Source of the DNA: Amycolatopsis pittospori
GTDB lineage: Bacteria; Actinomycetota; Actinomycetes; Mycobacteriales; Pseudonocardiaceae
Assembly: GCF_013870525.1 (NCBI RefSeq)
Contig: NZ_JACBXD010000031.1
Coordinates: forward strand, 1 to 64,000
Reading direction: 5' to 3'
DNA length: 64,000 bases
The notes below the pieces were generated by a model. The model saw nothing but the letters and a program-made list of their open reading frames with translations. It had not been told where the DNA came from and made no database searches. This document shows positions 1 to 64,000 of this stretch, piece after piece (position 1 is the first letter of the stretch; every line of letters starts with the position of its first letter). The translations under genes were made by a program, and so were the position numbers.

Positions 1-203
1 CGCTCGGGACGCTCGACGGCGTCGAGCTTCCGGTCCGCCCAGTCGTTGAGGGCCATCCCGGCCCAGTAGAAGGCGACCGACGACAACGGCAGCAGCAGCC
101 GTCGCCCGGTCATCCTGAGCCCGGCGGCGGCCGAGCCGGCGACCGTGTCGCCGAGCACGGTCAGCGCGGCGGGCGCGCGGACGAGTTCGATGTAGGCCTT
201 CAC
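1..203 (-). CDS. UbiA-family prenyltransferase, N-terminal part (cut by window edge)
   Basis: Only the first 67 codons are in the window; the gene runs off the left edge. The start is a GTG at 203 that overlaps the stop of the upstream gene as GTGA, so the two are translationally coupled. The visible protein has a hydrophobic stretch followed by NDWADRKLD near residue 55, which fits the NDxxDxxxD Mg-diphosphate motif of UbiA-type membrane prenyltransferases. From memory of actinobacterial genomes, a prenyltransferase of this type (the SCO3242-like group) often sits beside an inositol-3-phosphate-synthase-like gene, as here. The acceptor substrate cannot be read from the sequence. Confidence 0.8.
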   Translation of the reverse strand, partial: MKAYIELVRAPAALTVLGDTVAGSAAAGLRMTGRRLLLPLSSVAFYWAGMALNDWADRKLDAVERPE

Positions 204-1357
204 AGGGTTCCCGCCCAGGTGATCAGGCGGGCGGTCTGCTCGGCGAAGCGGTGTTCGTCGCTGCCCAGCGGGTCCTTGAAGAAGAAGCCGAGTTCGGTCA
301 GCGCACCGCTCCGGCCGTCGGCGTGCGCCGAGGCGACCAGGCGGGCGAGGTCGAGGATCAGCGGCGCCGCGAGCGCGGAGTCGTAGCCGGTCCAGGTGAA
401 CTGCAAGCTCATGCGCGCGCCGAGGAAGCCCTCGAACGACACGTGGTCCCAAGCGGTCTTGACCTCGCCGAGGTCGGGCACGTTGTCGATGTGCAGCGGC
501 GCGGTGACGTCCTCGCCGAGCAGCGCCGCGAGCCCGCGGGCCTTCGATTCCAGCTTGCTGTTCGCGGTCACCGGGTCGGCCAGGGTCTCGCCGTCGCCGC
601 CGCCGAGCAGGTTGGTGCCCGCCCACGAGCGGACCTTCAGCGCCCGCGCGCTGAACATCGGCGCGAGGACGGTACGGAGCAGGGTCTCGCCGGTCTTGCC
701 GTCGGAACCCGCGTACGGCAGGCCTTCCCGTTCCGCGAGCTGTCCCAGCGCGGGCAGGGTGATCCCGGCCGACGGCGTGAACTCGACGTACGGGCTACCG
801 GCCTTCAGTGCCGCGTAGGCCGACAGCGAGCTGGAAGGGAGCACCGCCCGCGTCGGGTCCGCGAGCGCCGTTTCGAGCAGGCCGAGGTCGTCGTGTTCGG
901 GAAGGTGGGGGCACGGGGCCTCGGTGGAGGACACATTGACCACCACGACCCGCGCGAGGTCGTGCCGGTCGGCGAAAGCTCGGATGTCCGAGGTCAGCCG
1001 CGCGGCCGCGTCGGCCTGGGCACCCGCATGCGTCGCCGGGTGGTAGCCGTCGCGGATCTCGGCGTCCACTTCGGCCAGCCCGGACCGGACAGCGGCGAAC
1101 ACCGAGTGTCCGAACACGCCGGCGTGCGCCAGTTGTTCGGCGCGCTTCTCCAGCGGGGTGTGCACGATGTCGTGCCCGCCGAGGACCAGATCGTCCCAGC
1201 CCGGCAACGGCACCCCGGCGAACGCGGGCAGCTCGGTCACACAGCCGGACGGGCCGGTCACTCCCGCGCGAAGGGCCAGCAGGCCCACCGCGGCGGTCGT
1301 GGCAACAGACCCCCTCGCGCCGATCAACCAGATGCCAGTACGCTCGTCAGCAGGCAT
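200..1357 (-). CDS. Inositol-3-phosphate synthase-like protein
   Basis: 385 residues. The N-terminus carries a nucleotide-binding loop (GARGSVATT, about residues 13-21), followed by VVNVSSTE and, in the second half, GSDGKTGETLLRTVLAPMF and NLLGGGDG. These are the conserved NAD and phosphate-binding segments of myo-inositol-1-phosphate synthases, which convert glucose-6-phosphate to inositol-3-phosphate with NAD. ATG at 1357 follows an AGGTGGAG ribosome site. The gene overlaps the downstream prenyltransferase by GTGA, so the product probably works in a lipid- or isoprenoid-linked pathway rather than being the housekeeping synthase. It could act on another sugar phosphate; the family assignment is firm, the substrate is inferred. 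Confidence 0.8.
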   Translation of the reverse strand: MPADERTGIWLIGARGSVATTAAVGLLALRAGVTGPSGCVTELPAFAGVPLPGWDDLVLGGHDIVHTPLEKRAEQLAHAGVFGHSVFAAVRSGLAEVDAEIRDGYHPATHAGAQADAAARLTSDIRAFADRHDLARVVVVNVSSTEAPCPHLPEHDDLGLLETALADPTRAVLPSSSLSAYAALKAGSPYVEFTPSAGITLPALGQLAEREGLPYAGSDGKTGETLLRTVLAPMFSARALKVRSWAGTNLLGGGDGETLADPVTANSKLESKARGLAALLGEDVTAPLHIDNVPDLGEVKTAWDHVSFEGFLGARMSLQFTWTGYDSALAAPLILDLARLVASAHADGRSGALTELGFFFKDPLGSDEHRFAEQTARLITWAGTL

Positions 1358-1477
1358 TTCTCCACCTTTCCAAACCCGGAACGTCCAACGGGTGCTTCTC
1401 TTCGGATGATCGGACGTTTCGGATCGAACCTAGTCGCAGTGATGTACGTCCATGCGACTTTCGGCTGGATCTACTCC

Positions 1478-2647
1478 TCAGTTACTCCCCTCCGCAGTGA
1501 CGCCGGGCACAGCGGTCCATCGGGCCTCGTCGGCGGCGCTGCGCTCGACCGCGTCGAGGACCATCTGAACCCTCAACCCGTCTTCGAAGGACGGTGCGGG
1601 ATCGGTGCCTTCGCCGATCGCGGTGAGCAGATCGGCGACCTCGTTGGTGAAGGTGTGCTCGTAGCCGAGGAGGTGCCCCGGTGGCCACCACACCCCGACG
1701 TACGGGTGCTCCGGTTCGGTGACCAGGATCCGGCGGAACCCGGCCTCGGTGGCGGGCTGGCCACCGTCGAACCACGACAGTTCGTTCATCGATTCGAAGT
1801 CGAACGCGAGGCTCGCCTTCGACCCGTTGATCTCCAGCCGCATCGCGTTCTTGCGGCCCAGCGCGAACCGCGTCGCCTCGAAACTCGCCACGGCCCCGCC
1901 GGAGAACCGGCCGAGGAACAACGCGGTGTCGTCGACGGTGACCTGCCCGGTACCGCCGTCGCCGTCCGGCCGCTCCTTGACGAAGGTGTTGGTCAGCGCG
2001 GAAACCCCGGTGACGAACTCGCCGGTGACGAACTGGGCGGCGTCGACGATGTGCGCGCCGAGGTCACCCAGCGCCCCCGAGCCCGCCTTGTCCTTGTGCA
2101 GCCGCCACGTCATCGGCGAGTTCGGGTCGGACAGCCAGTCCTGCAGGTAGACCGACCGCACGTGGCGGATCTCGCCGAGCGCCCCGCTCGCGACCAGTTT
2201 CCTGGCGTGCGCGAGCGCGGGCACCCGGCGGTAGTTGAACGCCACCATCGACCGGACGCCGTTCGCCCGGGCCTTCGCGGCGGCCTCGGCCATCGCCTCC
2301 GCTTCGGCGAGGGTGTTGGCCAGCGGCTTCTCGCACAGCACGTGCTTCCCGGCTTCGAGCGCGGCGATCGCGATCTCGGCGTGGCTGTCACCCGGCGTGC
2401 AGATGTCGACCAGGTCGACGTCGTCGCGGGCGATCAGCGCACGCCAGTCCGTCTCGACGTCTTCCCAGCCGAACCGCTCCGCCGCGGCCTTCGCCCGTAC
2501 CTCGTCACGGCCGCCGAGCACGGCGAGTCTCGGGATCAGCGGTGGTTCGAAGAACCGGTGCACGCTGCGCCACGCGTGCGAGTGCACCGCACCCATGAAC
2601 GCGTGGCCCACCATGCCGATCCCGATCGTTTCCCTTGCCGTGCTCAT
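1478..2647 (-). CDS. Gfo/Idh/MocA family oxidoreductase
   Basis: 389 residues. An N-terminal Rossmann fold begins with GIGMVGHAFMG (residues 9-19) and the family hallmark EKP is at 106-108. The C-terminal half has GDLGAHIVD, which supplies the usual catalytic-site His. Family members oxidise or epimerise sugars and inositols with NAD(P). It is the last gene of the sugar ABC operon, 40 bp after the binding-protein gene and with a strong AGGAGG site before ATG 2647, so it probably starts catabolism of the imported sugar or cyclitol. The exact substrate is unknown. Confidence 0.85.
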   Translation of the reverse strand: MSTARETIGIGMVGHAFMGAVHSHAWRSVHRFFEPPLIPRLAVLGGRDEVRAKAAAERFGWEDVETDWRALIARDDVDLVDICTPGDSHAEIAIAALEAGKHVLCEKPLANTLAEAEAMAEAAAKARANGVRSMVAFNYRRVPALAHARKLVASGALGEIRHVRSVYLQDWLSDPNSPMTWRLHKDKAGSGALGDLGAHIVDAAQFVTGEFVTGVSALTNTFVKERPDGDGGTGQVTVDDTALFLGRFSGGAVASFEATRFALGRKNAMRLEINGSKASLAFDFESMNELSWFDGGQPATEAGFRRILVTEPEHPYVGVWWPPGHLLGYEHTFTNEVADLLTAIGEGTDPAPSFEDGLRVQMVLDAVERSAADEARWTAVPGVTAEGSN

Positions 2648-2687
2648 GCCCCTCCTAGGTCCGCGTGCGTGTGTCGGGAGTGCTGGA

Positions 2688-3740
2688 TCAGGAGTCGAAA
2701 CCGACGTCCATGTACTTGTCGACGTTCTCCTTGGTGACCACCGCGGAGTACGTGGTGATCTCGGCGGGGATCTCGTGCTCGGCGAAGTCCCCGGCGCCCT
2801 TGTTCTGGCCCAGCAGCCGCGCGAGCGAGATCGCCGAGGAAGCCATCGACGGGCTGTAGAGCACCGTCGCCTTCAGCGGTTCGGCGTCGGACTTGATCAG
2901 GTTCATCGCGTTCTTCGAACCGGCGCCGCCGACCATCAGGAAGTCCTTGCGGTTCGCGTTGTTGATCGCCGCGATGACACCGACACCCTGGTCGTCGTCG
3001 TGGTTCCAGAGGGCGTCCAGCTTCGGCGCCGACTGCAGCAGGTTCGACGTCTGCTGCTCACCCGACTCCGGCGTGAACTGCGCCGAGACCCGCGGGCCGA
3101 CGGCGAAACCCTGACGCGCCAAGGCGTCCTTGAAGCCCTTGCTGCGTTCCTGGGTCAGCGGCAGCGAGTCGATACCCGCGACCTCGCCGATGACCGGGCT
3201 GGCGATGTTCTTCGCCTTCAACTGCTGGGCGATGTAGTTCCCGGCGTTGACGCCCATCCGGTAGTTGTCGCCACCGATCCAGGTGCGGTACGCGAGCGGG
3301 GTGTCGAAGACGCGGTCGAGGTTGATCACCTGGATACCGGCGTCCATCGCCTGCTGGCCGACGGCGGTGAGCGCCTTGCCGTCGAACGGCAGGATCACCA
3401 GGACGTTGACCTTGGCGTTGATCAGCGTCTCCACCTGGGAGATCTGCTGGTTGACGTCGTTGGTGCCCTCGGTCGCGTTGAGCGTGACCTCACTGAACTT
3501 CTGCGCCTGCGCGCGGGCGTTCTTGGTGATGGCCGCCATCCAGCCGTGGTCGGCGGCGGGCGCCGAGAACCCGATGGTGACCGGGTTCCCGGGCTGCGAG
3601 TTGGCGCCGGCGTTCGCGACGTTGGCGGCGTTGTTCTGCGCCGGTGCCTCGTTCGAGGTGCACGCGGTCAGCAGCGCACCCGCTCCGACCGCGGCGCCTC
3701 CCAGCAGGAATCGGCGACGGTGCAGGGATTGTTCGGTCAT
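2688..3740 (-). CDS. Sugar ABC transporter substrate-binding lipoprotein
   Basis: 350 residues. The N-terminus has a twin-arginine-like segment (HRRRFLLGG, residues 7-15) and a lipobox LTAC ending at Cys27, so a lipid-anchored, possibly Tat-exported binding protein is expected. The mature part resembles periplasmic-binding-protein type 1 ribose/galactose receptors (RbsB-like): QISQVETLINAKVNVLVILP, the DRVFDTP strand and the WNHDDDQGVGVIAAI segment. It lies between the permease gene and the dehydrogenase gene of the same operon and should deliver a mono- or cyclitol sugar to the permease. The ligand cannot be assigned. Confidence 0.88.
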   Translation of the reverse strand: MTEQSLHRRRFLLGGAAVGAGALLTACTSNEAPAQNNAANVANAGANSQPGNPVTIGFSAPAADHGWMAAITKNARAQAQKFSEVTLNATEGTNDVNQQISQVETLINAKVNVLVILPFDGKALTAVGQQAMDAGIQVINLDRVFDTPLAYRTWIGGDNYRMGVNAGNYIAQQLKAKNIASPVIGEVAGIDSLPLTQERSKGFKDALARQGFAVGPRVSAQFTPESGEQQTSNLLQSAPKLDALWNHDDDQGVGVIAAINNANRKDFLMVGGAGSKNAMNLIKSDAEPLKATVLYSPSMASSAISLARLLGQNKGAGDFAEHEIPAEITTYSAVVTKENVDKYMDVGFDS

Positions 3741-3762
3741 GACGACTCTCCATCCACGGTGA

Positions 3763-4779
3763 TCAAGTACTCGTCTTGGTTTTCTTGACGGAGCGGAACT
3801 GCAGTAGCGCGGCCAGCACGATGATCACGCCCTTGGCGATGTTCTGGATGTCGGTGTCCAGATTGTTGAGCGTGAAGATGTTGGACAGCACGGTGAAGAT
3901 CAGCACGCCGATGAGGGTGCCGATGAGCGAGCCGCGGCCACCGGTGAGCAGCGTGCCGCCGATGACGACCGCCGCGATGGCGTCGAGTTCGTAGAGCATG
4001 CCGTTGGTCGAGGCGCCCGCGGTGGTGCGGGCGACGACCATCAGCGCGGCGATACCGCAGCACAGGCCGGCGACGCCGTAGACGAGTGCGGTGTGCCGCT
4101 TGACGTTGATGCCCGCCAGCCGGGACGCCTCGGCGTTGCCGCCGACGGCGTAGGTGCGGCGGCCGAACGTGGTGCGGTTCAGCACCACCCAGCCGACCGC
4201 GAACACCAGCGCGAACATCCAGATCAGCACCGGGATGCCGAGCAGGTCACCGCGGAAGAACTCGAGGAAACCGGCGTCGGACACGACCTGCGTACGGCGG
4301 CCGCTGATGCGTTCCGCGAGCCCACGGGCCGAGACGTACATCGCGAGTGTCGCGATGAACGGCACGATCTTCCCGTAGGACACCAGGAGTCCGTTGACCA
4401 GACCACAACCCAGGCCGACCAGGAGTCCACAGAGGATCATCACGAACGGGCCGTAGGACTGGGTGGCCAGTGTGGTCAGCCAGACGCTGGAGAGTGCCAC
4501 GATCGACCCGACCGAGAGGTCGATACCGCCCGCGATGATCACGAACGTCATGCCGACGCTGACCACGCCGATGGCCGCGGCCAGCCGGAGGATCGTGGAG
4601 ATGTTGCCTTCGGTGAAGAACTGGTCGGGCCGGGTCACCTGGCCGACGACGCACAGGATCACCAGCACCCCGGTCAGCGCGAGCAGCCGGGAATCCAGTG
4701 AGAAGTTCCTTCGGTTTTCCTTAGGTGGTACGGGTTCCACGGCGTTTCCCGTACGCACCGACTCGGCTTGGTCAGTCAC
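3763..4779 (-). CDS. Sugar ABC transporter permease (RbsC-like)
   Basis: 338 residues with about nine hydrophobic segments after a short polar N-terminus. Typical RbsC/BPD-transp-2 sequences are visible: GMTFVIIAGGIDLSVGSIVAL, GLVNGLLVSYGKIVPFIATLA and AVVIGGTLLTGGRGSLIGT. The start is GTG at 4779, overlapping the stop of the ATPase gene as GTGA. It forms the membrane channel of the importer encoded by the neighbouring genes and is 22 bp upstream of the binding-protein gene. Confidence 0.9.
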   Translation of the reverse strand: MTDQAESVRTGNAVEPVPPKENRRNFSLDSRLLALTGVLVILCVVGQVTRPDQFFTEGNISTILRLAAAIGVVSVGMTFVIIAGGIDLSVGSIVALSSVWLTTLATQSYGPFVMILCGLLVGLGCGLVNGLLVSYGKIVPFIATLAMYVSARGLAERISGRRTQVVSDAGFLEFFRGDLLGIPVLIWMFALVFAVGWVVLNRTTFGRRTYAVGGNAEASRLAGINVKRHTALVYGVAGLCCGIAALMVVARTTAGASTNGMLYELDAIAAVVIGGTLLTGGRGSLIGTLIGVLIFTVLSNIFTLNNLDTDIQNIAKGVIIVLAALLQFRSVKKTKTST

Positions 4780-6278
4780 GCCGCACTCCCCTCGAGAATC
4801 ACGTCGAGCACATCCGCCTCTGTCAGCTCCGCAGACGGCCTTTCAGCCAGGACATGTCCTTCACGCAGCACCAGCACCCGGTCGGACAATCCGAGTACCT
4901 CGGGGATCTCGCTGGAGACCAGCACGATCGCGACCCCGGTCGCGGCCAGTTCGGCGATCAGCCGGTATAGCTCGGCCCGCGCTCCGACGTCGACCCCGCG
5001 CGTCGGCTCGTCCAGCAGCAGCACCCGGCAGCCGCGGACCAGCCAGCGCGCGAGCACCGCCTTCTGCTGGTTGCCACCGGAGAGCGTGCGGATGATCCGC
5101 TGCGGGTCGGCGGGCCGGAGATCGAGGCGCCGCAGGCTTTCCCCGGCGTCCTCCAGTTCGCGCGAGCGATCCGAGAAGCCGAAATTCGCGTACTTGGAGA
5201 GGCTGGCCAGCGTCACGTTGTGCGCGACGGACAGGTCCAGCAGGAGGCCCTGGCTCTTGCGTTCCTCCGGCGCCAGGCCGATTCCCGCCTTGACCGCCGC
5301 GGACACACTGCCCGGCCGGATGACGGCGCCGTCGACCGAAACCGTGCCCGCGTCCTGCTTGCGCGCACCGAAGATCGTCTCCAGCAGTTCGCTGCGCCCG
5401 GATCCGACGAGACCCGCGATACCGACGACCTCTCCGGCGTGCACGGTGAAGGTGACGTTCTCGAACTCGCCGACGGTGGTCAGGTTCTCCACCTTGAGGA
5501 CCTCGGTGTCCGGGTCCACATGCTCCTGGTGGCGCGGGCCGAACACGGTCTCGACCTTGCGGCCCGCCATCAGCGCGACGAGGTCCGAGGTCGGCGTCTC
5601 CTTCGCGTCGAGCCCGGTGGAGACGGTCTTCCCGTCCTTGAGCACGGTGACGCGGTGCCCGATCCGGCGGAGTTCTTCGAGCCGGTGGGAGATGTAGATG
5701 ATCGCGACGCCCTCAGCGGTCAGCTCGCCGACGATGCGGAACAGGTTGTCGACCTCTTCCCCGGCCAGCGCCGCGGTGGGCTCGTCCATCACCAGCAGTT
5801 TCGCGTCGTACGCGAGTGCCCGTGCCATCGAGACCAGCTGCTGTCCCGCGGCGGAGAGCTTGCCGACCTCGGTCGACGGTGTGATCTCCGGATGCCCGAG
5901 CCGGGCCATCAGTTTGGCGGCCATGGCGCGGGATTCGCTGATCTTCGTGAAGCCGAACGACGAACGTTCACGGCCGAGGAAGATGTTGTCCGCCACGGAA
6001 AGGCCGGGCACCAGGTCGAGTTCCTGGTACATGGTCGCGATGCCGATCTTCAGCGCGGCGACCGGCGACGGCAGGGTGACCGCCTCGCCCTGCCAGGTGA
6101 TCTCGCCTTCGTCGGGGCGGTGTGCCCCGGCGAGGACCTTGATCAGCGTGGACTTGCCCGCGCCGTTCTGCCCGAGGAGACAGTGCACCTCGCCGGGTTC
6201 GACGTCGAAGTCGACCCCGTCGAGCGCACGCACCCCCGGGAAGGTCTTCACGATCCCCCGGACGGAAAGCAGAGTCAT
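4776..6278 (-). CDS. Sugar ABC transporter ATP-binding protein (two ABC domains)
   Basis: 500 residues with two fused ABC cassettes, as in RbsA/MglA. The first has Walker A GQNGAGKST near residue 37 and LSAAGQQ as a signature-like motif. The second has a degenerate loop GLVGSGRSE and a good signature LSGGNQQK before a Walker B LLLDEP. The frame stays open upstream to 6743, but ATG 6278 is chosen because it has GGAGG about ten bases upstream, overlaps the ROK stop as ATGA, and begins the typical MTLLSVRGIVKTFPGV start. It energises the RbsC-like permease. Confidence 0.9.
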   Translation of the reverse strand: MTLLSVRGIVKTFPGVRALDGVDFDVEPGEVHCLLGQNGAGKSTLIKVLAGAHRPDEGEITWQGEAVTLPSPVAALKIGIATMYQELDLVPGLSVADNIFLGRERSSFGFTKISESRAMAAKLMARLGHPEITPSTEVGKLSAAGQQLVSMARALAYDAKLLVMDEPTAALAGEEVDNLFRIVGELTAEGVAIIYISHRLEELRRIGHRVTVLKDGKTVSTGLDAKETPTSDLVALMAGRKVETVFGPRHQEHVDPDTEVLKVENLTTVGEFENVTFTVHAGEVVGIAGLVGSGRSELLETIFGARKQDAGTVSVDGAVIRPGSVSAAVKAGIGLAPEERKSQGLLLDLSVAHNVTLASLSKYANFGFSDRSRELEDAGESLRRLDLRPADPQRIIRTLSGGNQQKAVLARWLVRGCRVLLLDEPTRGVDVGARAELYRLIAELAATGVAIVLVSSEIPEVLGLSDRVLVLREGHVLAERPSAELTEADVLDVILEGSAA

Positions 6279-7504
6279 GCCGGCGCCTCCTCGGCCTCGG
6301 TGGCAAGCGGAACGAGCGTCGGATCGGCGAAAAGCCGTTCGGTGGCAAGGTGCGCGGCGCCGCGTAACGGGGCGGTGGTACCCAGCGGTGACGTCACGAC
6401 GCGACAGGCGGGTTCGTGGCCGAGCGGCCGTGCGGACAGTTCGCGGCGTACCGGCTCGACCAGCCACTCGCCCAGTTCGGCGAAGTAGCCGCCGAGCACG
6501 ACGACGTCCGGGTCGAGGACATCGACCACAGTGGACACCGCGATACCGAGTGCGACCCCGAGTTCCGAGACCGCCGCGACCGCGCGCTGATCGCCGCGCT
6601 GCACGCGATGTTTGAGCAGCCCGACCCGGCCGTCGACGCCGAGCGCGGGATCGTGCAGCGGGTCGCCCGGCGACGCGGCGCCGCGCAGCACCGCGTTGAG
6701 CCCGGCCTTGGTCTCCAGGCAGCCGACGCGACCGCACTGGCATTGCTCACCCGACGGGTCGACGGTGATGTGCCCGACCTCGCCGGCGAACCCGCGGGCG
6801 CCGCGCAGGACCGCGCCGCCGGAGACGAGTCCGCCGCCGACACCCATCCCGCCGCTGAGGTAGAAGAGTTCGCGCACCCCGGCACCGATCCCGGCGACCG
6901 CCTCGCCGACCGCGCCGAGGTTGGCCTCGTTGTCGACCGCGATCGCGTCGGCAGGCAACCCGAGCCGCGCGGCCAGCAGATCGGCGATCTCGGCGTCACG
7001 CCAGCGCAGAGTGGGTGCGAACCGGAGCACGGCGGCGGCCGAGTCGACCAGGCCGGGGACCGAGACGGTGACGCCGACCGGCTGTTCGTCGCGCAGCACC
7101 TGACCGGCGAGGAAGGCGAGTTCGTCCATGCTCCGGTGGAGTCCGAGCGCGGCGACGTCGGCCGTCTCGGTGCGCTCGGCGATGACGCGCCCGTCGAGAT
7201 CGGTGACGACGGCGGCGAACCGATCGGCCTCGACGCTGAGCGCGAGCCCGTAGGCGCTGGCGCCGTTCAGCTCGACCAGCTGGCTCGGCCTGCCGTTGCC
7301 ACTCGCCTGGAGTCCGGCGGAGCGGACCAGGCCACGTTCGGAGAGCTCGGTGATCAGACCGGAGACGGCCGCCTTGGTGATCCCGCAACGCGCCGCGAGC
7401 TGGGTACGCGAGAGCGGCCCCGCACGCAACGCCCGCAGGAGCGCGGCGAGGTTCGCCGTGCGTGGGCTGACCGGGTCCAGCTGCCCGGGATCAGTCGCGG
7501 CCAC
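6275..7504 (-). CDS. ROK family transcriptional regulator of the sugar operon
   Basis: 409 residues. A winged HTH (about residues 30-65, LSRTQLAARCGITKAAVSGLITEL) precedes a ROK sugar-kinase-like domain with VDNEANLGAVGEA and the zinc motif CQCGRVGCLE preceded by GHITVD. This is the NagC/XylR-type layout: a repressor that senses a sugar. It is the first gene of the operon and overlaps the ATPase gene as ATGA, so it is almost surely autoregulated. The start is GTG 7504. Two perfect palindromes lie immediately upstream (7529-7545 and 7564-7577) and are the obvious operators. Confidence 0.88.
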   Translation of the reverse strand: MAATDPGQLDPVSPRTANLAALLRALRAGPLSRTQLAARCGITKAAVSGLITELSERGLVRSAGLQASGNGRPSQLVELNGASAYGLALSVEADRFAAVVTDLDGRVIAERTETADVAALGLHRSMDELAFLAGQVLRDEQPVGVTVSVPGLVDSAAAVLRFAPTLRWRDAEIADLLAARLGLPADAIAVDNEANLGAVGEAVAGIGAGVRELFYLSGGMGVGGGLVSGGAVLRGARGFAGEVGHITVDPSGEQCQCGRVGCLETKAGLNAVLRGAASPGDPLHDPALGVDGRVGLLKHRVQRGDQRAVAAVSELGVALGIAVSTVVDVLDPDVVVLGGYFAELGEWLVEPVRRELSARPLGHEPACRVVTSPLGTTAPLRGAAHLATERLFADPTLVPLATEAEEAPA

Positions 7505-7528
7505 ACTGCCCTCACTTACGAATCGGCC

Positions 7529-7545
7529 GTAACAAACTTTGTTAC
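7529..7545. promoter_or_regulatory. Perfect 17-bp palindrome, candidate ROK operator
   Basis: GTAACAAA and TTTGTTAC flank a single central C, 25 bp upstream of the GTG start of the ROK regulator gene. The AT-rich core in a GC-rich genome and the position just before the first gene of the operon fit an autoregulatory operator. That the ROK protein binds it is inferred. Confidence 0.6.
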
Positions 7546-7563
7546 TTAGCCAGCGAAAGTAGG

Positions 7564-7577
7564 GTGACAGCTGTCAC
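7564..7577. promoter_or_regulatory. Perfect 14-bp palindrome, second candidate operator
   Basis: GTGACAG is followed directly by its reverse complement CTGTCAC, 60 bp upstream of the ROK start. A further GTGACA half-site follows at 7585-7590. It could be a second ROK site or a site for another regulator. Confidence 0.45.
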
Positions 7578-7636
7578 TCGTCAAGGTGACAACAAGACAG
7601 AAATGCCCTCCGTCACCCGAATAGCCGTTCCAAACC

Positions 7637-7673
7637 GTGCAGACTTTCGTACTTTGCGAGCGAAAGTCTGCAC
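7637..7673. repeat. Inverted repeat with 13-bp perfect arms
   Basis: The arm GTGCAGACTTTCG (7637-7649) pairs perfectly with 7661-7673 across an 11-nt loop. It lies in the 315-bp gap between the two ROK genes, upstream of the first one. No T-run follows, so it may be a distal operator or a processed hairpin rather than a classical terminator. Confidence 0.55.
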
Positions 7674-7734
7674 GATCTTGACGTTACTAATCGGAATCAG
7701 GTGGACGCTCACCGTGCCACCGAAGCTCGACTCG

Positions 7735-7797
7735 CCCGCGCTATGAACGACCCGTTCCTTGCAAATTTTGCAAGGAACGGGTCGTTCATAGCGCGGG
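7735..7797. terminator. 63-bp perfect palindrome downstream of second ROK gene
   Basis: 31-bp arms (7735-7765 and 7767-7797) pair without a mismatch around one central T. It lies 22 bp past the stop of the minus-strand ROK gene that ends at 7820 and probably terminates it. The core (GCTATGAACG, CCGTT, CTTGCAAA) recurs at 29601-29653 with paired base changes, so it is one copy of a dispersed hairpin family. Confidence 0.7.
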
Positions 7798-7819
7798 TGG
7801 GAAGGGCGGACGGGCGCGG

Positions 7820-9022
7820 TCAGCTACTGAGGGTGAAGGCCCGGTCCGTAGCGGACCAAGCGGCCCCGATGACGCCGGCGGTGTCGCCGAGCTCGGACAG
7901 CACGATCGGTAGGTTCCCGGTCGCCAGCGGCAGCGACCGCCGGTAGACGGCGCTGCGGATCTCGGCGAGCAGCTGGTGCCCGAGCTGGGCCACGCCACCG
8001 CCGATCACGACCATGCCGGGGTTCACGAAACTGACCAGGGACGCGACCACCTGGCCGAGTCGCCGTCCGCCGTCGCGGATGAGGTTGACCGCGCCGAAGT
8101 CGCCCGAAGCGGCCGCGCGGCCGACGTCCTGGGCGGTGATCGCGCCGCGCTCCGCGACGACGTCGGCGAGGTACACCGACCGTCCGCTGCGGGCGAGCGT
8201 CAGCCCGTCGCGGGCAAGCGCGGCGCCGCCGAAGTACGCCTCGAGGCAGCCGACCTCGCCGCAGGCGCAGGTCGGGCCGTAGTCGTCGAGCCGGATGTGC
8301 CCGATGTCGCCCGCGGTTCCGGCGACCCCGCGGTAGACCTTGCCGCCGAGCACGATCCCGCAGCCGATGCCGGTACCGATCTTGACGAACACGAGGTCGT
8401 CGATCGAGCGGGCGACGCCGGCATGCCGTTCGCCGAGCGCCATCGAGTTCACGTCGTTGTCGACGGTGACCGGGCAGCGCAGGAGCCCGCCGAGATGGTC
8501 ACGGACGGAGAACCGGTCCCAGCCGGGCATTATCGGCGGCGCGACCGCCATGCCCTCGGCGAAACTGACCGGACCCGGCAGGCCGATCCCGGCGGCGATC
8601 AGCTTGCCCGGCTCGTCCGCGCGGATCTTCTCCGCCAGCGCGGCGACCCGCTTCAGGACCGCGTGCGGACCCTGCCGGACGTCGCAATCCTCGACGGTGT
8701 GCACCAGCACCTCGCACGAAGCGTCGGTGAGGGCGACCCCGACCGACGTCGCGCCGACGTCGACCGACAGCACCCGGAGGTCACCCGCCAGCCGCACCAG
8801 CGTCGAACGCCTGCCGCCGCGGCTCGCCGACGGACCCGCCGTCTCGACCAGGCCGACCTCCGCCAGCCGCGCCACCTCCGCACCCACCCGGGCACGCGGC
8901 AGCTCCAGCCGCTCCCCCAGCTCGACCCGGGACATCGGGCCCTCGTCCCGCAGCAAGGTGAGCAACTGGGTCTGGTGCCGGGTTTCGACCATCGGATGCT
9001 CCGTGGTGGATGCCGTGCTCAT
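7820..9022 (-). CDS. ROK family protein with N-terminal HTH
   Basis: 400 residues. An HTH segment (MSRVELGERLELPRARVGAEVARL, about residues 30-53) is followed by a ROK domain with DVGATSVGVALTD, VDNDVNSMALGERHAG and the zinc-ligand motif CACGEVGCLEAYFGG after GHIRLDD. It is either a sugar-responsive repressor or a regulator with residual kinase activity. It stands alone on the minus strand with the broken transporter gene upstream, so its target is unknown; the nearby sugar ABC operon is possible. ATG 9022 is the first in-frame start that keeps the HTH intact. Confidence 0.85.
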   Translation of the reverse strand: MSTASTTEHPMVETRHQTQLLTLLRDEGPMSRVELGERLELPRARVGAEVARLAEVGLVETAGPSASRGGRRSTLVRLAGDLRVLSVDVGATSVGVALTDASCEVLVHTVEDCDVRQGPHAVLKRVAALAEKIRADEPGKLIAAGIGLPGPVSFAEGMAVAPPIMPGWDRFSVRDHLGGLLRCPVTVDNDVNSMALGERHAGVARSIDDLVFVKIGTGIGCGIVLGGKVYRGVAGTAGDIGHIRLDDYGPTCACGEVGCLEAYFGGAALARDGLTLARSGRSVYLADVVAERGAITAQDVGRAAASGDFGAVNLIRDGGRRLGQVVASLVSFVNPGMVVIGGGVAQLGHQLLAEIRSAVYRRSLPLATGNLPIVLSELGDTAGVIGAAWSATDRAFTLSS

Positions 9023-9032
9023 TCAGCCGAGC

Positions 9033-10312
9033 CTACGGCGTTCCCCTCCCGGTGTCCCGAATGCCACGACGGAGACGGGCCTCGGTCCGGACGAGAATCC
9101 ACGACGGGATCACCACGATCGCGGTGACGCCGACGATCCACCAGTGTGCGTCCGCGATGGCCGCCGCGGTTCCCGGGGCGGCCACGAGCCGCGCGGAGAC
9201 GATCGCGGTCAGGATCGACGTCCCGAACGAAGCGCCGATCCGTTGCAACATGGCGAAGATCGGCATCGCGTGGGAAATCTTCTCCCGGGGCACCATCAGC
9301 AGTCCGGTCGCGAGCGCCGGGGTCGTGGTCAGGCCGATCCCGCAACCGCGGACGATCTGGACCAGCGAGAGCCACCGATAGTCGTCCGTCCCGGTGAGCA
9401 GTGCGAGCGGCAACGCCGCCACCGTTCCGAGCGCGAGCGGCGCGGTGAGCAAACCGGTGGCGACGAGACTCTCCTGCCGGACGTCCAAGTAGTACAGCGG
9501 AAGCACGATCATCGCGCCGAACAAGGCGATCCCCATTCCGAAGATCACCGCGGCGGCCGAGGAAAAGCCGTTGTCGCGGAACAGTCTCAGATCGAGCAAC
9601 GGGTCGCGCGACCGCGACGCCGTGATGACGAACGCGGCGAGCAGGACCACGCCCGCGATGGTCGAGACCGGATCTGACTCGGCCACGCCGTACACCAGCG
9701 ATGGCAACCCCGTCATGGCCGAGAGCAGACTCGGCCAGTCCAGCGATCGCGCCCCGGCAGGCGCCTGAGCCGGTAACCATTTCCGGCCCAGCACCACACT
9801 GATCAGCGCGATAGCCCCGCGGCCAGCAGGCTTCCGGACAGTGTGCCGAGCACCGGCGCGAGAGAGATCGGGATGCTCAGCACGGTCATCATCCGGCCGA
9901 GCCGCTTCGGTCCCGCCGCCATTGCGAACAGGATCTGGCCCGCCGGGACCAGCAGCCCGCCCGCCGCCCCTTGCAGGACACGGAAAACGATCAGCGCCTC
10001 GATCGACGTCGCCATCGCGCAGAGCGAGGAGAACGCCGCGAAGAGGCCGACGCACACCAGCCAGAGTCTCGTCGCGCCGAACCGGCGGCTCGCCCAGCCG
10101 CTCACCGGGACCATCGCGGCGAGCGCGAGCAGATAACCGGTGGCGATCCATTGCGCGGTAGCGAGCGGCGCGTCCAGCTTCGCGGCGATCGCGCCGAGCG
10201 CGACGTTGACGACGGTCGACGTGAACATCGACAGGAACCCGCCGAGGGTCAGGATCGACGCCATCTCCCACAACGCCGGCGTGATGCGTTCTTCGTTGTC
10301 GCGCCCGATCAT
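9033..10312 (-). pseudogene. DHA2-type MFS transporter, disrupted by an out-of-frame deletion
   Basis: Two reading frames together make one 14-helix-type drug transporter. The first (10312 to 9803) covers about 169 residues from MIGRDNEERITPALWE to GSLLAAGLSR and then stops. The second frame resumes within a few bases at AIALISVVLGRKWLP and continues to 9033 with the remaining helices. In intact relatives these pieces are joined by a WRWIFLINVPI-like segment, which is missing here, so a small deletion that is not a multiple of three seems to have removed it. The TetR gene opposite it is intact. Sequencing error is the alternative, but loss of a conserved segment favours a real deletion. Confidence 0.75.
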
Positions 10313-10324
10313 CCGATCACCATT

Positions 10325-10356
10325 CTTATCACTGTTAAGATCTTAACGATGATAAG
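10325..10356. promoter_or_regulatory. 32-bp palindromic operator between MFS and TetR genes
   Basis: The outer half-sites CTTATCA (10325-10331) and TGATAAG (10350-10356) and the inner perfect palindrome of GTTAAGA and TCTTAAC (10334-10347) share one centre. Only two base pairs on each side do not match. It sits between divergent efflux and TetR genes, the classical position for a TetR operator controlling both. Confidence 0.75.
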
Positions 10357-10403
10357 ATTCACCCGGGTTGTCAAGTCCGATATGGACCGGCGAAAGTGTG
10401 CCC

Positions 10404-10961
10404 ATGGTCGTTAGACGGGATGGCTACGTTCGAGCCGCGCTCGAACTCCTCGACGAGGTCGGGCTCGACGGGTTGAGCCTGCGCAAACTCGGGGACAAGC
10501 TCGGCGTCCAGGGTCCCGCCCTGTACACGCATTTCAAGAGCAAGCAGGCGTTGCTGGACCAAATGGCCGAAACCATGCTGGACGACGAACTGTCCTTGCT
10601 GGACGATCCCGAGTCGGCGGACGACTGGGCCGAGTGGCTCGCCCGCCGCGCCCGCACCATCCGCCGCACGCTGCTGTCCTATCGGGACGGGGCCCGCCTG
10701 CACGCCGGCTCCCGCCCGACCGAGCAGTCCGCGATGACACCGCTGATCAAACCGTTGCTGGCAGCCGGTTTCTCCGAAGTGGACTCGACGTACGCGATCC
10801 TCGCCATCAGCCGGTACACCCTCGGCTGCGCGATCGACGAGCAGCAGTACGCCGAGGACGAGTCCCTGATCGACCACGACGAGGATCCGGCCGATTCCTT
10901 CGAGTACGGCCTCTCAAGCCTGATCGCCGGACTCAAGGCGGCCGCACCCCGGCAGCGCTGA
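10404..10961 (+). CDS. TetR family transcriptional regulator
   Basis: 185 residues. The N-terminal HTH spans about residues 5-50 (AALELLDEVGLDGLSLRKLGDKLGVQGPALYTHFKSK), and the C-terminal part resembles the TetR_C ligand-binding domain of TetR-class efflux regulators. ATG 10404 is chosen because it starts right before the first helix; the frame is open further upstream only from a TTG. It is divergent from the broken MFS gene, with a 32-bp palindrome between them, so it presumably repressed that pump. With the pump disrupted the regulator may now be an orphan. Confidence 0.85.
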   Translation: MVVRRDGYVRAALELLDEVGLDGLSLRKLGDKLGVQGPALYTHFKSKQALLDQMAETMLDDELSLLDDPESADDWAEWLARRARTIRRTLLSYRDGARLHAGSRPTEQSAMTPLIKPLLAAGFSEVDSTYAILAISRYTLGCAIDEQQYAEDESLIDHDEDPADSFEYGLSSLIAGLKAAAPRQR

Positions 10962-11018
10962 CGTCGATGTCGCGAATCCGCCAGACCCCGAAGCCCCGGG
11001 ACTGCTGGACTGACCGCC

Positions 11019-11795
11019 ATGACGACCGACAACGCCCGGCTGTTCCGTTCCCTGCACGTCCCGTCGAGCCCGCTGGTGCTGGCCAACGCTTGGGACGTCG
11101 CGAGCGCCCGGCTCATCGAGGACGCCGGTGCCGCGGCGATCGCCACCACCAGCGCCGGGGTGGCGTGGAGCCTCGGCACACCCGACGGGGATCTGCTGAA
11201 CGGTGACCTGGCCGTCGACCTGATCGCGCGGATCACCCGCGTGGTGCGGGTTCCGGTGACCGCCGACATCGAAGGCGGATACGCGAGCACGCCGGAAGGG
11301 GTCACCGAAACCGTCGCCGCCGTCGTGGCCGCGGGCGCCGTCGGCGTCAACATCGAAGACGGTCCGCGCCCGCCCGAAGAGGTGGTCCCGCGGATCGCGG
11401 CGGCCCGCGCGGCGAGCGAGGAACTGTTCATCAACGCGCGGATCGACACGTTCCTCCGGGGCCTCGGCGGCGTGCCCGAGACGCTGGAACGCGCGGCCGC
11501 CTACCTCGCGGCGGGCGCGGACGGGATCTTCGTCCCCGGCGCCACCGACCCCGCCGTGATCACCGCACTCGTCGAAGGCATCGACGCACCCGTGAACGTG
11601 ATGGCCCACCCCGGCGCGCCCAGCGTCGAGGAACTGGCCGCACTCGGCGTCGCGCGGGTGAGCGTCGGTTCCGGGATCAGCCAGGCCGCCTACGCCGTCG
11701 CGCGGGAAAGCGCCCGGGAACTGTTCGCGACCGGCACTTACTCGCGCCTGGAGGAGGCCGTCGGTTACGGCGAGCTGAACGATCTACTCGCCTGA
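11019..11795 (+). CDS. Isocitrate lyase/PEP mutase family protein
   Basis: 258 residues forming a single (beta/alpha)8 enzyme of the ICL/PEPM superfamily. Visible landmarks are LANAWDVASARL near the N-terminus, the Mg-binding strand DIEGGYAS (about residue 86), NIEDG, and INARIDTF. Members cleave or rearrange 2-3 carbon acids such as methylisocitrate, oxaloacetate or phosphonopyruvate. The usual KKCGH catalytic motif of true isocitrate lyases is not present, so this is the short lyase/hydrolase branch. It stands alone on the plus strand, 57 bp after the TetR gene. The substrate is not known. Confidence 0.82.
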   Translation: MTTDNARLFRSLHVPSSPLVLANAWDVASARLIEDAGAAAIATTSAGVAWSLGTPDGDLLNGDLAVDLIARITRVVRVPVTADIEGGYASTPEGVTETVAAVVAAGAVGVNIEDGPRPPEEVVPRIAAARAASEELFINARIDTFLRGLGGVPETLERAAAYLAAGADGIFVPGATDPAVITALVEGIDAPVNVMAHPGAPSVEELAALGVARVSVGSGISQAAYAVARESARELFATGTYSRLEEAVGYGELNDLLA

Positions 11796-11838
11796 CCGTC
11801 GCAGTTGGTCGACTACTTGCGATCGCGTCAGGTGCGGC

Positions 11839-11891
11839 GTTGCGAAAGCCACTTTCGCAACGTTCAGTGTTGCGAAAGTGGCTTTCGCAAC
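11839..11891. repeat. Nested palindrome element, copy 1 (23 + 7 + 23 bp)
   Basis: Two 23-bp modules (11839-11861 and 11869-11891) are reverse complements of each other. Each is itself a palindrome of GTTGCGAAAG and CTTTCGCAAC around a 3-nt centre (CCA or TGG). The 7-nt spacer is GTTCAGT. It lies between the convergent ends of the PEP-mutase-family gene and the response-regulator gene and can act as a bidirectional terminator. Identical modules occur at 19124-19176 and 38171-38223. Confidence 0.75.
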
Positions 11892-11937
11892 ACCGCCTCC
11901 CGGCAGATCGCGGATGAAGAGATCCCCTTTTTGTCAC

Positions 11938-12600
11938 TCACGACCACAGGTAGCGCCGCTCCGGCCGCCCCGTCCCGCCGTACTTGAGGTTCACCCGGGC
12001 CTTCCCGGTCGCCACGAAATGCTCGAGGTACCGGCGCGCGCTCACCCGCGCGACGCCGGTCGCCTCGGCGCATTCGCTGGCGGACATCCCGCCTTCCGCA
12101 CCACGCAGCGCGGTCTCCACGAGTCGCGCGGTTTCGGCGGTGAGTCCCTTGGGCAGCACGGGTTTCGCGCTCGGCCGTGCGCCGAAGACCTGGTCGACGT
12201 CGGCCTGTCCGGCCTCGGCGAGCCGATCGAGGCGCTGGTGCAGCGTGGCGAAATGGGTGAGCTGATCCCGCAGGGACGCGTACTCGAACGGCTTGATCAG
12301 GTAGTGCAGCACCCCGCCCCGCATCGCCTGCCGCACGGTCTCGACATCGGTGGCGGCGGTGATCACGATGACGTCGACCTCCTCGGTCGCCCGCAGTTCG
12401 CGCAGCACGGAAAGCCCGTCGAGGTCGGGGAGATAGACGTCCAGCAGCACCAGATCCGGTTTCAGTTCCCGCGCCAGCCGGATCGCGTCGGCGCCGGTGT
12501 GCGCGACCCCGACGACGGCGAACCCCTCCGTGCGGGAGACGTATCCACTGTGGACTTTCGCGACCATGAAGTCGTCGTCGACGACGAGTACCCGGATCAT
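11938..12600 (-). CDS. Two-component response regulator, CitB/DcuR type
   Basis: 220 residues. The receiver domain has the acidic pocket DDD (residues 8-10), the phosphorylated Asp at 54 in LLDVYLPDLDG, and the conserved Thr (VITAAT) and Lys (LIKPFEY). The C-terminal output part has an HTH (MSASECAEATGVARVSARRYLEHF) as in DcuR/CitB. The start ATG 12600 overlaps the stop of the sensor-kinase gene as ATGA. By family and position it should activate the divergent tctCBA transporter operon in response to a di- or tricarboxylate. Confidence 0.9.
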   Translation of the reverse strand: MIRVLVVDDDFMVAKVHSGYVSRTEGFAVVGVAHTGADAIRLARELKPDLVLLDVYLPDLDGLSVLRELRATEEVDVIVITAATDVETVRQAMRGGVLHYLIKPFEYASLRDQLTHFATLHQRLDRLAEAGQADVDQVFGARPSAKPVLPKGLTAETARLVETALRGAEGGMSASECAEATGVARVSARRYLEHFVATGKARVNLKYGGTGRPERRYLWS

Positions 12601-14144
12601 CGCGGAAGCCTTGCCGTGAACACCGCGCCATCCTCGTTGTGCACCTCGACGGAACCGCCCCGCCGCACGCACGCCTGCCGGATCAGTGCCAGCCCGAGCC
12701 CACGCTGCCCGTGCGCCGCGGCCTTGGTGGTGAACCCGTGCTCGAACACCTCTTCGGCGATTTCCGGGGCGACACCGGGCCCGGAATCGCGGACCTCCAC
12801 ACGCACTTCTTCATCCTCCTGCCGTACGCCGACCTCGATCCAGCCACGCTCGCCCCGCTGCTTGCTCGAACTCAGCGCGTCCAAAGCGTTGTCGACGAGA
12901 TTTCCCAGCACCGTCACCAGATCCGTGGACAGCGCGTCCTCGACGCGGTCCAGTTCGCTGTCCGGAGCCATCCGCAGTCCGACACCGCGCTCGGCGGCCA
13001 GCGACGCCTTCGCGATCAGCAGCGCCGCCACCGCCGGATCGCCGATCCGCGAGCCGACCTCCGCGCGCCACTCCCCCTGCGCCGAACTGATCCGGCTGAC
13101 GTAGCCGCGGACCTCTTCGTATTCCCCGAGTTCCAGCAACCCGGAGATGGTGTGCAGGCGGTTGCTGAATTCGTGCGCCTGCGCGCGCAGGGTGTCGGTG
13201 GCGTGTTTGCTGGCGTCGAGTTCGTCCCGCAGCGTCATGAGATCGGTGCGGTCCCGCAGGGTGACGACGGCGCCGCGGACGTCGATCGGCATCCGGTTCA
13301 GCGTCAGCACCTTCCCCTGCCGCAACACGATCTGGTCGGCGCCGGTCGCACGTCCGGTGAGCACGTCGCGGATCCGCTCGTTGAGATCGAGGTCTTCGAC
13401 CGACCGGCCGACGGCGTCCTCCGGCAACGCCAGCAGCGCGCGGGCGTGGTCGTTCACCAGCGTGATCCGGTGCTTCGGGTCCAGGCCGACGACACCCTCC
13501 TTGATGCCGTGCAGCAGCGCTTCCCGGTTTTCCACCAGCGCGGTGATCTCGTGCGGTTCCAGGCCGAGCGTCTGGTTCTTGACCCGGCGGGCCAGCAGCA
13601 GCGAACCGCTCACGCCGATCACCAGCGCGACACCCAGTACTCGCAGGGCGTTGTCCGGTGAGTCGAGCACGCCGGCGAAGAAGCCCGGCGACTTCGAGCT
13701 CACCGCGACCATGCGGACCGCCTTGGCGCCCTTCGCGTCGAGCACCGGGACGTGCGCCACGATCGAGCCGTCGAGTTCGCCGACCCAGGAGCGTCCAGAA
13801 AGGACAGTGCTTTCCCCGATGTCGAGCAGTGTCCGCACCTGACCCGGATCCGGTGACGCGAGCACGTAGCGGTCCGCTCCCGCGATCACCACGGAGTCCA
13901 CGCCGGAGAAGCTCCGCGCGGTCTCCGCGGGCGCGTTCAGTTCGAACGGGCCGTTCTCGAGGTCGCCCACGACGCCTTGCGCGGCGACACTCTCCGCGAC
14001 CGAAAGCGCCCGCCGTCCCTCGGTCGTGCGGAAGTTGTTCCCCGCCTGGACGACGGCCAGCACGCCGACCGCGCACAGTAGGCATACGACGACGACAAGT
14101 TGCCACACGAGGAGCTGACGGGCGAGCGAACCTCGAGCACCCAT
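12597..14144 (-). CDS. Sensor histidine kinase, CitA/DcuS type
   Basis: 515 residues. There is one TM helix near residues 10-32, an extracytoplasmic PAS-like sensor region to about residue 165, a second TM (ALRVLGVALVIGVSGSLLLA), a cytoplasmic PAS, a CitA-type phosphoacceptor box (QAHEFSNRLHTISGLLELGEYEEV) and an ATPase domain with N, G1 and G2 boxes (NLVDNALDA, DSGPGV, GLGLALI). The frame is open upstream, but ATG 14144 is preceded by GGAGGTGG and begins right before the first TM helix. It is co-translated with the response regulator and divergent from tctC. Confidence 0.9.
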   Translation of the reverse strand: MGARGSLARQLLVWQLVVVVCLLCAVGVLAVVQAGNNFRTTEGRRALSVAESVAAQGVVGDLENGPFELNAPAETARSFSGVDSVVIAGADRYVLASPDPGQVRTLLDIGESTVLSGRSWVGELDGSIVAHVPVLDAKGAKAVRMVAVSSKSPGFFAGVLDSPDNALRVLGVALVIGVSGSLLLARRVKNQTLGLEPHEITALVENREALLHGIKEGVVGLDPKHRITLVNDHARALLALPEDAVGRSVEDLDLNERIRDVLTGRATGADQIVLRQGKVLTLNRMPIDVRGAVVTLRDRTDLMTLRDELDASKHATDTLRAQAHEFSNRLHTISGLLELGEYEEVRGYVSRISSAQGEWRAEVGSRIGDPAVAALLIAKASLAAERGVGLRMAPDSELDRVEDALSTDLVTVLGNLVDNALDALSSSKQRGERGWIEVGVRQEDEEVRVEVRDSGPGVAPEIAEEVFEHGFTTKAAAHGQRGLGLALIRQACVRRGGSVEVHNEDGAVFTARLPR

Positions 14145-14259
14145 GCGCCACCTCCGTGTGACCAGAAAGAACAAAACAACCCTTAGGCCCGCAAGCGGGA
14201 CATCTCTGTTTACACGAGTGCAACATGTCCAACCACGCGGCAGAGAGGCGGGGATCACA

Positions 14260-15246
14260 GTGAAGCCCAGTAGCTGGTTGGCCATCGCGGCGGCGCTTGT
14301 CGCCGTCTTGCTGGTGCCACCCTTGCTCACCCCGGGCAGCGAGGCCGACGAAGGCGCGCAGATCCGGTCCATGCGGGTGCTCGTCCCCAACGCGCCCGGC
14401 GGCGGCTACGACATCACGGCCCGCACGGCGACCAAGGCGATGGAGGACGCGGACCTGCTCGGCAACGCGGAGGTCTTCAACCTCCCCGGCGCCGGCGGCA
14501 CGGTCGGCCTGGGCCGGACGGTAGCCGAACGCGGCAACGGCAAACTCGTCATGTCCATGGGACTCGGCGTCGTCGGCAGCGTGTTCACGAACAAGTCGCC
14601 GTCCTCGCTGCTCGACACCACGCCGGTGGCGAAGCTGATCGAAGAGTCGGACATCGTCGTGGTCGGCAAGGACTCGCCGTACAAGACGATCGACCAGCTC
14701 ATCGCGGCCTGGAAGGCCGATCCGGGCGGTGTGCAGGTCGGTGGCGGTTCGTCGCCCGGCGGGCCGGACCACCTGGCGCCGATGCTGATGGCGAAGGCGG
14801 TCGGGCTCGCGCCCAAGGCGGTCAACTACGTGCAGTTCGACGGCGGCGGGGAACTGCTCGCGTCGGTCCTCGGCGGCAAGGTCGCGTTCGGCGTCTCCGG
14901 GGTCGGCGAATACCGCGACCAGATCCAGGCGGGCACGCTGCGGGTGCTGGCGGTGACCAGCGAGAAGCGGATCCCGGGGATCGACGCGCCGACGCTTTCG
15001 GAGTCCGGTGTGGACGTGAAGTTCACCAACTGGCGCGGGATCGTCGCGCCGCCGGGCATCACCGAGTCCGACCGGCAGAAGCTGGTGAGCCTGTTCGACC
15101 GGCTGCAGAAGACGCCGCAGTGGCAGGAAGCGTTGCAGCGCAACGGATGGACCGGGGCATTCGCACCCGGGGAGCAGTTCGGTTCGTTTCTCGAAGAGGA
15201 GAACACTCGGGTGGCAACGGTGCTGAAAGAGCTGGGTCTGGCATGA
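14260..15246 (+). CDS. tctC: Tripartite tricarboxylate transporter binding protein TctC
   Basis: 328 residues. An N-terminal hydrophobic segment acts as a signal or anchor, and no lipobox Cys is visible. The mature protein shows Bug/TctC family features: VPNAPGGGYDITART, FNLPGAGGTVGL, GGGSSPGGPDHLAP and LAVTSEKRIPGI. GTG 14260 is chosen because it follows GAGGCGGGG and starts the signal sequence; the frame itself is open from 14143. It captures a carboxylate for the TctAB permease. It heads the operon tctC-tctB-tctA with ATGA and TGATG junctions and is divergent from a CitA/CitB-like two-component system. Confidence 0.9.
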   Translation: MKPSSWLAIAAALVAVLLVPPLLTPGSEADEGAQIRSMRVLVPNAPGGGYDITARTATKAMEDADLLGNAEVFNLPGAGGTVGLGRTVAERGNGKLVMSMGLGVVGSVFTNKSPSSLLDTTPVAKLIEESDIVVVGKDSPYKTIDQLIAAWKADPGGVQVGGGSSPGGPDHLAPMLMAKAVGLAPKAVNYVQFDGGGELLASVLGGKVAFGVSGVGEYRDQIQAGTLRVLAVTSEKRIPGIDAPTLSESGVDVKFTNWRGIVAPPGITESDRQKLVSLFDRLQKTPQWQEALQRNGWTGAFAPGEQFGSFLEEENTRVATVLKELGLA

Positions 15247-15740
15247 CGACCACGTGGCTGAAGGAGCGCTCCGAACTCGGGGTGAGCGTGGTCCTCCTGG
15301 CACTCGGCGTGCTGGTGCTGACCGACGCGCTGAGCATTCCCACCGACTTCGCCCAGCGCGGCCCGGTGGGGCCGAAGGCGGTGCCGATCCTGGTCGGCTC
15401 GCTGCTGCTGATCGTCGCCGTGCTGCTGGCACGCGACGTGCTGCGCGGCGGCAAGGGCGAGGCCGAAGGCGGCGAGGACATCGACCTCACCGAGCCCGCC
15501 GACATGCGCACGGTCCTGTTGCTGTGCGGCGCTTTCCTGGCCAACGCCGCGCTGATCGGGCTGGTCGGGTTCCCGATCTCGGGCGCGATCCTGTTCTGGG
15601 GCGCGGCATACGCGCTCGGCAGCCGCAACCTGGTCCGTGACCCGCTGATCGCGGCGGGCATGTCCGTCGTGACCTTCCTGATCTTCAACAACCTGCTCGG
15701 TGTCCCGCTCCCCGGTGGCCCGTTGATGGAGGTGTTCTGA
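15243..15740 (+). CDS. tctB: Tripartite tricarboxylate transporter small membrane subunit TctB
   Basis: 165 residues with four predicted TM helices. The N-terminal [36 protein letters not shown] region has the poorly conserved but recognisable TctB layout (first TM, then a short GPxxxP-like turn). ATG 15243 overlaps the tctC stop as ATGA. TctB pairs with the large subunit TctA and is needed for transport, with an unclear detailed role. Confidence 0.88.
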
Positions 15741-17257
15741 TGCTTCAGCAACTCATCGACGGCTTCGGCACCGCGCTGACGCCGACCCATATCGCGATGG
15801 CGGCGATCGGCGTTCTCCTGGGCACCGCGATCGGCGTACTGCCGGGGATCGGCCCGGCCATGGCGGTGGCCCTGCTGCTTCCGGTGACCTACGGCCTGGA
15901 GCCGACCGGCGCGTTCATCATGTTCGCCGGCATCTACTACGGCGGGATGTTCGGCGGCTCGACGACGTCGATCCTGCTGAACACCCCGGGTGAGAGCGCG
16001 GCGGTGGTCGCGGCCATCGACGGCAATCCCATGGCCCGCAAGGGACGCGGGGCGCAAGCGCTTGCCGCGGCCGCGATCGGGCATTTCGTCGGCGGCATCC
16101 TCGGCACGATCGCCCTGGTCGTCCTGGCCCCGCTGATCGCGAAGTACGCCGTCGACATCGGCGCGCCGGACCTGTTCGCGATCATGGTGCTGGCCTTCAT
16201 CGCGGTCACCTCGGTGCTCGGCAGTTCCCGGATCCGCGGCGTGGCGTCGCTGTTGATCGGGCTCGCCATCGGCCTGGTCGGCCTGGACGAGATGACCGGC
16301 CAGCAGCGGCTGACCTTCGGCTCGCTGCACCTGGCCGACGGTATCGACGTCGTCATCGTCGCGGTGGCGCTGTTCGCGGTCGGCGAGTCGCTGTGGGTCG
16401 CCGCGCATCTGCGGCGCAACGCGTTCAAACCGATCCCGGTCGGCAGGCCGTGGCTCTCGCGCTCCGACCTCAAGCGGACGTGGAAGCCGTGGCTGCGCGG
16501 ACCGCTCATCGGGTTCCCGTTCGGCGCGGTACCCGCCGGTGGCGCGGAGATCCCGACGTTCCTCTCGTACGTGACGGAAAAGCGGCTCTCGAAGCACAAG
16601 GACGAGTTCGGCAAGGGCGCCATCGAAGGCGTCGCCGGTCCGGAGGCGACCGCTTCGGCGTCCGCCGCCGGGACCCTGGTCTCGATGCTGACGCTGGGCC
16701 TGCCGACCACCGCGGTCGCGGCCGTGATGCTGGCGGCGTTCCAGCAGTACGGCATCCAGCCGGGACCGCTGCTGTTCGAGCGGGAGTCTTCGCTGGTGTG
16801 GGGCCTGATCGCCTCGCTGTTCGTCGGCCTGACACTGCTGCTGGTGCTGAACCTGCCGCTGGCGCCGCTGTGGGTGAAGCTGCTGCGGATCCCGCGGCCT
16901 TACCTCTACGCGGGCATCCTGTTCTTCGCCAGCGTCGGCGCGTACGCGGTGAACGCGGACATCTTCGATCTGCTGGTCATGTTCGTGATCGGCCTGCTCG
17001 GTTTCGCGATGCGCCGCTACGGCCTTCCGGTGCTGCCGGCGATCATCGGCGTCATCCTCGGCCCGGCCGCCGAACAGCAGATGCGGCGCGCGCTGCAACT
17101 GAGCGACGGCAGCCTGGGCGGGCTGTTCAACACCCCGTTCTCGATCGTGGTCTACGCGATCATCCTGCTGATCCTGTTCTTCCCGTTGATCAAGCGTTTC
17201 CTACCGACCCGTCCCACCGCCGACGAGGCGGAGCCCAAGGACAAGGTGGACGCCTGA
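15740..17257 (+). CDS. tctA: Tripartite tricarboxylate transporter large permease TctA
   Basis: 505 residues, about 11-12 TM helices. The family signature near the N-terminus ([17 protein letters not shown], then [20 protein letters not shown] at about residues 73-92) is intact, and a second related motif ([12 protein letters not shown]) lies near residue 320. It starts at ATG 15740 inside the tctB stop (TGATG). It is the proton- or sodium-coupled channel for citrate or a similar carboxylate. A strong hairpin follows the stop. Confidence 0.93.
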
Positions 17258-17273
17258 CCTGCGGGAACACCAG

Positions 17274-17310
17274 GAAGACCCGGCCTCGACTGCCCCGAGG
17301 CCGGGTCTTC
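17274..17310 (+). terminator. Rho-independent terminator after tctA
   Basis: A perfect 15-bp stem (17274-17288 with 17296-17310, arm GAAGACCCGGCCTCG) encloses a 7-nt loop and is followed by TTTCG. It starts 16 bp after the tctA stop and closes the transporter operon. Confidence 0.85.
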
Positions 17311-17520
17311 TTTCGTCATCCGTTTGAACCACCTCTTGTCGCTGTACGTGTGCGGAGCATCACCTCGTCTCAATATAACGAAAGGATAACGGCGAGATCG
17401 CGTTTTGAACCGGTCGTGCGCTGGGGCCGTTTCAGCCAACGCGGGGTCAGTGACGCCGGTGATGCCGGTGACGCATCCCCCGGGCCCCGCGCAACGACAC
17501 CGAACGAGGTGAACAATTTC

Positions 17521-18993
17521 ATGCCCCGTAACCAAAGAACCGCCGGCCGCCACCGCATGGCACGCCGCACCAAGGTCGCCACCGGCGCCATCGCGCTGTC
17601 TCTCGCCGTCGGCGGGATCGTCGTCGTGAACACGACCGGAACCCCCGACACGGCCAGCGCCGACAGCGCGGACAAGTCGTTCTTCATCGACATCGCGAAG
17701 GTCCCTCGCGGCAACAACGTCAACCTCGACCTCGCGAAACGAGGCGCCCGAGGGACGTTCACCGTCGACTGCGGCCGTAACGAGAACGGCCACTTCAACG
17801 GCGACAACTTCATCGCGCAGCCCGGTGTCCGCAATGGAGCCGAGCATCTCCACGACTATGTCGGGAACCTCTCGACCAACGCGGATTCGAACAACAAGAG
17901 CCTTTCCCGCGCGGGCACCACCTGCAAGAACGGTGACAAGTCGGCCTACTTCTGGCCGGTCATCCGGATCAACGCCGAGGAAGAGGAAGAAAACGCGGCG
18001 GCGAACGAGGAAAAGCTCGCCGCGGACCGCGAGAACGCGGCCAAGGACGAAGCCTCGCCGCAGGCCGACTGCCCCGACGTCGCCAGTGAACTCGAAGACG
18101 TCCCCGACCAGGCCATGGCCGCGGTCAACGAAAACCTCATCAAGATCGACCAGGAGGTCGACAACGCGAACAACCAGCTGGCGCAAGGCAAACAGGCCGC
18201 CCAGGTGCTCGACGACCTGAAGAACCAGCGGAAGTCGACGATCAAGAAGATCGGCGACCAGATGAAGCAGGCAGGCAAACCGATCGCCAAGCCCGAGGAC
18301 CAGCTCACCGGCTGCGCGGTCAAGCAGAACGGCGAAGGCGGCCTCGACAACGGCGGCGAGAACAGCAGCGTCGTCAAGGCCGGCGACGTCGAGCAGAAGA
18401 AGGCCGACGGTAAGGCCGCCGATCTTCCGCCCGCCAACGAGAACAACGAGATCGGCGACAACAAGGGTGAGATCCAGCGCCCCGCGAAGGTGGACCTGAC
18501 CTTCACCAGTGGCGGCGCCCGCCGCGTCGTCGCGATGCCGAAGTTCCTGCGCGTGCTCTACGGCGACGCCAAGCAGTCCACCAACGGCCCGGCCAACGCC
18601 CGGCCCAGCTGGACCTGCAGCGGCTTCGAGGATCGGCTCACCGAGCTGTACCCGATCTGCCCGCAGGGCAGCAAGGTCACGCGTGTCCACTCGTTCCCGA
18701 ACTGCTGGGACGGGAAGAACACCGACAGCGCCAACCACCGCACGCATATCGTGTTCTCCGACCGCAACGGGAAATGCCCGCGCGGCTTCAAGAACGTGCC
18801 GCAGCTGCGGATCACGCTGACCTACGACATCCCGCTGGACGTCCAGCGCGACGGTCACTACGCGGTCGACGCTTTCGCGCAGGAGAAGCACAACCCGCGC
18901 TCCGACCACGACGACTTCGCGAACGTCATGTCGCAGTGCCTGATGAACCAGCTCGTGAAGTGCATCAACAGCGGTAAGAGCTGCCGCCAGTAG
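17521..18993 (+). CDS. Secreted DUF1996 domain protein with a long charged insert
   Basis: 490 residues. An N-terminal signal (basic residues 10-20, hydrophobic 21-37) precedes a mature part of DUF1996 type: HLHDYVGN at 109-116, NNKSLSRAGTTCKNGDKSAYFWPV near 124-147, and, much later, FLRVLYGD, FPNCWDGKN, HIVFSDRNGKCP and a C-terminal Cys pair. Between the two halves, about residues 151-330 form an acidic, Lys/Glu/Asn/Gln-rich, low-complexity region with predicted coiled-coil character. The function of DUF1996 is unknown; family members are extracellular. The gene stands alone with its own upstream region (17311-17520) and a cluster of hairpins after it. ATG 17521 starts the signal peptide. 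Confidence 0.8.
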   Translation: MPRNQRTAGRHRMARRTKVATGAIALSLAVGGIVVVNTTGTPDTASADSADKSFFIDIAKVPRGNNVNLDLAKRGARGTFTVDCGRNENGHFNGDNFIAQPGVRNGAEHLHDYVGNLSTNADSNNKSLSRAGTTCKNGDKSAYFWPVIRINAEEEEENAAANEEKLAADRENAAKDEASPQADCPDVASELEDVPDQAMAAVNENLIKIDQEVDNANNQLAQGKQAAQVLDDLKNQRKSTIKKIGDQMKQAGKPIAKPEDQLTGCAVKQNGEGGLDNGGENSSVVKAGDVEQKKADGKAADLPPANENNEIGDNKGEIQRPAKVDLTFTSGGARRVVAMPKFLRVLYGDAKQSTNGPANARPSWTCSGFEDRLTELYPICPQGSKVTRVHSFPNCWDGKNTDSANHRTHIVFSDRNGKCPRGFKNVPQLRITLTYDIPLDVQRDGHYAVDAFAQEKHNPRSDHDDFANVMSQCLMNQLVKCINSGKSCRQ

Positions 18994-19006
18994 CGCTGCC
19001 GTCCGT

Positions 19007-19057
19007 CCGTGAAGGCCTCCTTCCCTACTCTCAAAGTAGGGAAGGAGGCCTTCACGG
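19007..19057. terminator. Hairpin with 23-bp perfect stem after the DUF1996 gene
   Basis: Arms 19007-19029 and 19035-19057 (CCGTGAAGGCCTCCTTCC and onward) pair perfectly around the loop CTCAA. It begins 14 bp after the stop and is the likely terminator. It is the first of four hairpins in the 425-bp gap 18994-19418. Confidence 0.75.
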
Positions 19058-19123
19058 GCTTGAGAATTGCGGGGCGTGGCGAGGATGGTCCCTTCGGCCC
19101 TCGGCCGGGAGGCGCTGTCCAGC

Positions 19124-19176
19124 GTTGCGAAAGCCACTTTCGCAACGTTGAAGGTTGCGAAAGTGGCTTTCGCAAC
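19124..19176. repeat. Nested palindrome element, copy 2
   Basis: The same two 23-bp modules as at 11839-11891, base for base, here separated by the 7-nt spacer GTTGAAG. Only the loop differs from the other copies. Confidence 0.75.
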
Positions 19177-19213
19177 ATGAGGGGGCGGGCCGCACGCAGG
19201 AGCGGAACCTCGC

Positions 19214-19266
19214 GTCGGGAAAGGGTCTTTCAGGACGTTTTTCGTCCTGAAAGACCCTTTCCCGAC
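19214..19266. repeat. Hairpin of the AAAGGGTCTTTC family, copy 1
   Basis: A perfect 24-bp stem (19214-19237 with 19243-19266) around a TTTTT loop; the inner arm reads GAAAGGGTCTTTCAGGACG. A second copy with different outer base pairs is at 30077-30133. Confidence 0.7.
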
Positions 19267-19327
19267 ACTTGGGAATTGCGGGGGCGCGGCGGGGATGACC
19301 CGCGCCCCCACCCCCCGCGCCGGGGGT

Positions 19328-19369
19328 CCGGTTTCTGGCCCGGCGTAGGGGTACCGGGCCAGAAACCGG
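19328..19369. terminator. Hairpin with 16-bp stem before the cyclase-like gene end
   Basis: The arm CCGGTTTCTGGCCCGG (19328-19343) pairs perfectly with 19354-19369 across a 10-nt loop. It lies 50 bp beyond the stop of the minus-strand gene ending at 19419 and is probably its terminator. Confidence 0.65.
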
Positions 19370-19418
19370 CGAGCGGACCGGCCCTCCCTCCCTGGAGGCC
19401 GGGCCGCCCGGTCTGGGG

Positions 19419-20108
19419 CTAGGCCGTCGTCGACAACCTGCTCACGCGGTCGAACACGAGCGGCGCGGGCATGGCCGGGTTCACTTCGGCCAGTACGGCG
19501 TCGGCGTCCAGACCCGGCAGGTGGATCCAGGCGCTGTCGGCGAAATCCGGGGTGGTGACGCTGATCCGGCCGCAGCGAGCGGGCGGGACCAGCGCGACAC
19601 TGAACGGCTCGACCACGTTGCGCCACACCGATTGCGAGACGATCATCCCGGCGCCGAACTTGTCGCCGGTCGGGTCGAGGCGGCACCAGTAGCCGACGGC
19701 GTCGTTGAAGGTCGACGCGCACAGCAGCCGGGTCAGTGTGATGTACGTGCGGTGGTAACGGTGGTTGTCCGCCATCGGTCCCATGTGGACGGCGACGCGG
19801 GCTCGCATCGGGACCCGGGCGTAGCGGTTGCGGGTGCGCAGCAGGTGGTCCAGATGGAACACGACCTCGCAGAGCTGCCCGACGGCCCGGTCCGGGTACG
19901 CGACCATGAGTCCGTCCCCGGTCTCCCGGAAATGCCGTGCGTCCCCCGGCGCGAGCCCGACCGCGTTGAAGGAGCGGGAAACCAGCGTTTCCATCTCAGT
20001 CTTCATCGGGTCCAGCAGGTCATCACTGGCCTTCGACGAACCGACGATGTCGACGGCGAGCACGGCATGGGTGTGCGCGTTGTAATGACCTGAGGTCAGC
20101 ACCTGCAT
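19419..20108 (-). CDS. Nucleotidyl-cyclase-like (class III) protein
   Basis: 229 residues, almost entirely one cyclase homology domain. The first metal-binding Asp is D20 in AVLAVDIVGSS and the second is D65 in FRETGDGLMVAYP, so both metal ligands of class III cyclases are present. The later segment, where cyclases usually have an Asn-x-x-x-Arg transition-state pair, reads YHRTYITLTRLLCAS, so specificity or activity may be altered. ATG 20108 follows AGGGG and is preferred over an upstream in-frame start. The gene lies 122 bp after a Crp/Fnr-type gene on the same strand, which suggests the two form a signal producer and receptor pair. Confidence 0.75.
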   Translation of the reverse strand: MQVLTSGHYNAHTHAVLAVDIVGSSKASDDLLDPMKTEMETLVSRSFNAVGLAPGDARHFRETGDGLMVAYPDRAVGQLCEVVFHLDHLLRTRNRYARVPMRARVAVHMGPMADNHRYHRTYITLTRLLCASTFNDAVGYWCRLDPTGDKFGAGMIVSQSVWRNVVEPFSVALVPPARCGRISVTTPDFADSAWIHLPGLDADAVLAEVNPAMPAPLVFDRVSRLSTTA

Positions 20109-20177
20109 CTCTGCGACCCCTCCCCTGATCGGTGAAAACTGGCGGGCAGGTTGCAGTGTTCCCACTCTTCACCGGAA

Positions 20178-20201
20178 GTTCTGTTCGGAACCGAACAGAA
20201 C
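20178..20201. promoter_or_regulatory. 24-bp perfect palindrome upstream of cyclase-like gene
   Basis: GTTCTGTTCGG (20178-20188) and its exact complement (20191-20201) flank AA. It is 70 bp upstream of the cyclase-like gene start and within the 122-bp gap after the Crp-type gene. It does not resemble the classical CRP site TGTGA-N6-TCACA. It may be the binding site of the adjacent Crp-type regulator or of another factor. Confidence 0.6.
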
Positions 20202-20230
20202 CTGACCACGCCATGGTCAACGCCAGTGAG

Positions 20231-20932
20231 CTAAGTCACACCTTTTTCCGTGATCACCCGCAATGCGTCACGGTCGATCACGGTGATCGCACGGCGCGAA
20301 CTGGCCACAACTCCCGCCTTCCGGAGCTTGTCCAGTGCCTGCGCGACCATGGTCCGGCCCATCGGGATGAACTGCGCGAGTTCGTCCTGGCTCAGCGGGA
20401 TCCCGATCCGCCAGCCGGCCGGAGTCCGGATGCCACAGACGTCGACGAGGTAGTCCAACCGCGTCGCGACCCGCGCCACCGCCTGCGGTTTCCACGACTG
20501 CGTCCGCTGACGCTGGGCGAGCACGAACCGGCGGGCGACGCTGACGAGCACCTCCCGCATCGCCGACGGATGGTCCAGCAGGAACCGGTTGAACTCGCTC
20601 GCCGCGATCCGCCGGACGTGGACCTCCTCGATGGCGACGACGTCGGCCATCCGGATGCCACCGGCGATCACCGCGATCTCGCCGTGCAGATCGCCGGGGA
20701 CCCCGACGTCGAGGATGACCGTCGCCCCCATCCGATCGGCGCTGGTCACCTTCACGTAGCCGTGCCGCAGCAGCATGACGAAGTCGCCGGGCTCACCCGC
20801 CCGCATCAGCGCCTGTCTGCTCTCGTAGGTCTGCGGGGTGCCCATTTCCAGCAACCGCGCACGGACGGGTTCGTCCAGCCGCTCCAGGAACGGACGTTCT
20901 CTTTCTTCGGCGGCCTCCGGGCCCAAACCCAC
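20231..20932 (-). CDS. Crp/Fnr family cyclic-nucleotide-binding regulator
   Basis: 233 residues. The N-terminal cNMP-binding barrel keeps the Glu of the phosphate cassette (E85 in LHGEIAVI) and the following Arg (R94 in GGIRMADV), so nucleotide binding is plausible. The C-terminal winged HTH reads LSQDELAQFIPMGRTMVAQALDKL. GTG 20932 is chosen because GGGAGGG lies six bases upstream; the frame stays open to 21058. It is upstream of and co-directional with the cyclase-like gene, and the pair sits at the end of the WD40-KAP gene series. Confidence 0.85.
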   Translation of the reverse strand: MGLGPEAAEERERPFLERLDEPVRARLLEMGTPQTYESRQALMRAGEPGDFVMLLRHGYVKVTSADRMGATVILDVGVPGDLHGEIAVIAGGIRMADVVAIEEVHVRRIAASEFNRFLLDHPSAMREVLVSVARRFVLAQRQRTQSWKPQAVARVATRLDYLVDVCGIRTPAGWRIGIPLSQDELAQFIPMGRTMVAQALDKLRKAGVVASSRRAITVIDRDALRVITEKGVT

Positions 20933-20961
20933 GAAACACCCTCCCAGGCAGTCGTGAACAC

Positions 20962-21327
20962 CTATCGCGGAGAGTAACCGAATCGACCACCCGATCCGGC
21001 GGCGGAACCGTCGTGCGTGGTGAAGATGCCCAGCCGCACGAGCTCTGACCTGATCCACTCGGCCAGCCGATGCAACGGTCCGTCTTCGGCCTCGACGAAG
21101 TAACTGTCCACGATCTGGTGTCGCCTGTCGGCGTGCTTCGCCGCATACAACAGCGCTGACCGTACCTCTGAGACCTTCAGCGGAGCGACCTTTATCCCGG
21201 GGGAGGGCCGCACGGTGCTCTTGGCGGCCATCACCGCCAGCACGGCCTCCTCCAGGCTGAACCGGTGCTCCACCGGTACGACCACATGTTCCACGCCCTC
21301 GACAACGCGGCGCCCGATCAACGGCAT
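20962..21327 (-). CDS. Hypothetical protein (121 residues)
   Basis: A soluble, alpha/beta-looking protein with no recognised domain. It is rich in charged residues (LHRLAEWIRSELVRLGIF near the C-terminus) and has no signal peptide or TM helix. It lies 29 bp upstream of the Crp-type gene and 50 bp downstream of the membrane-protein gene, all on the minus strand, so it is likely part of the same transcript. Its function is not known. Confidence 0.6.
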   Translation of the reverse strand: MPLIGRRVVEGVEHVVVPVEHRFSLEEAVLAVMAAKSTVRPSPGIKVAPLKVSEVRSALLYAAKHADRRHQIVDSYFVEAEDGPLHRLAEWIRSELVRLGIFTTHDGSAAGSGGRFGYSPR

Positions 21328-21377
21328 GGTGTCAGATCAGCATGACGCACGGCCGTAGTCTGTTCGCCACCGAACAC

Positions 21378-21893
21378 TCAGCGTGGTTCGACCGCCGCGG
21401 TCGCGTCTTCGACGTTGTCCCGCAACACCTGGAGGCGGAGTCCGAGCATGACCGGATCCGGGTTCTCGTCGCGCGCGTGGCGCTCCAGCTTCTCGGCCGT
21501 CTGCTTCACCGTCACCCGCAGTTCGACGACAGCGGGCGTGTTCACCCCGTCGTGGTCTTCGAGCACCTCCACCGCTCGCTGCAGCGCCTCCAACAGCTCC
21601 TTTTCACCGGGCTTCACCGTTCTGAGGGCGGTCAGCGCGCGGCCGAGCAGGCTGTAGTGATCGAACGCGGCGGCGGGCCGCGGCTGCTGCCGTCCCTCAC
21701 GCTCCGGCCGCCGCCGCCCGCCGTTCAGCACGAAGTACGCCACCTCGGCGGGGACCAGCACGGCGAACGCGGCGACGACGGCGAAGAGCCAGGCTCGCGG
21801 ATGCGGCGACGTCACCCCGTGGCCCGCCACGCCGGCGACGAGCGCGAGCACCACGGCGACGACGTGGAACCTGCGGTTCTCGGGATCGGCCAT
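21378..21893 (-). CDS. Small two-helix membrane protein
   Basis: 171 residues. Two TM helices (about residues 9-26 and 34-56) are followed by an Arg-rich stretch and a soluble C-terminal helical region of about 100 residues (DHYSLLGRALTALRTVKPGEKELLEALQRAVEVL). The start ATG 21893 is one base after the stop of the binding-protein/VWA gene, so the two are tightly coupled and may act together at the membrane. No family is recognised. Confidence 0.7.
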   Translation of the reverse strand: MADPENRRFHVVAVVLALVAGVAGHGVTSPHPRAWLFAVVAAFAVLVPAEVAYFVLNGGRRRPEREGRQQPRPAAAFDHYSLLGRALTALRTVKPGEKELLEALQRAVEVLEDHDGVNTPAVVELRVTVKQTAEKLERHARDENPDPVMLGLRLQVLRDNVEDATAAVEPR

Positions 21894-21894
21894 G

Positions 21895-23655
21895 TCAGAA
21901 GTTGCTGAACACGTTCACGAACATCTTGTCGATGCTCTGCGGGTCGACGGCCTTGTAGCTGCGGGCCTTGGACTTCTGCGCGATCTCGTCCATCACGCGA
22001 CCGTCGGCTTCGGGACCGTAGGCCATGGTGAAGATCCGGACGGAGTTGTCCAGCCGCGCGGCGTCGACGTCGTTCAGCACCTGCTCCTTGGTGTACCCGC
22101 CCTCGGTGTCCTTGCCGTCGGTCAGGAACACGATGGCGTTGATGAGGTTCGGGTCGAACTCGCGCCGCATCTTGGCGTTGGCGTCCACCACGGACCTGTA
22201 GAGCGCGGTGTCCCCCTTCGGCTGCAGATTCCGGATCAGGTCGATCATCGAGGTACGGACGTCCTTCACCTTGCCGATCGGCATTCTCTCCTCGGGCCCG
22301 TCCGTCGAGAACGTCCACAGCCCGACCTCGTCCTCGGGATGCAGAAGTCCGAGTTGCTCCACGATCTTGGGTTTCAGCAGGTCGATACGGCGGTCGGAGT
22401 ACGGCTTGTCCGAACGGTTCCGGTCGAACTTCTCGTTCATCGACGCGGAGAGATCCAGCACCAGCAGGATCCGGCCGCGTCGTTGCGTGTAGTCCCAGCC
22501 GTCCAGCATCTTCTGGATCTGGTCCCCGGTGGGCGTGCCGATCGGCTGGGATTCCGGGATTCCTTCGGTGCCGGTGTCCTTGGCCAGCTTGGCGTTGCCG
22601 CGGCCGTCCGGATCGCGGAACCCGAGGTCGCGAAAGCGCTGCTGCTGCCCGGGCGCCCGCAGGAAGTCGGAGAAGTCCTTGGCCGCCGCGCGCTGCTCCG
22701 CGGTCGCCTTGGCCGTGGTCAGGAAGGGATGGTCGATCAGCATCGTCCCTTCCGCGGGGTGGACGGCGACGAGCGGGCGGTCCAGGTCGGCGGGATCGTC
22801 CTGCAGTTGTTTCGGATCCCCGGTCGGCGCGCCGTGGTTGTAGAGGTAGACCATCTGTTCCTGCATCGCCATCGCGCTGATGTACGGCGTCGGCTTCTTC
22901 CGGTCCTCTTCGTACAGCGTCCGCAGGAAGGCGACCGAATCGTCGCTGTAGTAGGCGACGGAAGCCTCGACGCCTCGGACGAACTGAACGGCCTCCGCCG
23001 TCTCGATCTTGTCGTAGTCGCCGCCGGTCGCGGCGAAGTAGGTCGCGATCGTCGCGGCGAGACCCGAAGTCGACCGGCGCGGATTGTCCTTGCCCAGCGT
23101 CAGGTTCCCCCACTGGGCCTTGTCCGCGCCCTTCGACGCCCAGCCGCCGTTCTGATTGACCGCGAGCACGTCACGCCAGCCGATGCTGTTGCCCGGCCAG
23201 CCCATCGCGGTGGCCATCGGCTTCGGCATCGCGATCACCATCGGGCTGGTCGCGAGCGAGGTCCTCGGACCGCCGTCGATCAGGTCGCCTTTGCCGCGCT
23301 GGCGCAGCAGATCCAGCCAGAGCGACGAACTCGGCAGCCAGACCTGCGGTTCGGGCTGCTGTTCGTCGATGTCGTTCCAGCCGCCGGCGATGAGGTCGAG
23401 CGCGGCGCCGGACGTCTTCTTGTACGCCTCGACCTTCGCGCACTTGCCGCTGCCGAACGTCCGGTTCGTGGCGTTGTACCGCTCGGCCAGTTCGTGGATC
23501 AGGTCACCCTTCTCCGTGGAGGAGCTGGTGACCAGCCGGACGCAATCGGTCCGGGCGGCGTTCGAAGGAGCGGTGACCGCGGTCGCGAGCACGACGATCA
23601 CGATCGCCCCGACGACCGTGCCGAAGACGAGCGAAAGCCAGCCTGATCCCCGCAT
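21895..23655 (-). CDS. Substrate-binding-like protein fused to a von Willebrand A domain
   Basis: 586 residues. One N-terminal TM or signal anchor (residues 7-29) is followed by an extracellular binding-protein-like domain (CVRLVTSSSTEKGDLIHELAERYNA; VWLPSSSLWLDLLRQRG) and, from about residue 390, a VWA domain with the MIDAS motif DLSASMN and the later DGPEE and LTDGKDTEGG loops. MIDAS residues look intact, so metal-dependent ligand binding is expected outside the cell. It follows the WD40-KAP gene by 37 bp and precedes the small membrane-protein gene by 1 bp. A role in sensing or presenting a surface ligand is inferred. Confidence 0.78.
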   Translation of the reverse strand: MRGSGWLSLVFGTVVGAIVIVVLATAVTAPSNAARTDCVRLVTSSSTEKGDLIHELAERYNATNRTFGSGKCAKVEAYKKTSGAALDLIAGGWNDIDEQQPEPQVWLPSSSLWLDLLRQRGKGDLIDGGPRTSLATSPMVIAMPKPMATAMGWPGNSIGWRDVLAVNQNGGWASKGADKAQWGNLTLGKDNPRRSTSGLAATIATYFAATGGDYDKIETAEAVQFVRGVEASVAYYSDDSVAFLRTLYEEDRKKPTPYISAMAMQEQMVYLYNHGAPTGDPKQLQDDPADLDRPLVAVHPAEGTMLIDHPFLTTAKATAEQRAAAKDFSDFLRAPGQQQRFRDLGFRDPDGRGNAKLAKDTGTEGIPESQPIGTPTGDQIQKMLDGWDYTQRRGRILLVLDLSASMNEKFDRNRSDKPYSDRRIDLLKPKIVEQLGLLHPEDEVGLWTFSTDGPEERMPIGKVKDVRTSMIDLIRNLQPKGDTALYRSVVDANAKMRREFDPNLINAIVFLTDGKDTEGGYTKEQVLNDVDAARLDNSVRIFTMAYGPEADGRVMDEIAQKSKARSYKAVDPQSIDKMFVNVFSNF

Positions 23656-23692
23656 GCGCCCGCCCCCTCGCCGTCTCAGCGCGCAAGTGTAT

Positions 23693-26323
23693 CTACCTCA
23701 TGATTCCCGGTTCCGGCTCCTCGGTCACCAGATCGTAGGTTTCGAAACTGAAGCGGGCGAGGGTGCCCACCCAATTCCGATAGACCTGTAGATCATCGAA
23801 GGATTCGACGTCTATCCGCCAATCAGGTGGAAAGGCTCCGGAAAGCGATTCCCCGGCGGAAAGCGCGGTGAAGGTCGAGCGCGCGGCCACCGGATCGGCG
23901 ACCAGCAGGGTGAGCAGGACGAGCACCGCCCGGTACGGCCCGCCGACGAACCGCGTCAGCTCCGCGTCGGGAATGCCGATGCGCACGAGCCGGTAGAGAT
24001 TGACCAGTTTCCGGATCTCGCGCGGCGTGTTCAGCCGTTTCCGCAGCACGTGGACGAAATCGCGTTCGACGTCGGTGAGCCGTAGCCGGTCGGGGCGCAT
24101 GTTGTAGAACGTCGGCGGAGTCGTGTCCTTGACGATGACCTCGACCGGCCCGCCGTTTTCCCCGCGTTCGTCGTTTTCCTCGACGTCCGGCCATTCTTCC
24201 CGCTCCGACGCATCGGACTCCCGGTGTTCGATCGGCATCAGGGCGTCGATCAGTTCGTCCGCCGCGGCACCCATCGGACGCAACGCGAACACGATCTGGA
24301 AGATCTTGTCGAGGTACTCCGTCCGCAGCATCTGCCCGTCCCCGAACAGTTCTTCGTGGTGCTGATCGAGGCATCGCCGCAGCCATCGAGGATCGACGGC
24401 CACCACCACGACGAACGCGGGCAGCGCCAGCAGCAGGTGTACCGCCGCGAGCACCTCGACGACCTTCGACGGCGGGCAGCGGTCGAGGTCGTCGATATAG
24501 AGCACGATCCGTTCCAGCGGCGGCTCGCCGGTGCCGCCCGCGAGGTGCCATTCCTTCTGCGCCGCCACCAGATCGTCGCTCAGATCCGCGAGGTCCTCCC
24601 GGACCCGGGTGAAAACCCCTTGGTAGTCACCGTATCGACCGGTCCTGGCCTCTTCGATCAGGTCGCCGAGCCGCGTGGCCGCGTCCAGCCGGCGGAGTCG
24701 TTCCTCGGTCTCCCGGACCTCGGTTTCGAAGCGTTCCGCCCGCCTGTCGACGTCGTGCCGCAGTTTGTCCAATGTGGACTTCACCGGCGCGAGGGCCGAG
24801 CGGGCGGTGGTGAGCGCCGGGGTGAGCACGGCGCCGAGCGCGACGATCGCCCCGGCCGCCGCGAGGATCGCGTTGTGCCACAAGGCCCAGCCGGTGATCG
24901 CGGCGGCGACGCCGAGTACGCCCAGCACCGCGTACCCGGCGACGGCGAGCCGCCGCCGTCGGCGTTCGGCCCGGTCCACTCCGGACACCAGCAGCCGCCA
25001 GCGCCAGGTGAGCGGGGAATCCGCTTTGACCGCACGGAGACCGGCGAGCCGGGTCCGCAGATCCTCGCGTTCGGCCCGCACCTCCGCGGCGTCCGCATGC
25101 GTCTCGGGCGCGCCGAGATTCCGGAACAGGTGATCCACCAGCCCGACCCAGAGGTGGTCGTCGTGGTATTGCCAGGCGTTGAACCGGATCTGCCGGATCT
25201 CGCCGGCGAACACGCTGTTGGCGGCGTCCCCTCGGGAGCGGCGGGCCAGCTCGGCCACCCGGTCCGCCACCTGCCGCACGAAACTCGATTTGCCGGAACC
25301 CCAAGGGCCCAGCAGGGCGACGCACAACGGCGGACTGGTCTCGCGGTCGGCGATGACCGCGGCGAGCGTGCGCACGTCGTCCTGGAAACCGATCAGGTCG
25401 ACGGCGCTTTCGACGTCGGGCGTGATACGCGGGCGCGCCTTCCCCGGTTTGGGCTCGACGAAGCCGGTGCCGTCGATCTGGTTGCCGAAGCGGTCCCACA
25501 CCCGGATCGTGCGATCGTCCCCGACGGAGATGATCTTCTCGTTGCCCGCGGTGCAGGCGATCGCGCGAACGTTGCCCTCGTGTCCCTTGAGGAGGGTGTA
25601 CTCGGACGGGTTCTCGATCTCCCGGACGTAGACCTCGCCGCCGGAACCGCCGGACAGCACCAGTTTCCCGTCCGGGCTGAACGCCAAGGCGCGCACGACC
25701 CCGGCATGTCCCGGGAAGACGAGCGCGGGATCGCCCTTCCGCCCCCAGGACCGGACCGTCTCGCCCTCACCGGACAGTATCTGGGCGCCGTCGGCCGAGA
25801 CCGCGACCACATGGACCGCTCCCGCACCGCCGAACCGGTAGTGGGAAACGACTTCGCGGTCCCAGAGCCGCACGCCGCCGGTGTCGTCACCGGCGACCAC
25901 GACCCGGCCGTCCGGGGTCACCGCGACCGATTCGATCTCCGGGCCGCCGGTGCGGAGGCCGTGCACGGTCACGCCGTCCATCCGCCGGACCTCGACGGTG
26001 CTCCCCGCGCCGGACACGGCGAAATCCCTCGCCACCGCGACCGCGAGGGTCCGCTTGGTGGTCTGGACCTCAGGGGGAAGTGCCTCGCGACCGGTGAGCC
26101 GCCAGCGCCGCACGGTCACCCCATCGCAACCGACCACGTGCCGTCCCGAAATACCCACCGCGAGCACCGGCTGGTCGTGGCCGCTCAACACGAATCGCTG
26201 TGCGCCGGTCTCCAGGTCCCAGACCCGCACCGTCCTGTCCGCACCCCCGGTGACCAGGCGATTTCCGTTCACCGCGACCGCGAGGATCGGTTCTTCGTGC
26301 CCGGTGAATCGTGCCGTCGTCAT
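23693..26323 (-). CDS. WD40-repeat protein fused to a KAP-family P-loop NTPase
   Basis: 876 residues. The N-terminal 300 residues hold about seven WD40 blades (RVWDLETG, RLWDREVV, RVWDRFGN are the clearest), enough for one propeller. A KAP NTPase follows: Walker A GPWGSGKSS near residue 338, two adjacent TM helices around 445-500 inserted in the domain as is usual for KAP proteins, and Walker B IVLYIDDLDRCPPSKVVEVL near 605. KAP NTPases are membrane-associated and often found in predicted conflict or phage-exclusion loci. ATG 26323 begins directly before the first WD40 blade. It is the first gene of a six-gene minus-strand series. Confidence 0.85.
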   Translation of the reverse strand: MTTARFTGHEEPILAVAVNGNRLVTGGADRTVRVWDLETGAQRFVLSGHDQPVLAVGISGRHVVGCDGVTVRRWRLTGREALPPEVQTTKRTLAVAVARDFAVSGAGSTVEVRRMDGVTVHGLRTGGPEIESVAVTPDGRVVVAGDDTGGVRLWDREVVSHYRFGGAGAVHVVAVSADGAQILSGEGETVRSWGRKGDPALVFPGHAGVVRALAFSPDGKLVLSGGSGGEVYVREIENPSEYTLLKGHEGNVRAIACTAGNEKIISVGDDRTIRVWDRFGNQIDGTGFVEPKPGKARPRITPDVESAVDLIGFQDDVRTLAAVIADRETSPPLCVALLGPWGSGKSSFVRQVADRVAELARRSRGDAANSVFAGEIRQIRFNAWQYHDDHLWVGLVDHLFRNLGAPETHADAAEVRAEREDLRTRLAGLRAVKADSPLTWRWRLLVSGVDRAERRRRRLAVAGYAVLGVLGVAAAITGWALWHNAILAAAGAIVALGAVLTPALTTARSALAPVKSTLDKLRHDVDRRAERFETEVRETEERLRRLDAATRLGDLIEEARTGRYGDYQGVFTRVREDLADLSDDLVAAQKEWHLAGGTGEPPLERIVLYIDDLDRCPPSKVVEVLAAVHLLLALPAFVVVVAVDPRWLRRCLDQHHEELFGDGQMLRTEYLDKIFQIVFALRPMGAAADELIDALMPIEHRESDASEREEWPDVEENDERGENGGPVEVIVKDTTPPTFYNMRPDRLRLTDVERDFVHVLRKRLNTPREIRKLVNLYRLVRIGIPDAELTRFVGGPYRAVLVLLTLLVADPVAARSTFTALSAGESLSGAFPPDWRIDVESFDDLQVYRNWVGTLARFSFETYDLVTEEPEPGIMR

Positions 26324-26514
26324 AAGGGGACAGTCTTCCGTCCACGTCAAGACAATGGTTAACGACAGGCGACTATCGGCGGGTTCCGCCGTGACCCGGC
26401 CAGGTCCTAACATCACGCGGAGGCAACGGAGGACTACGCACAGGTCCCGACCTGCCCGAACACAGTGTCGACACTGCCCCTCATTCCAGCTTGCCTTAAA
26501 CGCGAGGAGAAAAC

Positions 26515-27066
26515 GTGCTTCGACGTACCTTCGCCGCGGTGCTCACCGGCGCCGCGCTCTCTATTTCGGTGCTCTCGGCGCCCACCGCCGGTGCCGCCGA
26601 GATCATGGCGACCACGCTGACCTACGACGACAGCCAGGCCGCGGAATTCAAGGACGCGGTGGCCGCCGGCGTCAACGTCTGGAACACCAACGTCACCAAC
26701 GTCCGCCTCGTGAAGGCGACGCCGGGGCAGCGGGTGAACATCCGGATCATCGCCGACAACGGCTGGCCGCGCGCCACCCTCGGACCCGTTCGCCCGAGCG
26801 GCACGGTCACCGTGTGGTACGGCAGGCAGGCCGTCCAGCAGGGCTACAACAAGACCCGGATCGCGTCCCACGAACTCGGCCACAGCCTCGGCCTGCCGGA
26901 CGTCAAGCCCGGCCCGTGCTCGTCGCTGATGTCCGGCTCGACCGGCGGCGTCAGCTGCGCCAGCGTGAACCCCAACGCGCAGGAGAAGGCCCGAGTCCAG
27001 CAGCTCTACGCCGGCACCGCCGTCCAGAGCGCCGACGCGGGCAAGGTCCTCGCCGAGGTCGGTTGA
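26515..27066 (+). CDS. Snapalysin-type secreted zinc metalloprotease
   Basis: 183 residues. A signal peptide (about residues 1-27, ending near AGA-AE) is followed by a small protease with the extended zinc motif HELGHSLGLPD at 119-129, the HExxHxxGxxD pattern of peptidase family M7, in which Asp is the third zinc ligand. Two C-terminal Cys residues (CSSLMSG and CASVN) match the disulfide of snapalysins. The start is GTG 26515, after GAGGAGA. It is divergent from the WD40-KAP gene and convergent with the ferredoxin gene, with a terminator hairpin between. Confidence 0.9.
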   Translation: MLRRTFAAVLTGAALSISVLSAPTAGAAEIMATTLTYDDSQAAEFKDAVAAGVNVWNTNVTNVRLVKATPGQRVNIRIIADNGWPRATLGPVRPSGTVTVWYGRQAVQQGYNKTRIASHELGHSLGLPDVKPGPCSSLMSGSTGGVSCASVNPNAQEKARVQQLYAGTAVQSADAGKVLAEVG

Positions 27067-27072
27067 TCGGAG

Positions 27073-27105
27073 TGCCAGGGGGTGCCCGCCCGGCACCCCC
27101 TGGCA
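27073..27105. terminator. Hairpin between snapalysin and ferredoxin genes
   Basis: A perfect 14-bp stem (TGCCAGGGGGTGCC at 27073-27086 with 27092-27105) and a 5-nt loop lie between two converging genes, so it can stop transcription from both sides. Confidence 0.8.
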
Positions 27106-27115
27106 GCTCGGCCGG

Positions 27116-27292
27116 TCAGCTCGCGGTGATCGCCGCGGCCGGGCACAGCTGTACCGCGTCGCCGACGTCGGCGGGTTCCGGATCCAGCAGCCGGACCTTG
27201 CCCTCTTCTTCGTCCTGATCGAACACCGCGGGGGCGGTCAGTACGCACATTCCGGCGCCCACACAGCGTTCGCGGTCCACCGCGAGTTTCAT
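27116..27292 (-). CDS. Small [3Fe-4S]-type ferredoxin
   Basis: 58 residues. The cluster motif CVGAGMC followed by a distant CP (QLCPAAAI) fits the CxxxxxC...C pattern of P450-partner ferredoxins that carry one [3Fe-4S] cluster. ATG 27292 is 5 bp after the P450 stop, so the pair is one transcript. The ferredoxin should pass electrons from a reductase, not encoded here, to the adjacent P450. Confidence 0.88.
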   Translation of the reverse strand: MKLAVDRERCVGAGMCVLTAPAVFDQDEEEGKVRLLDPEPADVGDAVQLCPAAAITAS

Positions 27293-27297
27293 CGCGC

Positions 27298-28500
27298 TCA
27301 GCCCCACGCCACCGGGAGCGCGTGCACTCCGTAGATGTCGGAGTTCGTCCGCAGCGGGACCTCTTCGGCGGGCACGGCCAGCCGCAGTCCCGGGAACCTG
27401 GCGAGCAGCCCGGTGAACGCGACCCGCATCTGGACCCGTGCGAGCTGCTGCCCGAGGCATTGGTGCACCCCGTGCCCGAAACTCGCGTGCCCGGCGGCCT
27501 TCCGGTCGATGTCGAACCGGTCGGGGTCCGGGAACTTCAGCGGGTCGCGGTTGGCCGCCATCGCCGAGATCGCGACCGTCTCCCCCGCCTTGACGAGCTG
27601 CCCGCCCACTTCGACGTCCTCCAGCGCGGCGCGCATCCCGGTATGCGTGATGGTCAGGTAGCGCAGGAGTTCCTCGACCGCTCCTTCCATCTTCTCGGGG
27701 TCCTCGCGCAGCGCGGCGAGCTGGTCCGGATGCTGGAGCAGCGCGAAGGTGCCCAGCGCCAGCATGTTGGCCGTGGTGTCCAAACCGGCCCCCAGCAACA
27801 GGAACGCGATGCTGGTGAGTTCCTCGTCGGTGAGCTCGGTGCCGGTCAGCTCGCCGAGGATGTCGTCCGTCGGCTCGGCGCGTTTCGCCACGATGAGCCG
27901 GTAGAGGTACTCCCCCAAGGCATTGATGGCGGCCATCTTGTCGTCCATCGAACCGCCGGGATCGTTCAGCGGCGCGACATTGCGGCGGAAGAAATCGTGG
28001 TCGTCGTACGGGACACCGAGCAGTTCGCAGATCATCAGCGCCGGGATCGGCTGGGCGAACGCCTCCACCAGATCGACGGGTCCTCCGTATCGCTCCATGG
28101 CGTCGAGATGCTCCGCGGTCACCTGCTCGACCCGTTCGGTGAGCATCCGCATGCGGCGGACGGTGAACTTCCCGGTGAGCAGCCTGCGGTACCGCGCGTG
28201 CTCGGGGCCGTCCATCTTGATGAACATCCCGGGCGGCGCCGGCGGTGGCGGCTCCATCGCGGCGGGCCCCGGCAGCGGCGAGTGGTTCAGCTCCTGCCGT
28301 GAACTGAACCGGGGATCGGCCGTGATGCTCCGGATCACCGCGTGCCCCGTCGCGAGCCAGCCTTCGTGGCCGTCGGGGAAGGTCATCCGGACGATCGGGT
28401 GCTCGTCGCGCAGCGGGGCGAGTTCGGCGGGCGGGTCGAACGGGCAACCCGGCGGCCGACCGGCGGGCAATTCCGTGAGATGGGGTACTGACTTCGTCAC
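27298..28500 (-). CDS. Cytochrome P450 (CYP105-like)
   Basis: 400 residues. The I-helix oxygen-binding motif is GAGLDTTAN, the K-helix ERR-equivalent EELLRYL precedes it normally, and the heme loop is FGHGVHQCLGQQLAR with the Cys ligand near residue 348. The start is GTG 28500 after AGGA. It is followed by its ferredoxin gene and divergent from a fused HTH regulator, so it is likely an inducible monooxygenase for a xenobiotic or a secondary metabolite. Assignment to CYP105 is by overall resemblance and is tentative; the P450 fold is certain. Confidence 0.92.
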   Translation of the reverse strand: MTKSVPHLTELPAGRPPGCPFDPPAELAPLRDEHPIVRMTFPDGHEGWLATGHAVIRSITADPRFSSRQELNHSPLPGPAAMEPPPPAPPGMFIKMDGPEHARYRRLLTGKFTVRRMRMLTERVEQVTAEHLDAMERYGGPVDLVEAFAQPIPALMICELLGVPYDDHDFFRRNVAPLNDPGGSMDDKMAAINALGEYLYRLIVAKRAEPTDDILGELTGTELTDEELTSIAFLLLGAGLDTTANMLALGTFALLQHPDQLAALREDPEKMEGAVEELLRYLTITHTGMRAALEDVEVGGQLVKAGETVAISAMAANRDPLKFPDPDRFDIDRKAAGHASFGHGVHQCLGQQLARVQMRVAFTGLLARFPGLRLAVPAEEVPLRTNSDIYGVHALPVAWG

Positions 28501-28613
28501 AGCTGGTTCCTCCCAGTTCTTCAGCTATGTCCAAAGGCTACGTTGCCTTTATTCTTCGCTCAAAGTTCTCTCCCTATGTTTTTCCTTGTTATTGCTGGTA
28601 GAGTCCGGGAAAT

Positions 28614-28655
28614 CGTTGCAACAGCAATGAAGCTGAATGCAACACTTCGTTGCAA
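28614..28655. promoter_or_regulatory. Repeated GTTGCA half-sites in the P450/regulator promoter region
   Basis: CGTTGCAA occurs at 28614-28621 and 28648-28655. Between them TGCAAC (28638-28643) forms an inverted pair with GTTGCA (28649-28654), separated by 5 nt. The cluster lies 20-60 bp upstream of the regulator ATG in the divergent intergenic region and is a likely operator for that regulator. Confidence 0.5.
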
Positions 28656-28673
28656 TGACCTGGGAGTGAACGC

Positions 28674-29594
28674 ATGCCGGGCGGCAGACTGACGCAGGAA
28701 GACCGGCGACTGATCGCGGGGTGGCTCGGAGACGGACTCGGGTATGCCGAGATCGCCCGGCGGCTCGGGCGGCCGACGTCGACGATCAGCCGCGAGATCT
28801 CCCGCAACAGCGGGCGTTCCGGCTACCGCGCCGAAGAAGCCGGCCGGGTGACCGGCGAACGCGCACGGCGTCGCCGGAAGCCGCCCGCACAGGGGATCGC
28901 GGACGTCACCCGCGGCTATGGCCGCGACCCGGAAGCCGTGCACCGCTTCGAGCGGGACTTCACCGAGATGATGATCCAGACCGGACTGCCGCGGATGGTG
29001 GCGCGCGTGCTCGCCTGCCTGGCCGTCAGCGACCGCGGGATCCTCACCGCGGCCGAACTCGCCCATCGGCTCCAGGTCAGCCCGGCGTCGATCTCGAACG
29101 CCGTCGCCTACCTCGAAACGCAGGCGATGGTCAAACGGGAACGGGACGGGCGCCGGGAACGGTACGTCGTCGACGAGGAGATGCCGCAGCGGGTGTGGGC
29201 CGAAAGCGTCCGCGCGAACCAAGCGTGGGTCGAGGTCACCCGCCAGGGCGCCGAAGTCCTCGGCCTGGCGACCCCCGCAGGCGCCCGCATGGACGACCTC
29301 GCCCGATTCCACGCCCGCATCAACGAAATCATGCTGGACGACCGGGTCGCGGTCTTCGTCGCGGACGCCGTGACCGTACTCGCCGCTTTGCTGCACGCCG
29401 CCCGGCCACTCTCCGTTTCCGCCCTCGCGGAGGCGCTGGGATGGACTTCGGAGCGGGTCTCGGCCGCCTTGCGGATGGTGACCGAGCACCCGCACGTCGC
29501 CGGCCCAGTGACCGTGGTGACCACGGACGGGGAGTTCCAAGCGGTCCCTTTGCTGGAACGCCTGACACCCGCCCAACTGGCCGCGCTGGACTGA
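28674..29594 (+). CDS. Transcriptional regulator: IS30-like HTH fused to a GbsR/MarR domain
   Basis: 306 residues. The first 60 residues (LTQEDRRLIAGWLGDGLGYAEIARRLGRPTSTISREISRN) match the N-terminal HTH of IS30-type transposases. The rest is a GbsR-like MarR winged HTH (LTAAELAHRLQVSPASISNAVAYLETQAMVKRERDGRRERYVV) and a second helix-turn segment near residue 245. No transposase catalytic domain follows, so the first domain has been recruited for DNA binding. ATG 28674 follows GGGAGTGA. It is divergent from the P450-ferredoxin pair, which it probably controls. Confidence 0.8.
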   Translation: MPGGRLTQEDRRLIAGWLGDGLGYAEIARRLGRPTSTISREISRNSGRSGYRAEEAGRVTGERARRRRKPPAQGIADVTRGYGRDPEAVHRFERDFTEMMIQTGLPRMVARVLACLAVSDRGILTAAELAHRLQVSPASISNAVAYLETQAMVKRERDGRRERYVVDEEMPQRVWAESVRANQAWVEVTRQGAEVLGLATPAGARMDDLARFHARINEIMLDDRVAVFVADAVTVLAALLHAARPLSVSALAEALGWTSERVSAALRMVTEHPHVAGPVTVVTTDGEFQAVPLLERLTPAQLAALD

Positions 29595-29600
29595 ACGCGC

Positions 29601-29653
29601 GCTATGAACGGCCCGTTACTTGCAAAATTTGCAAGTAACGGGCCGTTCATGGC
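29601..29653. terminator. Hairpin of the GCTATGAACG family, copy 2
   Basis: 26-bp arms around one central A, with one G-T pair. It starts 7 bp after the stop of the fused regulator gene. Compared with the copy at 7735-7797, two positions differ in one arm and the partner base changes in the other, so pairing is kept. Confidence 0.7.
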
Positions 29654-29756
29654 ATCCGCAGATGCTAGAACGGCCACCTCCGCCAGGGCCGTCCCTTCAG
29701 CACACGAACGAGGACACCCGGCCCTCGACGCCGATCTCGCGTGCTTGAACACCGAT

Positions 29757-29840
29757 CTCACGTGCTTGAGTGGCGATCACACGTGATTGGACGGACGGCA
29801 CACGTGATTGAGTGGACGACTCGCGTGATTGAGTGGACGG
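29757..29840. repeat. 21-bp tandem units, left block
   Basis: Roughly four diverged 21-bp units of the type CACACGTGATTG plus GACGGACGG. They run in the opposite orientation to the block at 29867-30034, so the two blocks can pair as a long imperfect stem. Confidence 0.6.
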
Positions 29841-29866
29841 CACACCGCACCCGGACTTCGCAGCAT

Positions 29867-30034
29867 GCCGTCCGGCCAATCACGCTTGCCGTCCGGCCAA
29901 TCACGCTTGCCGTCCGTCTAAACACGCTTGCCGTCCGGCCAATCACGCTTGCCGTCCGGCCAATCACGCTTGCCGTCCGGCCAATCACGCTTGCCGTCCG
30001 TTTGAGCACGTGTGTCGTCCGTTTGAGTGTGTGG
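29867..30034. repeat. Eight 21-bp tandem units (minisatellite), right block
   Basis: Units start at 29867 and then every 21 bp to 30014. The first six are nearly identical (GCCGTCCGGCCAATCACGCTT split as GCCGTCCGGC and CAATCACGCTT); the last two are diverged. The gap 29595-30166 holds only this, its inverted left block and the two flanking hairpins. Confidence 0.8.
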
Positions 30035-30076
30035 GTAGGCGTGATTGGGGACGTTCCTGTGGCCTTGAAGTCGCCA

Positions 30077-30133
30077 GTGTCATGAAAGGGTCTTCCAGGA
30101 CGTTTTTCGTCCTGAAAGACCCTTTCATGACAC
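30077..30133. terminator. Hairpin of the AAAGGGTCTTTC family, copy 2
   Basis: A 26-bp stem with one mismatch (30077-30102 with 30108-30133) around a TTTTT loop. It sits 34 bp past the stop of the large ATPase gene ending at 30167 and probably terminates that operon. The core equals that of 19214-19266 but the outer base pairs differ. Confidence 0.7.
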
Positions 30134-30166
30134 CTTGCGGAATGGAGCGGCCAAGCTGAGCCGAGG

Positions 30167-33100
30167 TCAGGTCACCTCGCGGATGACCAAACGTTCCGAA
30201 GCCCGTTCGATCGCCGCTTCCACCGCGCCGACCCGGTCCGCCAGCAGGCCCACCGCACCGACGGCCCGGCTCATCGGATCCTCGTCGTCCCCGCCCAGGG
30301 CCTGCGCTCGCAGGTAGGCCGATTTGACGTCCGCCCAGCGCCGCGCCTGGTCGTCGCTCAGCCGTCCGCGCAGTTCGGCCAGTTTGAGCAGGTTGGCCTC
30401 GGCGCCCGAGGTCAGCGTCTGCGCCTCGCCGGCGTAGTGGTCGTCGATCAGCGCTTCGAGTTCGGCGTCGTTCATCGCGGGCACGATCCGGCCGGCGAGT
30501 TTGTTCATGTTCCGGTACGAACCCTGGAGCTGGAACGGCGGTTCGACCCGGGACGCGTCCGCCTGCGCCGCCGAAGCGATGTAGGCCTGGTTGTTCTTCA
30601 GGACGATCCGCTGCACCTGGATCAGTTTCCGCAGCACGGCGAGGATCTGTTCCAGTTCGGTCGCCGAGTACGCGTGCTTCAGCTGATCCGCGCGCACCGA
30701 ACCGTCACCGCGGGCCAGGCGCACCAGAACGTCCACATCGGACCGTTCGCGCGAGACCAGCGGCGCCAGCACGGTGTTCGCGGTGAGCGAGTTCTCGATG
30801 TAGCTCAGCGCGAACAGATCTTCCTTGCCCGAAAGCACGTCGCCGAGATTCCACACGTCCGCACGGTTGGCGAGCATGTCGGGGATCCGGAACCGCTTGC
30901 CCTGCTCGGTGTACGGGTTACCGGCCATGCAGACCGCGAACCGCTTGCCGCGCAGGTCGTAGGTCCGCGTGCGGCCTTCCCACACGCCTTCCATCCGCCG
31001 CTGCGCGTCGCACAGCGAAATGAACTTCTGCAGCAGTTCGGGCGACGTGTGCTGGATGTCGTCCAGGTACAGCAGCACGTTGTTGCCCTGCTCCAGCGCG
31101 AACGAGATCTTCTCGACCTCCTGCCGCGCGGTCGCGTTGGGCGCGTCCGCCGGGTCGACCGAGGTGACGTCGTGCCCGAGCGCCGGACCGTTCACCTTGA
31201 CGAACACCAGCCCGAGGCGGCTCGCGACGTACTCCATGAGCGTCGTCTTGCCGTACCCCGGCGGCGAGATGAGCAGCAGCAGGCCGGACTGATCGGTGCG
31301 CCGTGCGTCGCCGGTCGCGCCGAGTTGCTTGGCGAGGTTGTCGCCGATCAACGGCAGGTAGACCTCGTCGAGCAGCCTGTTGCGCACGAAGGCGCTCATC
31401 ACCTTCGGCTTGTACTCGCCCAGCCGCAGCCTGTCCCGCTCGGCCGCCACCAGTTCGTTGCGCTGCCGCTGGTACGCCCGGAAACCCGGGACCCGGTCGC
31501 GCCGGAACCGCAGCGTCCTGGCGAGCGTCTCGTCGAGCCGCAGCGTCAGGGACCTGTTGACGATGCGGGCATGCGAACCGAGCAGACCGTCCACAGTGGC
31601 CGAAAGCTCCGCCGAGGAGTCGTACCGGGGCAGGTCGGCCAGCTCGATCGCGACGGCCTCCGCCAGCTCGTCACCGGGCGTGCCCGAAGCCTCCACAAAG
31701 GACTTCAGCCACGCTTCGGCGAGCTGGTGCCGGTCGGCGAGGTCGTCGAGCGCGCGCAGGTCGTCGGTGAAGCTCCGGCGGTCGAGCCGGAACTTGTCGA
31801 GCAACGTCCGCGCGCCACCGCTGGTGACGAAGCCCGGCGACCCGTCGGCCAGTTCCTCGAACAGGTACTCGCCCGCGGATTCGAGATCCAGCGTCAGTCC
31901 GGAAGACGCGGCGAACGCGGACATCGCCTCGGTGAGTTCCCGCGCCAGCGCGTCGATCGCCGTGGTGTGCCCGAACGCCTCCCGCACCCGCGCGAGCGAC
32001 GCGGACCGCGTCGTCCACGCGGACTTCGCCGCCTCTTCCGCACCGAACGCCCAGAACAGCTGGGCGGCGGCCCGGGCGGCGGGCGGGTAGCGCAGCAATC
32101 CCGCGGCGGACCGCAGGCGCAGCAACGCGGACAGGATCGCGGTGGCGTCGTGGTCGTGCACGCCCCGCGCGTACCCCTCGTCGTACCGGTCCCCCGCGAC
32201 GCGGCGGACGACCTCGAGCAGGCCGTCGTCCTGCAGATCCGGCTTTTCGAGCAGGATCGACGTCGCCAGGTACTCGGCGCGATAGACCTCGGGCGACTCC
32301 GAGACCAGCAACTGGTCCCAGTACGGCCGCGTCGCCTCGAACGACTCGTCCCGCACGGGAGACCGGTAGTCGGTCCCGGTGATCGCGAACTTCATCCCGC
32401 CCTCGTGCGGCACCAGGGTGAGGTCGATGTCCTGCGTGTTGACCGCGAAGGTGTTGCGGCCCAGGCGGATCGTCTCCCCGCCCTCGCCGTAGAGGTCGAG
32501 CCGGTCGCGCAGCGCGCGGCCCGCCTCCTGGCGAGCGGCCTTGACACGGCCTTCGAGTTCTTCGGCGCGCACCTGGTCGCCGAGGTCGCGCAGTTCGGCG
32601 ACGACGCTGCGCAGCTTCGCGACCATCGGGTCGGACGCGAAGTAGGTGTTGATCTCGTCGACGGAGCCGAGCGTGCCGACCCGCCTGGTCACACTCGCGA
32701 GGATCCGCTCGGCCGAATCGACCAGCCTGTCCGCGCGGCGCGCCCGTTCGTCGAGCAGCGCCTGCTTGCGCGAGGAGAACGCTTCGTAGACGTCGGTACG
32801 CTTCTCCCCCAGCGAGACCAGGAAATCGTCGAACTCGCCGAACCGCGATTCGAGGTTTTCCAGCTGCAGCAGCAAGCGACCCAGCTGCTCGTCGCAGCGG
32901 TCCGGGGTGTCCGCGACCGCGAGCCCGCCGGTGATGGCCTGCGCCAGCAGCGCGAACTCGGCGGCGAACTCCGCCCGGCCCTCGGTCTCCAGCAGTTCCT
33001 TGCGCCGTGCCTCCAGGGTGGCCCTGGCCCGGTTGACCCCGCCGATGACCTCGCCGACGCGCTCCAGGATCTTCGTCCGCACCACGGCGTCCGCGATCTC

Positions 33101-35050
33101 CAGCCCGCCGACGACGTCGGTGAGGACCTCCAGCCCGCCGGACTGTTCGTCGAGCCGCTCGGCGACCGGGACCGCCTCGGCGACGGTCGTGATCGCGCCC
33201 GCCGCGGTGACCAGCCCGTCCACCTCGGCGTGATAGCTCGTGAACGCGTCCTCGCCCTGCAGGAACCGCACGGCCCGCTGAGCGGCCTCGCCGAACTCCG
33301 TGTCCAGGCCGGCGATCAGCTTGTCCACGCGGTCCGTGTCGACGTACCGCAGTTCCCGCACGGTGACCAGATGGCCTCGCGCGCGATGCATTTCGGCGAG
33401 CCGGCGCACCCACGCGTCGGCCGCGTTCAGCGCCTCGCCCCGCACCCTCCGCACGAGCGAGGCGACGTCCGCCTCTGCCTCGTCGACGGCTTCCGCCGCC
33501 TGCGCGGTGAGCGAGGTGACCGTCTCGAACTCGTCGAGCACCTGCTCCGCGGTGACGCGGACGTCGGAGAGCGGCGAACGCAGGTCGCCGAGTTCGGCCT
33601 CCCCGAGCCAGTGATAGTGGTCGAAGACGCGCGCGCACGCGGCGATCAGCGCCTCGAACACGGCCGCCGACGGCGCCATCTCGCCGACCATCCGGCCGAT
33701 CGAGAGGCAGTCGGAGATCCCGCGGACCAGATCGGCGTTGCCGACCCGCTCCAGAGGCCCGGTCCCGGCCGGCTGAGAGGCGGCGTAGGTGTCCGATTGG
33801 AACGGCGTCCGCCACACCTGCATCGGGTGCACGCGGCTCGGTTCGTCGGACGACGCCCGGAACAGCACCATCGTGCCGTCGTCGAACAGCGAGTACCCGT
33901 GGCACGGGATCGGGTTCGAGACCTCTTTGCGGATCACGTTGTACGGCAGGAGAAGCGAGCGGCCGTCGGCCCTGGCGTGGAAGACGTAGAGCACGTCCTC
34001 CCCGTTGGGCGAGCGGATCACCCGCTCGAATTCGAGACCGTCCACGGTGGTGTCGAACGTCTTGCTGACACCGGTGTCGAGGTAGTAGCCGCCGGGGAAG
34101 ATGATCCCGTGGTCCTCGGGCAGCCGCTGGCACGCCTGCCCGATCCCGTCGAGGCGCACCACGTCCCGCGTGCGGGTGTTGAACACCAGGTACCGGTGTT
34201 CGGTCTCCTTGTACGGCAGCATCCTCAGCAGGATCAACGGGCCGATCCTGGCGTAGGACACCTCGGCGTCGGCCAGGCTCTGCAGCGGCTCGTCGACAGG
34301 CTCCGAGTAGACACCCTCGCCGGTCTCGGTGTTGTTCTCGACCTTGATCGTCAGGTTTCCGCCGACGGTCTCGACGAACACCTCGTCCTCGATCGAGATA
34401 TGCGGATGCCGCCCGAGAACGTGGTGCTCGCGGGCGGTCTCGATCCACTCGAAGTCGTGCGACGGCGGGAAGACGTGGTCGCGTTCACCTCGGCTGTCCA
34501 CATAGGACACCGTGCCGTCCGAGGCGATCCCCCAGCGCAGCACGCGGATGTCCTCGGTCCGGGGACCGATCTGGAACACGGCGAGCAGTTTGCCCTCGAC
34601 CCGCCGCAGCTGCAGCAGCTTCGCCTGCCGGTAGTACCGGTACAGCTCGGCGAAGTCACGGGCGAACTGCTCGTCACGCAGCAGTCCAGGCAGCTCCTCG
34701 GCGGGCACGTCGTCGAAACGGAACGCTTCCTCGTCATGACTGAAGCCGTGCAGCGAGAAGACGTCGTCGACCGTCGTCTCGGGTTTGAGCCCGATGAAGA
34801 CGTTGTAGCCGAACAACATCCGCCCGCCGACCGACACGACGTCCCGCGGCACGCAGTTGTTCTCGGTGCGGATCCGTTCCGTGCCGATCAGCGCGAGCTG
34901 CGCGCTGCCGAAGACCCCGAGTCGCGCGGTGTTGAGTTCGTCCGCGCGTTTCGCCAGTTCGGCGGCCTGTGTGGCGAGCCGGGCGCGGAGCACCTCATAG
35001 GTGCCCGCGTCCAGCTGCTCCGTTCCTGCCGCCGGTTCGGTCGCCGTCAC
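30167..35050 (-). CDS. Giant AAA ATPase (DUF3686-type 'DNA repair ATPase')
   Basis: 1627 residues. The long N-terminal part (to about residue 1100) combines a beta-rich region (LFGYNVFIGLKPETTVDDVFSLH; FPGGYYLDTGVSKTF) with long helices and coiled coils. The C-terminal third is an AAA domain with Walker A PPGYGKTT near residue 1265, Walker B VLLYLDDIQH near 1326 and a sensor-1-like MAGNPY. From memory this is the layout of DUF3686/AAA proteins labelled DNA-repair ATPases; direct evidence for repair is lacking. GTG 35050 overlaps the flotillin stop as GTGA. It is the third gene after a YqiJ-like and an SPFH gene, so it probably works at the membrane with them. Confidence 0.8.
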   Translation of the reverse strand: MTATEPAAGTEQLDAGTYEVLRARLATQAAELAKRADELNTARLGVFGSAQLALIGTERIRTENNCVPRDVVSVGGRMLFGYNVFIGLKPETTVDDVFSLHGFSHDEEAFRFDDVPAEELPGLLRDEQFARDFAELYRYYRQAKLLQLRRVEGKLLAVFQIGPRTEDIRVLRWGIASDGTVSYVDSRGERDHVFPPSHDFEWIETAREHHVLGRHPHISIEDEVFVETVGGNLTIKVENNTETGEGVYSEPVDEPLQSLADAEVSYARIGPLILLRMLPYKETEHRYLVFNTRTRDVVRLDGIGQACQRLPEDHGIIFPGGYYLDTGVSKTFDTTVDGLEFERVIRSPNGEDVLYVFHARADGRSLLLPYNVIRKEVSNPIPCHGYSLFDDGTMVLFRASSDEPSRVHPMQVWRTPFQSDTYAASQPAGTGPLERVGNADLVRGISDCLSIGRMVGEMAPSAAVFEALIAACARVFDHYHWLGEAELGDLRSPLSDVRVTAEQVLDEFETVTSLTAQAAEAVDEAEADVASLVRRVRGEALNAADAWVRRLAEMHRARGHLVTVRELRYVDTDRVDKLIAGLDTEFGEAAQRAVRFLQGEDAFTSYHAEVDGLVTAAGAITTVAEAVPVAERLDEQSGGLEVLTDVVGGLEIADAVVRTKILERVGEVIGGVNRARATLEARRKELLETEGRAEFAAEFALLAQAITGGLAVADTPDRCDEQLGRLLLQLENLESRFGEFDDFLVSLGEKRTDVYEAFSSRKQALLDERARRADRLVDSAERILASVTRRVGTLGSVDEINTYFASDPMVAKLRSVVAELRDLGDQVRAEELEGRVKAARQEAGRALRDRLDLYGEGGETIRLGRNTFAVNTQDIDLTLVPHEGGMKFAITGTDYRSPVRDESFEATRPYWDQLLVSESPEVYRAEYLATSILLEKPDLQDDGLLEVVRRVAGDRYDEGYARGVHDHDATAILSALLRLRSAAGLLRYPPAARAAAQLFWAFGAEEAAKSAWTTRSASLARVREAFGHTTAIDALARELTEAMSAFAASSGLTLDLESAGEYLFEELADGSPGFVTSGGARTLLDKFRLDRRSFTDDLRALDDLADRHQLAEAWLKSFVEASGTPGDELAEAVAIELADLPRYDSSAELSATVDGLLGSHARIVNRSLTLRLDETLARTLRFRRDRVPGFRAYQRQRNELVAAERDRLRLGEYKPKVMSAFVRNRLLDEVYLPLIGDNLAKQLGATGDARRTDQSGLLLLISPPGYGKTTLMEYVASRLGLVFVKVNGPALGHDVTSVDPADAPNATARQEVEKISFALEQGNNVLLYLDDIQHTSPELLQKFISLCDAQRRMEGVWEGRTRTYDLRGKRFAVCMAGNPYTEQGKRFRIPDMLANRADVWNLGDVLSGKEDLFALSYIENSLTANTVLAPLVSRERSDVDVLVRLARGDGSVRADQLKHAYSATELEQILAVLRKLIQVQRIVLKNNQAYIASAAQADASRVEPPFQLQGSYRNMNKLAGRIVPAMNDAELEALIDDHYAGEAQTLTSGAEANLLKLAELRGRLSDDQARRWADVKSAYLRAQALGGDDEDPMSRAVGAVGLLADRVGAVEAAIERASERLVIREVT

Positions 35051-37056
35051 TGCTTCGCGGGGGCGAGGGCGGCGACGGACTTGTCGGCGAGGCCGAGCCG
35101 CTGCGCCATGGCCAGCAGTTCCTGCACCTTGCCGGTGTCCGGGCCACCCGCCTGCAGCTGCTTGGCCAGGAAGGCCGACAGCGTCAGGTTCTTCACGTCC
35201 TCGGTGCTCACCGAGCCGAGCAGCTTGCCGATGTCGTCGGTGAAGCTGCCGGAGCCGTCGAGCCACGACTTCCCGAGGGTCTGGACGACGTCCGAGTGCT
35301 CGACGAAACCGTCCACGCTCTTGCCGAGGCCGATGGAGCCGATGACCTTCTCGAAGAACATCGTCTCGCCGCCGACGATGTCGATGTCGGCCTTCTCCAG
35401 CCCGATCCCGAGCACCGTGGCCTGGGCCTCGGCGACCTCGCGCTGGACGTTGAGCGCCGCGAGCCGGATCTCCTTCTCGGCCTCCAGGCGCAGGCGGTAC
35501 TCCTCGTGCTGACGGCTGGCCGTGTCGAGCGCGGCCATCGCGGCGGCCTTCTCGGTGAGACCTTCGGCCTCGCCCTTGAGCTTGTCGCGCATCCCGTCGG
35601 CGAGCACGATCGCCTTCTCGCGTTCGACGATCGCCTCGGCGCGGCCGACCTTCTCCAGCGCGTCCGCGTCGCGTTCCTTGACCTGCGCCGCGGCCAGGCC
35701 GATGGCGGCCTCCTCGGCCTGGATGCCCTCCGCCAGGCGGATCTTCGCGCGGGTGTCCAGTTCGGCGGCCTGCTGGCGCGCTTCGGCCAGCGTCAGCTCC
35801 TCGCGGGCCTTGTGCTTCGACGCCGCCTCGGCGGCTTCCGCGGCCTTGATGTCCTTGACGAGGTTTTCCTGCGCCTCCGCCTCGGCCCGGATGATGATGG
35901 CCGAGCGCTGACGCTCCGCCTCTTCGACGACGCGGAGCTTCTTGATGTTCTCTTCCTGCTCCGCCACCGTCTTCTCGACCGCGATCCGCTCGCGGATCAC
36001 CTCGGCGATCGACCGCTTCTCGGTCTCGACTTCCTTGTCCTTGGCGATGCGGGACAGTTCGGTCTCGCGTTCGCGGCCGATGACCTCGAGCAGCCTGTCC
36101 TTCTCGATGCGTTCGCTCTCGATCGCGATCACCCGCTCGCGGTTCTTGCCCGCGACCTCGATCTCACGCTGCTGGTTCTGGTGCTGGATGCCCAGCTGCT
36201 CGTCCGTGCGCAGGCCCGCGGCCTGCGACTTGAGCCGCTCCTCCGCCTGCACCTTGGCGATCTCGGCCTCTTCGCGTGCCCGCATGGTCTCGACCTCGCG
36301 GCGTTGCTTGATCTCGGCGTCGGCCTGCCGGCGCTCCAGTTCGAGGATCGCCTCACGCGCGTCCACGTTCTGGCGGGTGATCTCTTTCTCCTCGCCGCGG
36401 CGGAACTCGTTGGTCCGCACGTGCTCGATCGCGGTCAGCTCGGTGATCTTGCGGATACCCTGCGCGTCGAGGATGTTCGCGGAATCGAGCTGCGCCATCG
36501 GCGTCTGCTCGAGGTAGTCGATGGCCGCGTCCTCGAGGCTGTATCCATTGAGGTCGGTGCCGATGACGCGGATGATCTGGTCACGGAATTCGTGACGCTT
36601 GGTGTAGAGATCCACGAAGTCGAGCTGCTTGCCGACGGTCTTCAACGCTTCCGAGAACTTGGCGTTGAACAGTTCCTGCAGGGTCGCCTCGTCGCTGGCG
36701 CGTTCCGTACCGATCGCCTGCGCGACCTTGATGACGTCCTCGACGGTCTTGTTGACCCGCACGAAGAACGAGATCCGGATGTCGGCGCGGATGTTGTCCC
36801 GGCAGATCAGGCCTTCACGGCCGGTCCGGGTGATCTCCATCGCCTTGACCGAGGTGTCCATGATCTCGGCCTTGTGCAGCACCGGGAGCACGATCGCCCC
36901 GGTGAAGGTGACGTCGACCCGGCGGACCTTCGAAATGATCAACGCCTTGCCCTGAGGCACCTTCTTGAACAACCTGGTGATCGTGAAGAGCAAGACCAGG
37001 AGGATGACAACTATCACGGCGATCAGAACGCCGGCCCCCACGCTGATGGCACCCAT
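35047..37056 (-). CDS. Flotillin-like SPFH/Band 7 membrane protein (YqiK-like)
   Basis: 669 residues. One TM helix (about residues 7-27) is followed by an SPFH/Band 7 domain (VPQGKALIISKVRRVDVTFTG to about residue 200) and a very long Glu/Ala/Arg-rich coiled coil (about 215-560), then a flexible C-terminal tail. This is the flotillin/YqiK layout: oligomeric scaffolds of membrane microdomains. AAGGGAAA precedes ATG 37056. It lies 17 bp after the YqiJ-like gene and overlaps the giant ATPase gene, so the three form one operon. Confidence 0.9.
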   Translation of the reverse strand: MGAISVGAGVLIAVIVVILLVLLFTITRLFKKVPQGKALIISKVRRVDVTFTGAIVLPVLHKAEIMDTSVKAMEITRTGREGLICRDNIRADIRISFFVRVNKTVEDVIKVAQAIGTERASDEATLQELFNAKFSEALKTVGKQLDFVDLYTKRHEFRDQIIRVIGTDLNGYSLEDAAIDYLEQTPMAQLDSANILDAQGIRKITELTAIEHVRTNEFRRGEEKEITRQNVDAREAILELERRQADAEIKQRREVETMRAREEAEIAKVQAEERLKSQAAGLRTDEQLGIQHQNQQREIEVAGKNRERVIAIESERIEKDRLLEVIGRERETELSRIAKDKEVETEKRSIAEVIRERIAVEKTVAEQEENIKKLRVVEEAERQRSAIIIRAEAEAQENLVKDIKAAEAAEAASKHKAREELTLAEARQQAAELDTRAKIRLAEGIQAEEAAIGLAAAQVKERDADALEKVGRAEAIVEREKAIVLADGMRDKLKGEAEGLTEKAAAMAALDTASRQHEEYRLRLEAEKEIRLAALNVQREVAEAQATVLGIGLEKADIDIVGGETMFFEKVIGSIGLGKSVDGFVEHSDVVQTLGKSWLDGSGSFTDDIGKLLGSVSTEDVKNLTLSAFLAKQLQAGGPDTGKVQELLAMAQRLGLADKSVAALAPAKQ

Positions 37057-37073
37057 AGTTTCCCTTTTCTGCT

Positions 37074-37658
37074 TTAGATGTCCAGCGACTCGACCCAGAA
37101 GAACTCGCCCTCGGAGTCGTAGTCGTAAAGAACTACGCGGCTCCCCGCCGTCAGGTTGCCTTGGCCCGCCTGCCGAACGTCCACAATGGCCGTCGACCCG
37201 TCGGCGGCGGCGACTTCGGCCTGGCCGAAGTCATGCGTCACCGACGAGGTCCGGATGACCGCGGCGCGACCGACGAAGTCCGTCCTGCTCGGCTCCTTCG
37301 CGGGACCGAAAACACGGCGTAGCGGCACGACCATCACCCTCGTCCCGAGTGTGCCGAGGACGAGCGCGACGGCGAGCACGCCGGCACCGAGCCCGATCCT
37401 CGCCGGTGTCGAAAGCTCCAAGTCATCGAGAAGAACCGTCCCTACCAGGCTGGCGAACCAGGTGAATGCGATCAGCAAAGAGAGCGAAAGGGACAGTGGG
37501 ACCCCACCGAAACCGGCCAGGAGCCCGTCGCCGCCGTCGAAGTCATCGGTGTCGACGGCGCCGAGCAGTGCCAGCAGCCAATAGCCGATCACGACGATCA
37601 GCAGAAAGCTGAAGAGCACGGCCGGAAACCCCAGTGCCGCGGTGACGAACCCGCCCAT
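37074..37658 (-). CDS. YqiJ-like membrane protein with OB-fold (NfeD-related)
   Basis: 194 residues. Three TM helices (about residues 8-30, 58-80 and 88-110) precede a small C-terminal beta domain (DFVGRAAVIRTSSVTHDFGQAEVAAADGSTAIVDVR) resembling the OB-fold of NfeD/YqiJ proteins that pair with flotillins. ATG 37658 is preferred because GGGGGAGGGA lies nine bases upstream; an in-frame ATG at 37679 is the alternative and adds seven residues. It is the first gene of the operon and likely the membrane partner of the SPFH protein. Confidence 0.8.
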   Translation of the reverse strand: MGGFVTAALGFPAVLFSFLLIVVIGYWLLALLGAVDTDDFDGGDGLLAGFGGVPLSLSLSLLIAFTWFASLVGTVLLDDLELSTPARIGLGAGVLAVALVLGTLGTRVMVVPLRRVFGPAKEPSRTDFVGRAAVIRTSSVTHDFGQAEVAAADGSTAIVDVRQAGQGNLTAGSRVVLYDYDSEGEFFWVESLDI

Positions 37659-37679
37659 CGCCGTCGTTCCCTCCCCCAT

Positions 37680-37935
37680 TACCCCGGGTCAGGACTATAA
37701 CCAGCGCGTGACACCCGGCGGACCGTTTTCGGCTACGAGTGGGTCACGGTGTGCGGAAGCGTGCGGGCTCATAAGTGACGTTTCGGGCTTAACGACCACT
37801 GGGCGAACGTGTCTTGATCGCGGGAGAGCCGCCGCCGGGGGCGCGGGAAGCGGCGACCCGGCCCTTCGCAACACCGGCCAGAGAAACAGGACGCAAGACT
37901 CGGCAGCGCGCGGCATCGTGAGTGGCGTTTCGGTC
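37680..37935. other. Intergenic stretch with two diverged direct repeats
   Basis: The 256 bp before the large repeat element hold no credible gene. Two related segments are present: AAGTGACGTTTCGGGCTTAA (37774-37793) and GTGAGTGGCGTTTCGGTCTA (from about 37919). Both resemble one arm of the hairpin at 57892-57939, and GAACGTGTC follows each. They look like decayed hairpin halves. Confidence 0.4.
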
Positions 37936-38147
37936 TATTGAGGGGTAAGTCGAACGTGTCGTGTCTCAGGCGAGGCGGTGGCCCGGGCGGCGCACTCGCG
38001 TGCTTGAAGACGGATCTCGCGTGCTCGGGCGCCGTACATCCGAGTGCGGTAGCCAGGCACGCGAGTCACGTCTCCGAGCACACGAAATCCGGGCTCAAGC
38101 ACACGAGTCACGCCTTCGCACCCACTGTCACCCCGGGTGAACGGGCC
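37936..38147. repeat. Large intergenic repeat element, copy A
   Basis: This 212-bp stretch matches the reverse complement of 55452-55688 along its whole length, from TATTGAGGGGTAAG at the left to ACCCCGGGTGAACGG at the right. It has a unique centre (GCCGTACATCCGAGTGCGGT) flanked on each side by 21-bp-like units ending in CGCGTGCT or CACGCGAG. No ORF in it looks coding. Confidence 0.75.
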
Positions 38148-38170
38148 CCCTTACCTACCGCCCCTCGGGT

Positions 38171-38223
38171 GTTGCGAAAGCCACTTTCGCAACCTCCAAC
38201 GTTGCGAAAGTGGCTTTCGCAAC
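38171..38223. repeat. Nested palindrome element, copy 3
   Basis: The two 23-bp modules are identical to those at 11839-11891 and 19124-19176; the 7-nt spacer here is CTCCAAC. It lies directly after the large repeat element copy A. Confidence 0.75.
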
Positions 38224-38416
38224 ACCTGCCGAGCAGCCGGACACGACGACCGGCGCCGACCACGCCACCTTTGCCCTACCCGCAAGAGAACCCGAACGCC
38301 GCCCGCCACCCAAGCGGCGCAACCGGCTGCGGAGCGTTACGCCGACCGGCCGCTCCGACGCCATCCGGTTGGACCTGTCGCGCCGCCGAGGCGACCCCTA
38401 CTCTCCAGTATTGAGA

Positions 38417-38905
38417 GTGACACAGGACACACCACGGTCTTGGGAGGCTCCATTGGGGTGGCACGTTCGCGAGACGATCGACGAGGATCAGCGCGAACGG
38501 CGGATCCGGCACGTCACCCGATGTCTGAGCTGCACGCTCACCTGCGTCCATTGTGGACTCCCGACGCGATTTTCCCTTCCTGAAGGACATCCCGGACTCG
38601 GCGTCGTCGAACACCTCCCCGGAGTGACCACTCCCGGACTGCCGGACCTCGCCCTGCTCCACCGGTTCTGCCGCGACAACCAGTACGAGAGCGCGGGCAT
38701 CGCACTCAGGCGCGCCTATCTCGGACTGGCGACAGAACTCTTCCTGGCCGGACGTCAGAGACGGCGCCACGAAGGAAGGTGCCACCAAAGACTCGGCGTG
38801 CATCCGCCACGGCCGGGACATCTCGAGGCCTACCGAAAACGGTGGCGTGTGGCCAAAATGCGGTACGCCTGCAAGGCGTGCCGGTACTACACCGGCTCTC
38901 ACTGA
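38417..38905 (+). CDS. Cys-rich hypothetical protein (start uncertain)
   Basis: About 162 residues from GTG 38417. It has clustered Cys (CLSCTLTCVHC near residue 40 and CKACRY at the C-terminus) that could form a zinc ribbon, and a helical middle (YESAGIALRRAYLGLATELFLAG). The frame ends 23 bp upstream of the Fe-S oxidoreductase GTG. Third-position GC bias is weaker than in neighbouring genes and no good ribosome site is seen, so it may be a small regulator gene or a non-coding open frame. No family is recognised. Confidence 0.45.
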   Translation: MTQDTPRSWEAPLGWHVRETIDEDQRERRIRHVTRCLSCTLTCVHCGLPTRFSLPEGHPGLGVVEHLPGVTTPGLPDLALLHRFCRDNQYESAGIALRRAYLGLATELFLAGRQRRRHEGRCHQRLGVHPPRPGHLEAYRKRWRVAKMRYACKACRYYTGSH

Positions 38906-38928
38906 GCCGATTCTCCCCCGGAGGACTC

Positions 38929-41028
<2,100 letters not shown>

Positions 41029-41045
41029 GGCACACGAGAGTTGGA

Positions 41046-41063
41046 AGTTCGGCATACCGAACT
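41046..41063. promoter_or_regulatory. Palindrome upstream of the metal ABC operon
   Basis: AGTTCGG (41046-41052) and CCGAACT (41057-41063) flank CATA, ending 13 bp before ATG 41077. Its position over the promoter of a metal-uptake operon fits an operator for a DtxR/MntR- or Fur/Zur-type metalloregulator; which one is not decided by the sequence. Confidence 0.55.
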
Positions 41064-41076
41064 CTAGACTCACGGG

Positions 41077-41991
41077 ATGGCGAATCTCCGCAAGACCGTG
41101 TGCGCGCTCGCGGCGTCGGCACTCGTGCTGTCCGCGTGCGGCGGCCCGAGCGCCGGTCAAAGCGACAGCAGGCCCGTCGTGCTGACCACGTTCACCGTCC
41201 TCGCGGACATCGCCACGAACGTCGCGGGCGACAAGCTCCGGGTCGAGTCGATCACCAAACCCGGCGCCGAGATCCACGGCTACGATCCCACTCCCGACGA
41301 CATCAAGAAGGCCGCGAAGGCCGACTTGATCCTCGACAACGGACTGAACCTGGAGGCCTGGTTCGCACGCTTCGTCTCCGAGAGCGACGCGCCGCACAAG
41401 GTCGTCAGCGACGGGGTCCAGCCCATCGCCATCGGCGAAGACGCCTATCAGGGCAAGCCGAATCCGCACGCGTGGATGTCACCGAAGAACGTCGGGATCT
41501 ACGTCGACAACATGGTCAAGGCGTTCAGCGAACTCCGCTCCGGCGACGCGGCCGCGTTCAAGGCCAACGGCGACGCCTACAAGGCGAAACTGCAGGCGGT
41601 GCAGGACGAGATGACCGGCGCGCTGAGCGGCCTGCCGCAGAACGAGCGCGCGCTCGTCACCTGCGAGGGCGCCTTCTCGTACCTGGCGCGCGACACCGGG
41701 CTGACCGAGAAGTACATCTGGGCGGTCAACGCCGAACAGCAGGCCACGCCGCAGCAGATCACCCGCGCCATCGAATTCGTCAAGCAGAACAAGGTCCCCG
41801 CGGTGTTCTGCGAGTCGACCGTCTCCGACGCCCCGATGCGCCAGGTCGTCTCCGCGACCGGCGCCGCGTTCGGCGGCGTCCTCTACGTCGACTCCCTGTC
41901 CGGCCCCGAAGGCCCGGTACCGACCTACCTCGACCTCATCCGCCACGACTCGAAGACGATCGTGGCCGCGCTGACCGGAGCGAAGCCGTGA
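41077..41991 (+). CDS. Metal (Mn/Zn) ABC transporter substrate-binding lipoprotein
   Basis: 304 residues. A lipoprotein signal ends in LSAC with Cys21. The mature part is a cluster A-I (ZnuA/PsaA-like) solute-binding protein: the metal-site His residues are in GAEIHGYDPTPDD and NPHAWMSPKN, followed by CEGAFSYLARD and, near the C-terminus, VDSLSGPEGP. There is no long His-rich loop, which favours Mn over Zn, though this is only suggestive. Its stop overlaps the ATPase GTG (GTGA). Confidence 0.88.
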   Translation: MANLRKTVCALAASALVLSACGGPSAGQSDSRPVVLTTFTVLADIATNVAGDKLRVESITKPGAEIHGYDPTPDDIKKAAKADLILDNGLNLEAWFARFVSESDAPHKVVSDGVQPIAIGEDAYQGKPNPHAWMSPKNVGIYVDNMVKAFSELRSGDAAAFKANGDAYKAKLQAVQDEMTGALSGLPQNERALVTCEGAFSYLARDTGLTEKYIWAVNAEQQATPQQITRAIEFVKQNKVPAVFCESTVSDAPMRQVVSATGAAFGGVLYVDSLSGPEGPVPTYLDLIRHDSKTIVAALTGAKP

Positions 41992-42731
41992 CCGCCGCGA
42001 TCCGCGTCGAAGGCGTCACCGTCCACTACGGCGAGGTCCTCGCCCTCGACGGTGTCGACGTCACCCTCGAACACGGTCACGTCTGCGGCCTGGTCGGGAT
42101 GAACGGCTCCGGCAAGTCGACGCTGTTCAAGACGATCATGGGCATGGTCCGGCCGGACACCGGCACGGTGTCGGTCGACGGCGGGACTCCCGCCCGCGCC
42201 CGCAAGACCGGCGTGATCGGTTACGTGCCACAGAGTGAGGACGTCGACTGGTCGTTCCCGCTGTCCGTGCGCGACGTCGTGATGACCGGCCGCTACGGGC
42301 ATCTCGGCTTCACCCGGCGGCCGCGTCGCGCCGATCACGATGCCGTCGAGCAGGCGCTGGAACGCGTGGAACTGACCGAACTCGCCGGACGCCAGATCGG
42401 GCAGCTGTCCGGCGGGCAGCGCAAACGCGCGTTCGTCGCCCGCGGCATCGCCCAGGGCGCACGCGTACTCCTGCTGGACGAGCCGTTCGCCGGCGTCGAC
42501 AAGCGCTCCGAAGCCACGATCACCCGGCTGCTCAAGGAACTCGCCGCCGACGGCGCCGCCGTGCTGATCTCCACACACGATCTGCACGCGCTGCCAGGGC
42601 TCGCGGACGAGGCGATCCTGCTGATGCGCAAGGTGCTCGCGCACGGTTCCCCCGGCGAGGTGCTCCGGCCCGAGAACCTCGCGCTGGCCTTCGGACTCGA
42701 TGTCCTGCAACGGGAAGAAGAACCCGCGTGA
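41988..42731 (+). CDS. Metal ABC transporter ATP-binding protein
   Basis: 247 residues. Walker A GMNGSGKST, Q-loop PQSEDVDW, signature LSGGQRKR, Walker B VLLLDEPFAGVD and switch His STHDLHAL are all intact. GTG 41988 overlaps the binding-protein stop; its own stop overlaps the permease GTG at 42728. It powers import of Mn or Zn together with the flanking gene products. Confidence 0.92.
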   Translation: MTAAIRVEGVTVHYGEVLALDGVDVTLEHGHVCGLVGMNGSGKSTLFKTIMGMVRPDTGTVSVDGGTPARARKTGVIGYVPQSEDVDWSFPLSVRDVVMTGRYGHLGFTRRPRRADHDAVEQALERVELTELAGRQIGQLSGGQRKRAFVARGIAQGARVLLLDEPFAGVDKRSEATITRLLKELAADGAAVLISTHDLHALPGLADEAILLMRKVLAHGSPGEVLRPENLALAFGLDVLQREEEPA

Positions 42732-43621
42732 ACCTCTACGACCTCTTCCTCGAACCACTCTCGTACGACTTCATGGTGCGGGCGCTCGCGTCCACGGTCG
42801 TCGCGTCGATGGTCTGCGCGGTGCTCTCCTGCTGGCTGGTGCTGATCGGCTGGTCGCTGATGGGCGACGCGGTCTCCCACGCGGTGCTGCCCGGCGTCGT
42901 GCTCGCGTACGTCCTCGGCGCGCCGTTCGCGCTCGGTGCCGTCGTCTTCGGTTTCCTCGCCGTGGCCTTGATCGGCGTCGTCCGCGACACCAGCCGGGTC
43001 AAGGAGGACGCCGCGATCGGCATCGTGTTCACCACGCTGTTCGCGCTGGGCCTCGTGCTGATTTCGGTGACGCCGAGCCAGACCGACCTGAACCACATCA
43101 TCTTCGGCAACCTGCTCGGCGTCGACACCTCGGATCTGATCCAGATCGGCGTCCTCGGCGCGATCACGCTCACGCTGCTGGTGCTCAAACGCCGCGATTT
43201 CACCTTGTACGCCTTCGATCCCACGCACGCGCACGCCATCGGGCTGAACCCGCGGCTGCTCGGCGCGGCGCTGCTCGGGCTGCTCGCGTTGACCGCGGTG
43301 GTGGCACTGCAGGTGGTCGGCGTGATCCTGGTGGTGGCGATGCTGATCATCCCGGGCGCGACGGCGTATCTGCTGACCGACCGGTTCGGCCGCATGCTCG
43401 TGATCGCGCCGGCGTTCTCGGTGCTCGCCGCCGTCGCCGGGCTGTACCTGAGCTACCACCTCGACACCGCGTCCGGCGGGATGATCGTGCTGGTGCAGGG
43501 CGCCGGGTTCACCGTCGTCTACCTGTTCGGGCCGCGGCACGGGATCGTCGGCAAGCGGCTGGCCAAACGCCGCCGGGAGGCCGCGCGGGCGGGCCACCCT
43601 CAGGACTTACCACTGTCCTGA
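42728..43621 (+). CDS. Metal ABC transporter permease
   Basis: 297 residues with about eight TM helices, of the ABC-3 (ZnuB/MntB) family; SCWLVLIGWSLMGDAVSHAVLPGV and GVILVVAMLIIPGATAYLL are the characteristic segments. The start is GTG 42728 (GTGA with the ATPase stop). The stop codon lies inside the terminator hairpin that follows. Confidence 0.92.
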   Translation: MNLYDLFLEPLSYDFMVRALASTVVASMVCAVLSCWLVLIGWSLMGDAVSHAVLPGVVLAYVLGAPFALGAVVFGFLAVALIGVVRDTSRVKEDAAIGIVFTTLFALGLVLISVTPSQTDLNHIIFGNLLGVDTSDLIQIGVLGAITLTLLVLKRRDFTLYAFDPTHAHAIGLNPRLLGAALLGLLALTAVVALQVVGVILVVAMLIIPGATAYLLTDRFGRMLVIAPAFSVLAAVAGLYLSYHLDTASGGMIVLVQGAGFTVVYLFGPRHGIVGKRLAKRRREAARAGHPQDLPLS

Positions 43622-43630
43622 GGGTGGCCC
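43591..43630. terminator. Terminator hairpin spanning the permease stop codon
   Basis: A perfect 16-bp stem (GGGCCACCCTCAGGAC at 43591-43606 with 43615-43630) and an 8-nt loop. The TGA at 43619-43621 is in the right arm. It separates the plus-strand metal operon from the convergent hydrolase gene ending at 43649. Confidence 0.8.
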
Positions 43631-43648
43631 TCACGTGCCACAGAACGA

Positions 43649-45271
43649 TCAGGCGCCGGGAGGCACCGGAAGCGGCATCCCCGGAACGGTCATGTCCGCG
43701 GGCGGCAGCACACCGTCGGCCAGGAAGTCCTCGACGACACTGTCCAGCGTCTTGTTGTTGTTGGCACCGCTGGCGGCGTACAGGCCATGGTCGCCTTCAC
43801 CGGTGACGGTGACCATCCGGGAACCCGCGAAGGCCGCGTGCGCGCGCCTGCCTCCTTCGATCGCGGTGGCCGGGTCGTGTTCCGAGTGCAGCATCAGCAC
43901 CGGTGGCACACCCTTGCCGTCGATGACCGGCAGCGGCGGCCGCGGCTTGTTCCAGTAGATGCACGGCTGGACCATCCACTTGCCACCGACCAACGTCTGC
44001 TGCCGGTCGAGGTACTGCTGTGACTGCACGACGACACTGTCGCGGTCACCGGTCCACGGGCCCTCGTTGCACCGGACCGTCCAGAACGCGGTGGGATACG
44101 AGTCGGCGGCGGCCGCGCCGAGCCTCGGGATCAGCACGTCCTGGTTCTGGCGTGCCGACTTGATCCGGTTCGCCGCCGCGGCTCGTTCGGCGGCGGACGC
44201 GGTCTGCTCGGTCAGGGTGCGGATGTCGACCAGCATGGTCGCCGTTCCGTGGAACTGGCTCTTGCCGTAGATGCCTTCGGCGGCGAACGAGTCGAGGATG
44301 TTCGGCCCGACCTTCATGCCGCCGTAGTCGACCGGACGCGCTCGCAGCTTCGCACGGACCTGTTCGAATGTCTCCCGGACCGCGCCGGCGGTGGTGCCGA
44401 AGTGATACAGCTTGTCGTACTTCGCCATCCACGGCAGGAAATCCTGACGCCAGCGCCGCTCGAAGCTCATCGGCTGCCAGTCGAACGCCTTCTGCCAGGT
44501 GGTGGTGAACTCGACCGGCGAATCGAGCAGGAACCGCCCGGCCCGCTCCGGAAAGCGCTGGGCGTAGTACGCGCCCATCCAGGTGCCCGCCGAGTAGCCG
44601 ACCCAGTTGATCTTCGGCCGATTCAGCAGGACCCGCAGCAGGTCGATGTCGTGGATCGTCTGGTCGGTGGTGATCAACGGCCCCAGGTCGCCGGACCGCT
44701 CCTTGCACAGCCCGACAGCCTCCTTCGTGACATCGAGAATGCGGCCCAGGTTCGCCGGATCCCGGTCACGCGGGTCGAGGTACTCGGGGTTGTCCAGAGC
44801 GCCACCGCAGGTGATCGTCGTGCTCATCCCGGTGCCGCGCGGATCGAAGCCGATCACTTCCTGATTCGCCAGCACCCGCGGCTGGTTGCGCAGTTTCACC
44901 GGCCAGATCCGCCCGGCCGCACCAGGGCCACCCGGGTTGATGAACAGCGCTTGTGTCGCCGTACCGGTGGCGGGCAGCCTGCTGATCGCGATGGTGAGAT
45001 CGCGGGTGTCGGCGAGGTTCTTCCAGTCGCGCGGCGTCAGGTAGGTCGCGCACTGGATGTTCTCCGCACCGGCGGGCGGTTTGGACGGCAGCTCGTTGTC
45101 CGCGCATGGATGCCAGTTGATCGGCTGTTCGGCGTACTTCGCGGGAATTCCCGTCGAGTTGATCGGCAGGGATTCGTCGACCGGATCGATTGTCGCGACA
45201 GCGGGTGTGAGCCCGCTCAGCATGAGGCCCGCGATGGCCGGAACGACCAGCGCGTAACGGAATCTCTTCAT
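43649..45271 (-). CDS. Secreted alpha/beta hydrolase with TAP-like C-terminal domain
   Basis: 540 residues. A signal peptide (about residues 1-27) precedes an alpha/beta-hydrolase core with the nucleophile elbow GYSAG (Ser near residue 226), an oxyanion region INPGGPGAAG, and a C-terminal TAP-like domain with the Asp (LHSEHDPATAIEGG) and His (TGEGDHGLY) of the triad. This is the tripeptidyl-aminopeptidase / SlpD-like family of Streptomyces and relatives. ATG 45271. It lies alone between the metal ABC operon and the siderophore operon and is convergent with the former. Confidence 0.88.
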   Translation of the reverse strand: MKRFRYALVVPAIAGLMLSGLTPAVATIDPVDESLPINSTGIPAKYAEQPINWHPCADNELPSKPPAGAENIQCATYLTPRDWKNLADTRDLTIAISRLPATGTATQALFINPGGPGAAGRIWPVKLRNQPRVLANQEVIGFDPRGTGMSTTITCGGALDNPEYLDPRDRDPANLGRILDVTKEAVGLCKERSGDLGPLITTDQTIHDIDLLRVLLNRPKINWVGYSAGTWMGAYYAQRFPERAGRFLLDSPVEFTTTWQKAFDWQPMSFERRWRQDFLPWMAKYDKLYHFGTTAGAVRETFEQVRAKLRARPVDYGGMKVGPNILDSFAAEGIYGKSQFHGTATMLVDIRTLTEQTASAAERAAAANRIKSARQNQDVLIPRLGAAAADSYPTAFWTVRCNEGPWTGDRDSVVVQSQQYLDRQQTLVGGKWMVQPCIYWNKPRPPLPVIDGKGVPPVLMLHSEHDPATAIEGGRRAHAAFAGSRMVTVTGEGDHGLYAASGANNNKTLDSVVEDFLADGVLPPADMTVPGMPLPVPPGA

Positions 45272-45501
45272 TTATTACATCCCCAGTTTCTGTCGCGTCC
45301 TCACGCGACCGGCACCTTGATACCGGATCCCGGACTCGCCCGCCCGCGGATTCAGGGAAACCGTGGGCCGTCGTCGCGAAGATCGGCTCCAGCGGCCGGG
45401 GAGCACCCTGGCGATGACGGCGCCGAGCACCGCGCTCGCACCGGTAACCGGACCATCACCCCACGCTTTGTGTCACTCGCGACATCGGCCTGACCGCTTC
45501 C

Positions 45502-45520
45502 TTAGGTTAGGCTCCCCTCA
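45502..45520 (+). promoter_or_regulatory. Iron box (IdeR/DmdR/DtxR-type) at the siderophore operon start
   Basis: TTAGGTTAGGCTCCCCTCA matches 16 of 19 positions of the consensus TTAGGTTAGGCTAACCTAA known for DtxR-family iron repressors. It ends on the A of the ATG at 45520-45522. Iron-dependent repression of the following three-gene operon is therefore expected. Confidence 0.8.
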
Positions 45521-46335
45521 TGTCTACGGAAGACGCGCTGCTCACCGGCCATGACCTGGTGCTCGCGCACCAAGAGCGGGCCGTGGTGGACGGCGTGTCC
45601 CTGTCACTGCGCGCGGGTACCGTGACCGCGCTCGTCGGGCCGAACGGCTCCGGGAAGTCGACGCTGCTGCGTTCGCTGGCGCGTCTGCACAAGCCTCGTG
45701 AGGGCACCGTCGCGCTCGGCGACCGCACCGTCTGGGGCGGGAATGCGTTGTCGGGCAAGGAGTTCGCCCGCAAGGTCACGTTGCTGACCCAGCACCGGCC
45801 GACACCCAGCGGAGTCTCCGTCCGTGACGTGGTCTCCTACGGCCGCTACCCGTACCGCTCCGGCTGGCGCGGGGTCGACACCGACGGCGCCGCCGCGATC
45901 CGCCGCGCGATGGAACTCACCGGCGTGACGCCGATGGCCGAACGCGGCGTCGACGAACTGTCCGGCGGTGAACTCCAGCGCGTCTGGCTCGCTTCCTGCC
46001 TCGCGCAGCAGACTTCGGTACTGCTGCTGGACGAGCCCACCAACCACCTCGACCTGCGCTACCAGGTCGAGATCCTCGACGTCGTCCGCGATCTCGCCAA
46101 CGAAGGCGTCGCGGTCGGCGTGGTGCTGCACGACCTCGACCACGCGGCGATCATCGCCGACGAGGTCGTGCTGCTGAGCGAGGGAACCATCGTGGCCACG
46201 GGTGACATCGGGCAGGTCCTCACCACCGAGCACCTCTCCCAGGCCTACGGCGTCACCGTCCACGTCGCGAACGACCCGGTCACGGGCGCGATCCACTGCA
46301 GGCCACTCGGGCGGCATTCGCCCCGGCCCGCCTGA
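45520..46335 (+). CDS. Iron-siderophore ABC transporter ATP-binding protein (FecE-like)
   Basis: 271 residues. Walker A GPNGSGKST, Q-loop LTQHRPTP, signature LSGGELQR, Walker B VLLLDEPTNHLD and switch H in VLHDLDHA are intact. The spacing and sequence GRYPYRSGWRGVD are typical of FecE/FepC-type siderophore ATPases. ATG 45520 follows the iron box directly, so there is little or no leader and no separate ribosome site. It is the first gene of an operon with the binding lipoprotein and fused permease. Confidence 0.9.
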   Translation: MSTEDALLTGHDLVLAHQERAVVDGVSLSLRAGTVTALVGPNGSGKSTLLRSLARLHKPREGTVALGDRTVWGGNALSGKEFARKVTLLTQHRPTPSGVSVRDVVSYGRYPYRSGWRGVDTDGAAAIRRAMELTGVTPMAERGVDELSGGELQRVWLASCLAQQTSVLLLDEPTNHLDLRYQVEILDVVRDLANEGVAVGVVLHDLDHAAIIADEVVLLSEGTIVATGDIGQVLTTEHLSQAYGVTVHVANDPVTGAIHCRPLGRHSPRPA

Positions 46336-46352
46336 GAAATCCAGGAAGAACC

Positions 46353-47330
46353 ATGCGTTTGCTGACCCCTGTCGCCCTCCTCGCGACGGCGGCGCTGCTG
46401 CTGTCCGCCTGCGGCACCACCGAGTCCCCCGCGGCCGCGCCGAGCGAGGCCGCCCCCGCCGGCGGACCGGTCACCGTGACCGACGCGCGCGGCAAGGCCG
46501 TCAACCTCAAGGCCCCCGCGAAGCGTGTCGTCGCGCTCGAATGGGGCGAGGCCGAGATGGTCGCTTCGCTCGGCGTCATGCCGGTCGGCGCCGCGGACGT
46601 CGCCGGCTACAACGTCTGGGACAAGGCCGCCCCGCTGACCGCCGAGGTCAAGGACGTCGGCAAGCGCAACGAGCCCAGCGTCGACGCGATCGTCGGACTG
46701 AACCCCGACGTCGTCATCATCGCCGAGGAGCGCGACTCGCCCCTGGTGCCGCAGATCGAGAAGTACGTCCCGGTCGTGGTCACCAAGACCAGCGACGCGA
46801 GCCGTAACTTCGACCGCCTGCGCGAGGACTTCAAGCTGATCGCGAAGACCGTCGGCAAGGAGGCCGAGGCGGAGAAGCAACTGTCCGAAATGGACGCCAA
46901 GCTCGCCGAAGGCAAGAAGGCCGTCGAGGCCAAGGGCGTCGCGGGCACGCCGTTCCTGATGGCCGACGCCTACCTCGAAGGCAGCACCGTCAGCGTTCGC
47001 CCGTTCGGCAAGGGTTCGCTGGTCTCCGACACCGCCGAGGCCGTCGGCCTGAAGAACGTCTGGACCGGCCAGGTCGACCCGCAGTGGGGTCTCGGCCAGA
47101 CCGACGTCGAAGGCCTGACCGCGATCACCGACCCGAAGACCGTGCTGTTCTACAGCGCGTCCGAAGAGGACGTCTTCACCACCGGGCTCGCGCAGAACGC
47201 GGTGTACCAGCGGCTGCCGTTCGTGGTGTCGAAGAAGATCCACAAGCTGGAGTCCGGCACGTGGACCTTCGGCGGGCCGAAGTCGATCATCGCCACCGCC
47301 GATCAGATCGTGAAGGCCATCACCGCCTGA
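46353..47330 (+). CDS. Iron-siderophore binding lipoprotein
   Basis: 325 residues. The lipobox is LSAC with Cys near residue 19. The mature part is a FepB/FhuD-type binding protein (VTVTDARGKAVNLKAPAKRVVALEWGEAEMVASLG; AIVGLNPDVVIIAEE). AGGAAG lies just before ATG 46353. It delivers a ferric siderophore to the fused FecCD permease, whose gene overlaps its stop as TGATG. Confidence 0.9.
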   Translation: MRLLTPVALLATAALLLSACGTTESPAAAPSEAAPAGGPVTVTDARGKAVNLKAPAKRVVALEWGEAEMVASLGVMPVGAADVAGYNVWDKAAPLTAEVKDVGKRNEPSVDAIVGLNPDVVIIAEERDSPLVPQIEKYVPVVVTKTSDASRNFDRLREDFKLIAKTVGKEAEAEKQLSEMDAKLAEGKKAVEAKGVAGTPFLMADAYLEGSTVSVRPFGKGSLVSDTAEAVGLKNVWTGQVDPQWGLGQTDVEGLTAITDPKTVLFYSASEEDVFTTGLAQNAVYQRLPFVVSKKIHKLESGTWTFGGPKSIIATADQIVKAITA

Positions 47331-49408
47331 TGATCAAGCCGGTCCGAGGTACTTCTTCCCGCCGAGGGCTCATCGATACGCCTCGTGCACCACAAGCCAT
47401 CCGCTCGGCGGTGGTGTCGGTCGGGCTGGTCGTGCTGATCGTCGTCCTCGCCGGTATCCACCTGACGCAGGGCACCTCGACGTCCGGTCCGCTGGACGTG
47501 GTCAAGGCGCTCTTCGGCCAAGGGGACGCGCAAACCCTCGCGGTGCTGGAGGGTTCGCGTGTCCCCCGGCTGCTCGCCGCGTTGCTGCTGGGCGTCGCGC
47601 TCGGCGTCGCGGGCGCGGGAATGCAGTCCGTGGCACGGAATCCGCTCGCCTCGCCGGACACGCTCGCGGTCAACGCCGGCGCGCATTTCGCCGTCGTGGC
47701 GATCTCCGCGTTCGGCCTCTCGCTGCCGCTCGTGCCGGTGGGCGGGGCGGCGTTCGTGGGCGGGCTCGTCGCGGCCGTGATCGTGCTGGGCCTGGCGGGC
47801 GGCGGATCGGCGAGTCCGCGGCTGGTGCTCGTCGGCTCCGCGGTGCTGCTCGCACTCCAGTCGGTGACCGTCCTGATGCTGCTCATGTTCGAGGAGGAGA
47901 CGTCGGGGCTGTTCGCCTGGGGCAGCGGTTCCCTGACCGTGTCCGACCTGCGCGCGACCGGGCAGATGACGCCGATCGTGGTGGTCGCCGTCGCGGTGCT
48001 CGTCGCGATGGGGCGCAAACTCGACGTCCTCGCGCTCGGCGACGACAACGCGACGGTGCTCGGCCTGCGGGTCCGGGAGACGCGGATCGGCGCGATCCTG
48101 CTGACCGTCGCGCTGACCGCGGCGGCGGTGACCGTCGCCGGCCCGGTCGGTTTCGTCGGGCTGAGCGCGCCAGTGATCACGAAGCTGCTGCTGCCGATCG
48201 CCAAGCACCGCGTGCTGCTGCCGGTGTCCGGGCTGGTCGGCGTGGTGACCGTGCTCGGCGCCGACGTCGTCCTGCGGGCGATCATGGGTTCGGCCGCCGC
48301 CGTGCGGGTGCCGACCGGGGTGGTCACCACGATCATCGGCGCCGTCGTGATGGTGTGGCTGGCGCGGCGCGGACGCGGCAGTGGCTCGCGCCGTCCGGCC
48401 CCGGCCGGACGGGTCGGGCTCGCCGGATCGAACCGGCGGCTCGTGCTGATCTCGGCCGTGCTGGTGGCGCTGCTCGCCGTGATCCCCGTGGTGGGCATGA
48501 TGCTCGGCGACCGGATGGTGCTGCTCGGCGACCTGATGAACTGGGTCACCGGCAACACCGGGACCGCGCTCACCTTCGTACTGGACCAACGGCTTCCGCG
48601 GGTGCTCGCCGCACTGCTCGCCGGTGCCGCGCTCGCGGTGTCCGGTTGCGGGATCCAGTCGGTCAGCCGTAACCCGCTCGCCGAACCGGGTCTGCTCGGT
48701 ATCACCGCGGGTGCCGGACTCGGCGCGATCACGCTGATCACCATCGTCCCCGCGGTCGGCGCCTGGTCCATCGCGGGCGCCGCCGGTCTCGGCGCCACCG
48801 TGGTGTTCTTGCTGGTCTACGGGCTGGCGTGGCGATCCGGACTGGATTCGGACCGCCTGGTGATCATCGGTATCGCGGTCTGGTCGGCCGGGATGGCGCT
48901 GATCACGCTGCTGATCGTCGTCTCCGACCCGTGGAACTCGGCGAAGGCGCTGACGTGGCTTTCGGGGTCGACCTACGGCCGCACGCTGGAGCAGGTCGCG
49001 CCCGTGGCGCTCTCGCTGATCGCGCTGACGCCGTTGTTGTGGCTGAAGCACCGCGAACTCGACCTGCACGCCCTCGACGAGGACACGCCGCGAGTGCTCG
49101 GGATGCGCATCGAACGGTCGCGGCTGGTGGTCCTGGCGGCTTCCGGGATCCTCGCGGCCACCGCGGTGTCCGCGATCGGCGTGGTCGTCTTCGTCGGGCT
49201 GGTCGCGCCGCATCTGGCGCGGTCGCTGGTCGGTGGACGGCACGGCCGGGTCATCCCGGTGGCGGCGGCACTCGGCGCGCTCCTGGTGAGCCTCGCCGAC
49301 ACCCTCGGGCGGACGGTCATCGCGCCCGCCCAGATCCCGGCGGGTCTGGTCATCGCGATGGTCGGGACGCCGTACTTCGTCCTGGTGCTCTGGCGGACCC
49401 GGCCCTAG
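47330..49408 (+). CDS. Fused FecCD-type iron-siderophore permease (two permease halves)
   Basis: 692 residues, about 20 TM helices. Two homologous FecCD domains are in tandem: residues 1-345 and 355-692. Each has the family sequences: RVPRLLAALLLGVALGVAGAGMQSVARNPLASPD and RLPRVLAALLAGAALAVSGCGIQSVSRNPLAEPG, and GFVGLSAP or VVFVGLVAPHL in the later helices. One polypeptide thus supplies both permease subunits, as in FhuB. ATG 47330 overlaps the binding-protein stop. A repeat hairpin follows. Confidence 0.92.
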   Translation: MIKPVRGTSSRRGLIDTPRAPQAIRSAVVSVGLVVLIVVLAGIHLTQGTSTSGPLDVVKALFGQGDAQTLAVLEGSRVPRLLAALLLGVALGVAGAGMQSVARNPLASPDTLAVNAGAHFAVVAISAFGLSLPLVPVGGAAFVGGLVAAVIVLGLAGGGSASPRLVLVGSAVLLALQSVTVLMLLMFEEETSGLFAWGSGSLTVSDLRATGQMTPIVVVAVAVLVAMGRKLDVLALGDDNATVLGLRVRETRIGAILLTVALTAAAVTVAGPVGFVGLSAPVITKLLLPIAKHRVLLPVSGLVGVVTVLGADVVLRAIMGSAAAVRVPTGVVTTIIGAVVMVWLARRGRGSGSRRPAPAGRVGLAGSNRRLVLISAVLVALLAVIPVVGMMLGDRMVLLGDLMNWVTGNTGTALTFVLDQRLPRVLAALLAGAALAVSGCGIQSVSRNPLAEPGLLGITAGAGLGAITLITIVPAVGAWSIAGAAGLGATVVFLLVYGLAWRSGLDSDRLVIIGIAVWSAGMALITLLIVVSDPWNSAKALTWLSGSTYGRTLEQVAPVALSLIALTPLLWLKHRELDLHALDEDTPRVLGMRIERSRLVVLAASGILAATAVSAIGVVVFVGLVAPHLARSLVGGRHGRVIPVAAALGALLVSLADTLGRTVIAPAQIPAGLVIAMVGTPYFVLVLWRTRP

Positions 49409-49504
49409 ACGGACGGCAAGCGTGATCAGACGGACGGCGCGCGTGATCAGGCGGACGGCAAGCGTGATGGGACGGACGGCGCGCTGCCGTCCGTCCCATC
49501 ACGC
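49408..49504. repeat. 21-bp tandem units ending in a terminator hairpin
   Basis: Three and a half units beginning GACGGACGGCAAGCGTGAT (49408, 49429, 49450, 49471) are followed by an inverted partial unit. The last unit and this partner form a perfect 19-bp stem (49462-49480 with 49486-49504) with a 5-nt loop. It separates the convergent permease and htpG genes. The unit is the same as that at 29867-30034. Confidence 0.75.
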
Positions 49505-49515
49505 GTGATCGCCGC

Positions 49516-51378
<1,863 letters not shown>

Positions 51379-51407
51379 GCGGCGATATTACCGAGCGCGG
51401 ATCCGGG

Positions 51408-52994
51408 TCAGGCCAGCCTCTGCCGGGCCACCTCGGTGAGGCCGTCGCCGATGGCCTGTTCGATGGTGGTGACGGCGGACCGGCCGGTGGTCTCGACGGT
51501 GGCGATCACGTTGCCGAAATGCGGCCCCGACGTCTTGGTCCAGTCGAGCGGGGCCGGTTCGACGCCGCCCCGGCGTGCCCAGCGGCGCGCGAGCGAGGCC
51601 ACCCGGGCCGACCAGGTCGCGGCGAAGGCGAGCCGAAGCGGCCGAGGCATCGCGTTGTGGACCGGCGAGCAGGTGAGCTGGTAGACCGCCGACGTCACCG
51701 GCTCCGGGTAACGCGCCTCGGCGATGTAGGCGTGGTGGACGTCGCCGGAGAGCACGGCGATGCTGGCGGGCGGGTCTTCGCGCCGCCCCTCGCGGGCGAT
51801 CATCGCGGCGAGCCGGACGAACGAGTCGCGGAACGCCGCCCAGTGTTCGAGGTCGGCCGCCTGCCGGATCTTCTCCGCGAGGCGGCCCCGCCACCCGGGC
51901 CGTTCGCAGGCACGCTCGTTGAGCGACTGCAGATGGGAGATCACCGGCGGCAGCAGCCACGGCAGCGACGAACCGATGAGCAGGTGATCGCAGGGGCTCG
52001 CGGCGTTGTCCTCGATCCACTCGAACTCGTCGTCGTCGACCATGGACCGGGTACCACCGGCGAGGATCCGGCCGGCGCGGCTGTCGATCACCAGCAGCCG
52101 CACCTTGCCGAAGTCGCGGCGGTAACTCCACCGGGCGCCCTTGGTGCCGTCGCGTTCGTTGTCGGCCTCGTCGGCGTACGCGACGAGCAGGTCGGCGTTG
52201 TCACCGCCGGAGGCGATCGCCTTCTGATAGGTCTCGTCCTCGGCGAGTTCGGCCGGGCCGAGGTTCCCCAGGTGCTGATACGCCCAGTACGACATGATCG
52301 CGCCGCGCAGCCGCTCCTGCCACCACGGCTGTTCGCGCATCTGCTGCCGCCAGGTGTGCGAGGTGTTCCAGTCGTCGCGGACGTCGTGGTCGTCGAAGAT
52401 CATCGACGTCGGCACGGTGGAGAGCAGCCAGCGGATGGACGGTTCGCCCCAGGCTTCGAGGTAGAGGTGGGTGTACTCCTCGAAATCGGTCACCTCGGTG
52501 CCGGGCGGCTTCGAAGTGTCGCGACGCCGCGAGAGCCATTCCTTCGTCTCGTCCGTGGTCTCGTCGGCGTACACCTGGTCGCCCAGCATCAGCAGCGCCT
52601 GTGGCCATTCGGCGTCGTCGCCCTCCGCCATCCGGCGGGCGTAGGCGGCCAGCGCGTCCGGGCCGAAGGAGTCGTGTTCGTGTGGTTTGCGACAGGAGCC
52701 GAACACCAGCCGGAACCGGGACTCTTCCTCGGGCAGGGTCCGGATGCGGCTGGGCGGGAACGCGGAATCCGCCTCTGGCCACACCTTCTCACCGTCCACA
52801 CGCACCTCGTACGGCGTGCTGGTCCCGGGCTCCAGGCCGGTCAGCACCAGCAGGGCGTAGTGGTGGCCGCGGATCTCGAACGTCCTCGCCGTCGTTCCGA
52901 GGACCTCGACCTCACTCGCCGTACCGGTTTCGACCCACACCGTGGCCGAGGTCGAGTCGACATGACGCAGCAACGGACCCAGGCGCAGACTCAT
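51408..52994 (-). CDS. Alkaline phosphatase D / PhoD-like metallophosphatase
   Basis: 528 residues. After an N-terminal fibronectin-like strand domain (SATVWVETG, about residues 10-90) comes a calcineurin-like PhoD domain: FGSCRKP, MLGDQVYAD near residue 150, FDDHDVRDDW and, later, LSGDVHHAY. No signal peptide is visible, so it is probably cytoplasmic unless exported unusually. ATG 52994 is used because related proteins begin MSLRLGPLLRHV; GTG 53003 is an alternative. It is followed by htpG at 29 bp. Confidence 0.85.
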   Translation of the reverse strand: MSLRLGPLLRHVDSTSATVWVETGTASEVEVLGTTARTFEIRGHHYALLVLTGLEPGTSTPYEVRVDGEKVWPEADSAFPPSRIRTLPEEESRFRLVFGSCRKPHEHDSFGPDALAAYARRMAEGDDAEWPQALLMLGDQVYADETTDETKEWLSRRRDTSKPPGTEVTDFEEYTHLYLEAWGEPSIRWLLSTVPTSMIFDDHDVRDDWNTSHTWRQQMREQPWWQERLRGAIMSYWAYQHLGNLGPAELAEDETYQKAIASGGDNADLLVAYADEADNERDGTKGARWSYRRDFGKVRLLVIDSRAGRILAGGTRSMVDDDEFEWIEDNAASPCDHLLIGSSLPWLLPPVISHLQSLNERACERPGWRGRLAEKIRQAADLEHWAAFRDSFVRLAAMIAREGRREDPPASIAVLSGDVHHAYIAEARYPEPVTSAVYQLTCSPVHNAMPRPLRLAFAATWSARVASLARRWARRGGVEPAPLDWTKTSGPHFGNVIATVETTGRSAVTTIEQAIGDGLTEVARQRLA

Positions 52995-53043
52995 TCCTGT
53001 CACGGTGCCACAGCCGGACGAAGATCGTGCGCTGAGCGGAGCG

Positions 53044-53661
53044 TCAGCCGATCCGAGCGAAGATCTCCCGGATCTCGGTCAGCGCGTTCTGCCGTTCGGT
53101 GTCGTCTTCGTACGCTCCGTCGGAAGCCCGGTCTTCGACGATCGCCTCGGGGGTGAACTCCTCGCCGAACCGGTAGTCGCCGAGGCAGTAGGTGAATCCC
53201 GACTCGCTCAGCGGGTCAAGGCCTTCCCGGCGACAGTGGTCGAGGAAGCCTTCGGCCTGATGCCACCGCTCACCGTCGAACCAGAACACGCCACCGGCGT
53301 AGAGGATCGTCGCCCCCGTCTCCGCGTCGACGAGGTTCAGCGACTCGTAGTTCTCGGGCCGGTCACGGACCAGACCGACCAGCTGTGCGGGGACGCCGCC
53401 GTAGAGCGCCTCCTGCTCCGCGTAGCTTCCCTCGGCGAACAGGTTCAAGTCCGACTCGTGGTCGAAGGTCAGCAACAGCGCGTGCTCGTCCGGGGTGAAG
53501 TACCAGACGGCCGATTGTCCGCCGCCGTCGTTCCAGGCGAATCGCTCCGCACCGTCCACCACGACCGGCGTGATCTCGGTGACCGCGTCGATCACCGCGG
53601 CGCGTCGTCGCACCTCGTCGAGGGAGGTCGCGCCGAGGGCGGCCCAGATCTCGTCACTCAC
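53044..53661 (-). CDS. Hypothetical protein (205 residues)
   Basis: A soluble acidic protein without signal or TM segment. It contains aromatic-rich strands (WYFTPDEHALLLTFDHESDLNLF; GVFWFDGERWHQAEGFLDHC) suggesting a compact alpha/beta fold, vaguely like SMI1/KNR4-type proteins, but no motif is decisive. It lies between the PhoD-like gene and the divergent membrane sulfatase gene. Start ATG 53661. The function is unknown. Confidence 0.7.
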   Translation of the reverse strand: MSDEIWAALGATSLDEVRRRAAVIDAVTEITPVVVDGAERFAWNDGGGQSAVWYFTPDEHALLLTFDHESDLNLFAEGSYAEQEALYGGVPAQLVGLVRDRPENYESLNLVDAETGATILYAGGVFWFDGERWHQAEGFLDHCRREGLDPLSESGFTYCLGDYRFGEEFTPEAIVEDRASDGAYEDDTERQNALTEIREIFARIG

Positions 53662-53743
53662 CGGCGCAGCCTACCGACCGTTGAACCGCTGAAGCCCGGC
53701 ATCCGTGTAACCGGATGAGGCCGCCGCACGGAGGGAACCCGAG

Positions 53744-55405
53744 TTGTCCGATTTCACGCGCCCCGCCCTGGTCGGCCTGCCCGGAGACCGGACGGCCGTC
53801 CGCGAGATCGCGACCAGTGCCGTGACCACGCTCTCCGCCGTGCTCGTGCTGTTCGCGATGCTCGCCCCCAATGGTCTCGACAGGCTCACGCCCGAAGCCT
53901 TCGTGCGGCTGCCGGTGGAGGCGTTGCTCGGCGTGGCCGTGGTGCTCATGCTGCGTGACGGCGCCCGCCGGATCGTGGCACTGGGCGCGGGCGCGGTCCT
54001 CGGTGTGCTGACCGTCGTCAAGGCCATCGACATCGGCTTCGGGATCGCGCTGAACCGGCGGTTCAACCCGGTGTTCGACTGGGGTGTGGTCGGCAACGGC
54101 GTCGATCTGCTCGGGACGTCGATCGGACAGGGCGCGGCGATCGCGTCGGTCGTCGGGCTGGCGCTGCTGGCCGTGGTCGTCGTCGTGCTGATGGCGCTTT
54201 CGGTGCTGCGGCTGAGCCGGGTGGTGGCCGGGCACCGGACCGGTTCGACCCGGGTGGTCGCGGTGCTCGGTGTCATCTGGATCGTCTGCGCGGTGTTCGG
54301 CGTCCAGCTCGCGCCCGGGCAGCCACTCGCGTCGCGCAGTGCCGTCGCCTTCGCCTACGAAGACCTCCGTCAGGTGCGAGCCGACCTGCGCGACCGGAAG
54401 GCCTTCGCCGACGAAGTCGCCGTCGACGCCTTCCGCGACACCCCGCCTGCCGGCCTGCTGAACGCGCTGCGCGGCAAGGACGTCCTGTTCACCTTCATCG
54501 AGAGCTACGGACGGGTGGCCGTCCAGGATTCCGACATCGCGCCCAAGGTCGACGCCGTCCTGGACGCCGGGACGGCGCGGCTGAAGAACGCCGGATACGG
54601 CTCGCGCAGCGCCTTCCTGACGTCACCGACGACGAGCGCGGGCAGCTGGCTCGCGCACTCGACGTTCCAGTCCGGCGTGTGGGTCGACAGTCAGCGTCGC
54701 TACGACGACTTCGTGAAGACCGACCGGTTCACCCTCGGCGGCGCGTTCAAACGCGCGGGCTGGGAGACCGTCGGCGTCGTGCCCGCGCATACCGAGGACT
54801 GGCCGGAGGGGAAGGTCTACGGCTACGACCGCTACTACGACTCGCGCAGCATCGGCTACCACGGGCCGCCGTTCTCCTACGCCACGATGCCCGACCAGTT
54901 CACGCTTTCGGCTTTCCAGCGCGCCGAACGCGCCAAGGCCGGCCACCCGCCGCTGATGGCCGAAATCGACCTCGTCACCAGTCACTGGCCGTGGACGCCG
55001 CTCCCCCGCGCGGTCGAGTGGAACGCCGTCGGTGACGGCTCGATCTACAACCCCATGCCTTCGCAGGGGAAGACGCCCGACGAGGTCTTCACCGACCCCG
55101 CCAAGGTGCGCGGCGCGTACGGCGATTCGATCGCGTACTCACTGAACTCGCTGATCTCGTACGTGGAGACGTATGGAGACGACGACCTGGTGCTGGTGTT
55201 CCTCGGCGACCACCAGCCGAACCCGATCGTCGCCGGCGAGGGCGCCGACCACGACGTCCCGATCAGCGTCGTCACGAAGGACAAGGCCGTACTCGACAAG
55301 ATCGCCGGCTGGAACTGGCAGGACGGCCTGAACCCGGACCGGAACGCGACCGTCTGGAAGATGGACACCTTCCGGGACCGGTTCCTGACCACTTTCGCGC
55401 GCTGA
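53744..55405 (+). CDS. Membrane-anchored sulfatase/phosphatase-superfamily protein
   Basis: 553 residues. The N-terminal 220 residues hold four to five TM helices; the rest is an extracytoplasmic alkaline-phosphatase-like domain of the LTA-synthase/sulfatase kind (FTFIESYGRVAV, SPTTSAGSWLAHSTFQSG, and the metal site GDHQP near the C-terminus). The expected catalytic Thr or Ser may be in TSPTTSAGSW. The start is TTG 53744, supported by GGAGGGA eight bases upstream, with no ATG or GTG nearby that keeps the first TM. It may add or remove a phospho-group on a cell-wall or capsule polymer; this is inferred. Confidence 0.8.
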   Translation: MSDFTRPALVGLPGDRTAVREIATSAVTTLSAVLVLFAMLAPNGLDRLTPEAFVRLPVEALLGVAVVLMLRDGARRIVALGAGAVLGVLTVVKAIDIGFGIALNRRFNPVFDWGVVGNGVDLLGTSIGQGAAIASVVGLALLAVVVVVLMALSVLRLSRVVAGHRTGSTRVVAVLGVIWIVCAVFGVQLAPGQPLASRSAVAFAYEDLRQVRADLRDRKAFADEVAVDAFRDTPPAGLLNALRGKDVLFTFIESYGRVAVQDSDIAPKVDAVLDAGTARLKNAGYGSRSAFLTSPTTSAGSWLAHSTFQSGVWVDSQRRYDDFVKTDRFTLGGAFKRAGWETVGVVPAHTEDWPEGKVYGYDRYYDSRSIGYHGPPFSYATMPDQFTLSAFQRAERAKAGHPPLMAEIDLVTSHWPWTPLPRAVEWNAVGDGSIYNPMPSQGKTPDEVFTDPAKVRGAYGDSIAYSLNSLISYVETYGDDDLVLVFLGDHQPNPIVAGEGADHDVPISVVTKDKAVLDKIAGWNWQDGLNPDRNATVWKMDTFRDRFLTTFAR

Positions 55406-55451
55406 CCCCGGATCGCGTCCAGAGGACTAAACGCGGCCGGGGTGGTCGGCG

Positions 55452-55688
55452 CCGCCCCGTTCACCCGGGGCGGTCAGTGGGCGCGAAGGCGTGACTCGTG
55501 TGCCTGAACCCGGATCACGCGTGCTCGCAGACGTGACTCGCGTGCCTGGCCACCGCACTCGGATGTACGGCGTCCAAGCACGCGAGATCCGGGTTCAGGC
55601 ACGCGAGATCCGGGTTCGAGCACGCGAGAGCGCCGCCCCGGGCACCGCCTCGCCTGAGACAAGACACGTTCGCCTTACCCCCTCAATA
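55452..55688. repeat. Large intergenic repeat element, copy B (inverted relative to A)
   Basis: The reverse complement of copy A (37936-38147), end to end, with one additional 21-bp-like unit (the CACGCGAGATCCGGGTTC type occurs twice in a row at about 55577-55619). It overlaps the last 6 bp of the WYL-regulator gene. The copies share the central block that reads ACCGCACTCGGATGTACGGC here. Confidence 0.75.
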
Positions 55689-56657
55689 ACCGCGGCCGGG
55701 GTGGTCGGTGGCGTCGCGGTACCGGTCGGCCAGCGTGCGCAGGTAGTCGACCAATTGCGGGGGTTCGGTCACCTCGAAAGGGCAGCCGAGGAGTCCCAAG
55801 TAGACGGCCATCGTCTCGATGCTGTCGGCACCGGTGCGCAGCAGGCAGGTGGTCGCGTCGATCGCCTCCACGGTGCCCACCGCCGGGTTGATCCGCGCGG
55901 TCACCTCCGCCGCGGGCGCGTGCACGATGACGTCGGCCCGGTGGCGCCAAGCGGCGGAGGAAACCCCGCGCCGGACCCGGTCGGTGACGTCCTCGGGCAG
56001 GTCACGCGGGGTGAACCGGGGTCCGATCGGGACACGCGGGGTCAGCCTGTCGACGCGGTAGGTACGCCAGTCACCCCGATCGAGGTCCCAGGCGACGAGA
56101 TACCAGCGGCGTCCCCAGTTGACCAGGCGATACGGCTCGACCTTCCGGACGCTCTCGGAGCCGTCGTGCGCCCGGTAGCCGAATCGGAGCTGTTCGTGGT
56201 CCCGGCAGGCGGCGGTGAGCGTGGTCAGCGTCGCGGCGTCGACGCGCGGCCCGGGCTCGTCCCTCGGGACCGGGATCGTGTACGCCTGCAAGGCGTTCAC
56301 GCGGCGACGCAGGCGCGACGGCAGCACCTGTTCCAGTTTCGCGAGCGCGCGCAACGACGTCTCCTCGACACCCGCGATGCTGCCGCCGGCGGCGGTGCGG
56401 AGTCCGATCGCGACGGCGACGGCCTCCTCGTCGTCCAGCAGCAACGGCGGCAGATCGGCACCCGCACCGAGGCGATAGCCGCCCGCCGAGCCGCGGGTCG
56501 CGTTCACCGGGTAGCCGAGCGAGCGCAGGCGCTCGACGTCGTTGCGGATCGTCCGGGAGCTCACTTCGAGGCGTTCTGCCAGTTCAGTGCCTGTCCAGTC
56601 ACGGGGAGTCTGCAAGAGGGAGAGCAAACGGAGCAGTCTGGCCGAAGTTTCCAACAT
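55683..56657 (-). CDS. WYL-domain (YafY-like) transcriptional regulator
   Basis: 324 residues. The N-terminal HTH ([43 protein letters not shown]) is of HTH_11/DeoR type; the WYL domain follows ([22 protein letters not shown] at about residues 190-212), then a C-terminal WCX-like part. ATG 56657 fits the usual start of the family; an in-frame ATG at 56690 adds 11 residues. It is divergent from the epoxide hydrolase gene across 61 bp and probably regulates it. Confidence 0.87.
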
Positions 56658-56718
56658 ATTTCGAGACTGCTCTCCTTTTAGGAACGACATCTTCCTATTG
56701 AGAGCTTACCTTGAACGC

Positions 56719-57876
56719 ATGAACGAGAACACCGAGATCAGACCCTTCCGCATCGACATCCCACAGTCCGAACTGGACGATCTGGCCGATCGTCTCGCCC
56801 GCGTCCGGTGGGCGAACGAACTGCCCGTCGACCAGGTGACGGACGGGGTGCAGCGTGGACCGGTCACGCCGGGCTGGGAGTACGGCGTGCCCTTGGACTA
56901 CGTGCAGCGCCTCACCGCGTACTGGCGCGACGGCTACGACTGGCGGGTGTGGGAGGCAAAGCTCAACGAGTACCCGCAGTTCACGACCGAGATCGACGGC
57001 CAGAACATCCACTTCCTGCACGTCCGCTCGCCGGAACCCGACGCGACGCCGCTGATCCTGACCCACGGCTGGCCGAACTCGGTCGTCGAGTACCTCGGCC
57101 TGATCGACCAGCTGACCGACCCTCGCGCCAACGGCGGGGACGCGGCGGACGCCTTCCACCTGGTGATCCCGTCACTGCCCGGGTTCGGCTTCTCCGGCCC
57201 CACCCGCGAAAAGGGCTGGAACCGCTACCGCACCGCGAAGGCCTGGGCCGAGCTGATGCGGCGACTGGGCTACGAGCGCTATGGCACGCACGGGAACGAC
57301 GCCGGGTCCTTCGTCGCCCCCGAGCTCGGCCGCCTCGACCCGGAGCATGTGATCGGCGTGCACGTCACGCAGCTGTTCTCGTTCCCGAGCGGCGACCCGG
57401 CCGAGTTCGAGGGCATGACGGAACAGGAACTGGAGTACATGCAGTTCCTGCAGGGCTTCAACGACGACATGTCGGGCTACGCGAAGCTGCAGGAGAGCGC
57501 GCCGCAGAACCTCGCGCACGCGCTCGCCGATTCGCCGACCGGGCAGCTGGCCTGGACCGCGCAGCTGCTGGCCAGCACGAGTGACGACCACGTGCTCACC
57601 AACGCGACGCTGTACTGGCTGACGAACACGGCGGCTTCGGCGGCCCGGTTCTACTACGAGGACAAGCACACCGAGCACCCCACCGAGCCGACGACCGCGC
57701 CGACCGGCCTGGCGAGCTTCGCCTGGGACTTCCGGCCGCTGCGCCGGTTCGCCGACCGCGACCACGCGAACATCGTGTCCTGGAAGGAATTCGACCGCGG
57801 CGGCCACTGGGCGACGCAGGACGCCCCGGATCTGCTGCTGGGTGACCTGCGGGACTTCTTCCGCGACCTGAAGTAA
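56719..57876 (+). CDS. Epoxide hydrolase (EHN-type alpha/beta hydrolase)
   Basis: 385 residues. An N-terminal EHN extension ([26 protein letters not shown]) as in microsomal-type epoxide hydrolases precedes an alpha/beta-hydrolase core. The oxyanion loop is HGWPNS, the nucleophile Asp lies in [10 protein letters not shown], and the catalytic His is in [12 protein letters not shown]. It converts an epoxide to a diol; the natural substrate is unknown. ATG 56719 begins the extension and has no strong ribosome site. It is convergent with the aldo-keto reductase gene, with a hairpin between. Confidence 0.88.
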
Positions 57877-57891
57877 GGGCTCGGTACAGGT

Positions 57892-57939
57892 GGTCGTGAG
57901 TGGCGATTCGGGTTAGAACACGAATCGCCACTCACGACC
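57892..57939. terminator. Hairpin between epoxide hydrolase and aldo-keto reductase genes
   Basis: A perfect 19-bp stem (GGTCGTGAGTGGCGATTCG at 57892-57910 with 57921-57939) and a 10-nt loop sit 16 bp past one stop and 2 bp from the other. It is a bidirectional terminator. Confidence 0.85.
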
Positions 57940-57940
57940 C

Positions 57941-58936
57941 CTAGACGTCCAGCAAGGCCAGGTGCTCGTCGCTCAGCTCCAGCTCGAAGGCGGGCCGGAT
58001 GGCCTCGTAGTGCTCCCAGGTCCGCGGGCCGATCAGCGGCAGCACCCGAGGCGACGTCTGCCTCAGCAGCCACGCCAGCGCGACCTGGTTCCCGGACGCG
58101 CCGACCTCCTGCGCGACCTTCTCGATCGCGGCCATCCGCGCCTCGTTCTCCGGCGCGGCGTAGGTCTGCCAGACGGGGTGCGCGAGACGGCGCGCGGAGT
58201 CGTCGTAGATACCGCGCAGGATCGACGAGTAGGCGGCGAGTGCGATGTCTTCGTTCCCCCGCAGGAAATCGAGCATGTCGCCGCCGGCGACCGACGCGGA
58301 ATCCGCGACCGGCCGCAGGTACGAGTGCTGCAGTTGCACCGCCACCGGTGACGCCCAGCCGTGCCGCTCCGCCAGCGCGCGAGCCCGCTCCAGCCGCCAG
58401 GAGCGGACATTGCTCCAGCCGATGTGCCGCACCTTCCCCGCGCGGACGATCTCGTCGAGCGCGGACAGCGTCTCCTCCAGCGGTGTCGCCCGGTCGTCGA
58501 CGTGGATGTAGTACAGGTCGATGTGGTCGGTGCCCAGCCGCCGCAGGCTCTCGTCGACGCCGCGCCGGATCACGTCACCGCCCGCGCCCTCGAAATGCCG
58601 CCCGATGTAGTCCCAGTCCGCGCTTCCGTCTTCGTGGTATCCCTTGCGCGCGCTGTCGGCGTCGGCGACCGCGGCGGACACCTTCGTGGCCAGGAAGACC
58701 TTGTCCCGCCTGCCTTTCAGCAGTTTGCCGAGCAGCTCCTCGCTCTCCCCGCCCGCCGCACCGGGCACCCACCACGAGTAGCAGTTCGCGGTGTCGAGGA
58801 AGTCGCCTCCGTCGTCGAGGTAGGCGTCCAGGATCCGCGCGGACGTCCGCTCGTCGGTGGCGGTGCCCATCGTCATGCAGCCGAGCGAGACCTGGCTGAC
58901 CTTGCGGCCGGTCCGGCCGAGTTCCACCTTCTTCAT
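57941..58936 (-). CDS. Aldo-keto reductase
   Basis: 331 residues. The catalytic tetrad of the family is recognisable: Asp and Tyr in FLDTANCYSWW (about residues 47-57), Lys in LATKVSAAV and His in YYIHVDDR. The C-terminal NADPH-binding part has VLPLIGPRTWEHYEA. It is a soluble NADPH-dependent reductase of carbonyl compounds, of the YajO/YccK-like group; the substrate is unknown. ATG 58936. It is divergent from a MocR-type regulator gene, which may control it. Confidence 0.9.
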   Translation of the reverse strand: MKKVELGRTGRKVSQVSLGCMTMGTATDERTSARILDAYLDDGGDFLDTANCYSWWVPGAAGGESEELLGKLLKGRRDKVFLATKVSAAVADADSARKGYHEDGSADWDYIGRHFEGAGGDVIRRGVDESLRRLGTDHIDLYYIHVDDRATPLEETLSALDEIVRAGKVRHIGWSNVRSWRLERARALAERHGWASPVAVQLQHSYLRPVADSASVAGGDMLDFLRGNEDIALAAYSSILRGIYDDSARRLAHPVWQTYAAPENEARMAAIEKVAQEVGASGNQVALAWLLRQTSPRVLPLIGPRTWEHYEAIRPAFELELSDEHLALLDV

Positions 58937-58983
58937 GGTCTAGACCTTACGAAGAAATCGGTCCGGTATTACAGTCCATTCAC

Positions 58984-60351
58984 ATGAGGGATTCCCAGAC
59001 CAATCCGGCTTGGGACGTCCTGCTCGACCTGTCCGGGCCGGGTCCCCGGCACGAACGCCTCACCCGGGCGCTCCGCGCGGTGATCCGCGACGGCACACTC
59101 GGCGAGTCCGCCACGCTTCCGCCCAGCCGGGCCCTCGCCGTGGATCTGGGCTTCTCGCGCTGGGTCGTCACGCAGGCGTACGAGCAGCTGATCGCGGAGG
59201 GCTACCTCGCCGCGCGCACCGGTTCGTCCACCGTCGTGCGCTGGTCGGCGGCCGGCGCCGGGCCCGCGAAACCGGACCGGCCCATGAACGCGCAGGCGGG
59301 GATCGACCTCGCGCCGGGCCTGCCCGATCTGCGCCATTTCCCCCGCGAGCGGTGGGCGGACGCCGTCCGCGAGGTCCTCGCCAACGCGCCGCACGGCGAG
59401 TTCGGCTACCCGATCCCCGGCGGGCATCCGCGGCTCAGGGCGGTACTGGCCGACTACCTGCGCCGCTGCCGGGGCGCCGTCGTCGACGACGTGCGCATCG
59501 CGTTCGGCGTCACCGACGCGTTCGGCCGCGTCTGCCGGGCGCTTCACTCGGCCGGGATCACCCGCGTCGCGGCCGAGGAGCCGGGATGGCTGAAGCTGCG
59601 TGAGGTCGCGACGCGGGCCGGTCTCGACGTCGTCGGCGTCCCTGTCGACCAAGACGGTTTGCGCGTCGACGAGATCCCGTCCGGCGTACGCGCGGTCCTG
59701 GTGACGCCGGCGCATCAGTTCCCCACCGGCACCGTGCTCTCCCCCGCCCGCCGCGCGGGACTACTGGGCTGGGCCCGCGACGTCGACGGCCTGATCATCG
59801 AGGACGACTACGACGCCGAGTTCCGCTACGACCGGCGTCCGGTGGGCACGGTGCAGGGGATGGATCCGGCGAGGGTCGCGCTGCTCGGCTCGGTCAGCAA
59901 GACGCTCAGCCCGGCACTCGGCCTGGGCTGGTACGCCGTTCCTCCACAGTGGACGGACTTGGTCGAGCCCACACCGTCACCGCCGGCGCTGGACCAGCTG
60001 GCGTTCGCGACCTTCCTCGAACGCGGCGCGTACGCCAGGCATCTGCGCGCGGCCCGGCGGCGCTACCGGGCCCGGCGCGACGCGCTGGTCACCGCGCTCG
60101 GCCCACTTCCGCTGTCCGGCGTCGCCGCCGGACTGCACCTCGTCCTGGACCTGCGCGAAGACGCGGAAGCGGCGGCCGTGGTGAGGCGGGCGGCGGCCAG
60201 AGGCCTGCGCGTGTCCGATCTCGACGACTACCGGGCCACCCCCAGTGGACCCGGGCTCGTCCTCGGCTACGGCAACCTCGCCGACGGTTCCGTCGGCACC
60301 GCCGCCCGCCTGCTCCGTGAGGCCATCGGGGAGGAGGCCTCACGGACGTGA
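58984..60351 (+). CDS. MocR/PdxR-type regulator (GntR HTH + aminotransferase domain)
   Basis: 455 residues. The N-terminal GntR winged HTH (about residues 15-85; TLPPSRALAVDLGFSRWVVTQAYEQLIAEGYL) is followed by a type I PLP-dependent aminotransferase domain with the Schiff-base Lys in LGSVSKTLSPALGLGW and DDYDAEFRYD, the usual Asp-x-Tyr-x-x-x-Phe segment. MocR proteins use PLP as a sensor and usually control a neighbouring vitamin B6 or amino-acid gene. Here the neighbour is the divergent aldo-keto reductase gene, which might reduce pyridoxal. ATG 58984. Confidence 0.9.
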   Translation: MRDSQTNPAWDVLLDLSGPGPRHERLTRALRAVIRDGTLGESATLPPSRALAVDLGFSRWVVTQAYEQLIAEGYLAARTGSSTVVRWSAAGAGPAKPDRPMNAQAGIDLAPGLPDLRHFPRERWADAVREVLANAPHGEFGYPIPGGHPRLRAVLADYLRRCRGAVVDDVRIAFGVTDAFGRVCRALHSAGITRVAAEEPGWLKLREVATRAGLDVVGVPVDQDGLRVDEIPSGVRAVLVTPAHQFPTGTVLSPARRAGLLGWARDVDGLIIEDDYDAEFRYDRRPVGTVQGMDPARVALLGSVSKTLSPALGLGWYAVPPQWTDLVEPTPSPPALDQLAFATFLERGAYARHLRAARRRYRARRDALVTALGPLPLSGVAAGLHLVLDLREDAEAAAVVRRAAARGLRVSDLDDYRATPSGPGLVLGYGNLADGSVGTAARLLREAIGEEASRT

Positions 60352-60459
60352 TCGTGACAGGCACCGGTTTCAACCCGGCAACACTCCGCAGTAGCCTGGC
60401 GAACGGGAAGGTGAGCGCGTATTTCCGGCTTCGGTTTCGGTGTACTCGGCCCGCTCGAA

Positions 60460-63400
60460 GTGACCCGCGACGGGAAGCCGGTGACGATCGGCGGCCCCAA
60501 ACTGCGGGTCCTGCTGGCGGCGCTGCTGGTGCGCGCGAACACCACGGTCTCGCTGGACCGGCTCGCGGATCACCTGTGGGGCGAGGACCAGCCGTCCACC
60601 GCCCGCAAGAGCACGCAGGTGTACGCGCTACGCCTGCGCCGGACGCTCGGTGACGGCCTGATCGAAACCCGCCCGGACGGCTACCTGATCCGGGTGCGGC
60701 CCGACCAACTCGACCTCCTCCGGTTCCGGCAGCTGGCCGAAGCGGGCCGGGAGGCGGGCAAGGCGGGTGACTCCGCCGCGGAACTCGCTTCGCTGGCCGA
60801 GGCGCTGGAATGCTGGCGCGGCCGTCCACTGTGCGACGTCCCGTCGGAATCCCTGCAGCGCGACGAAGCCGCACGACTCGGCGAAGACCGGCTGCGCACG
60901 CTGGAGCGCTGGATCGAGGCCGGGCTCGAAGCGGGCCGGCACGGGGAACTGGTCGCCGAGCTGATCACGCTCACCAAGGAACATCCGTGGCAGGAGACGT
61001 TCTGGGCGCAGCTCATCGTCGCGCTCGACCGGTCCGGCCGCCGCGCCGACGCGCTGGACACCTACCGCTCGATGCGCCGGATGTTCGCCGACGAACTGGG
61101 CATCGAACCCGGACCGCGGCTCCGGCGCGCGCACGACGCGATCCTCCACGAGGGACCGTCCACGGAGCCCCCGCGCGAGACGATCTGCCAGCTGCCGCCG
61201 GACGTCCACCGCTTCGTCGGCCGCGCGGGCACGATCGCCGAGCTGGCCGCGCTGTCGCTCACCGAGACCGGGCGGAACGTGGTGATCTCCGGGCCACCCG
61301 GGGTCGGGAAGACGGCGTTCGCGGTGCACGTGGCGCACCGATTCCGGCCGCATTACCCCGACGGTCAGCTGTACGTGAACCTCCAGGGGTACGCCGCGGG
61401 CCCACCGCTCGACCCGTCGGCCGCGCTGACCCGGTTCCTCGGCGCCCTCGGCGTGCACCGGGATCGCGTCCCGGCCGAGCCCGCCGAGCAGGCGGCGCTG
61501 TTCCGCAGTGTGCTGGCGGACAAGAAGATGGTGTTGCTGCTGGACAACGCGGTGCACGTCGACCAGGTCCGGCCGCTGCTGCCGGGCCGTCCCGGCTGCA
61601 CGGTGCTGATCACCAGCCGCAACGACCTGCGCGGTCTCGCGGTCGACCCGGGCGCGGTGCACCTGCCGCTCGGCGTACTCACCGAGCCGGAGTCCCGAGC
61701 GGTGCTCGCCGAGTTGCTCGGTCCCGAGCGCACCACTGCCGAACCGGACGCGGTCGGCGAACTCGCCGCGGCCTGCGCGCATCTGCCCCTGGCGCTGCGG
61801 ATCGCCGGGGCGAACCTCGCCGCCGACACCGGCCGCGGCATCGCCGAGTACACCGCCGAGCTGACCAGGTCCGGACGGCTCGAGGAACTGGCGATCGACG
61901 GCGACGCGTCGTCCGCCGTGCGAGGCGCCTTCGACCGGTCCTACGTCCGGCTTTCCGAAGAGGACCGGGCACTGTTCCGGATGCTCGGCCGGGTACCGGG
62001 CCCGGACTTCGGCGTCCCGGCGGCGGCCGCGGTCGCCGGCCTGCCACGGGCGGAGACCGGGCGCGCGCTCGACCGGCTCGCGGCGGCGAACCTGCTGCAA
62101 CGGCACGCCCCCGGCCGGTACCAGTTCCACGACCTCATCCGTGAGTACGCCGCCGAACGCGGTCACGCCGAAGACCCTCCGGAACACGCCGCGGCGGCCC
62201 TGTCCCGGATGATCGACTCGTACGTCGAGACCGCGGCGATGGCGACCCGCGTGCTGTACGCCGGCGCCGCCTCGCCGGTCTTCGACGAGCACACGGCGCT
62301 CCGCTGGCTGGACACCGAGCGCTACAACCTGGTCGACACGATCGCCCACGCCACCACCGATCCCGCGTACCAGCCCGCCGCATGGCGGCTGATCGACGTC
62401 CTGCGCGGCTACCTCCAGGCGAGCGGATACGCCCGGGAGGCCGTCGCGGCCTGCACCACCGCGCTGCGTTCGGCGACCGAAGCGGGCGATCTGCGGGCGC
62501 GGCTCTCCCTGCTCGACGTCCTCGGGCAGATGTCGCACAACCTCAGCGACTACGGCCTGGCCGTCGAGCATTTCCAGCAGGCCCTCGAAGCCGCCCGGGA
62601 ACTGAAGGATCTCGACGCGGAGGCCGACGCGCTGCGGAATCTCGGCCGCGCTTCCAGCCAGCAGGGCAAGGCCAGGCAGGCACTGCACTTCCACGGCCAG
62701 GCGTTGTCGGTCAGCCGCGCGGCGGGCAACACCGGAGCGGAAACGCTGGCGTTGAACTACATCGGCGTCATCCACACGTTCTCCGGCAGGCCGAGGACCG
62801 CGGTCGGCTGGCATGAGCGATCACTGGCACTGGCCAGGGAAACCGGGCAGCGGGAGGCGGCGTTCCACGCGCTCAACGGCCGCGGGATCGCGTTGTGGGC
62901 GCTGGGCAGGCTCGAAGAATCCCTCTCAGACCACGAACAGGTGCTCGCGTACACACGCGAGTCCGGGCACGGTTTCGGCGAAACCGCGACCTTGGTCTGC
63001 CTCGCCGAGACCAACTGCGACGCGGGACGCCTCGATCTCGCGATGGCGCAGGCACAGGAATGTCACGCCCGGTCGGTGCAGATCGGCGACCGGCGCGGTG
63101 AGGCGACGGCCGCGGAGGTCATCGCGACCGTACGGAACCGGCGGGGAGAGCACGTCGAAGCGCTCGTGGGCCTGCACGAGGCACTTCACGTGTTCACCGA
63201 AATCGGCTTCGGCTACGGGGAGGGGTCGGCCCGGCTCGGCCTCGCCATCGCGTACCGGAGCCTCGGAGAAGCCGCGAAAGCGTTGGAGTACAGCGAAAAG
63301 GCGTTGACCACGCTGCGCGAGAACGGTCAGCTTCTGCTCGAAGCCGACGTCCTCACCGAAATCGCCCGCGACCGGCTCGACCTCGGGGAGCCGGAGGAGG

Positions 63401-63519
63401 CCCGCCGTGTGGCCGGCGAGGCCGTGCGACTGGCCGCGAAACGAGGACGGCGGCTTCCCGAAGAACGGGCGCGGGAGGTCCTCGAACTCATCCGGGGGAA
63501 TCACTCCGCCAAGCGGTGA
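60460..63519 (+). CDS. AfsR/SARP-family transcriptional regulator with NB-ARC and TPR domains
   Basis: 1019 residues from GTG 60460. The order is OmpR-like winged HTH (residues 1-80), BTAD (about 85-235), NB-ARC with Walker A GPPGVGKTA (about 275) and VLITSRND, then TPR repeats (about 640-1000). AfsR-like proteins activate secondary metabolism or stress genes. The GTG start would remove the first strand (FGVLGPLE), which is encoded in frame just upstream (60430-60459), but no ATG, GTG or TTG lies between there and the stop at 60412. An ATT at 60421 with a purine-rich region 10 bases upstream is the likely real start, or there is a one-base frame change after GTG 60411. Confidence 0.82.
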   Translation: MTRDGKPVTIGGPKLRVLLAALLVRANTTVSLDRLADHLWGEDQPSTARKSTQVYALRLRRTLGDGLIETRPDGYLIRVRPDQLDLLRFRQLAEAGREAGKAGDSAAELASLAEALECWRGRPLCDVPSESLQRDEAARLGEDRLRTLERWIEAGLEAGRHGELVAELITLTKEHPWQETFWAQLIVALDRSGRRADALDTYRSMRRMFADELGIEPGPRLRRAHDAILHEGPSTEPPRETICQLPPDVHRFVGRAGTIAELAALSLTETGRNVVISGPPGVGKTAFAVHVAHRFRPHYPDGQLYVNLQGYAAGPPLDPSAALTRFLGALGVHRDRVPAEPAEQAALFRSVLADKKMVLLLDNAVHVDQVRPLLPGRPGCTVLITSRNDLRGLAVDPGAVHLPLGVLTEPESRAVLAELLGPERTTAEPDAVGELAAACAHLPLALRIAGANLAADTGRGIAEYTAELTRSGRLEELAIDGDASSAVRGAFDRSYVRLSEEDRALFRMLGRVPGPDFGVPAAAAVAGLPRAETGRALDRLAAANLLQRHAPGRYQFHDLIREYAAERGHAEDPPEHAAAALSRMIDSYVETAAMATRVLYAGAASPVFDEHTALRWLDTERYNLVDTIAHATTDPAYQPAAWRLIDVLRGYLQASGYAREAVAACTTALRSATEAGDLRARLSLLDVLGQMSHNLSDYGLAVEHFQQALEAARELKDLDAEADALRNLGRASSQQGKARQALHFHGQALSVSRAAGNTGAETLALNYIGVIHTFSGRPRTAVGWHERSLALARETGQREAAFHALNGRGIALWALGRLEESLSDHEQVLAYTRESGHGFGETATLVCLAETNCDAGRLDLAMAQAQECHARSVQIGDRRGEATAAEVIATVRNRRGEHVEALVGLHEALHVFTEIGFGYGEGSARLGLAIAYRSLGEAAKALEYSEKALTTLRENGQLLLEADVLTEIARDRLDLGEPEEARRVAGEAVRLAAKRGRRLPEERAREVLELIRGNHSAKR

Positions 63520-64000
63520 AGCAGGACGATTCCGTTCAGCAGTGGACGATCGAGCCGCTCGTGGTCGGTGGCCATGTATTCGTCGAGGATGTCGAGGATG
63601 CGGTTGTCGAGTTCGGCGACCTCCTCCGGTGAGAGGTGCAGCGCGAAACGTTCGACGAGCCGCACCGACGTCGGCCCGGCCTCGCGGAGTTCGTCCTGGA
63701 ACGCCTCGATCGGCCCGAAGCGGGTATCGGCGTCCTCGTCGTTCAGCGGGCCGTCCAGCCACCAGGTCTTGCCCACGTTGAGGTAAGGCTTCTCGAGCGC
63801 GCCGCTGGCACCGGTACGCACCGGCGCCTGTTCCAGCAGACCGGCCTCGACCAGCTGCCGCACGTGGTAGAGCACCGTGCCGGGATCCTTGCCGAGCCGG
63901 TCGGCGAGTTCCTTGTTGGTCAGTTCGCGTTCCCCGCAGAGCCGGAGGATGCGCAACCTCAGCGGATGGCCGAGTGCCTTGGCCTCGCGCGCCGTCGCCT
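63501..64000 (-). CDS. ArsR-like winged-helix regulator, partial (5' end outside window)
   Basis: About 166 codons are visible. The frame runs through the right window edge: the last visible residues read ATAREAKALGHPLRLRILRLC, the usual first helix of ArsR-type HTH domains, followed by LTNKELADRLGKDPGTVLYHVRQLVEAGLL. The C-terminal half has no recognised ligand site (LHLSPEEVAELDNRILDILDEYM). It converges on the AfsR-like gene and overlaps it by 19 bp. Probably a transcriptional repressor; its target is unknown. Confidence 0.8.
   Translation of the reverse strand, partial: ATAREAKALGHPLRLRILRLCGERELTNKELADRLGKDPGTVLYHVRQLVEAGLLEQAPVRTGASGALEKPYLNVGKTWWLDGPLNDEDADTRFGPIEAFQDELREAGPTSVRLVERFALHLSPEEVAELDNRILDILDEYMATDHERLDRPLLNGIVLLHRLAE

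Follow-up and report, generated by a model that had tools for sequence, protein, structure and literature searches.

The six genes listed in Table 1 most likely make up two neighbouring units, genes 1–3 (unit A, here also called the trio) and genes 4–6 (unit B). We think it likely that these are two adjacent signalling units under separate control, the trio acting as a transmembrane receptor relay and genes 4–6 as an autoregulated relay. The window, i.e., the whole stretch of DNA that was analysed, is 64 kb long.

Genomic layout

The gaps between consecutive genes, computed from the ORF coordinates in the order from gene 1 to gene 6, are 37, 1, 50, 29 and 122 bp, which reproduces the co-directional arrangement described in the initial annotation. 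A co-directional run of six genes is ordinary for an actinomycete. What exceeds chance is the order of genes 1-2-3, which persists across different genera and recurs in another family, and the recurrent linkage of Crp-type and cyclase genes. A simple script based on codon usage served to call genes in the loci of relatives, with approximate start sites, and transmembrane helices were predicted by hydropathy.

Table 1. Genes and palindromes of the locus, with positions in the 64-kb window.
Feature	Description	Position	Strand	Remark
Gene 1 (KAP)	WD40 + KAP NTPase, 876 aa	23693..26323	-	
Gene 2 (VWA)	SBP-VWA protein, 586 aa	21895..23655	-	
Gene 3 (TM2)	Two-helix membrane protein, 171 aa	21378..21893	-	
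Gene 4 (U121)	121-aa protein	20962..21327	-	No family match
Gene 5 (CRP)	Crp-type regulator, 233 aa, GTG start	20231..20932	-	
Gene 6 (CYC)	Class III nucleotidyl-cyclase-fold protein (predicted), 229 aa	19419..20108	-	
Palindrome	TGTTCG-N4-CGAACA	21361..21376	.	Gene 3–gene 4 gap
24-bp palindrome	GTTCTGTTCGGAACCGAACAGAAC	20177..20200	.	CRP–CYC gap

Proteins of the trio

Gene 1 matches the Pfam families WD40 (6.3e-32) and KAP_NTPase (5.2e-28), the latter with 98.6 bits against a Pfam cut-off of 20. Its Walker A (GPWGSGKSS) and Walker B (IDDLDRC, of the DDLDRC type) motifs align with those of relatives, and two hydrophobic helices (residues 459–477 and 486–504 by hydropathy) lie between them. The gene 1 product is thus a KAP P-loop NTPase by both its motifs and its inserted helices. 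These are the features it has in common with the KAP family (PF07693; PifA, QatA), from which it differs by an N-terminal WD40 propeller and by an operon shared with an SBP-VWA protein and a small membrane protein. Kidins220 is a further member of the KAP family.

In the gene 2 protein a single helix (residues 9–27 by hydropathy) stands ahead of an SBP_bac_11 domain (8.8e-18), which is followed by a VWA domain (1e-9). Residues D401, S403, S405, T483 and D513, which from the motif we take to be those of the MIDAS, are invariant in 12 of 12 aligned proteins, consistent with an intact metal site.

Gene 3 encodes helices at residues 9–27 and 38–56 (by hydropathy) and a polar C-terminal part, and matches no Pfam family above the cut-off. 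Classification as PspM-like was rejected (18.9 bits against a cut-off of 80). The third gene of the trio is poorly conserved across relatives. Its profile matched the gene at the same position in genus g24 with E 4.9e-6 and a probability of 86%, the model itself having been built with sequences from four g24 and g27 genomes; the match to the g27 counterpart was weak (37%), and in G615, G666, G175 and G457 the third gene was assigned by size, position and helices alone. The initial domain calls for genes 1, 2, 3 and 5 are upheld by Pfam and hydropathy.

Proteins of unit B

Gene 4 has no match in Pfam (none at E 0.1), NCBIfam or PADLOC, and its AlphaFold model is uninformative (pLDDT 65). Gene 5 has the Crp/Fnr architecture, with a cNMP-binding domain (cNMP_binding, 4.8e-16) and a Crp-type HTH (HTH_Crp_2, 2.3e-12); its residues G84, E85, R94 and A96 are invariant in 9 of 9 aligned proteins.

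No Pfam model matches gene 6 at E 0.1, and the class III cyclase-like character proposed for it in the initial annotation is recovered through its predicted fold. The model (pLDDT 75) resembles Ma1120, a class III adenylyl cyclase of Mycobacterium avium (Foldseek 2.1e-7; VIA Z 16.0 over 155 residues, rmsd 2.7), and a profile match to Ma1120 has E 9.2e-5. Besides the fold, the two proteins share two candidate metal-binding Asp, placed by motif as D20 and D65 and invariant in 16 of 16 aligned sequences. R127, which we presume from the motif to be the transition-state Arg, is invariant too. Gene 6 differs from Ma1120 in its low identity (about 20%), in the missing Pfam match, and in an Ile where class III cyclases should have their transition-state Asn, a position that we presume from the motif; the enzyme may therefore be inactive. 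A C-terminal tail like that of its relatives was not seen by eye, and no neighbour of the window cyclase carries a matching N-terminal short motif of the BASS type; relatives have both the tail and the neighbour.

The predicted fold of gene 6 also matches the cUMP synthase 7r65 (Z 14.5), and as in Pycsar the cyclase adjoins a cNMP-binding protein. In unit B this partner is of the Crp type and has an HTH, unlike the TIR or membrane effectors of Pycsar. PADLOC hits on the gene 5 protein are confined to residues 20–147, and it does not qualify as a Pycsar effector.

Distribution of the two units

Among 297 genomes of the family, the KAP protein was found in 28 (E ≤ 1e-100), 17 of them outside the genus, and the 121-aa protein in 17 (E ≤ 1e-8). 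Both were present in 11 genomes, all of one genus, while 17 genomes contained KAP alone and 6 the 121-aa protein alone. The 26 genomes of the genus in this draw comprised 11 with both proteins, 2 with only the 121-aa protein, none with only KAP and 13 with neither, a distribution with which a single event in one clade fits as the origin of the adjacency. In a draw of 394 genomes from the class, the search used just two profiles, those of the cyclase and of KAP.

All 17 genomes outside the genus with a strong KAP match were inspected, and 13 show the KAP-VWA-TM order (6 of g24, 2 of g27, 1 of g21, 1 of g25 and 3 of g45, i.e., five genera). The earlier idea of a KAP-VWA-membrane unit for surface sensing is supported. 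The 121-aa protein is absent from all 13 at E ≤ 1e-8, and the fetched loci contain no gene like CYC (1e-8), CRP (1e-10) or U121 (1e-5). Conversely, the CRP–CYC pair is accompanied by an adjoining gene 4 and not by the trio in A. rubida, two Prauserella and another genome of the genus Amycolatopsis (G637), and genes 5–6 occur without the trio in A. jejuensis and two Allokutzneria. CRP and CYC matches are absent near gene 4 in G040 and G074.

The trio order also occurs in G175 and G457, both of another family, where the search for gene 4 covered the fetched stretches only. One observation on these two genomes sides with the initial annotation: a gene with EAD1 and cyclase-like domains lies 1.7–1.8 kb from the trio. 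Two cyclase-like genes in each genome, and a Crp-type gene in G175, are located within about 13 kb, and a TIR gene is also among the neighbours of the trio in both.

Within the genus, gene 4 lies 2.4–2.7 kb from KAP in 11 of the 11 genomes that contain KAP, five of which (G515, G548, G596, G622 and G674) were seen as positions of KAP and gene 4 only. All six genes are present in 10 of the 10 named loci of the A. orientalis clade. Selection for the pairing is possible in the light of these two counts. As an adjacent pair, units A and B were seen only in the A. orientalis clade. In A. orientalis itself the gap between genes 3 and 4 is 809 bp long and contains five long inverted repeats, and the distance from the palindrome to gene 4 is unchanged. 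The two units also diverge at different rates: mean identities between the window and 10 species are 87.9, 78.8 and 62.8% for KAP, VWA and TM2, and 98.6, 98.2 and 95.1% for U121, CRP and CYC.

Palindromes and putative promoters

The motif TGTTCG-N4-CGAACA has two exact copies in the window, preceding genes 4 and 6, and with one mismatch allowed there are 3 sites where 0.26 are expected. The stretch that begins with the palindrome and ends at the gene 4 ATG is near-invariant in 11 Amycolatopsis loci, one of which has a substitution in the palindrome, and the gap before gene 6 is near-invariant in 11 loci. Of the gene 6 palindrome, the 16-bp core is kept in all 10 named loci of the A. orientalis clade, and one change in an outer arm is found in 7 of them. 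Related palindromes accompany unit B in A. rubida and Prauserella; a similar one beside unit B was not found in A. jejuensis or Allokutzneria.

This conservation footprint makes the palindrome in the 50-bp gap a probable operator or promoter element of unit B, and that in the 122-bp gap a probable operator of gene 6. Together they suggest that genes 4 and 6 each have a promoter of their own. A scan for sigma-70-like promoters found 0, with 0.6 expected. The looser palindrome with at most one mismatch has 28 sites in the genome, those of the window included, compared with 3 for a reversed control; the operator role and its specificity are therefore putative. The strict form TGTTCGGNNCCGAACA has 1 site in the genome of the window and 1, 4, 2 and 3 sites in four relatives. 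On these counts, and with a few of the 28 sites inspected, we do not propose a genome-wide regulon.

Alternative explanations

In the initial annotation all six genes formed one pathway, in which sensing by the SBP-VWA protein would lead through a KAP switch to a cyclase signal and Crp-type transcription. The co-directional genes with short gaps are in keeping with such a pathway, as are the constant spacing of KAP and gene 4 in the genus, the complete gene sets of the A. orientalis clade, and the EAD1 and cyclase-like domains near the trio in G175 and G457. It is opposed by the genomes with KAP and no gene 4 or the reverse, the overlap being limited to one genus, by the separate conserved palindromes ahead of genes 4 and 6, by the 809-bp gap with its inverted repeats, and by the unequal divergence of the trio and unit B. 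The 297 genomes served as the test that the initial annotation had set for its single pathway; such a pathway is not supported, and we regard it as quite improbable. A single six-gene operon as the default arrangement was rejected on separability, the palindromes and the A. orientalis gap. The 50-bp gap permits read-through between genes 3 and 4, and coupling between the two units is possible.

The trio could instead be an anti-phage or conflict system, with KAP as the switch and the SBP-VWA protein sensing envelope damage or a surface attacker. We consider this unlikely. The initial annotation had linked the locus to conflict systems, and the domains are indeed shared: PADLOC reports hits to the KAP cores of PifA and QatA (57 and 55 bits), KAP ATPases take the place of STAND modules in certain predicted counter-invader systems according to the relevant part of PMC8195603, and EAD1, TIR and cyclase-like genes stand beside the trio in G175 and G457. 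The link does not extend beyond the domains, as what PADLOC hits in gene 1 is either the common NTPase core or the WD40 repeats, and the QatA model scores 75 bits, far below its cut-off of 600. In the Pfam listing, which for gene 1 comprises the 25 best of 38 families, the trio shows no nuclease, TIR or other domain for killing. The chromosomal place of the locus is also stable. All 15 six-gene loci have the same gene upstream of KAP, and all but one of the 15 (G054) share the gene that follows the cyclase, some loci representing the same genome twice; at the g24 trio loci the upstream gene is conserved in 6 of 6 and the downstream gene in 5 of 6. No transposase or integrase was noticed by eye among the genes flanking the six-gene and g24 loci. 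It is very doubtful that the trio serves envelope work or uptake (for example, handling of metals or oxyanions, or assembly of surface proteins), with KAP supplying the energy. Such a function would suit SBP_bac_11 as a family of binding proteins, the VWA domains, which bind proteins through a metal site, and a membrane-inserted NTPase, which could perform work. Yet the same Pfam listing shows no permease in the six genes, the membrane partner has two helices only, and the occurrence of the same ectodomain with kinase, HTH and protease domains in relatives fits signalling better.

Comparison with described systems

As in the initial annotation, which knew of no described system with this gene set, our literature search found none with the set of WD40-KAP, SBP-VWA and small membrane proteins. 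One close analogy is with GlnH-GlnX-PknG, a three-gene operon for nutrient sensing in mycobacteria, in which the kinase is the proposed output (described in part of PMC6069109). Both are actinobacterial sets of three genes that provide a solute-binding domain outside the cell, a membrane protein and an enzyme in the cytoplasm. Unlike the trio, the same part of PMC6069109 describes GlnH as a putative lipoprotein and GlnX with predicted periplasmic four-helix bundles, does not mention VWA, and has a kinase as the output in place of a WD40-KAP NTPase. The Pfam listing described above shows no kinase in the six genes. By analogy the trio would work like GlnH-GlnX-PknG, of which it is not a member.

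The VWA-centred NTP-dependent conflict systems of Kaur et al. 2020 (PMC7159879, available part) also contain vWA, NTPase, cNMP cyclase and CRP-like domains, and extracellular vWA and periplasmic-binding-protein domains appear in other systems of that paper. Their ternary systems consist of vWA, MoxR and VMAP, and the whole word 'KAP' is absent from the main text; in the six genes the Pfam listing, with its 25 of 38 families for gene 1, shows no match to a MoxR AAA ATPase or VMAP.

Proposed mechanism and implications

We propose two adjacent relays. In the trio, the SBP-VWA protein, held by its one-helix anchor, would bind an extracellular ligand, and the small membrane protein together with the two-helix insert of KAP would transmit the signal through the membrane. 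The WD40-KAP NTPase would be the cytoplasmic output, switched by NTP binding or hydrolysis, with the WD40 propeller docking partners. Among the VWA relatives inspected, the SBP-VWA ectodomain occurs as a fusion with Pkinase (L173), HTH_31 (L171, L172 and L174) or Trypsin_2 (L062), and a helix precedes it. From these fusions we regard the KAP NTPase as the probable cytoplasmic output of an SBP-VWA receptor, the role proposed for PknG with GlnH-GlnX. Unit B is probably an autoregulated relay, in which the gene 6 protein would make, or merely bind, a cyclic nucleotide, the Crp-type protein would sense it and bind the palindromes ahead of genes 4 and 6, and the 121-aa protein may be an accessory.

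These results lead us to speculate, tentatively, that SBP-VWA proteins could be a modular class of actinomycete receptors with interchangeable cytoplasmic outputs (a kinase, an HTH, a protease, or a separate WD40-KAP gene with a small coupling membrane protein), and that the trio of the A. orientalis clade has gained the adjoining cyclase-Crp relay as a transcriptional arm. To our knowledge, KAP NTPases are widespread and mostly without a known input. If our interpretation is true, the trio offers a case in which the extracellular input of a KAP NTPase is defined; a KAP operon behind an SBP-VWA ectodomain that is joined elsewhere to a kinase, HTH or protease domain would make the question of KAP input testable, and in unit B a cyclase and a Crp-type protein form a compact pair that, with its defined palindrome, would be open to in vitro tests.

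Gene content and predicted folds

Re-computation of the six minus-strand open reading frames from 26323 to 19419 gave the same coordinates and gaps (37, 1, 50, 29 and 122 bp) as the initial annotation. Its domain reading was also good, with Pfam assigning WD40 and KAP domains to gene 1 (KAP), SBP_bac_11 and VWA domains to gene 2 (SBP-VWA), and a cNMP-binding domain with a Crp-type HTH to gene 5 (CRP). No family in Pfam or NCBIfam scored above the cut-off for gene 3 (the small two-helix membrane protein, TM), gene 4 (121 aa) or gene 6 (the cyclase-like protein, CYC). Walker A, Walker B and the membrane insert are all kept in the KAP protein, and the VWA metal-site residues of gene 2 are kept in 12/12 aligned sequences. 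Gene 6 is predicted to adopt a class III cyclase fold. The best Foldseek match of its AlphaFold model (pLDDT 75) is Ma1120 (2.1e-7; VIA Z 16.0, 155 residues, 2.7 A), which the gene 6 profile also matches (E 9.2e-5), and D20 and D65 are invariant in 16/16 aligned relatives.

Separation of the two units among relatives

The cyclase query against the GTDB species genomes (stated to number 84,980) returned 16 loci. All six genes occur in order in 10 of these, all Amycolatopsis and here termed the A. orientalis clade. Among the remainder, A. rubida has genes 4–6 and A. jejuensis genes 5–6, both with the trio of genes 1–3 absent within about 9 kb; in two Prauserella gene 6 is divergent from genes 4–5, and two Allokutzneria have genes 5–6. 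Mean identities between the window's proteins and the ten six-gene loci are 87.9, 78.8 and 62.8% for genes 1–3 and 98.6, 98.2 and 95.1% for genes 4–6, differences which indicate that the two halves are under different constraint.

A draw of 120 genomes of the family showed KAP next to VWA in the window's genome, in the 4 other genus members it included and in G093, G024, G090 and G111. Outside the genus, the strongest cyclase matches fell in different genomes (G095, G034, G068 and G096). A larger draw of 297 family genomes (KAP E <= 1e-100, gene 4 E <= 1e-8) contained KAP in 28 and gene 4 in 17. The initial annotation had proposed a single system, to be judged by whether the homologs lie apart in most relatives, and by that test the proposal fails: KAP occurs without gene 4 in 17 genomes, gene 4 without KAP in 6, and both in 11, all of one genus, with the two matches 2.4–2.7 kb apart on the same contig. 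Within this genus (26 genomes drawn), 13 have neither gene and 2 have gene 4 only; one genus member, G637, carries genes 4–6 without the trio and has no KAP match at E <= 1e-100 in its genome.

The KAP-VWA-membrane trio, in turn, stands as a conserved module. Inspection of all 17 KAP-only loci revealed the order KAP-VWA-TM in 13 (G024, G090, G111, G519, G535, G551; G093, G538; G615; G666; G543, G592, G619) and its absence from 4 (G066, G078, G627, G557); the trio is also present in G175 and G457, two genomes of another family. Judged from their listings, the literature searches made yielded no description of it. Five of the six gene-4-only genomes were inspected (all but G524): gene 4 adjoins CRP and CYC in G637, G664 and G095, and no CRP or CYC match lies within the 9–10 kb extracted around it in G040 and G074.

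A proposed receptor with exchangeable output

SBP-VWA and a small membrane protein occur without an adjoining KAP in G100, in G004 and in a paralogue on contig C107 of the window's genome (L058; no KAP in the 19 kb extracted). In five further loci the homologous SBP-VWA region is preceded by a hydrophobic helix and, N-terminal to the helix, by another domain (Table). Because kinase, HTH_31 and trypsin-like domains interchange in this position, the sequences argue that SBP-VWA would be a receptor input, with KAP filling the place of the output. The known arrangement nearest in logic is GlnH-GlnX-PknG (PMC6069109). In genus g45 (L182, L183, L184), proteins of about 250 aa adjoin the trio and are alike by eye to one beside a VWA-TM pair in G045 (L163); the two scanned, from L182 and L163, have no Pfam match.

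Table. Coordinates of features in the window and in loci (L-numbers) extracted from genomes
Locus	Coordinates	Feature
Window	21361-21376	Exact palindrome, 50-bp gap
Window	20182-20197	Exact palindrome, 122-bp gap
Window	19007-19057, 19124-19176, 19214-19266, 19328-19369	Inverted repeats (four, strong) downstream of gene 6
Window	30167-37679	Co-directional set of three genes, one encoding a 1627-aa DUF3686/AAA ATPase
L058	G000:C107:13504-15246	Second SBP-VWA gene of the window's genome (G000), 37% identical, then its own membrane protein
L173	3203-6238	Protein kinase (Ser/Thr kinase) domain, helix, SBP-VWA; two further N-terminal helices
L171, L172, L174		HTH_31 domain, helix, SBP-VWA; HTH_31 below Pfam cut-off in L171
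L062	8267-10648	Trypsin-like domain, helix, SBP-VWA
L182	10044-10811	About 250-aa protein adjoining the trio
L117	5080-8905	Another family: EAD1 and cyclase-like gene, with TIR, beside the trio; GAF-EAL gene also beside it
L118	6584-9639	Another family: EAD1 and cyclase-like gene beside the trio
L137	6974-7782	A. orientalis gene 3–gene 4 gap, 809 bp; five inverted repeats, arms 22–41 nt

Palindromes and repeats

TGTTCG-N4-CGAACA has two exact copies in the 64 kb, ahead of genes 4 and 6; allowing one mismatch gives 3 sites against 0.26 expected. In the 11 aligned loci near-invariance begins at the palindrome and extends to the gene 4 start codon (ATG), and the gene 3 end just ahead varies; the palindrome-to-gene 4 distance is unchanged in A. 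orientalis and A. regifaucium despite longer gaps (179 bp in the latter). The gap before gene 6 has 97% mean column identity. The first palindrome carries one substitution in A. regifaucium and the second one outer-arm change in 7 of the 10 six-gene relatives, and the Crp-type recognition-helix region is identical in these and the window. The A. rubida CRP-CYC gap has GTTCTGTGCACCGGTGAACAGAAC and the Prauserella divergent genes have CGAACGTTCACCGGTGAACGTTCG between them. Counting against the palindromes, A. jejuensis and Allokutzneria yielded none of this kind, looser variants are scattered over the genomes, and a promoter scan found none of the scanned type.

The 20-base arm of the first inverted repeat after gene 6 has 128 copies in the window's genome, 130 in G015 and 0 in G095. 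The DUF3686/AAA ATPase gene is accompanied by genes for a 669-aa protein that looks flotillin-like and a 201-aa one that looks like a membrane protein, both judged by eye; neither has a Pfam match at 1e-4.

Relatives of the cyclase unit

Of 30 cyclase-like genes in the loci extracted, 22 have a Crp-type gene no more than two genes away. These 22 encode proteins of 226–295 aa, five from the window's clade; the other eight products are seven long proteins (410–789 aa) and a single one of 289 aa. Seven loci from two other families have, directly after the cyclase gene, a gene for a 642–770 aa protein, with a sub-threshold nSTAND3 match in 4/7 and, by eye, the usual P-loop Lys in 0/7. Three-gene sets of CRP, cyclase-like and degenerate P-loop (STAND-like) genes are seen in L125, L127, L129, L132 and L133, and also in L128 and L124.

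The C-terminal tail of the cyclase matches the N-terminus of its own neighbour better than those of the six other neighbours in 5/7 loci, with 0/2000 shuffles as good. In L128 the own neighbour is not the best pairing (26/2000), and in L124 it is unmatched (1062/2000); shorter stretches gave 1/2000 for L133 and 658/2000 for L128. These matches resemble amyloid signalling pairs (PMC8086366), and cNMP cyclases and inactive STAND modules with matched adaptor domains have been described (PMC8195603). A tail of this sort is missing from the cyclase in the window, which makes the amyloid-like tails a lead on the cyclase family and not on this locus.

Possible cooperation of the units

Gene 4 lies beside KAP in 11/11 genomes of the genus that carry the trio's KAP. 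In G175 and G457 the trio has, at a distance of 1.7–1.8 kb, a gene that combines EAD1 and cyclase-like domains, and further EAD1, TIR and cyclase-like genes lie within about 13 kb, with a Crp-type gene too in G175. We consider it improbable that all six genes constitute one pathway, and we set its likelihood no lower because of this adjacency and these neighbourhoods. For the same reasons we have made coupling of the units part of a more novel and less probable reading of genes 1–3 as a modular receptor, with which genes 4–6 may still cooperate.
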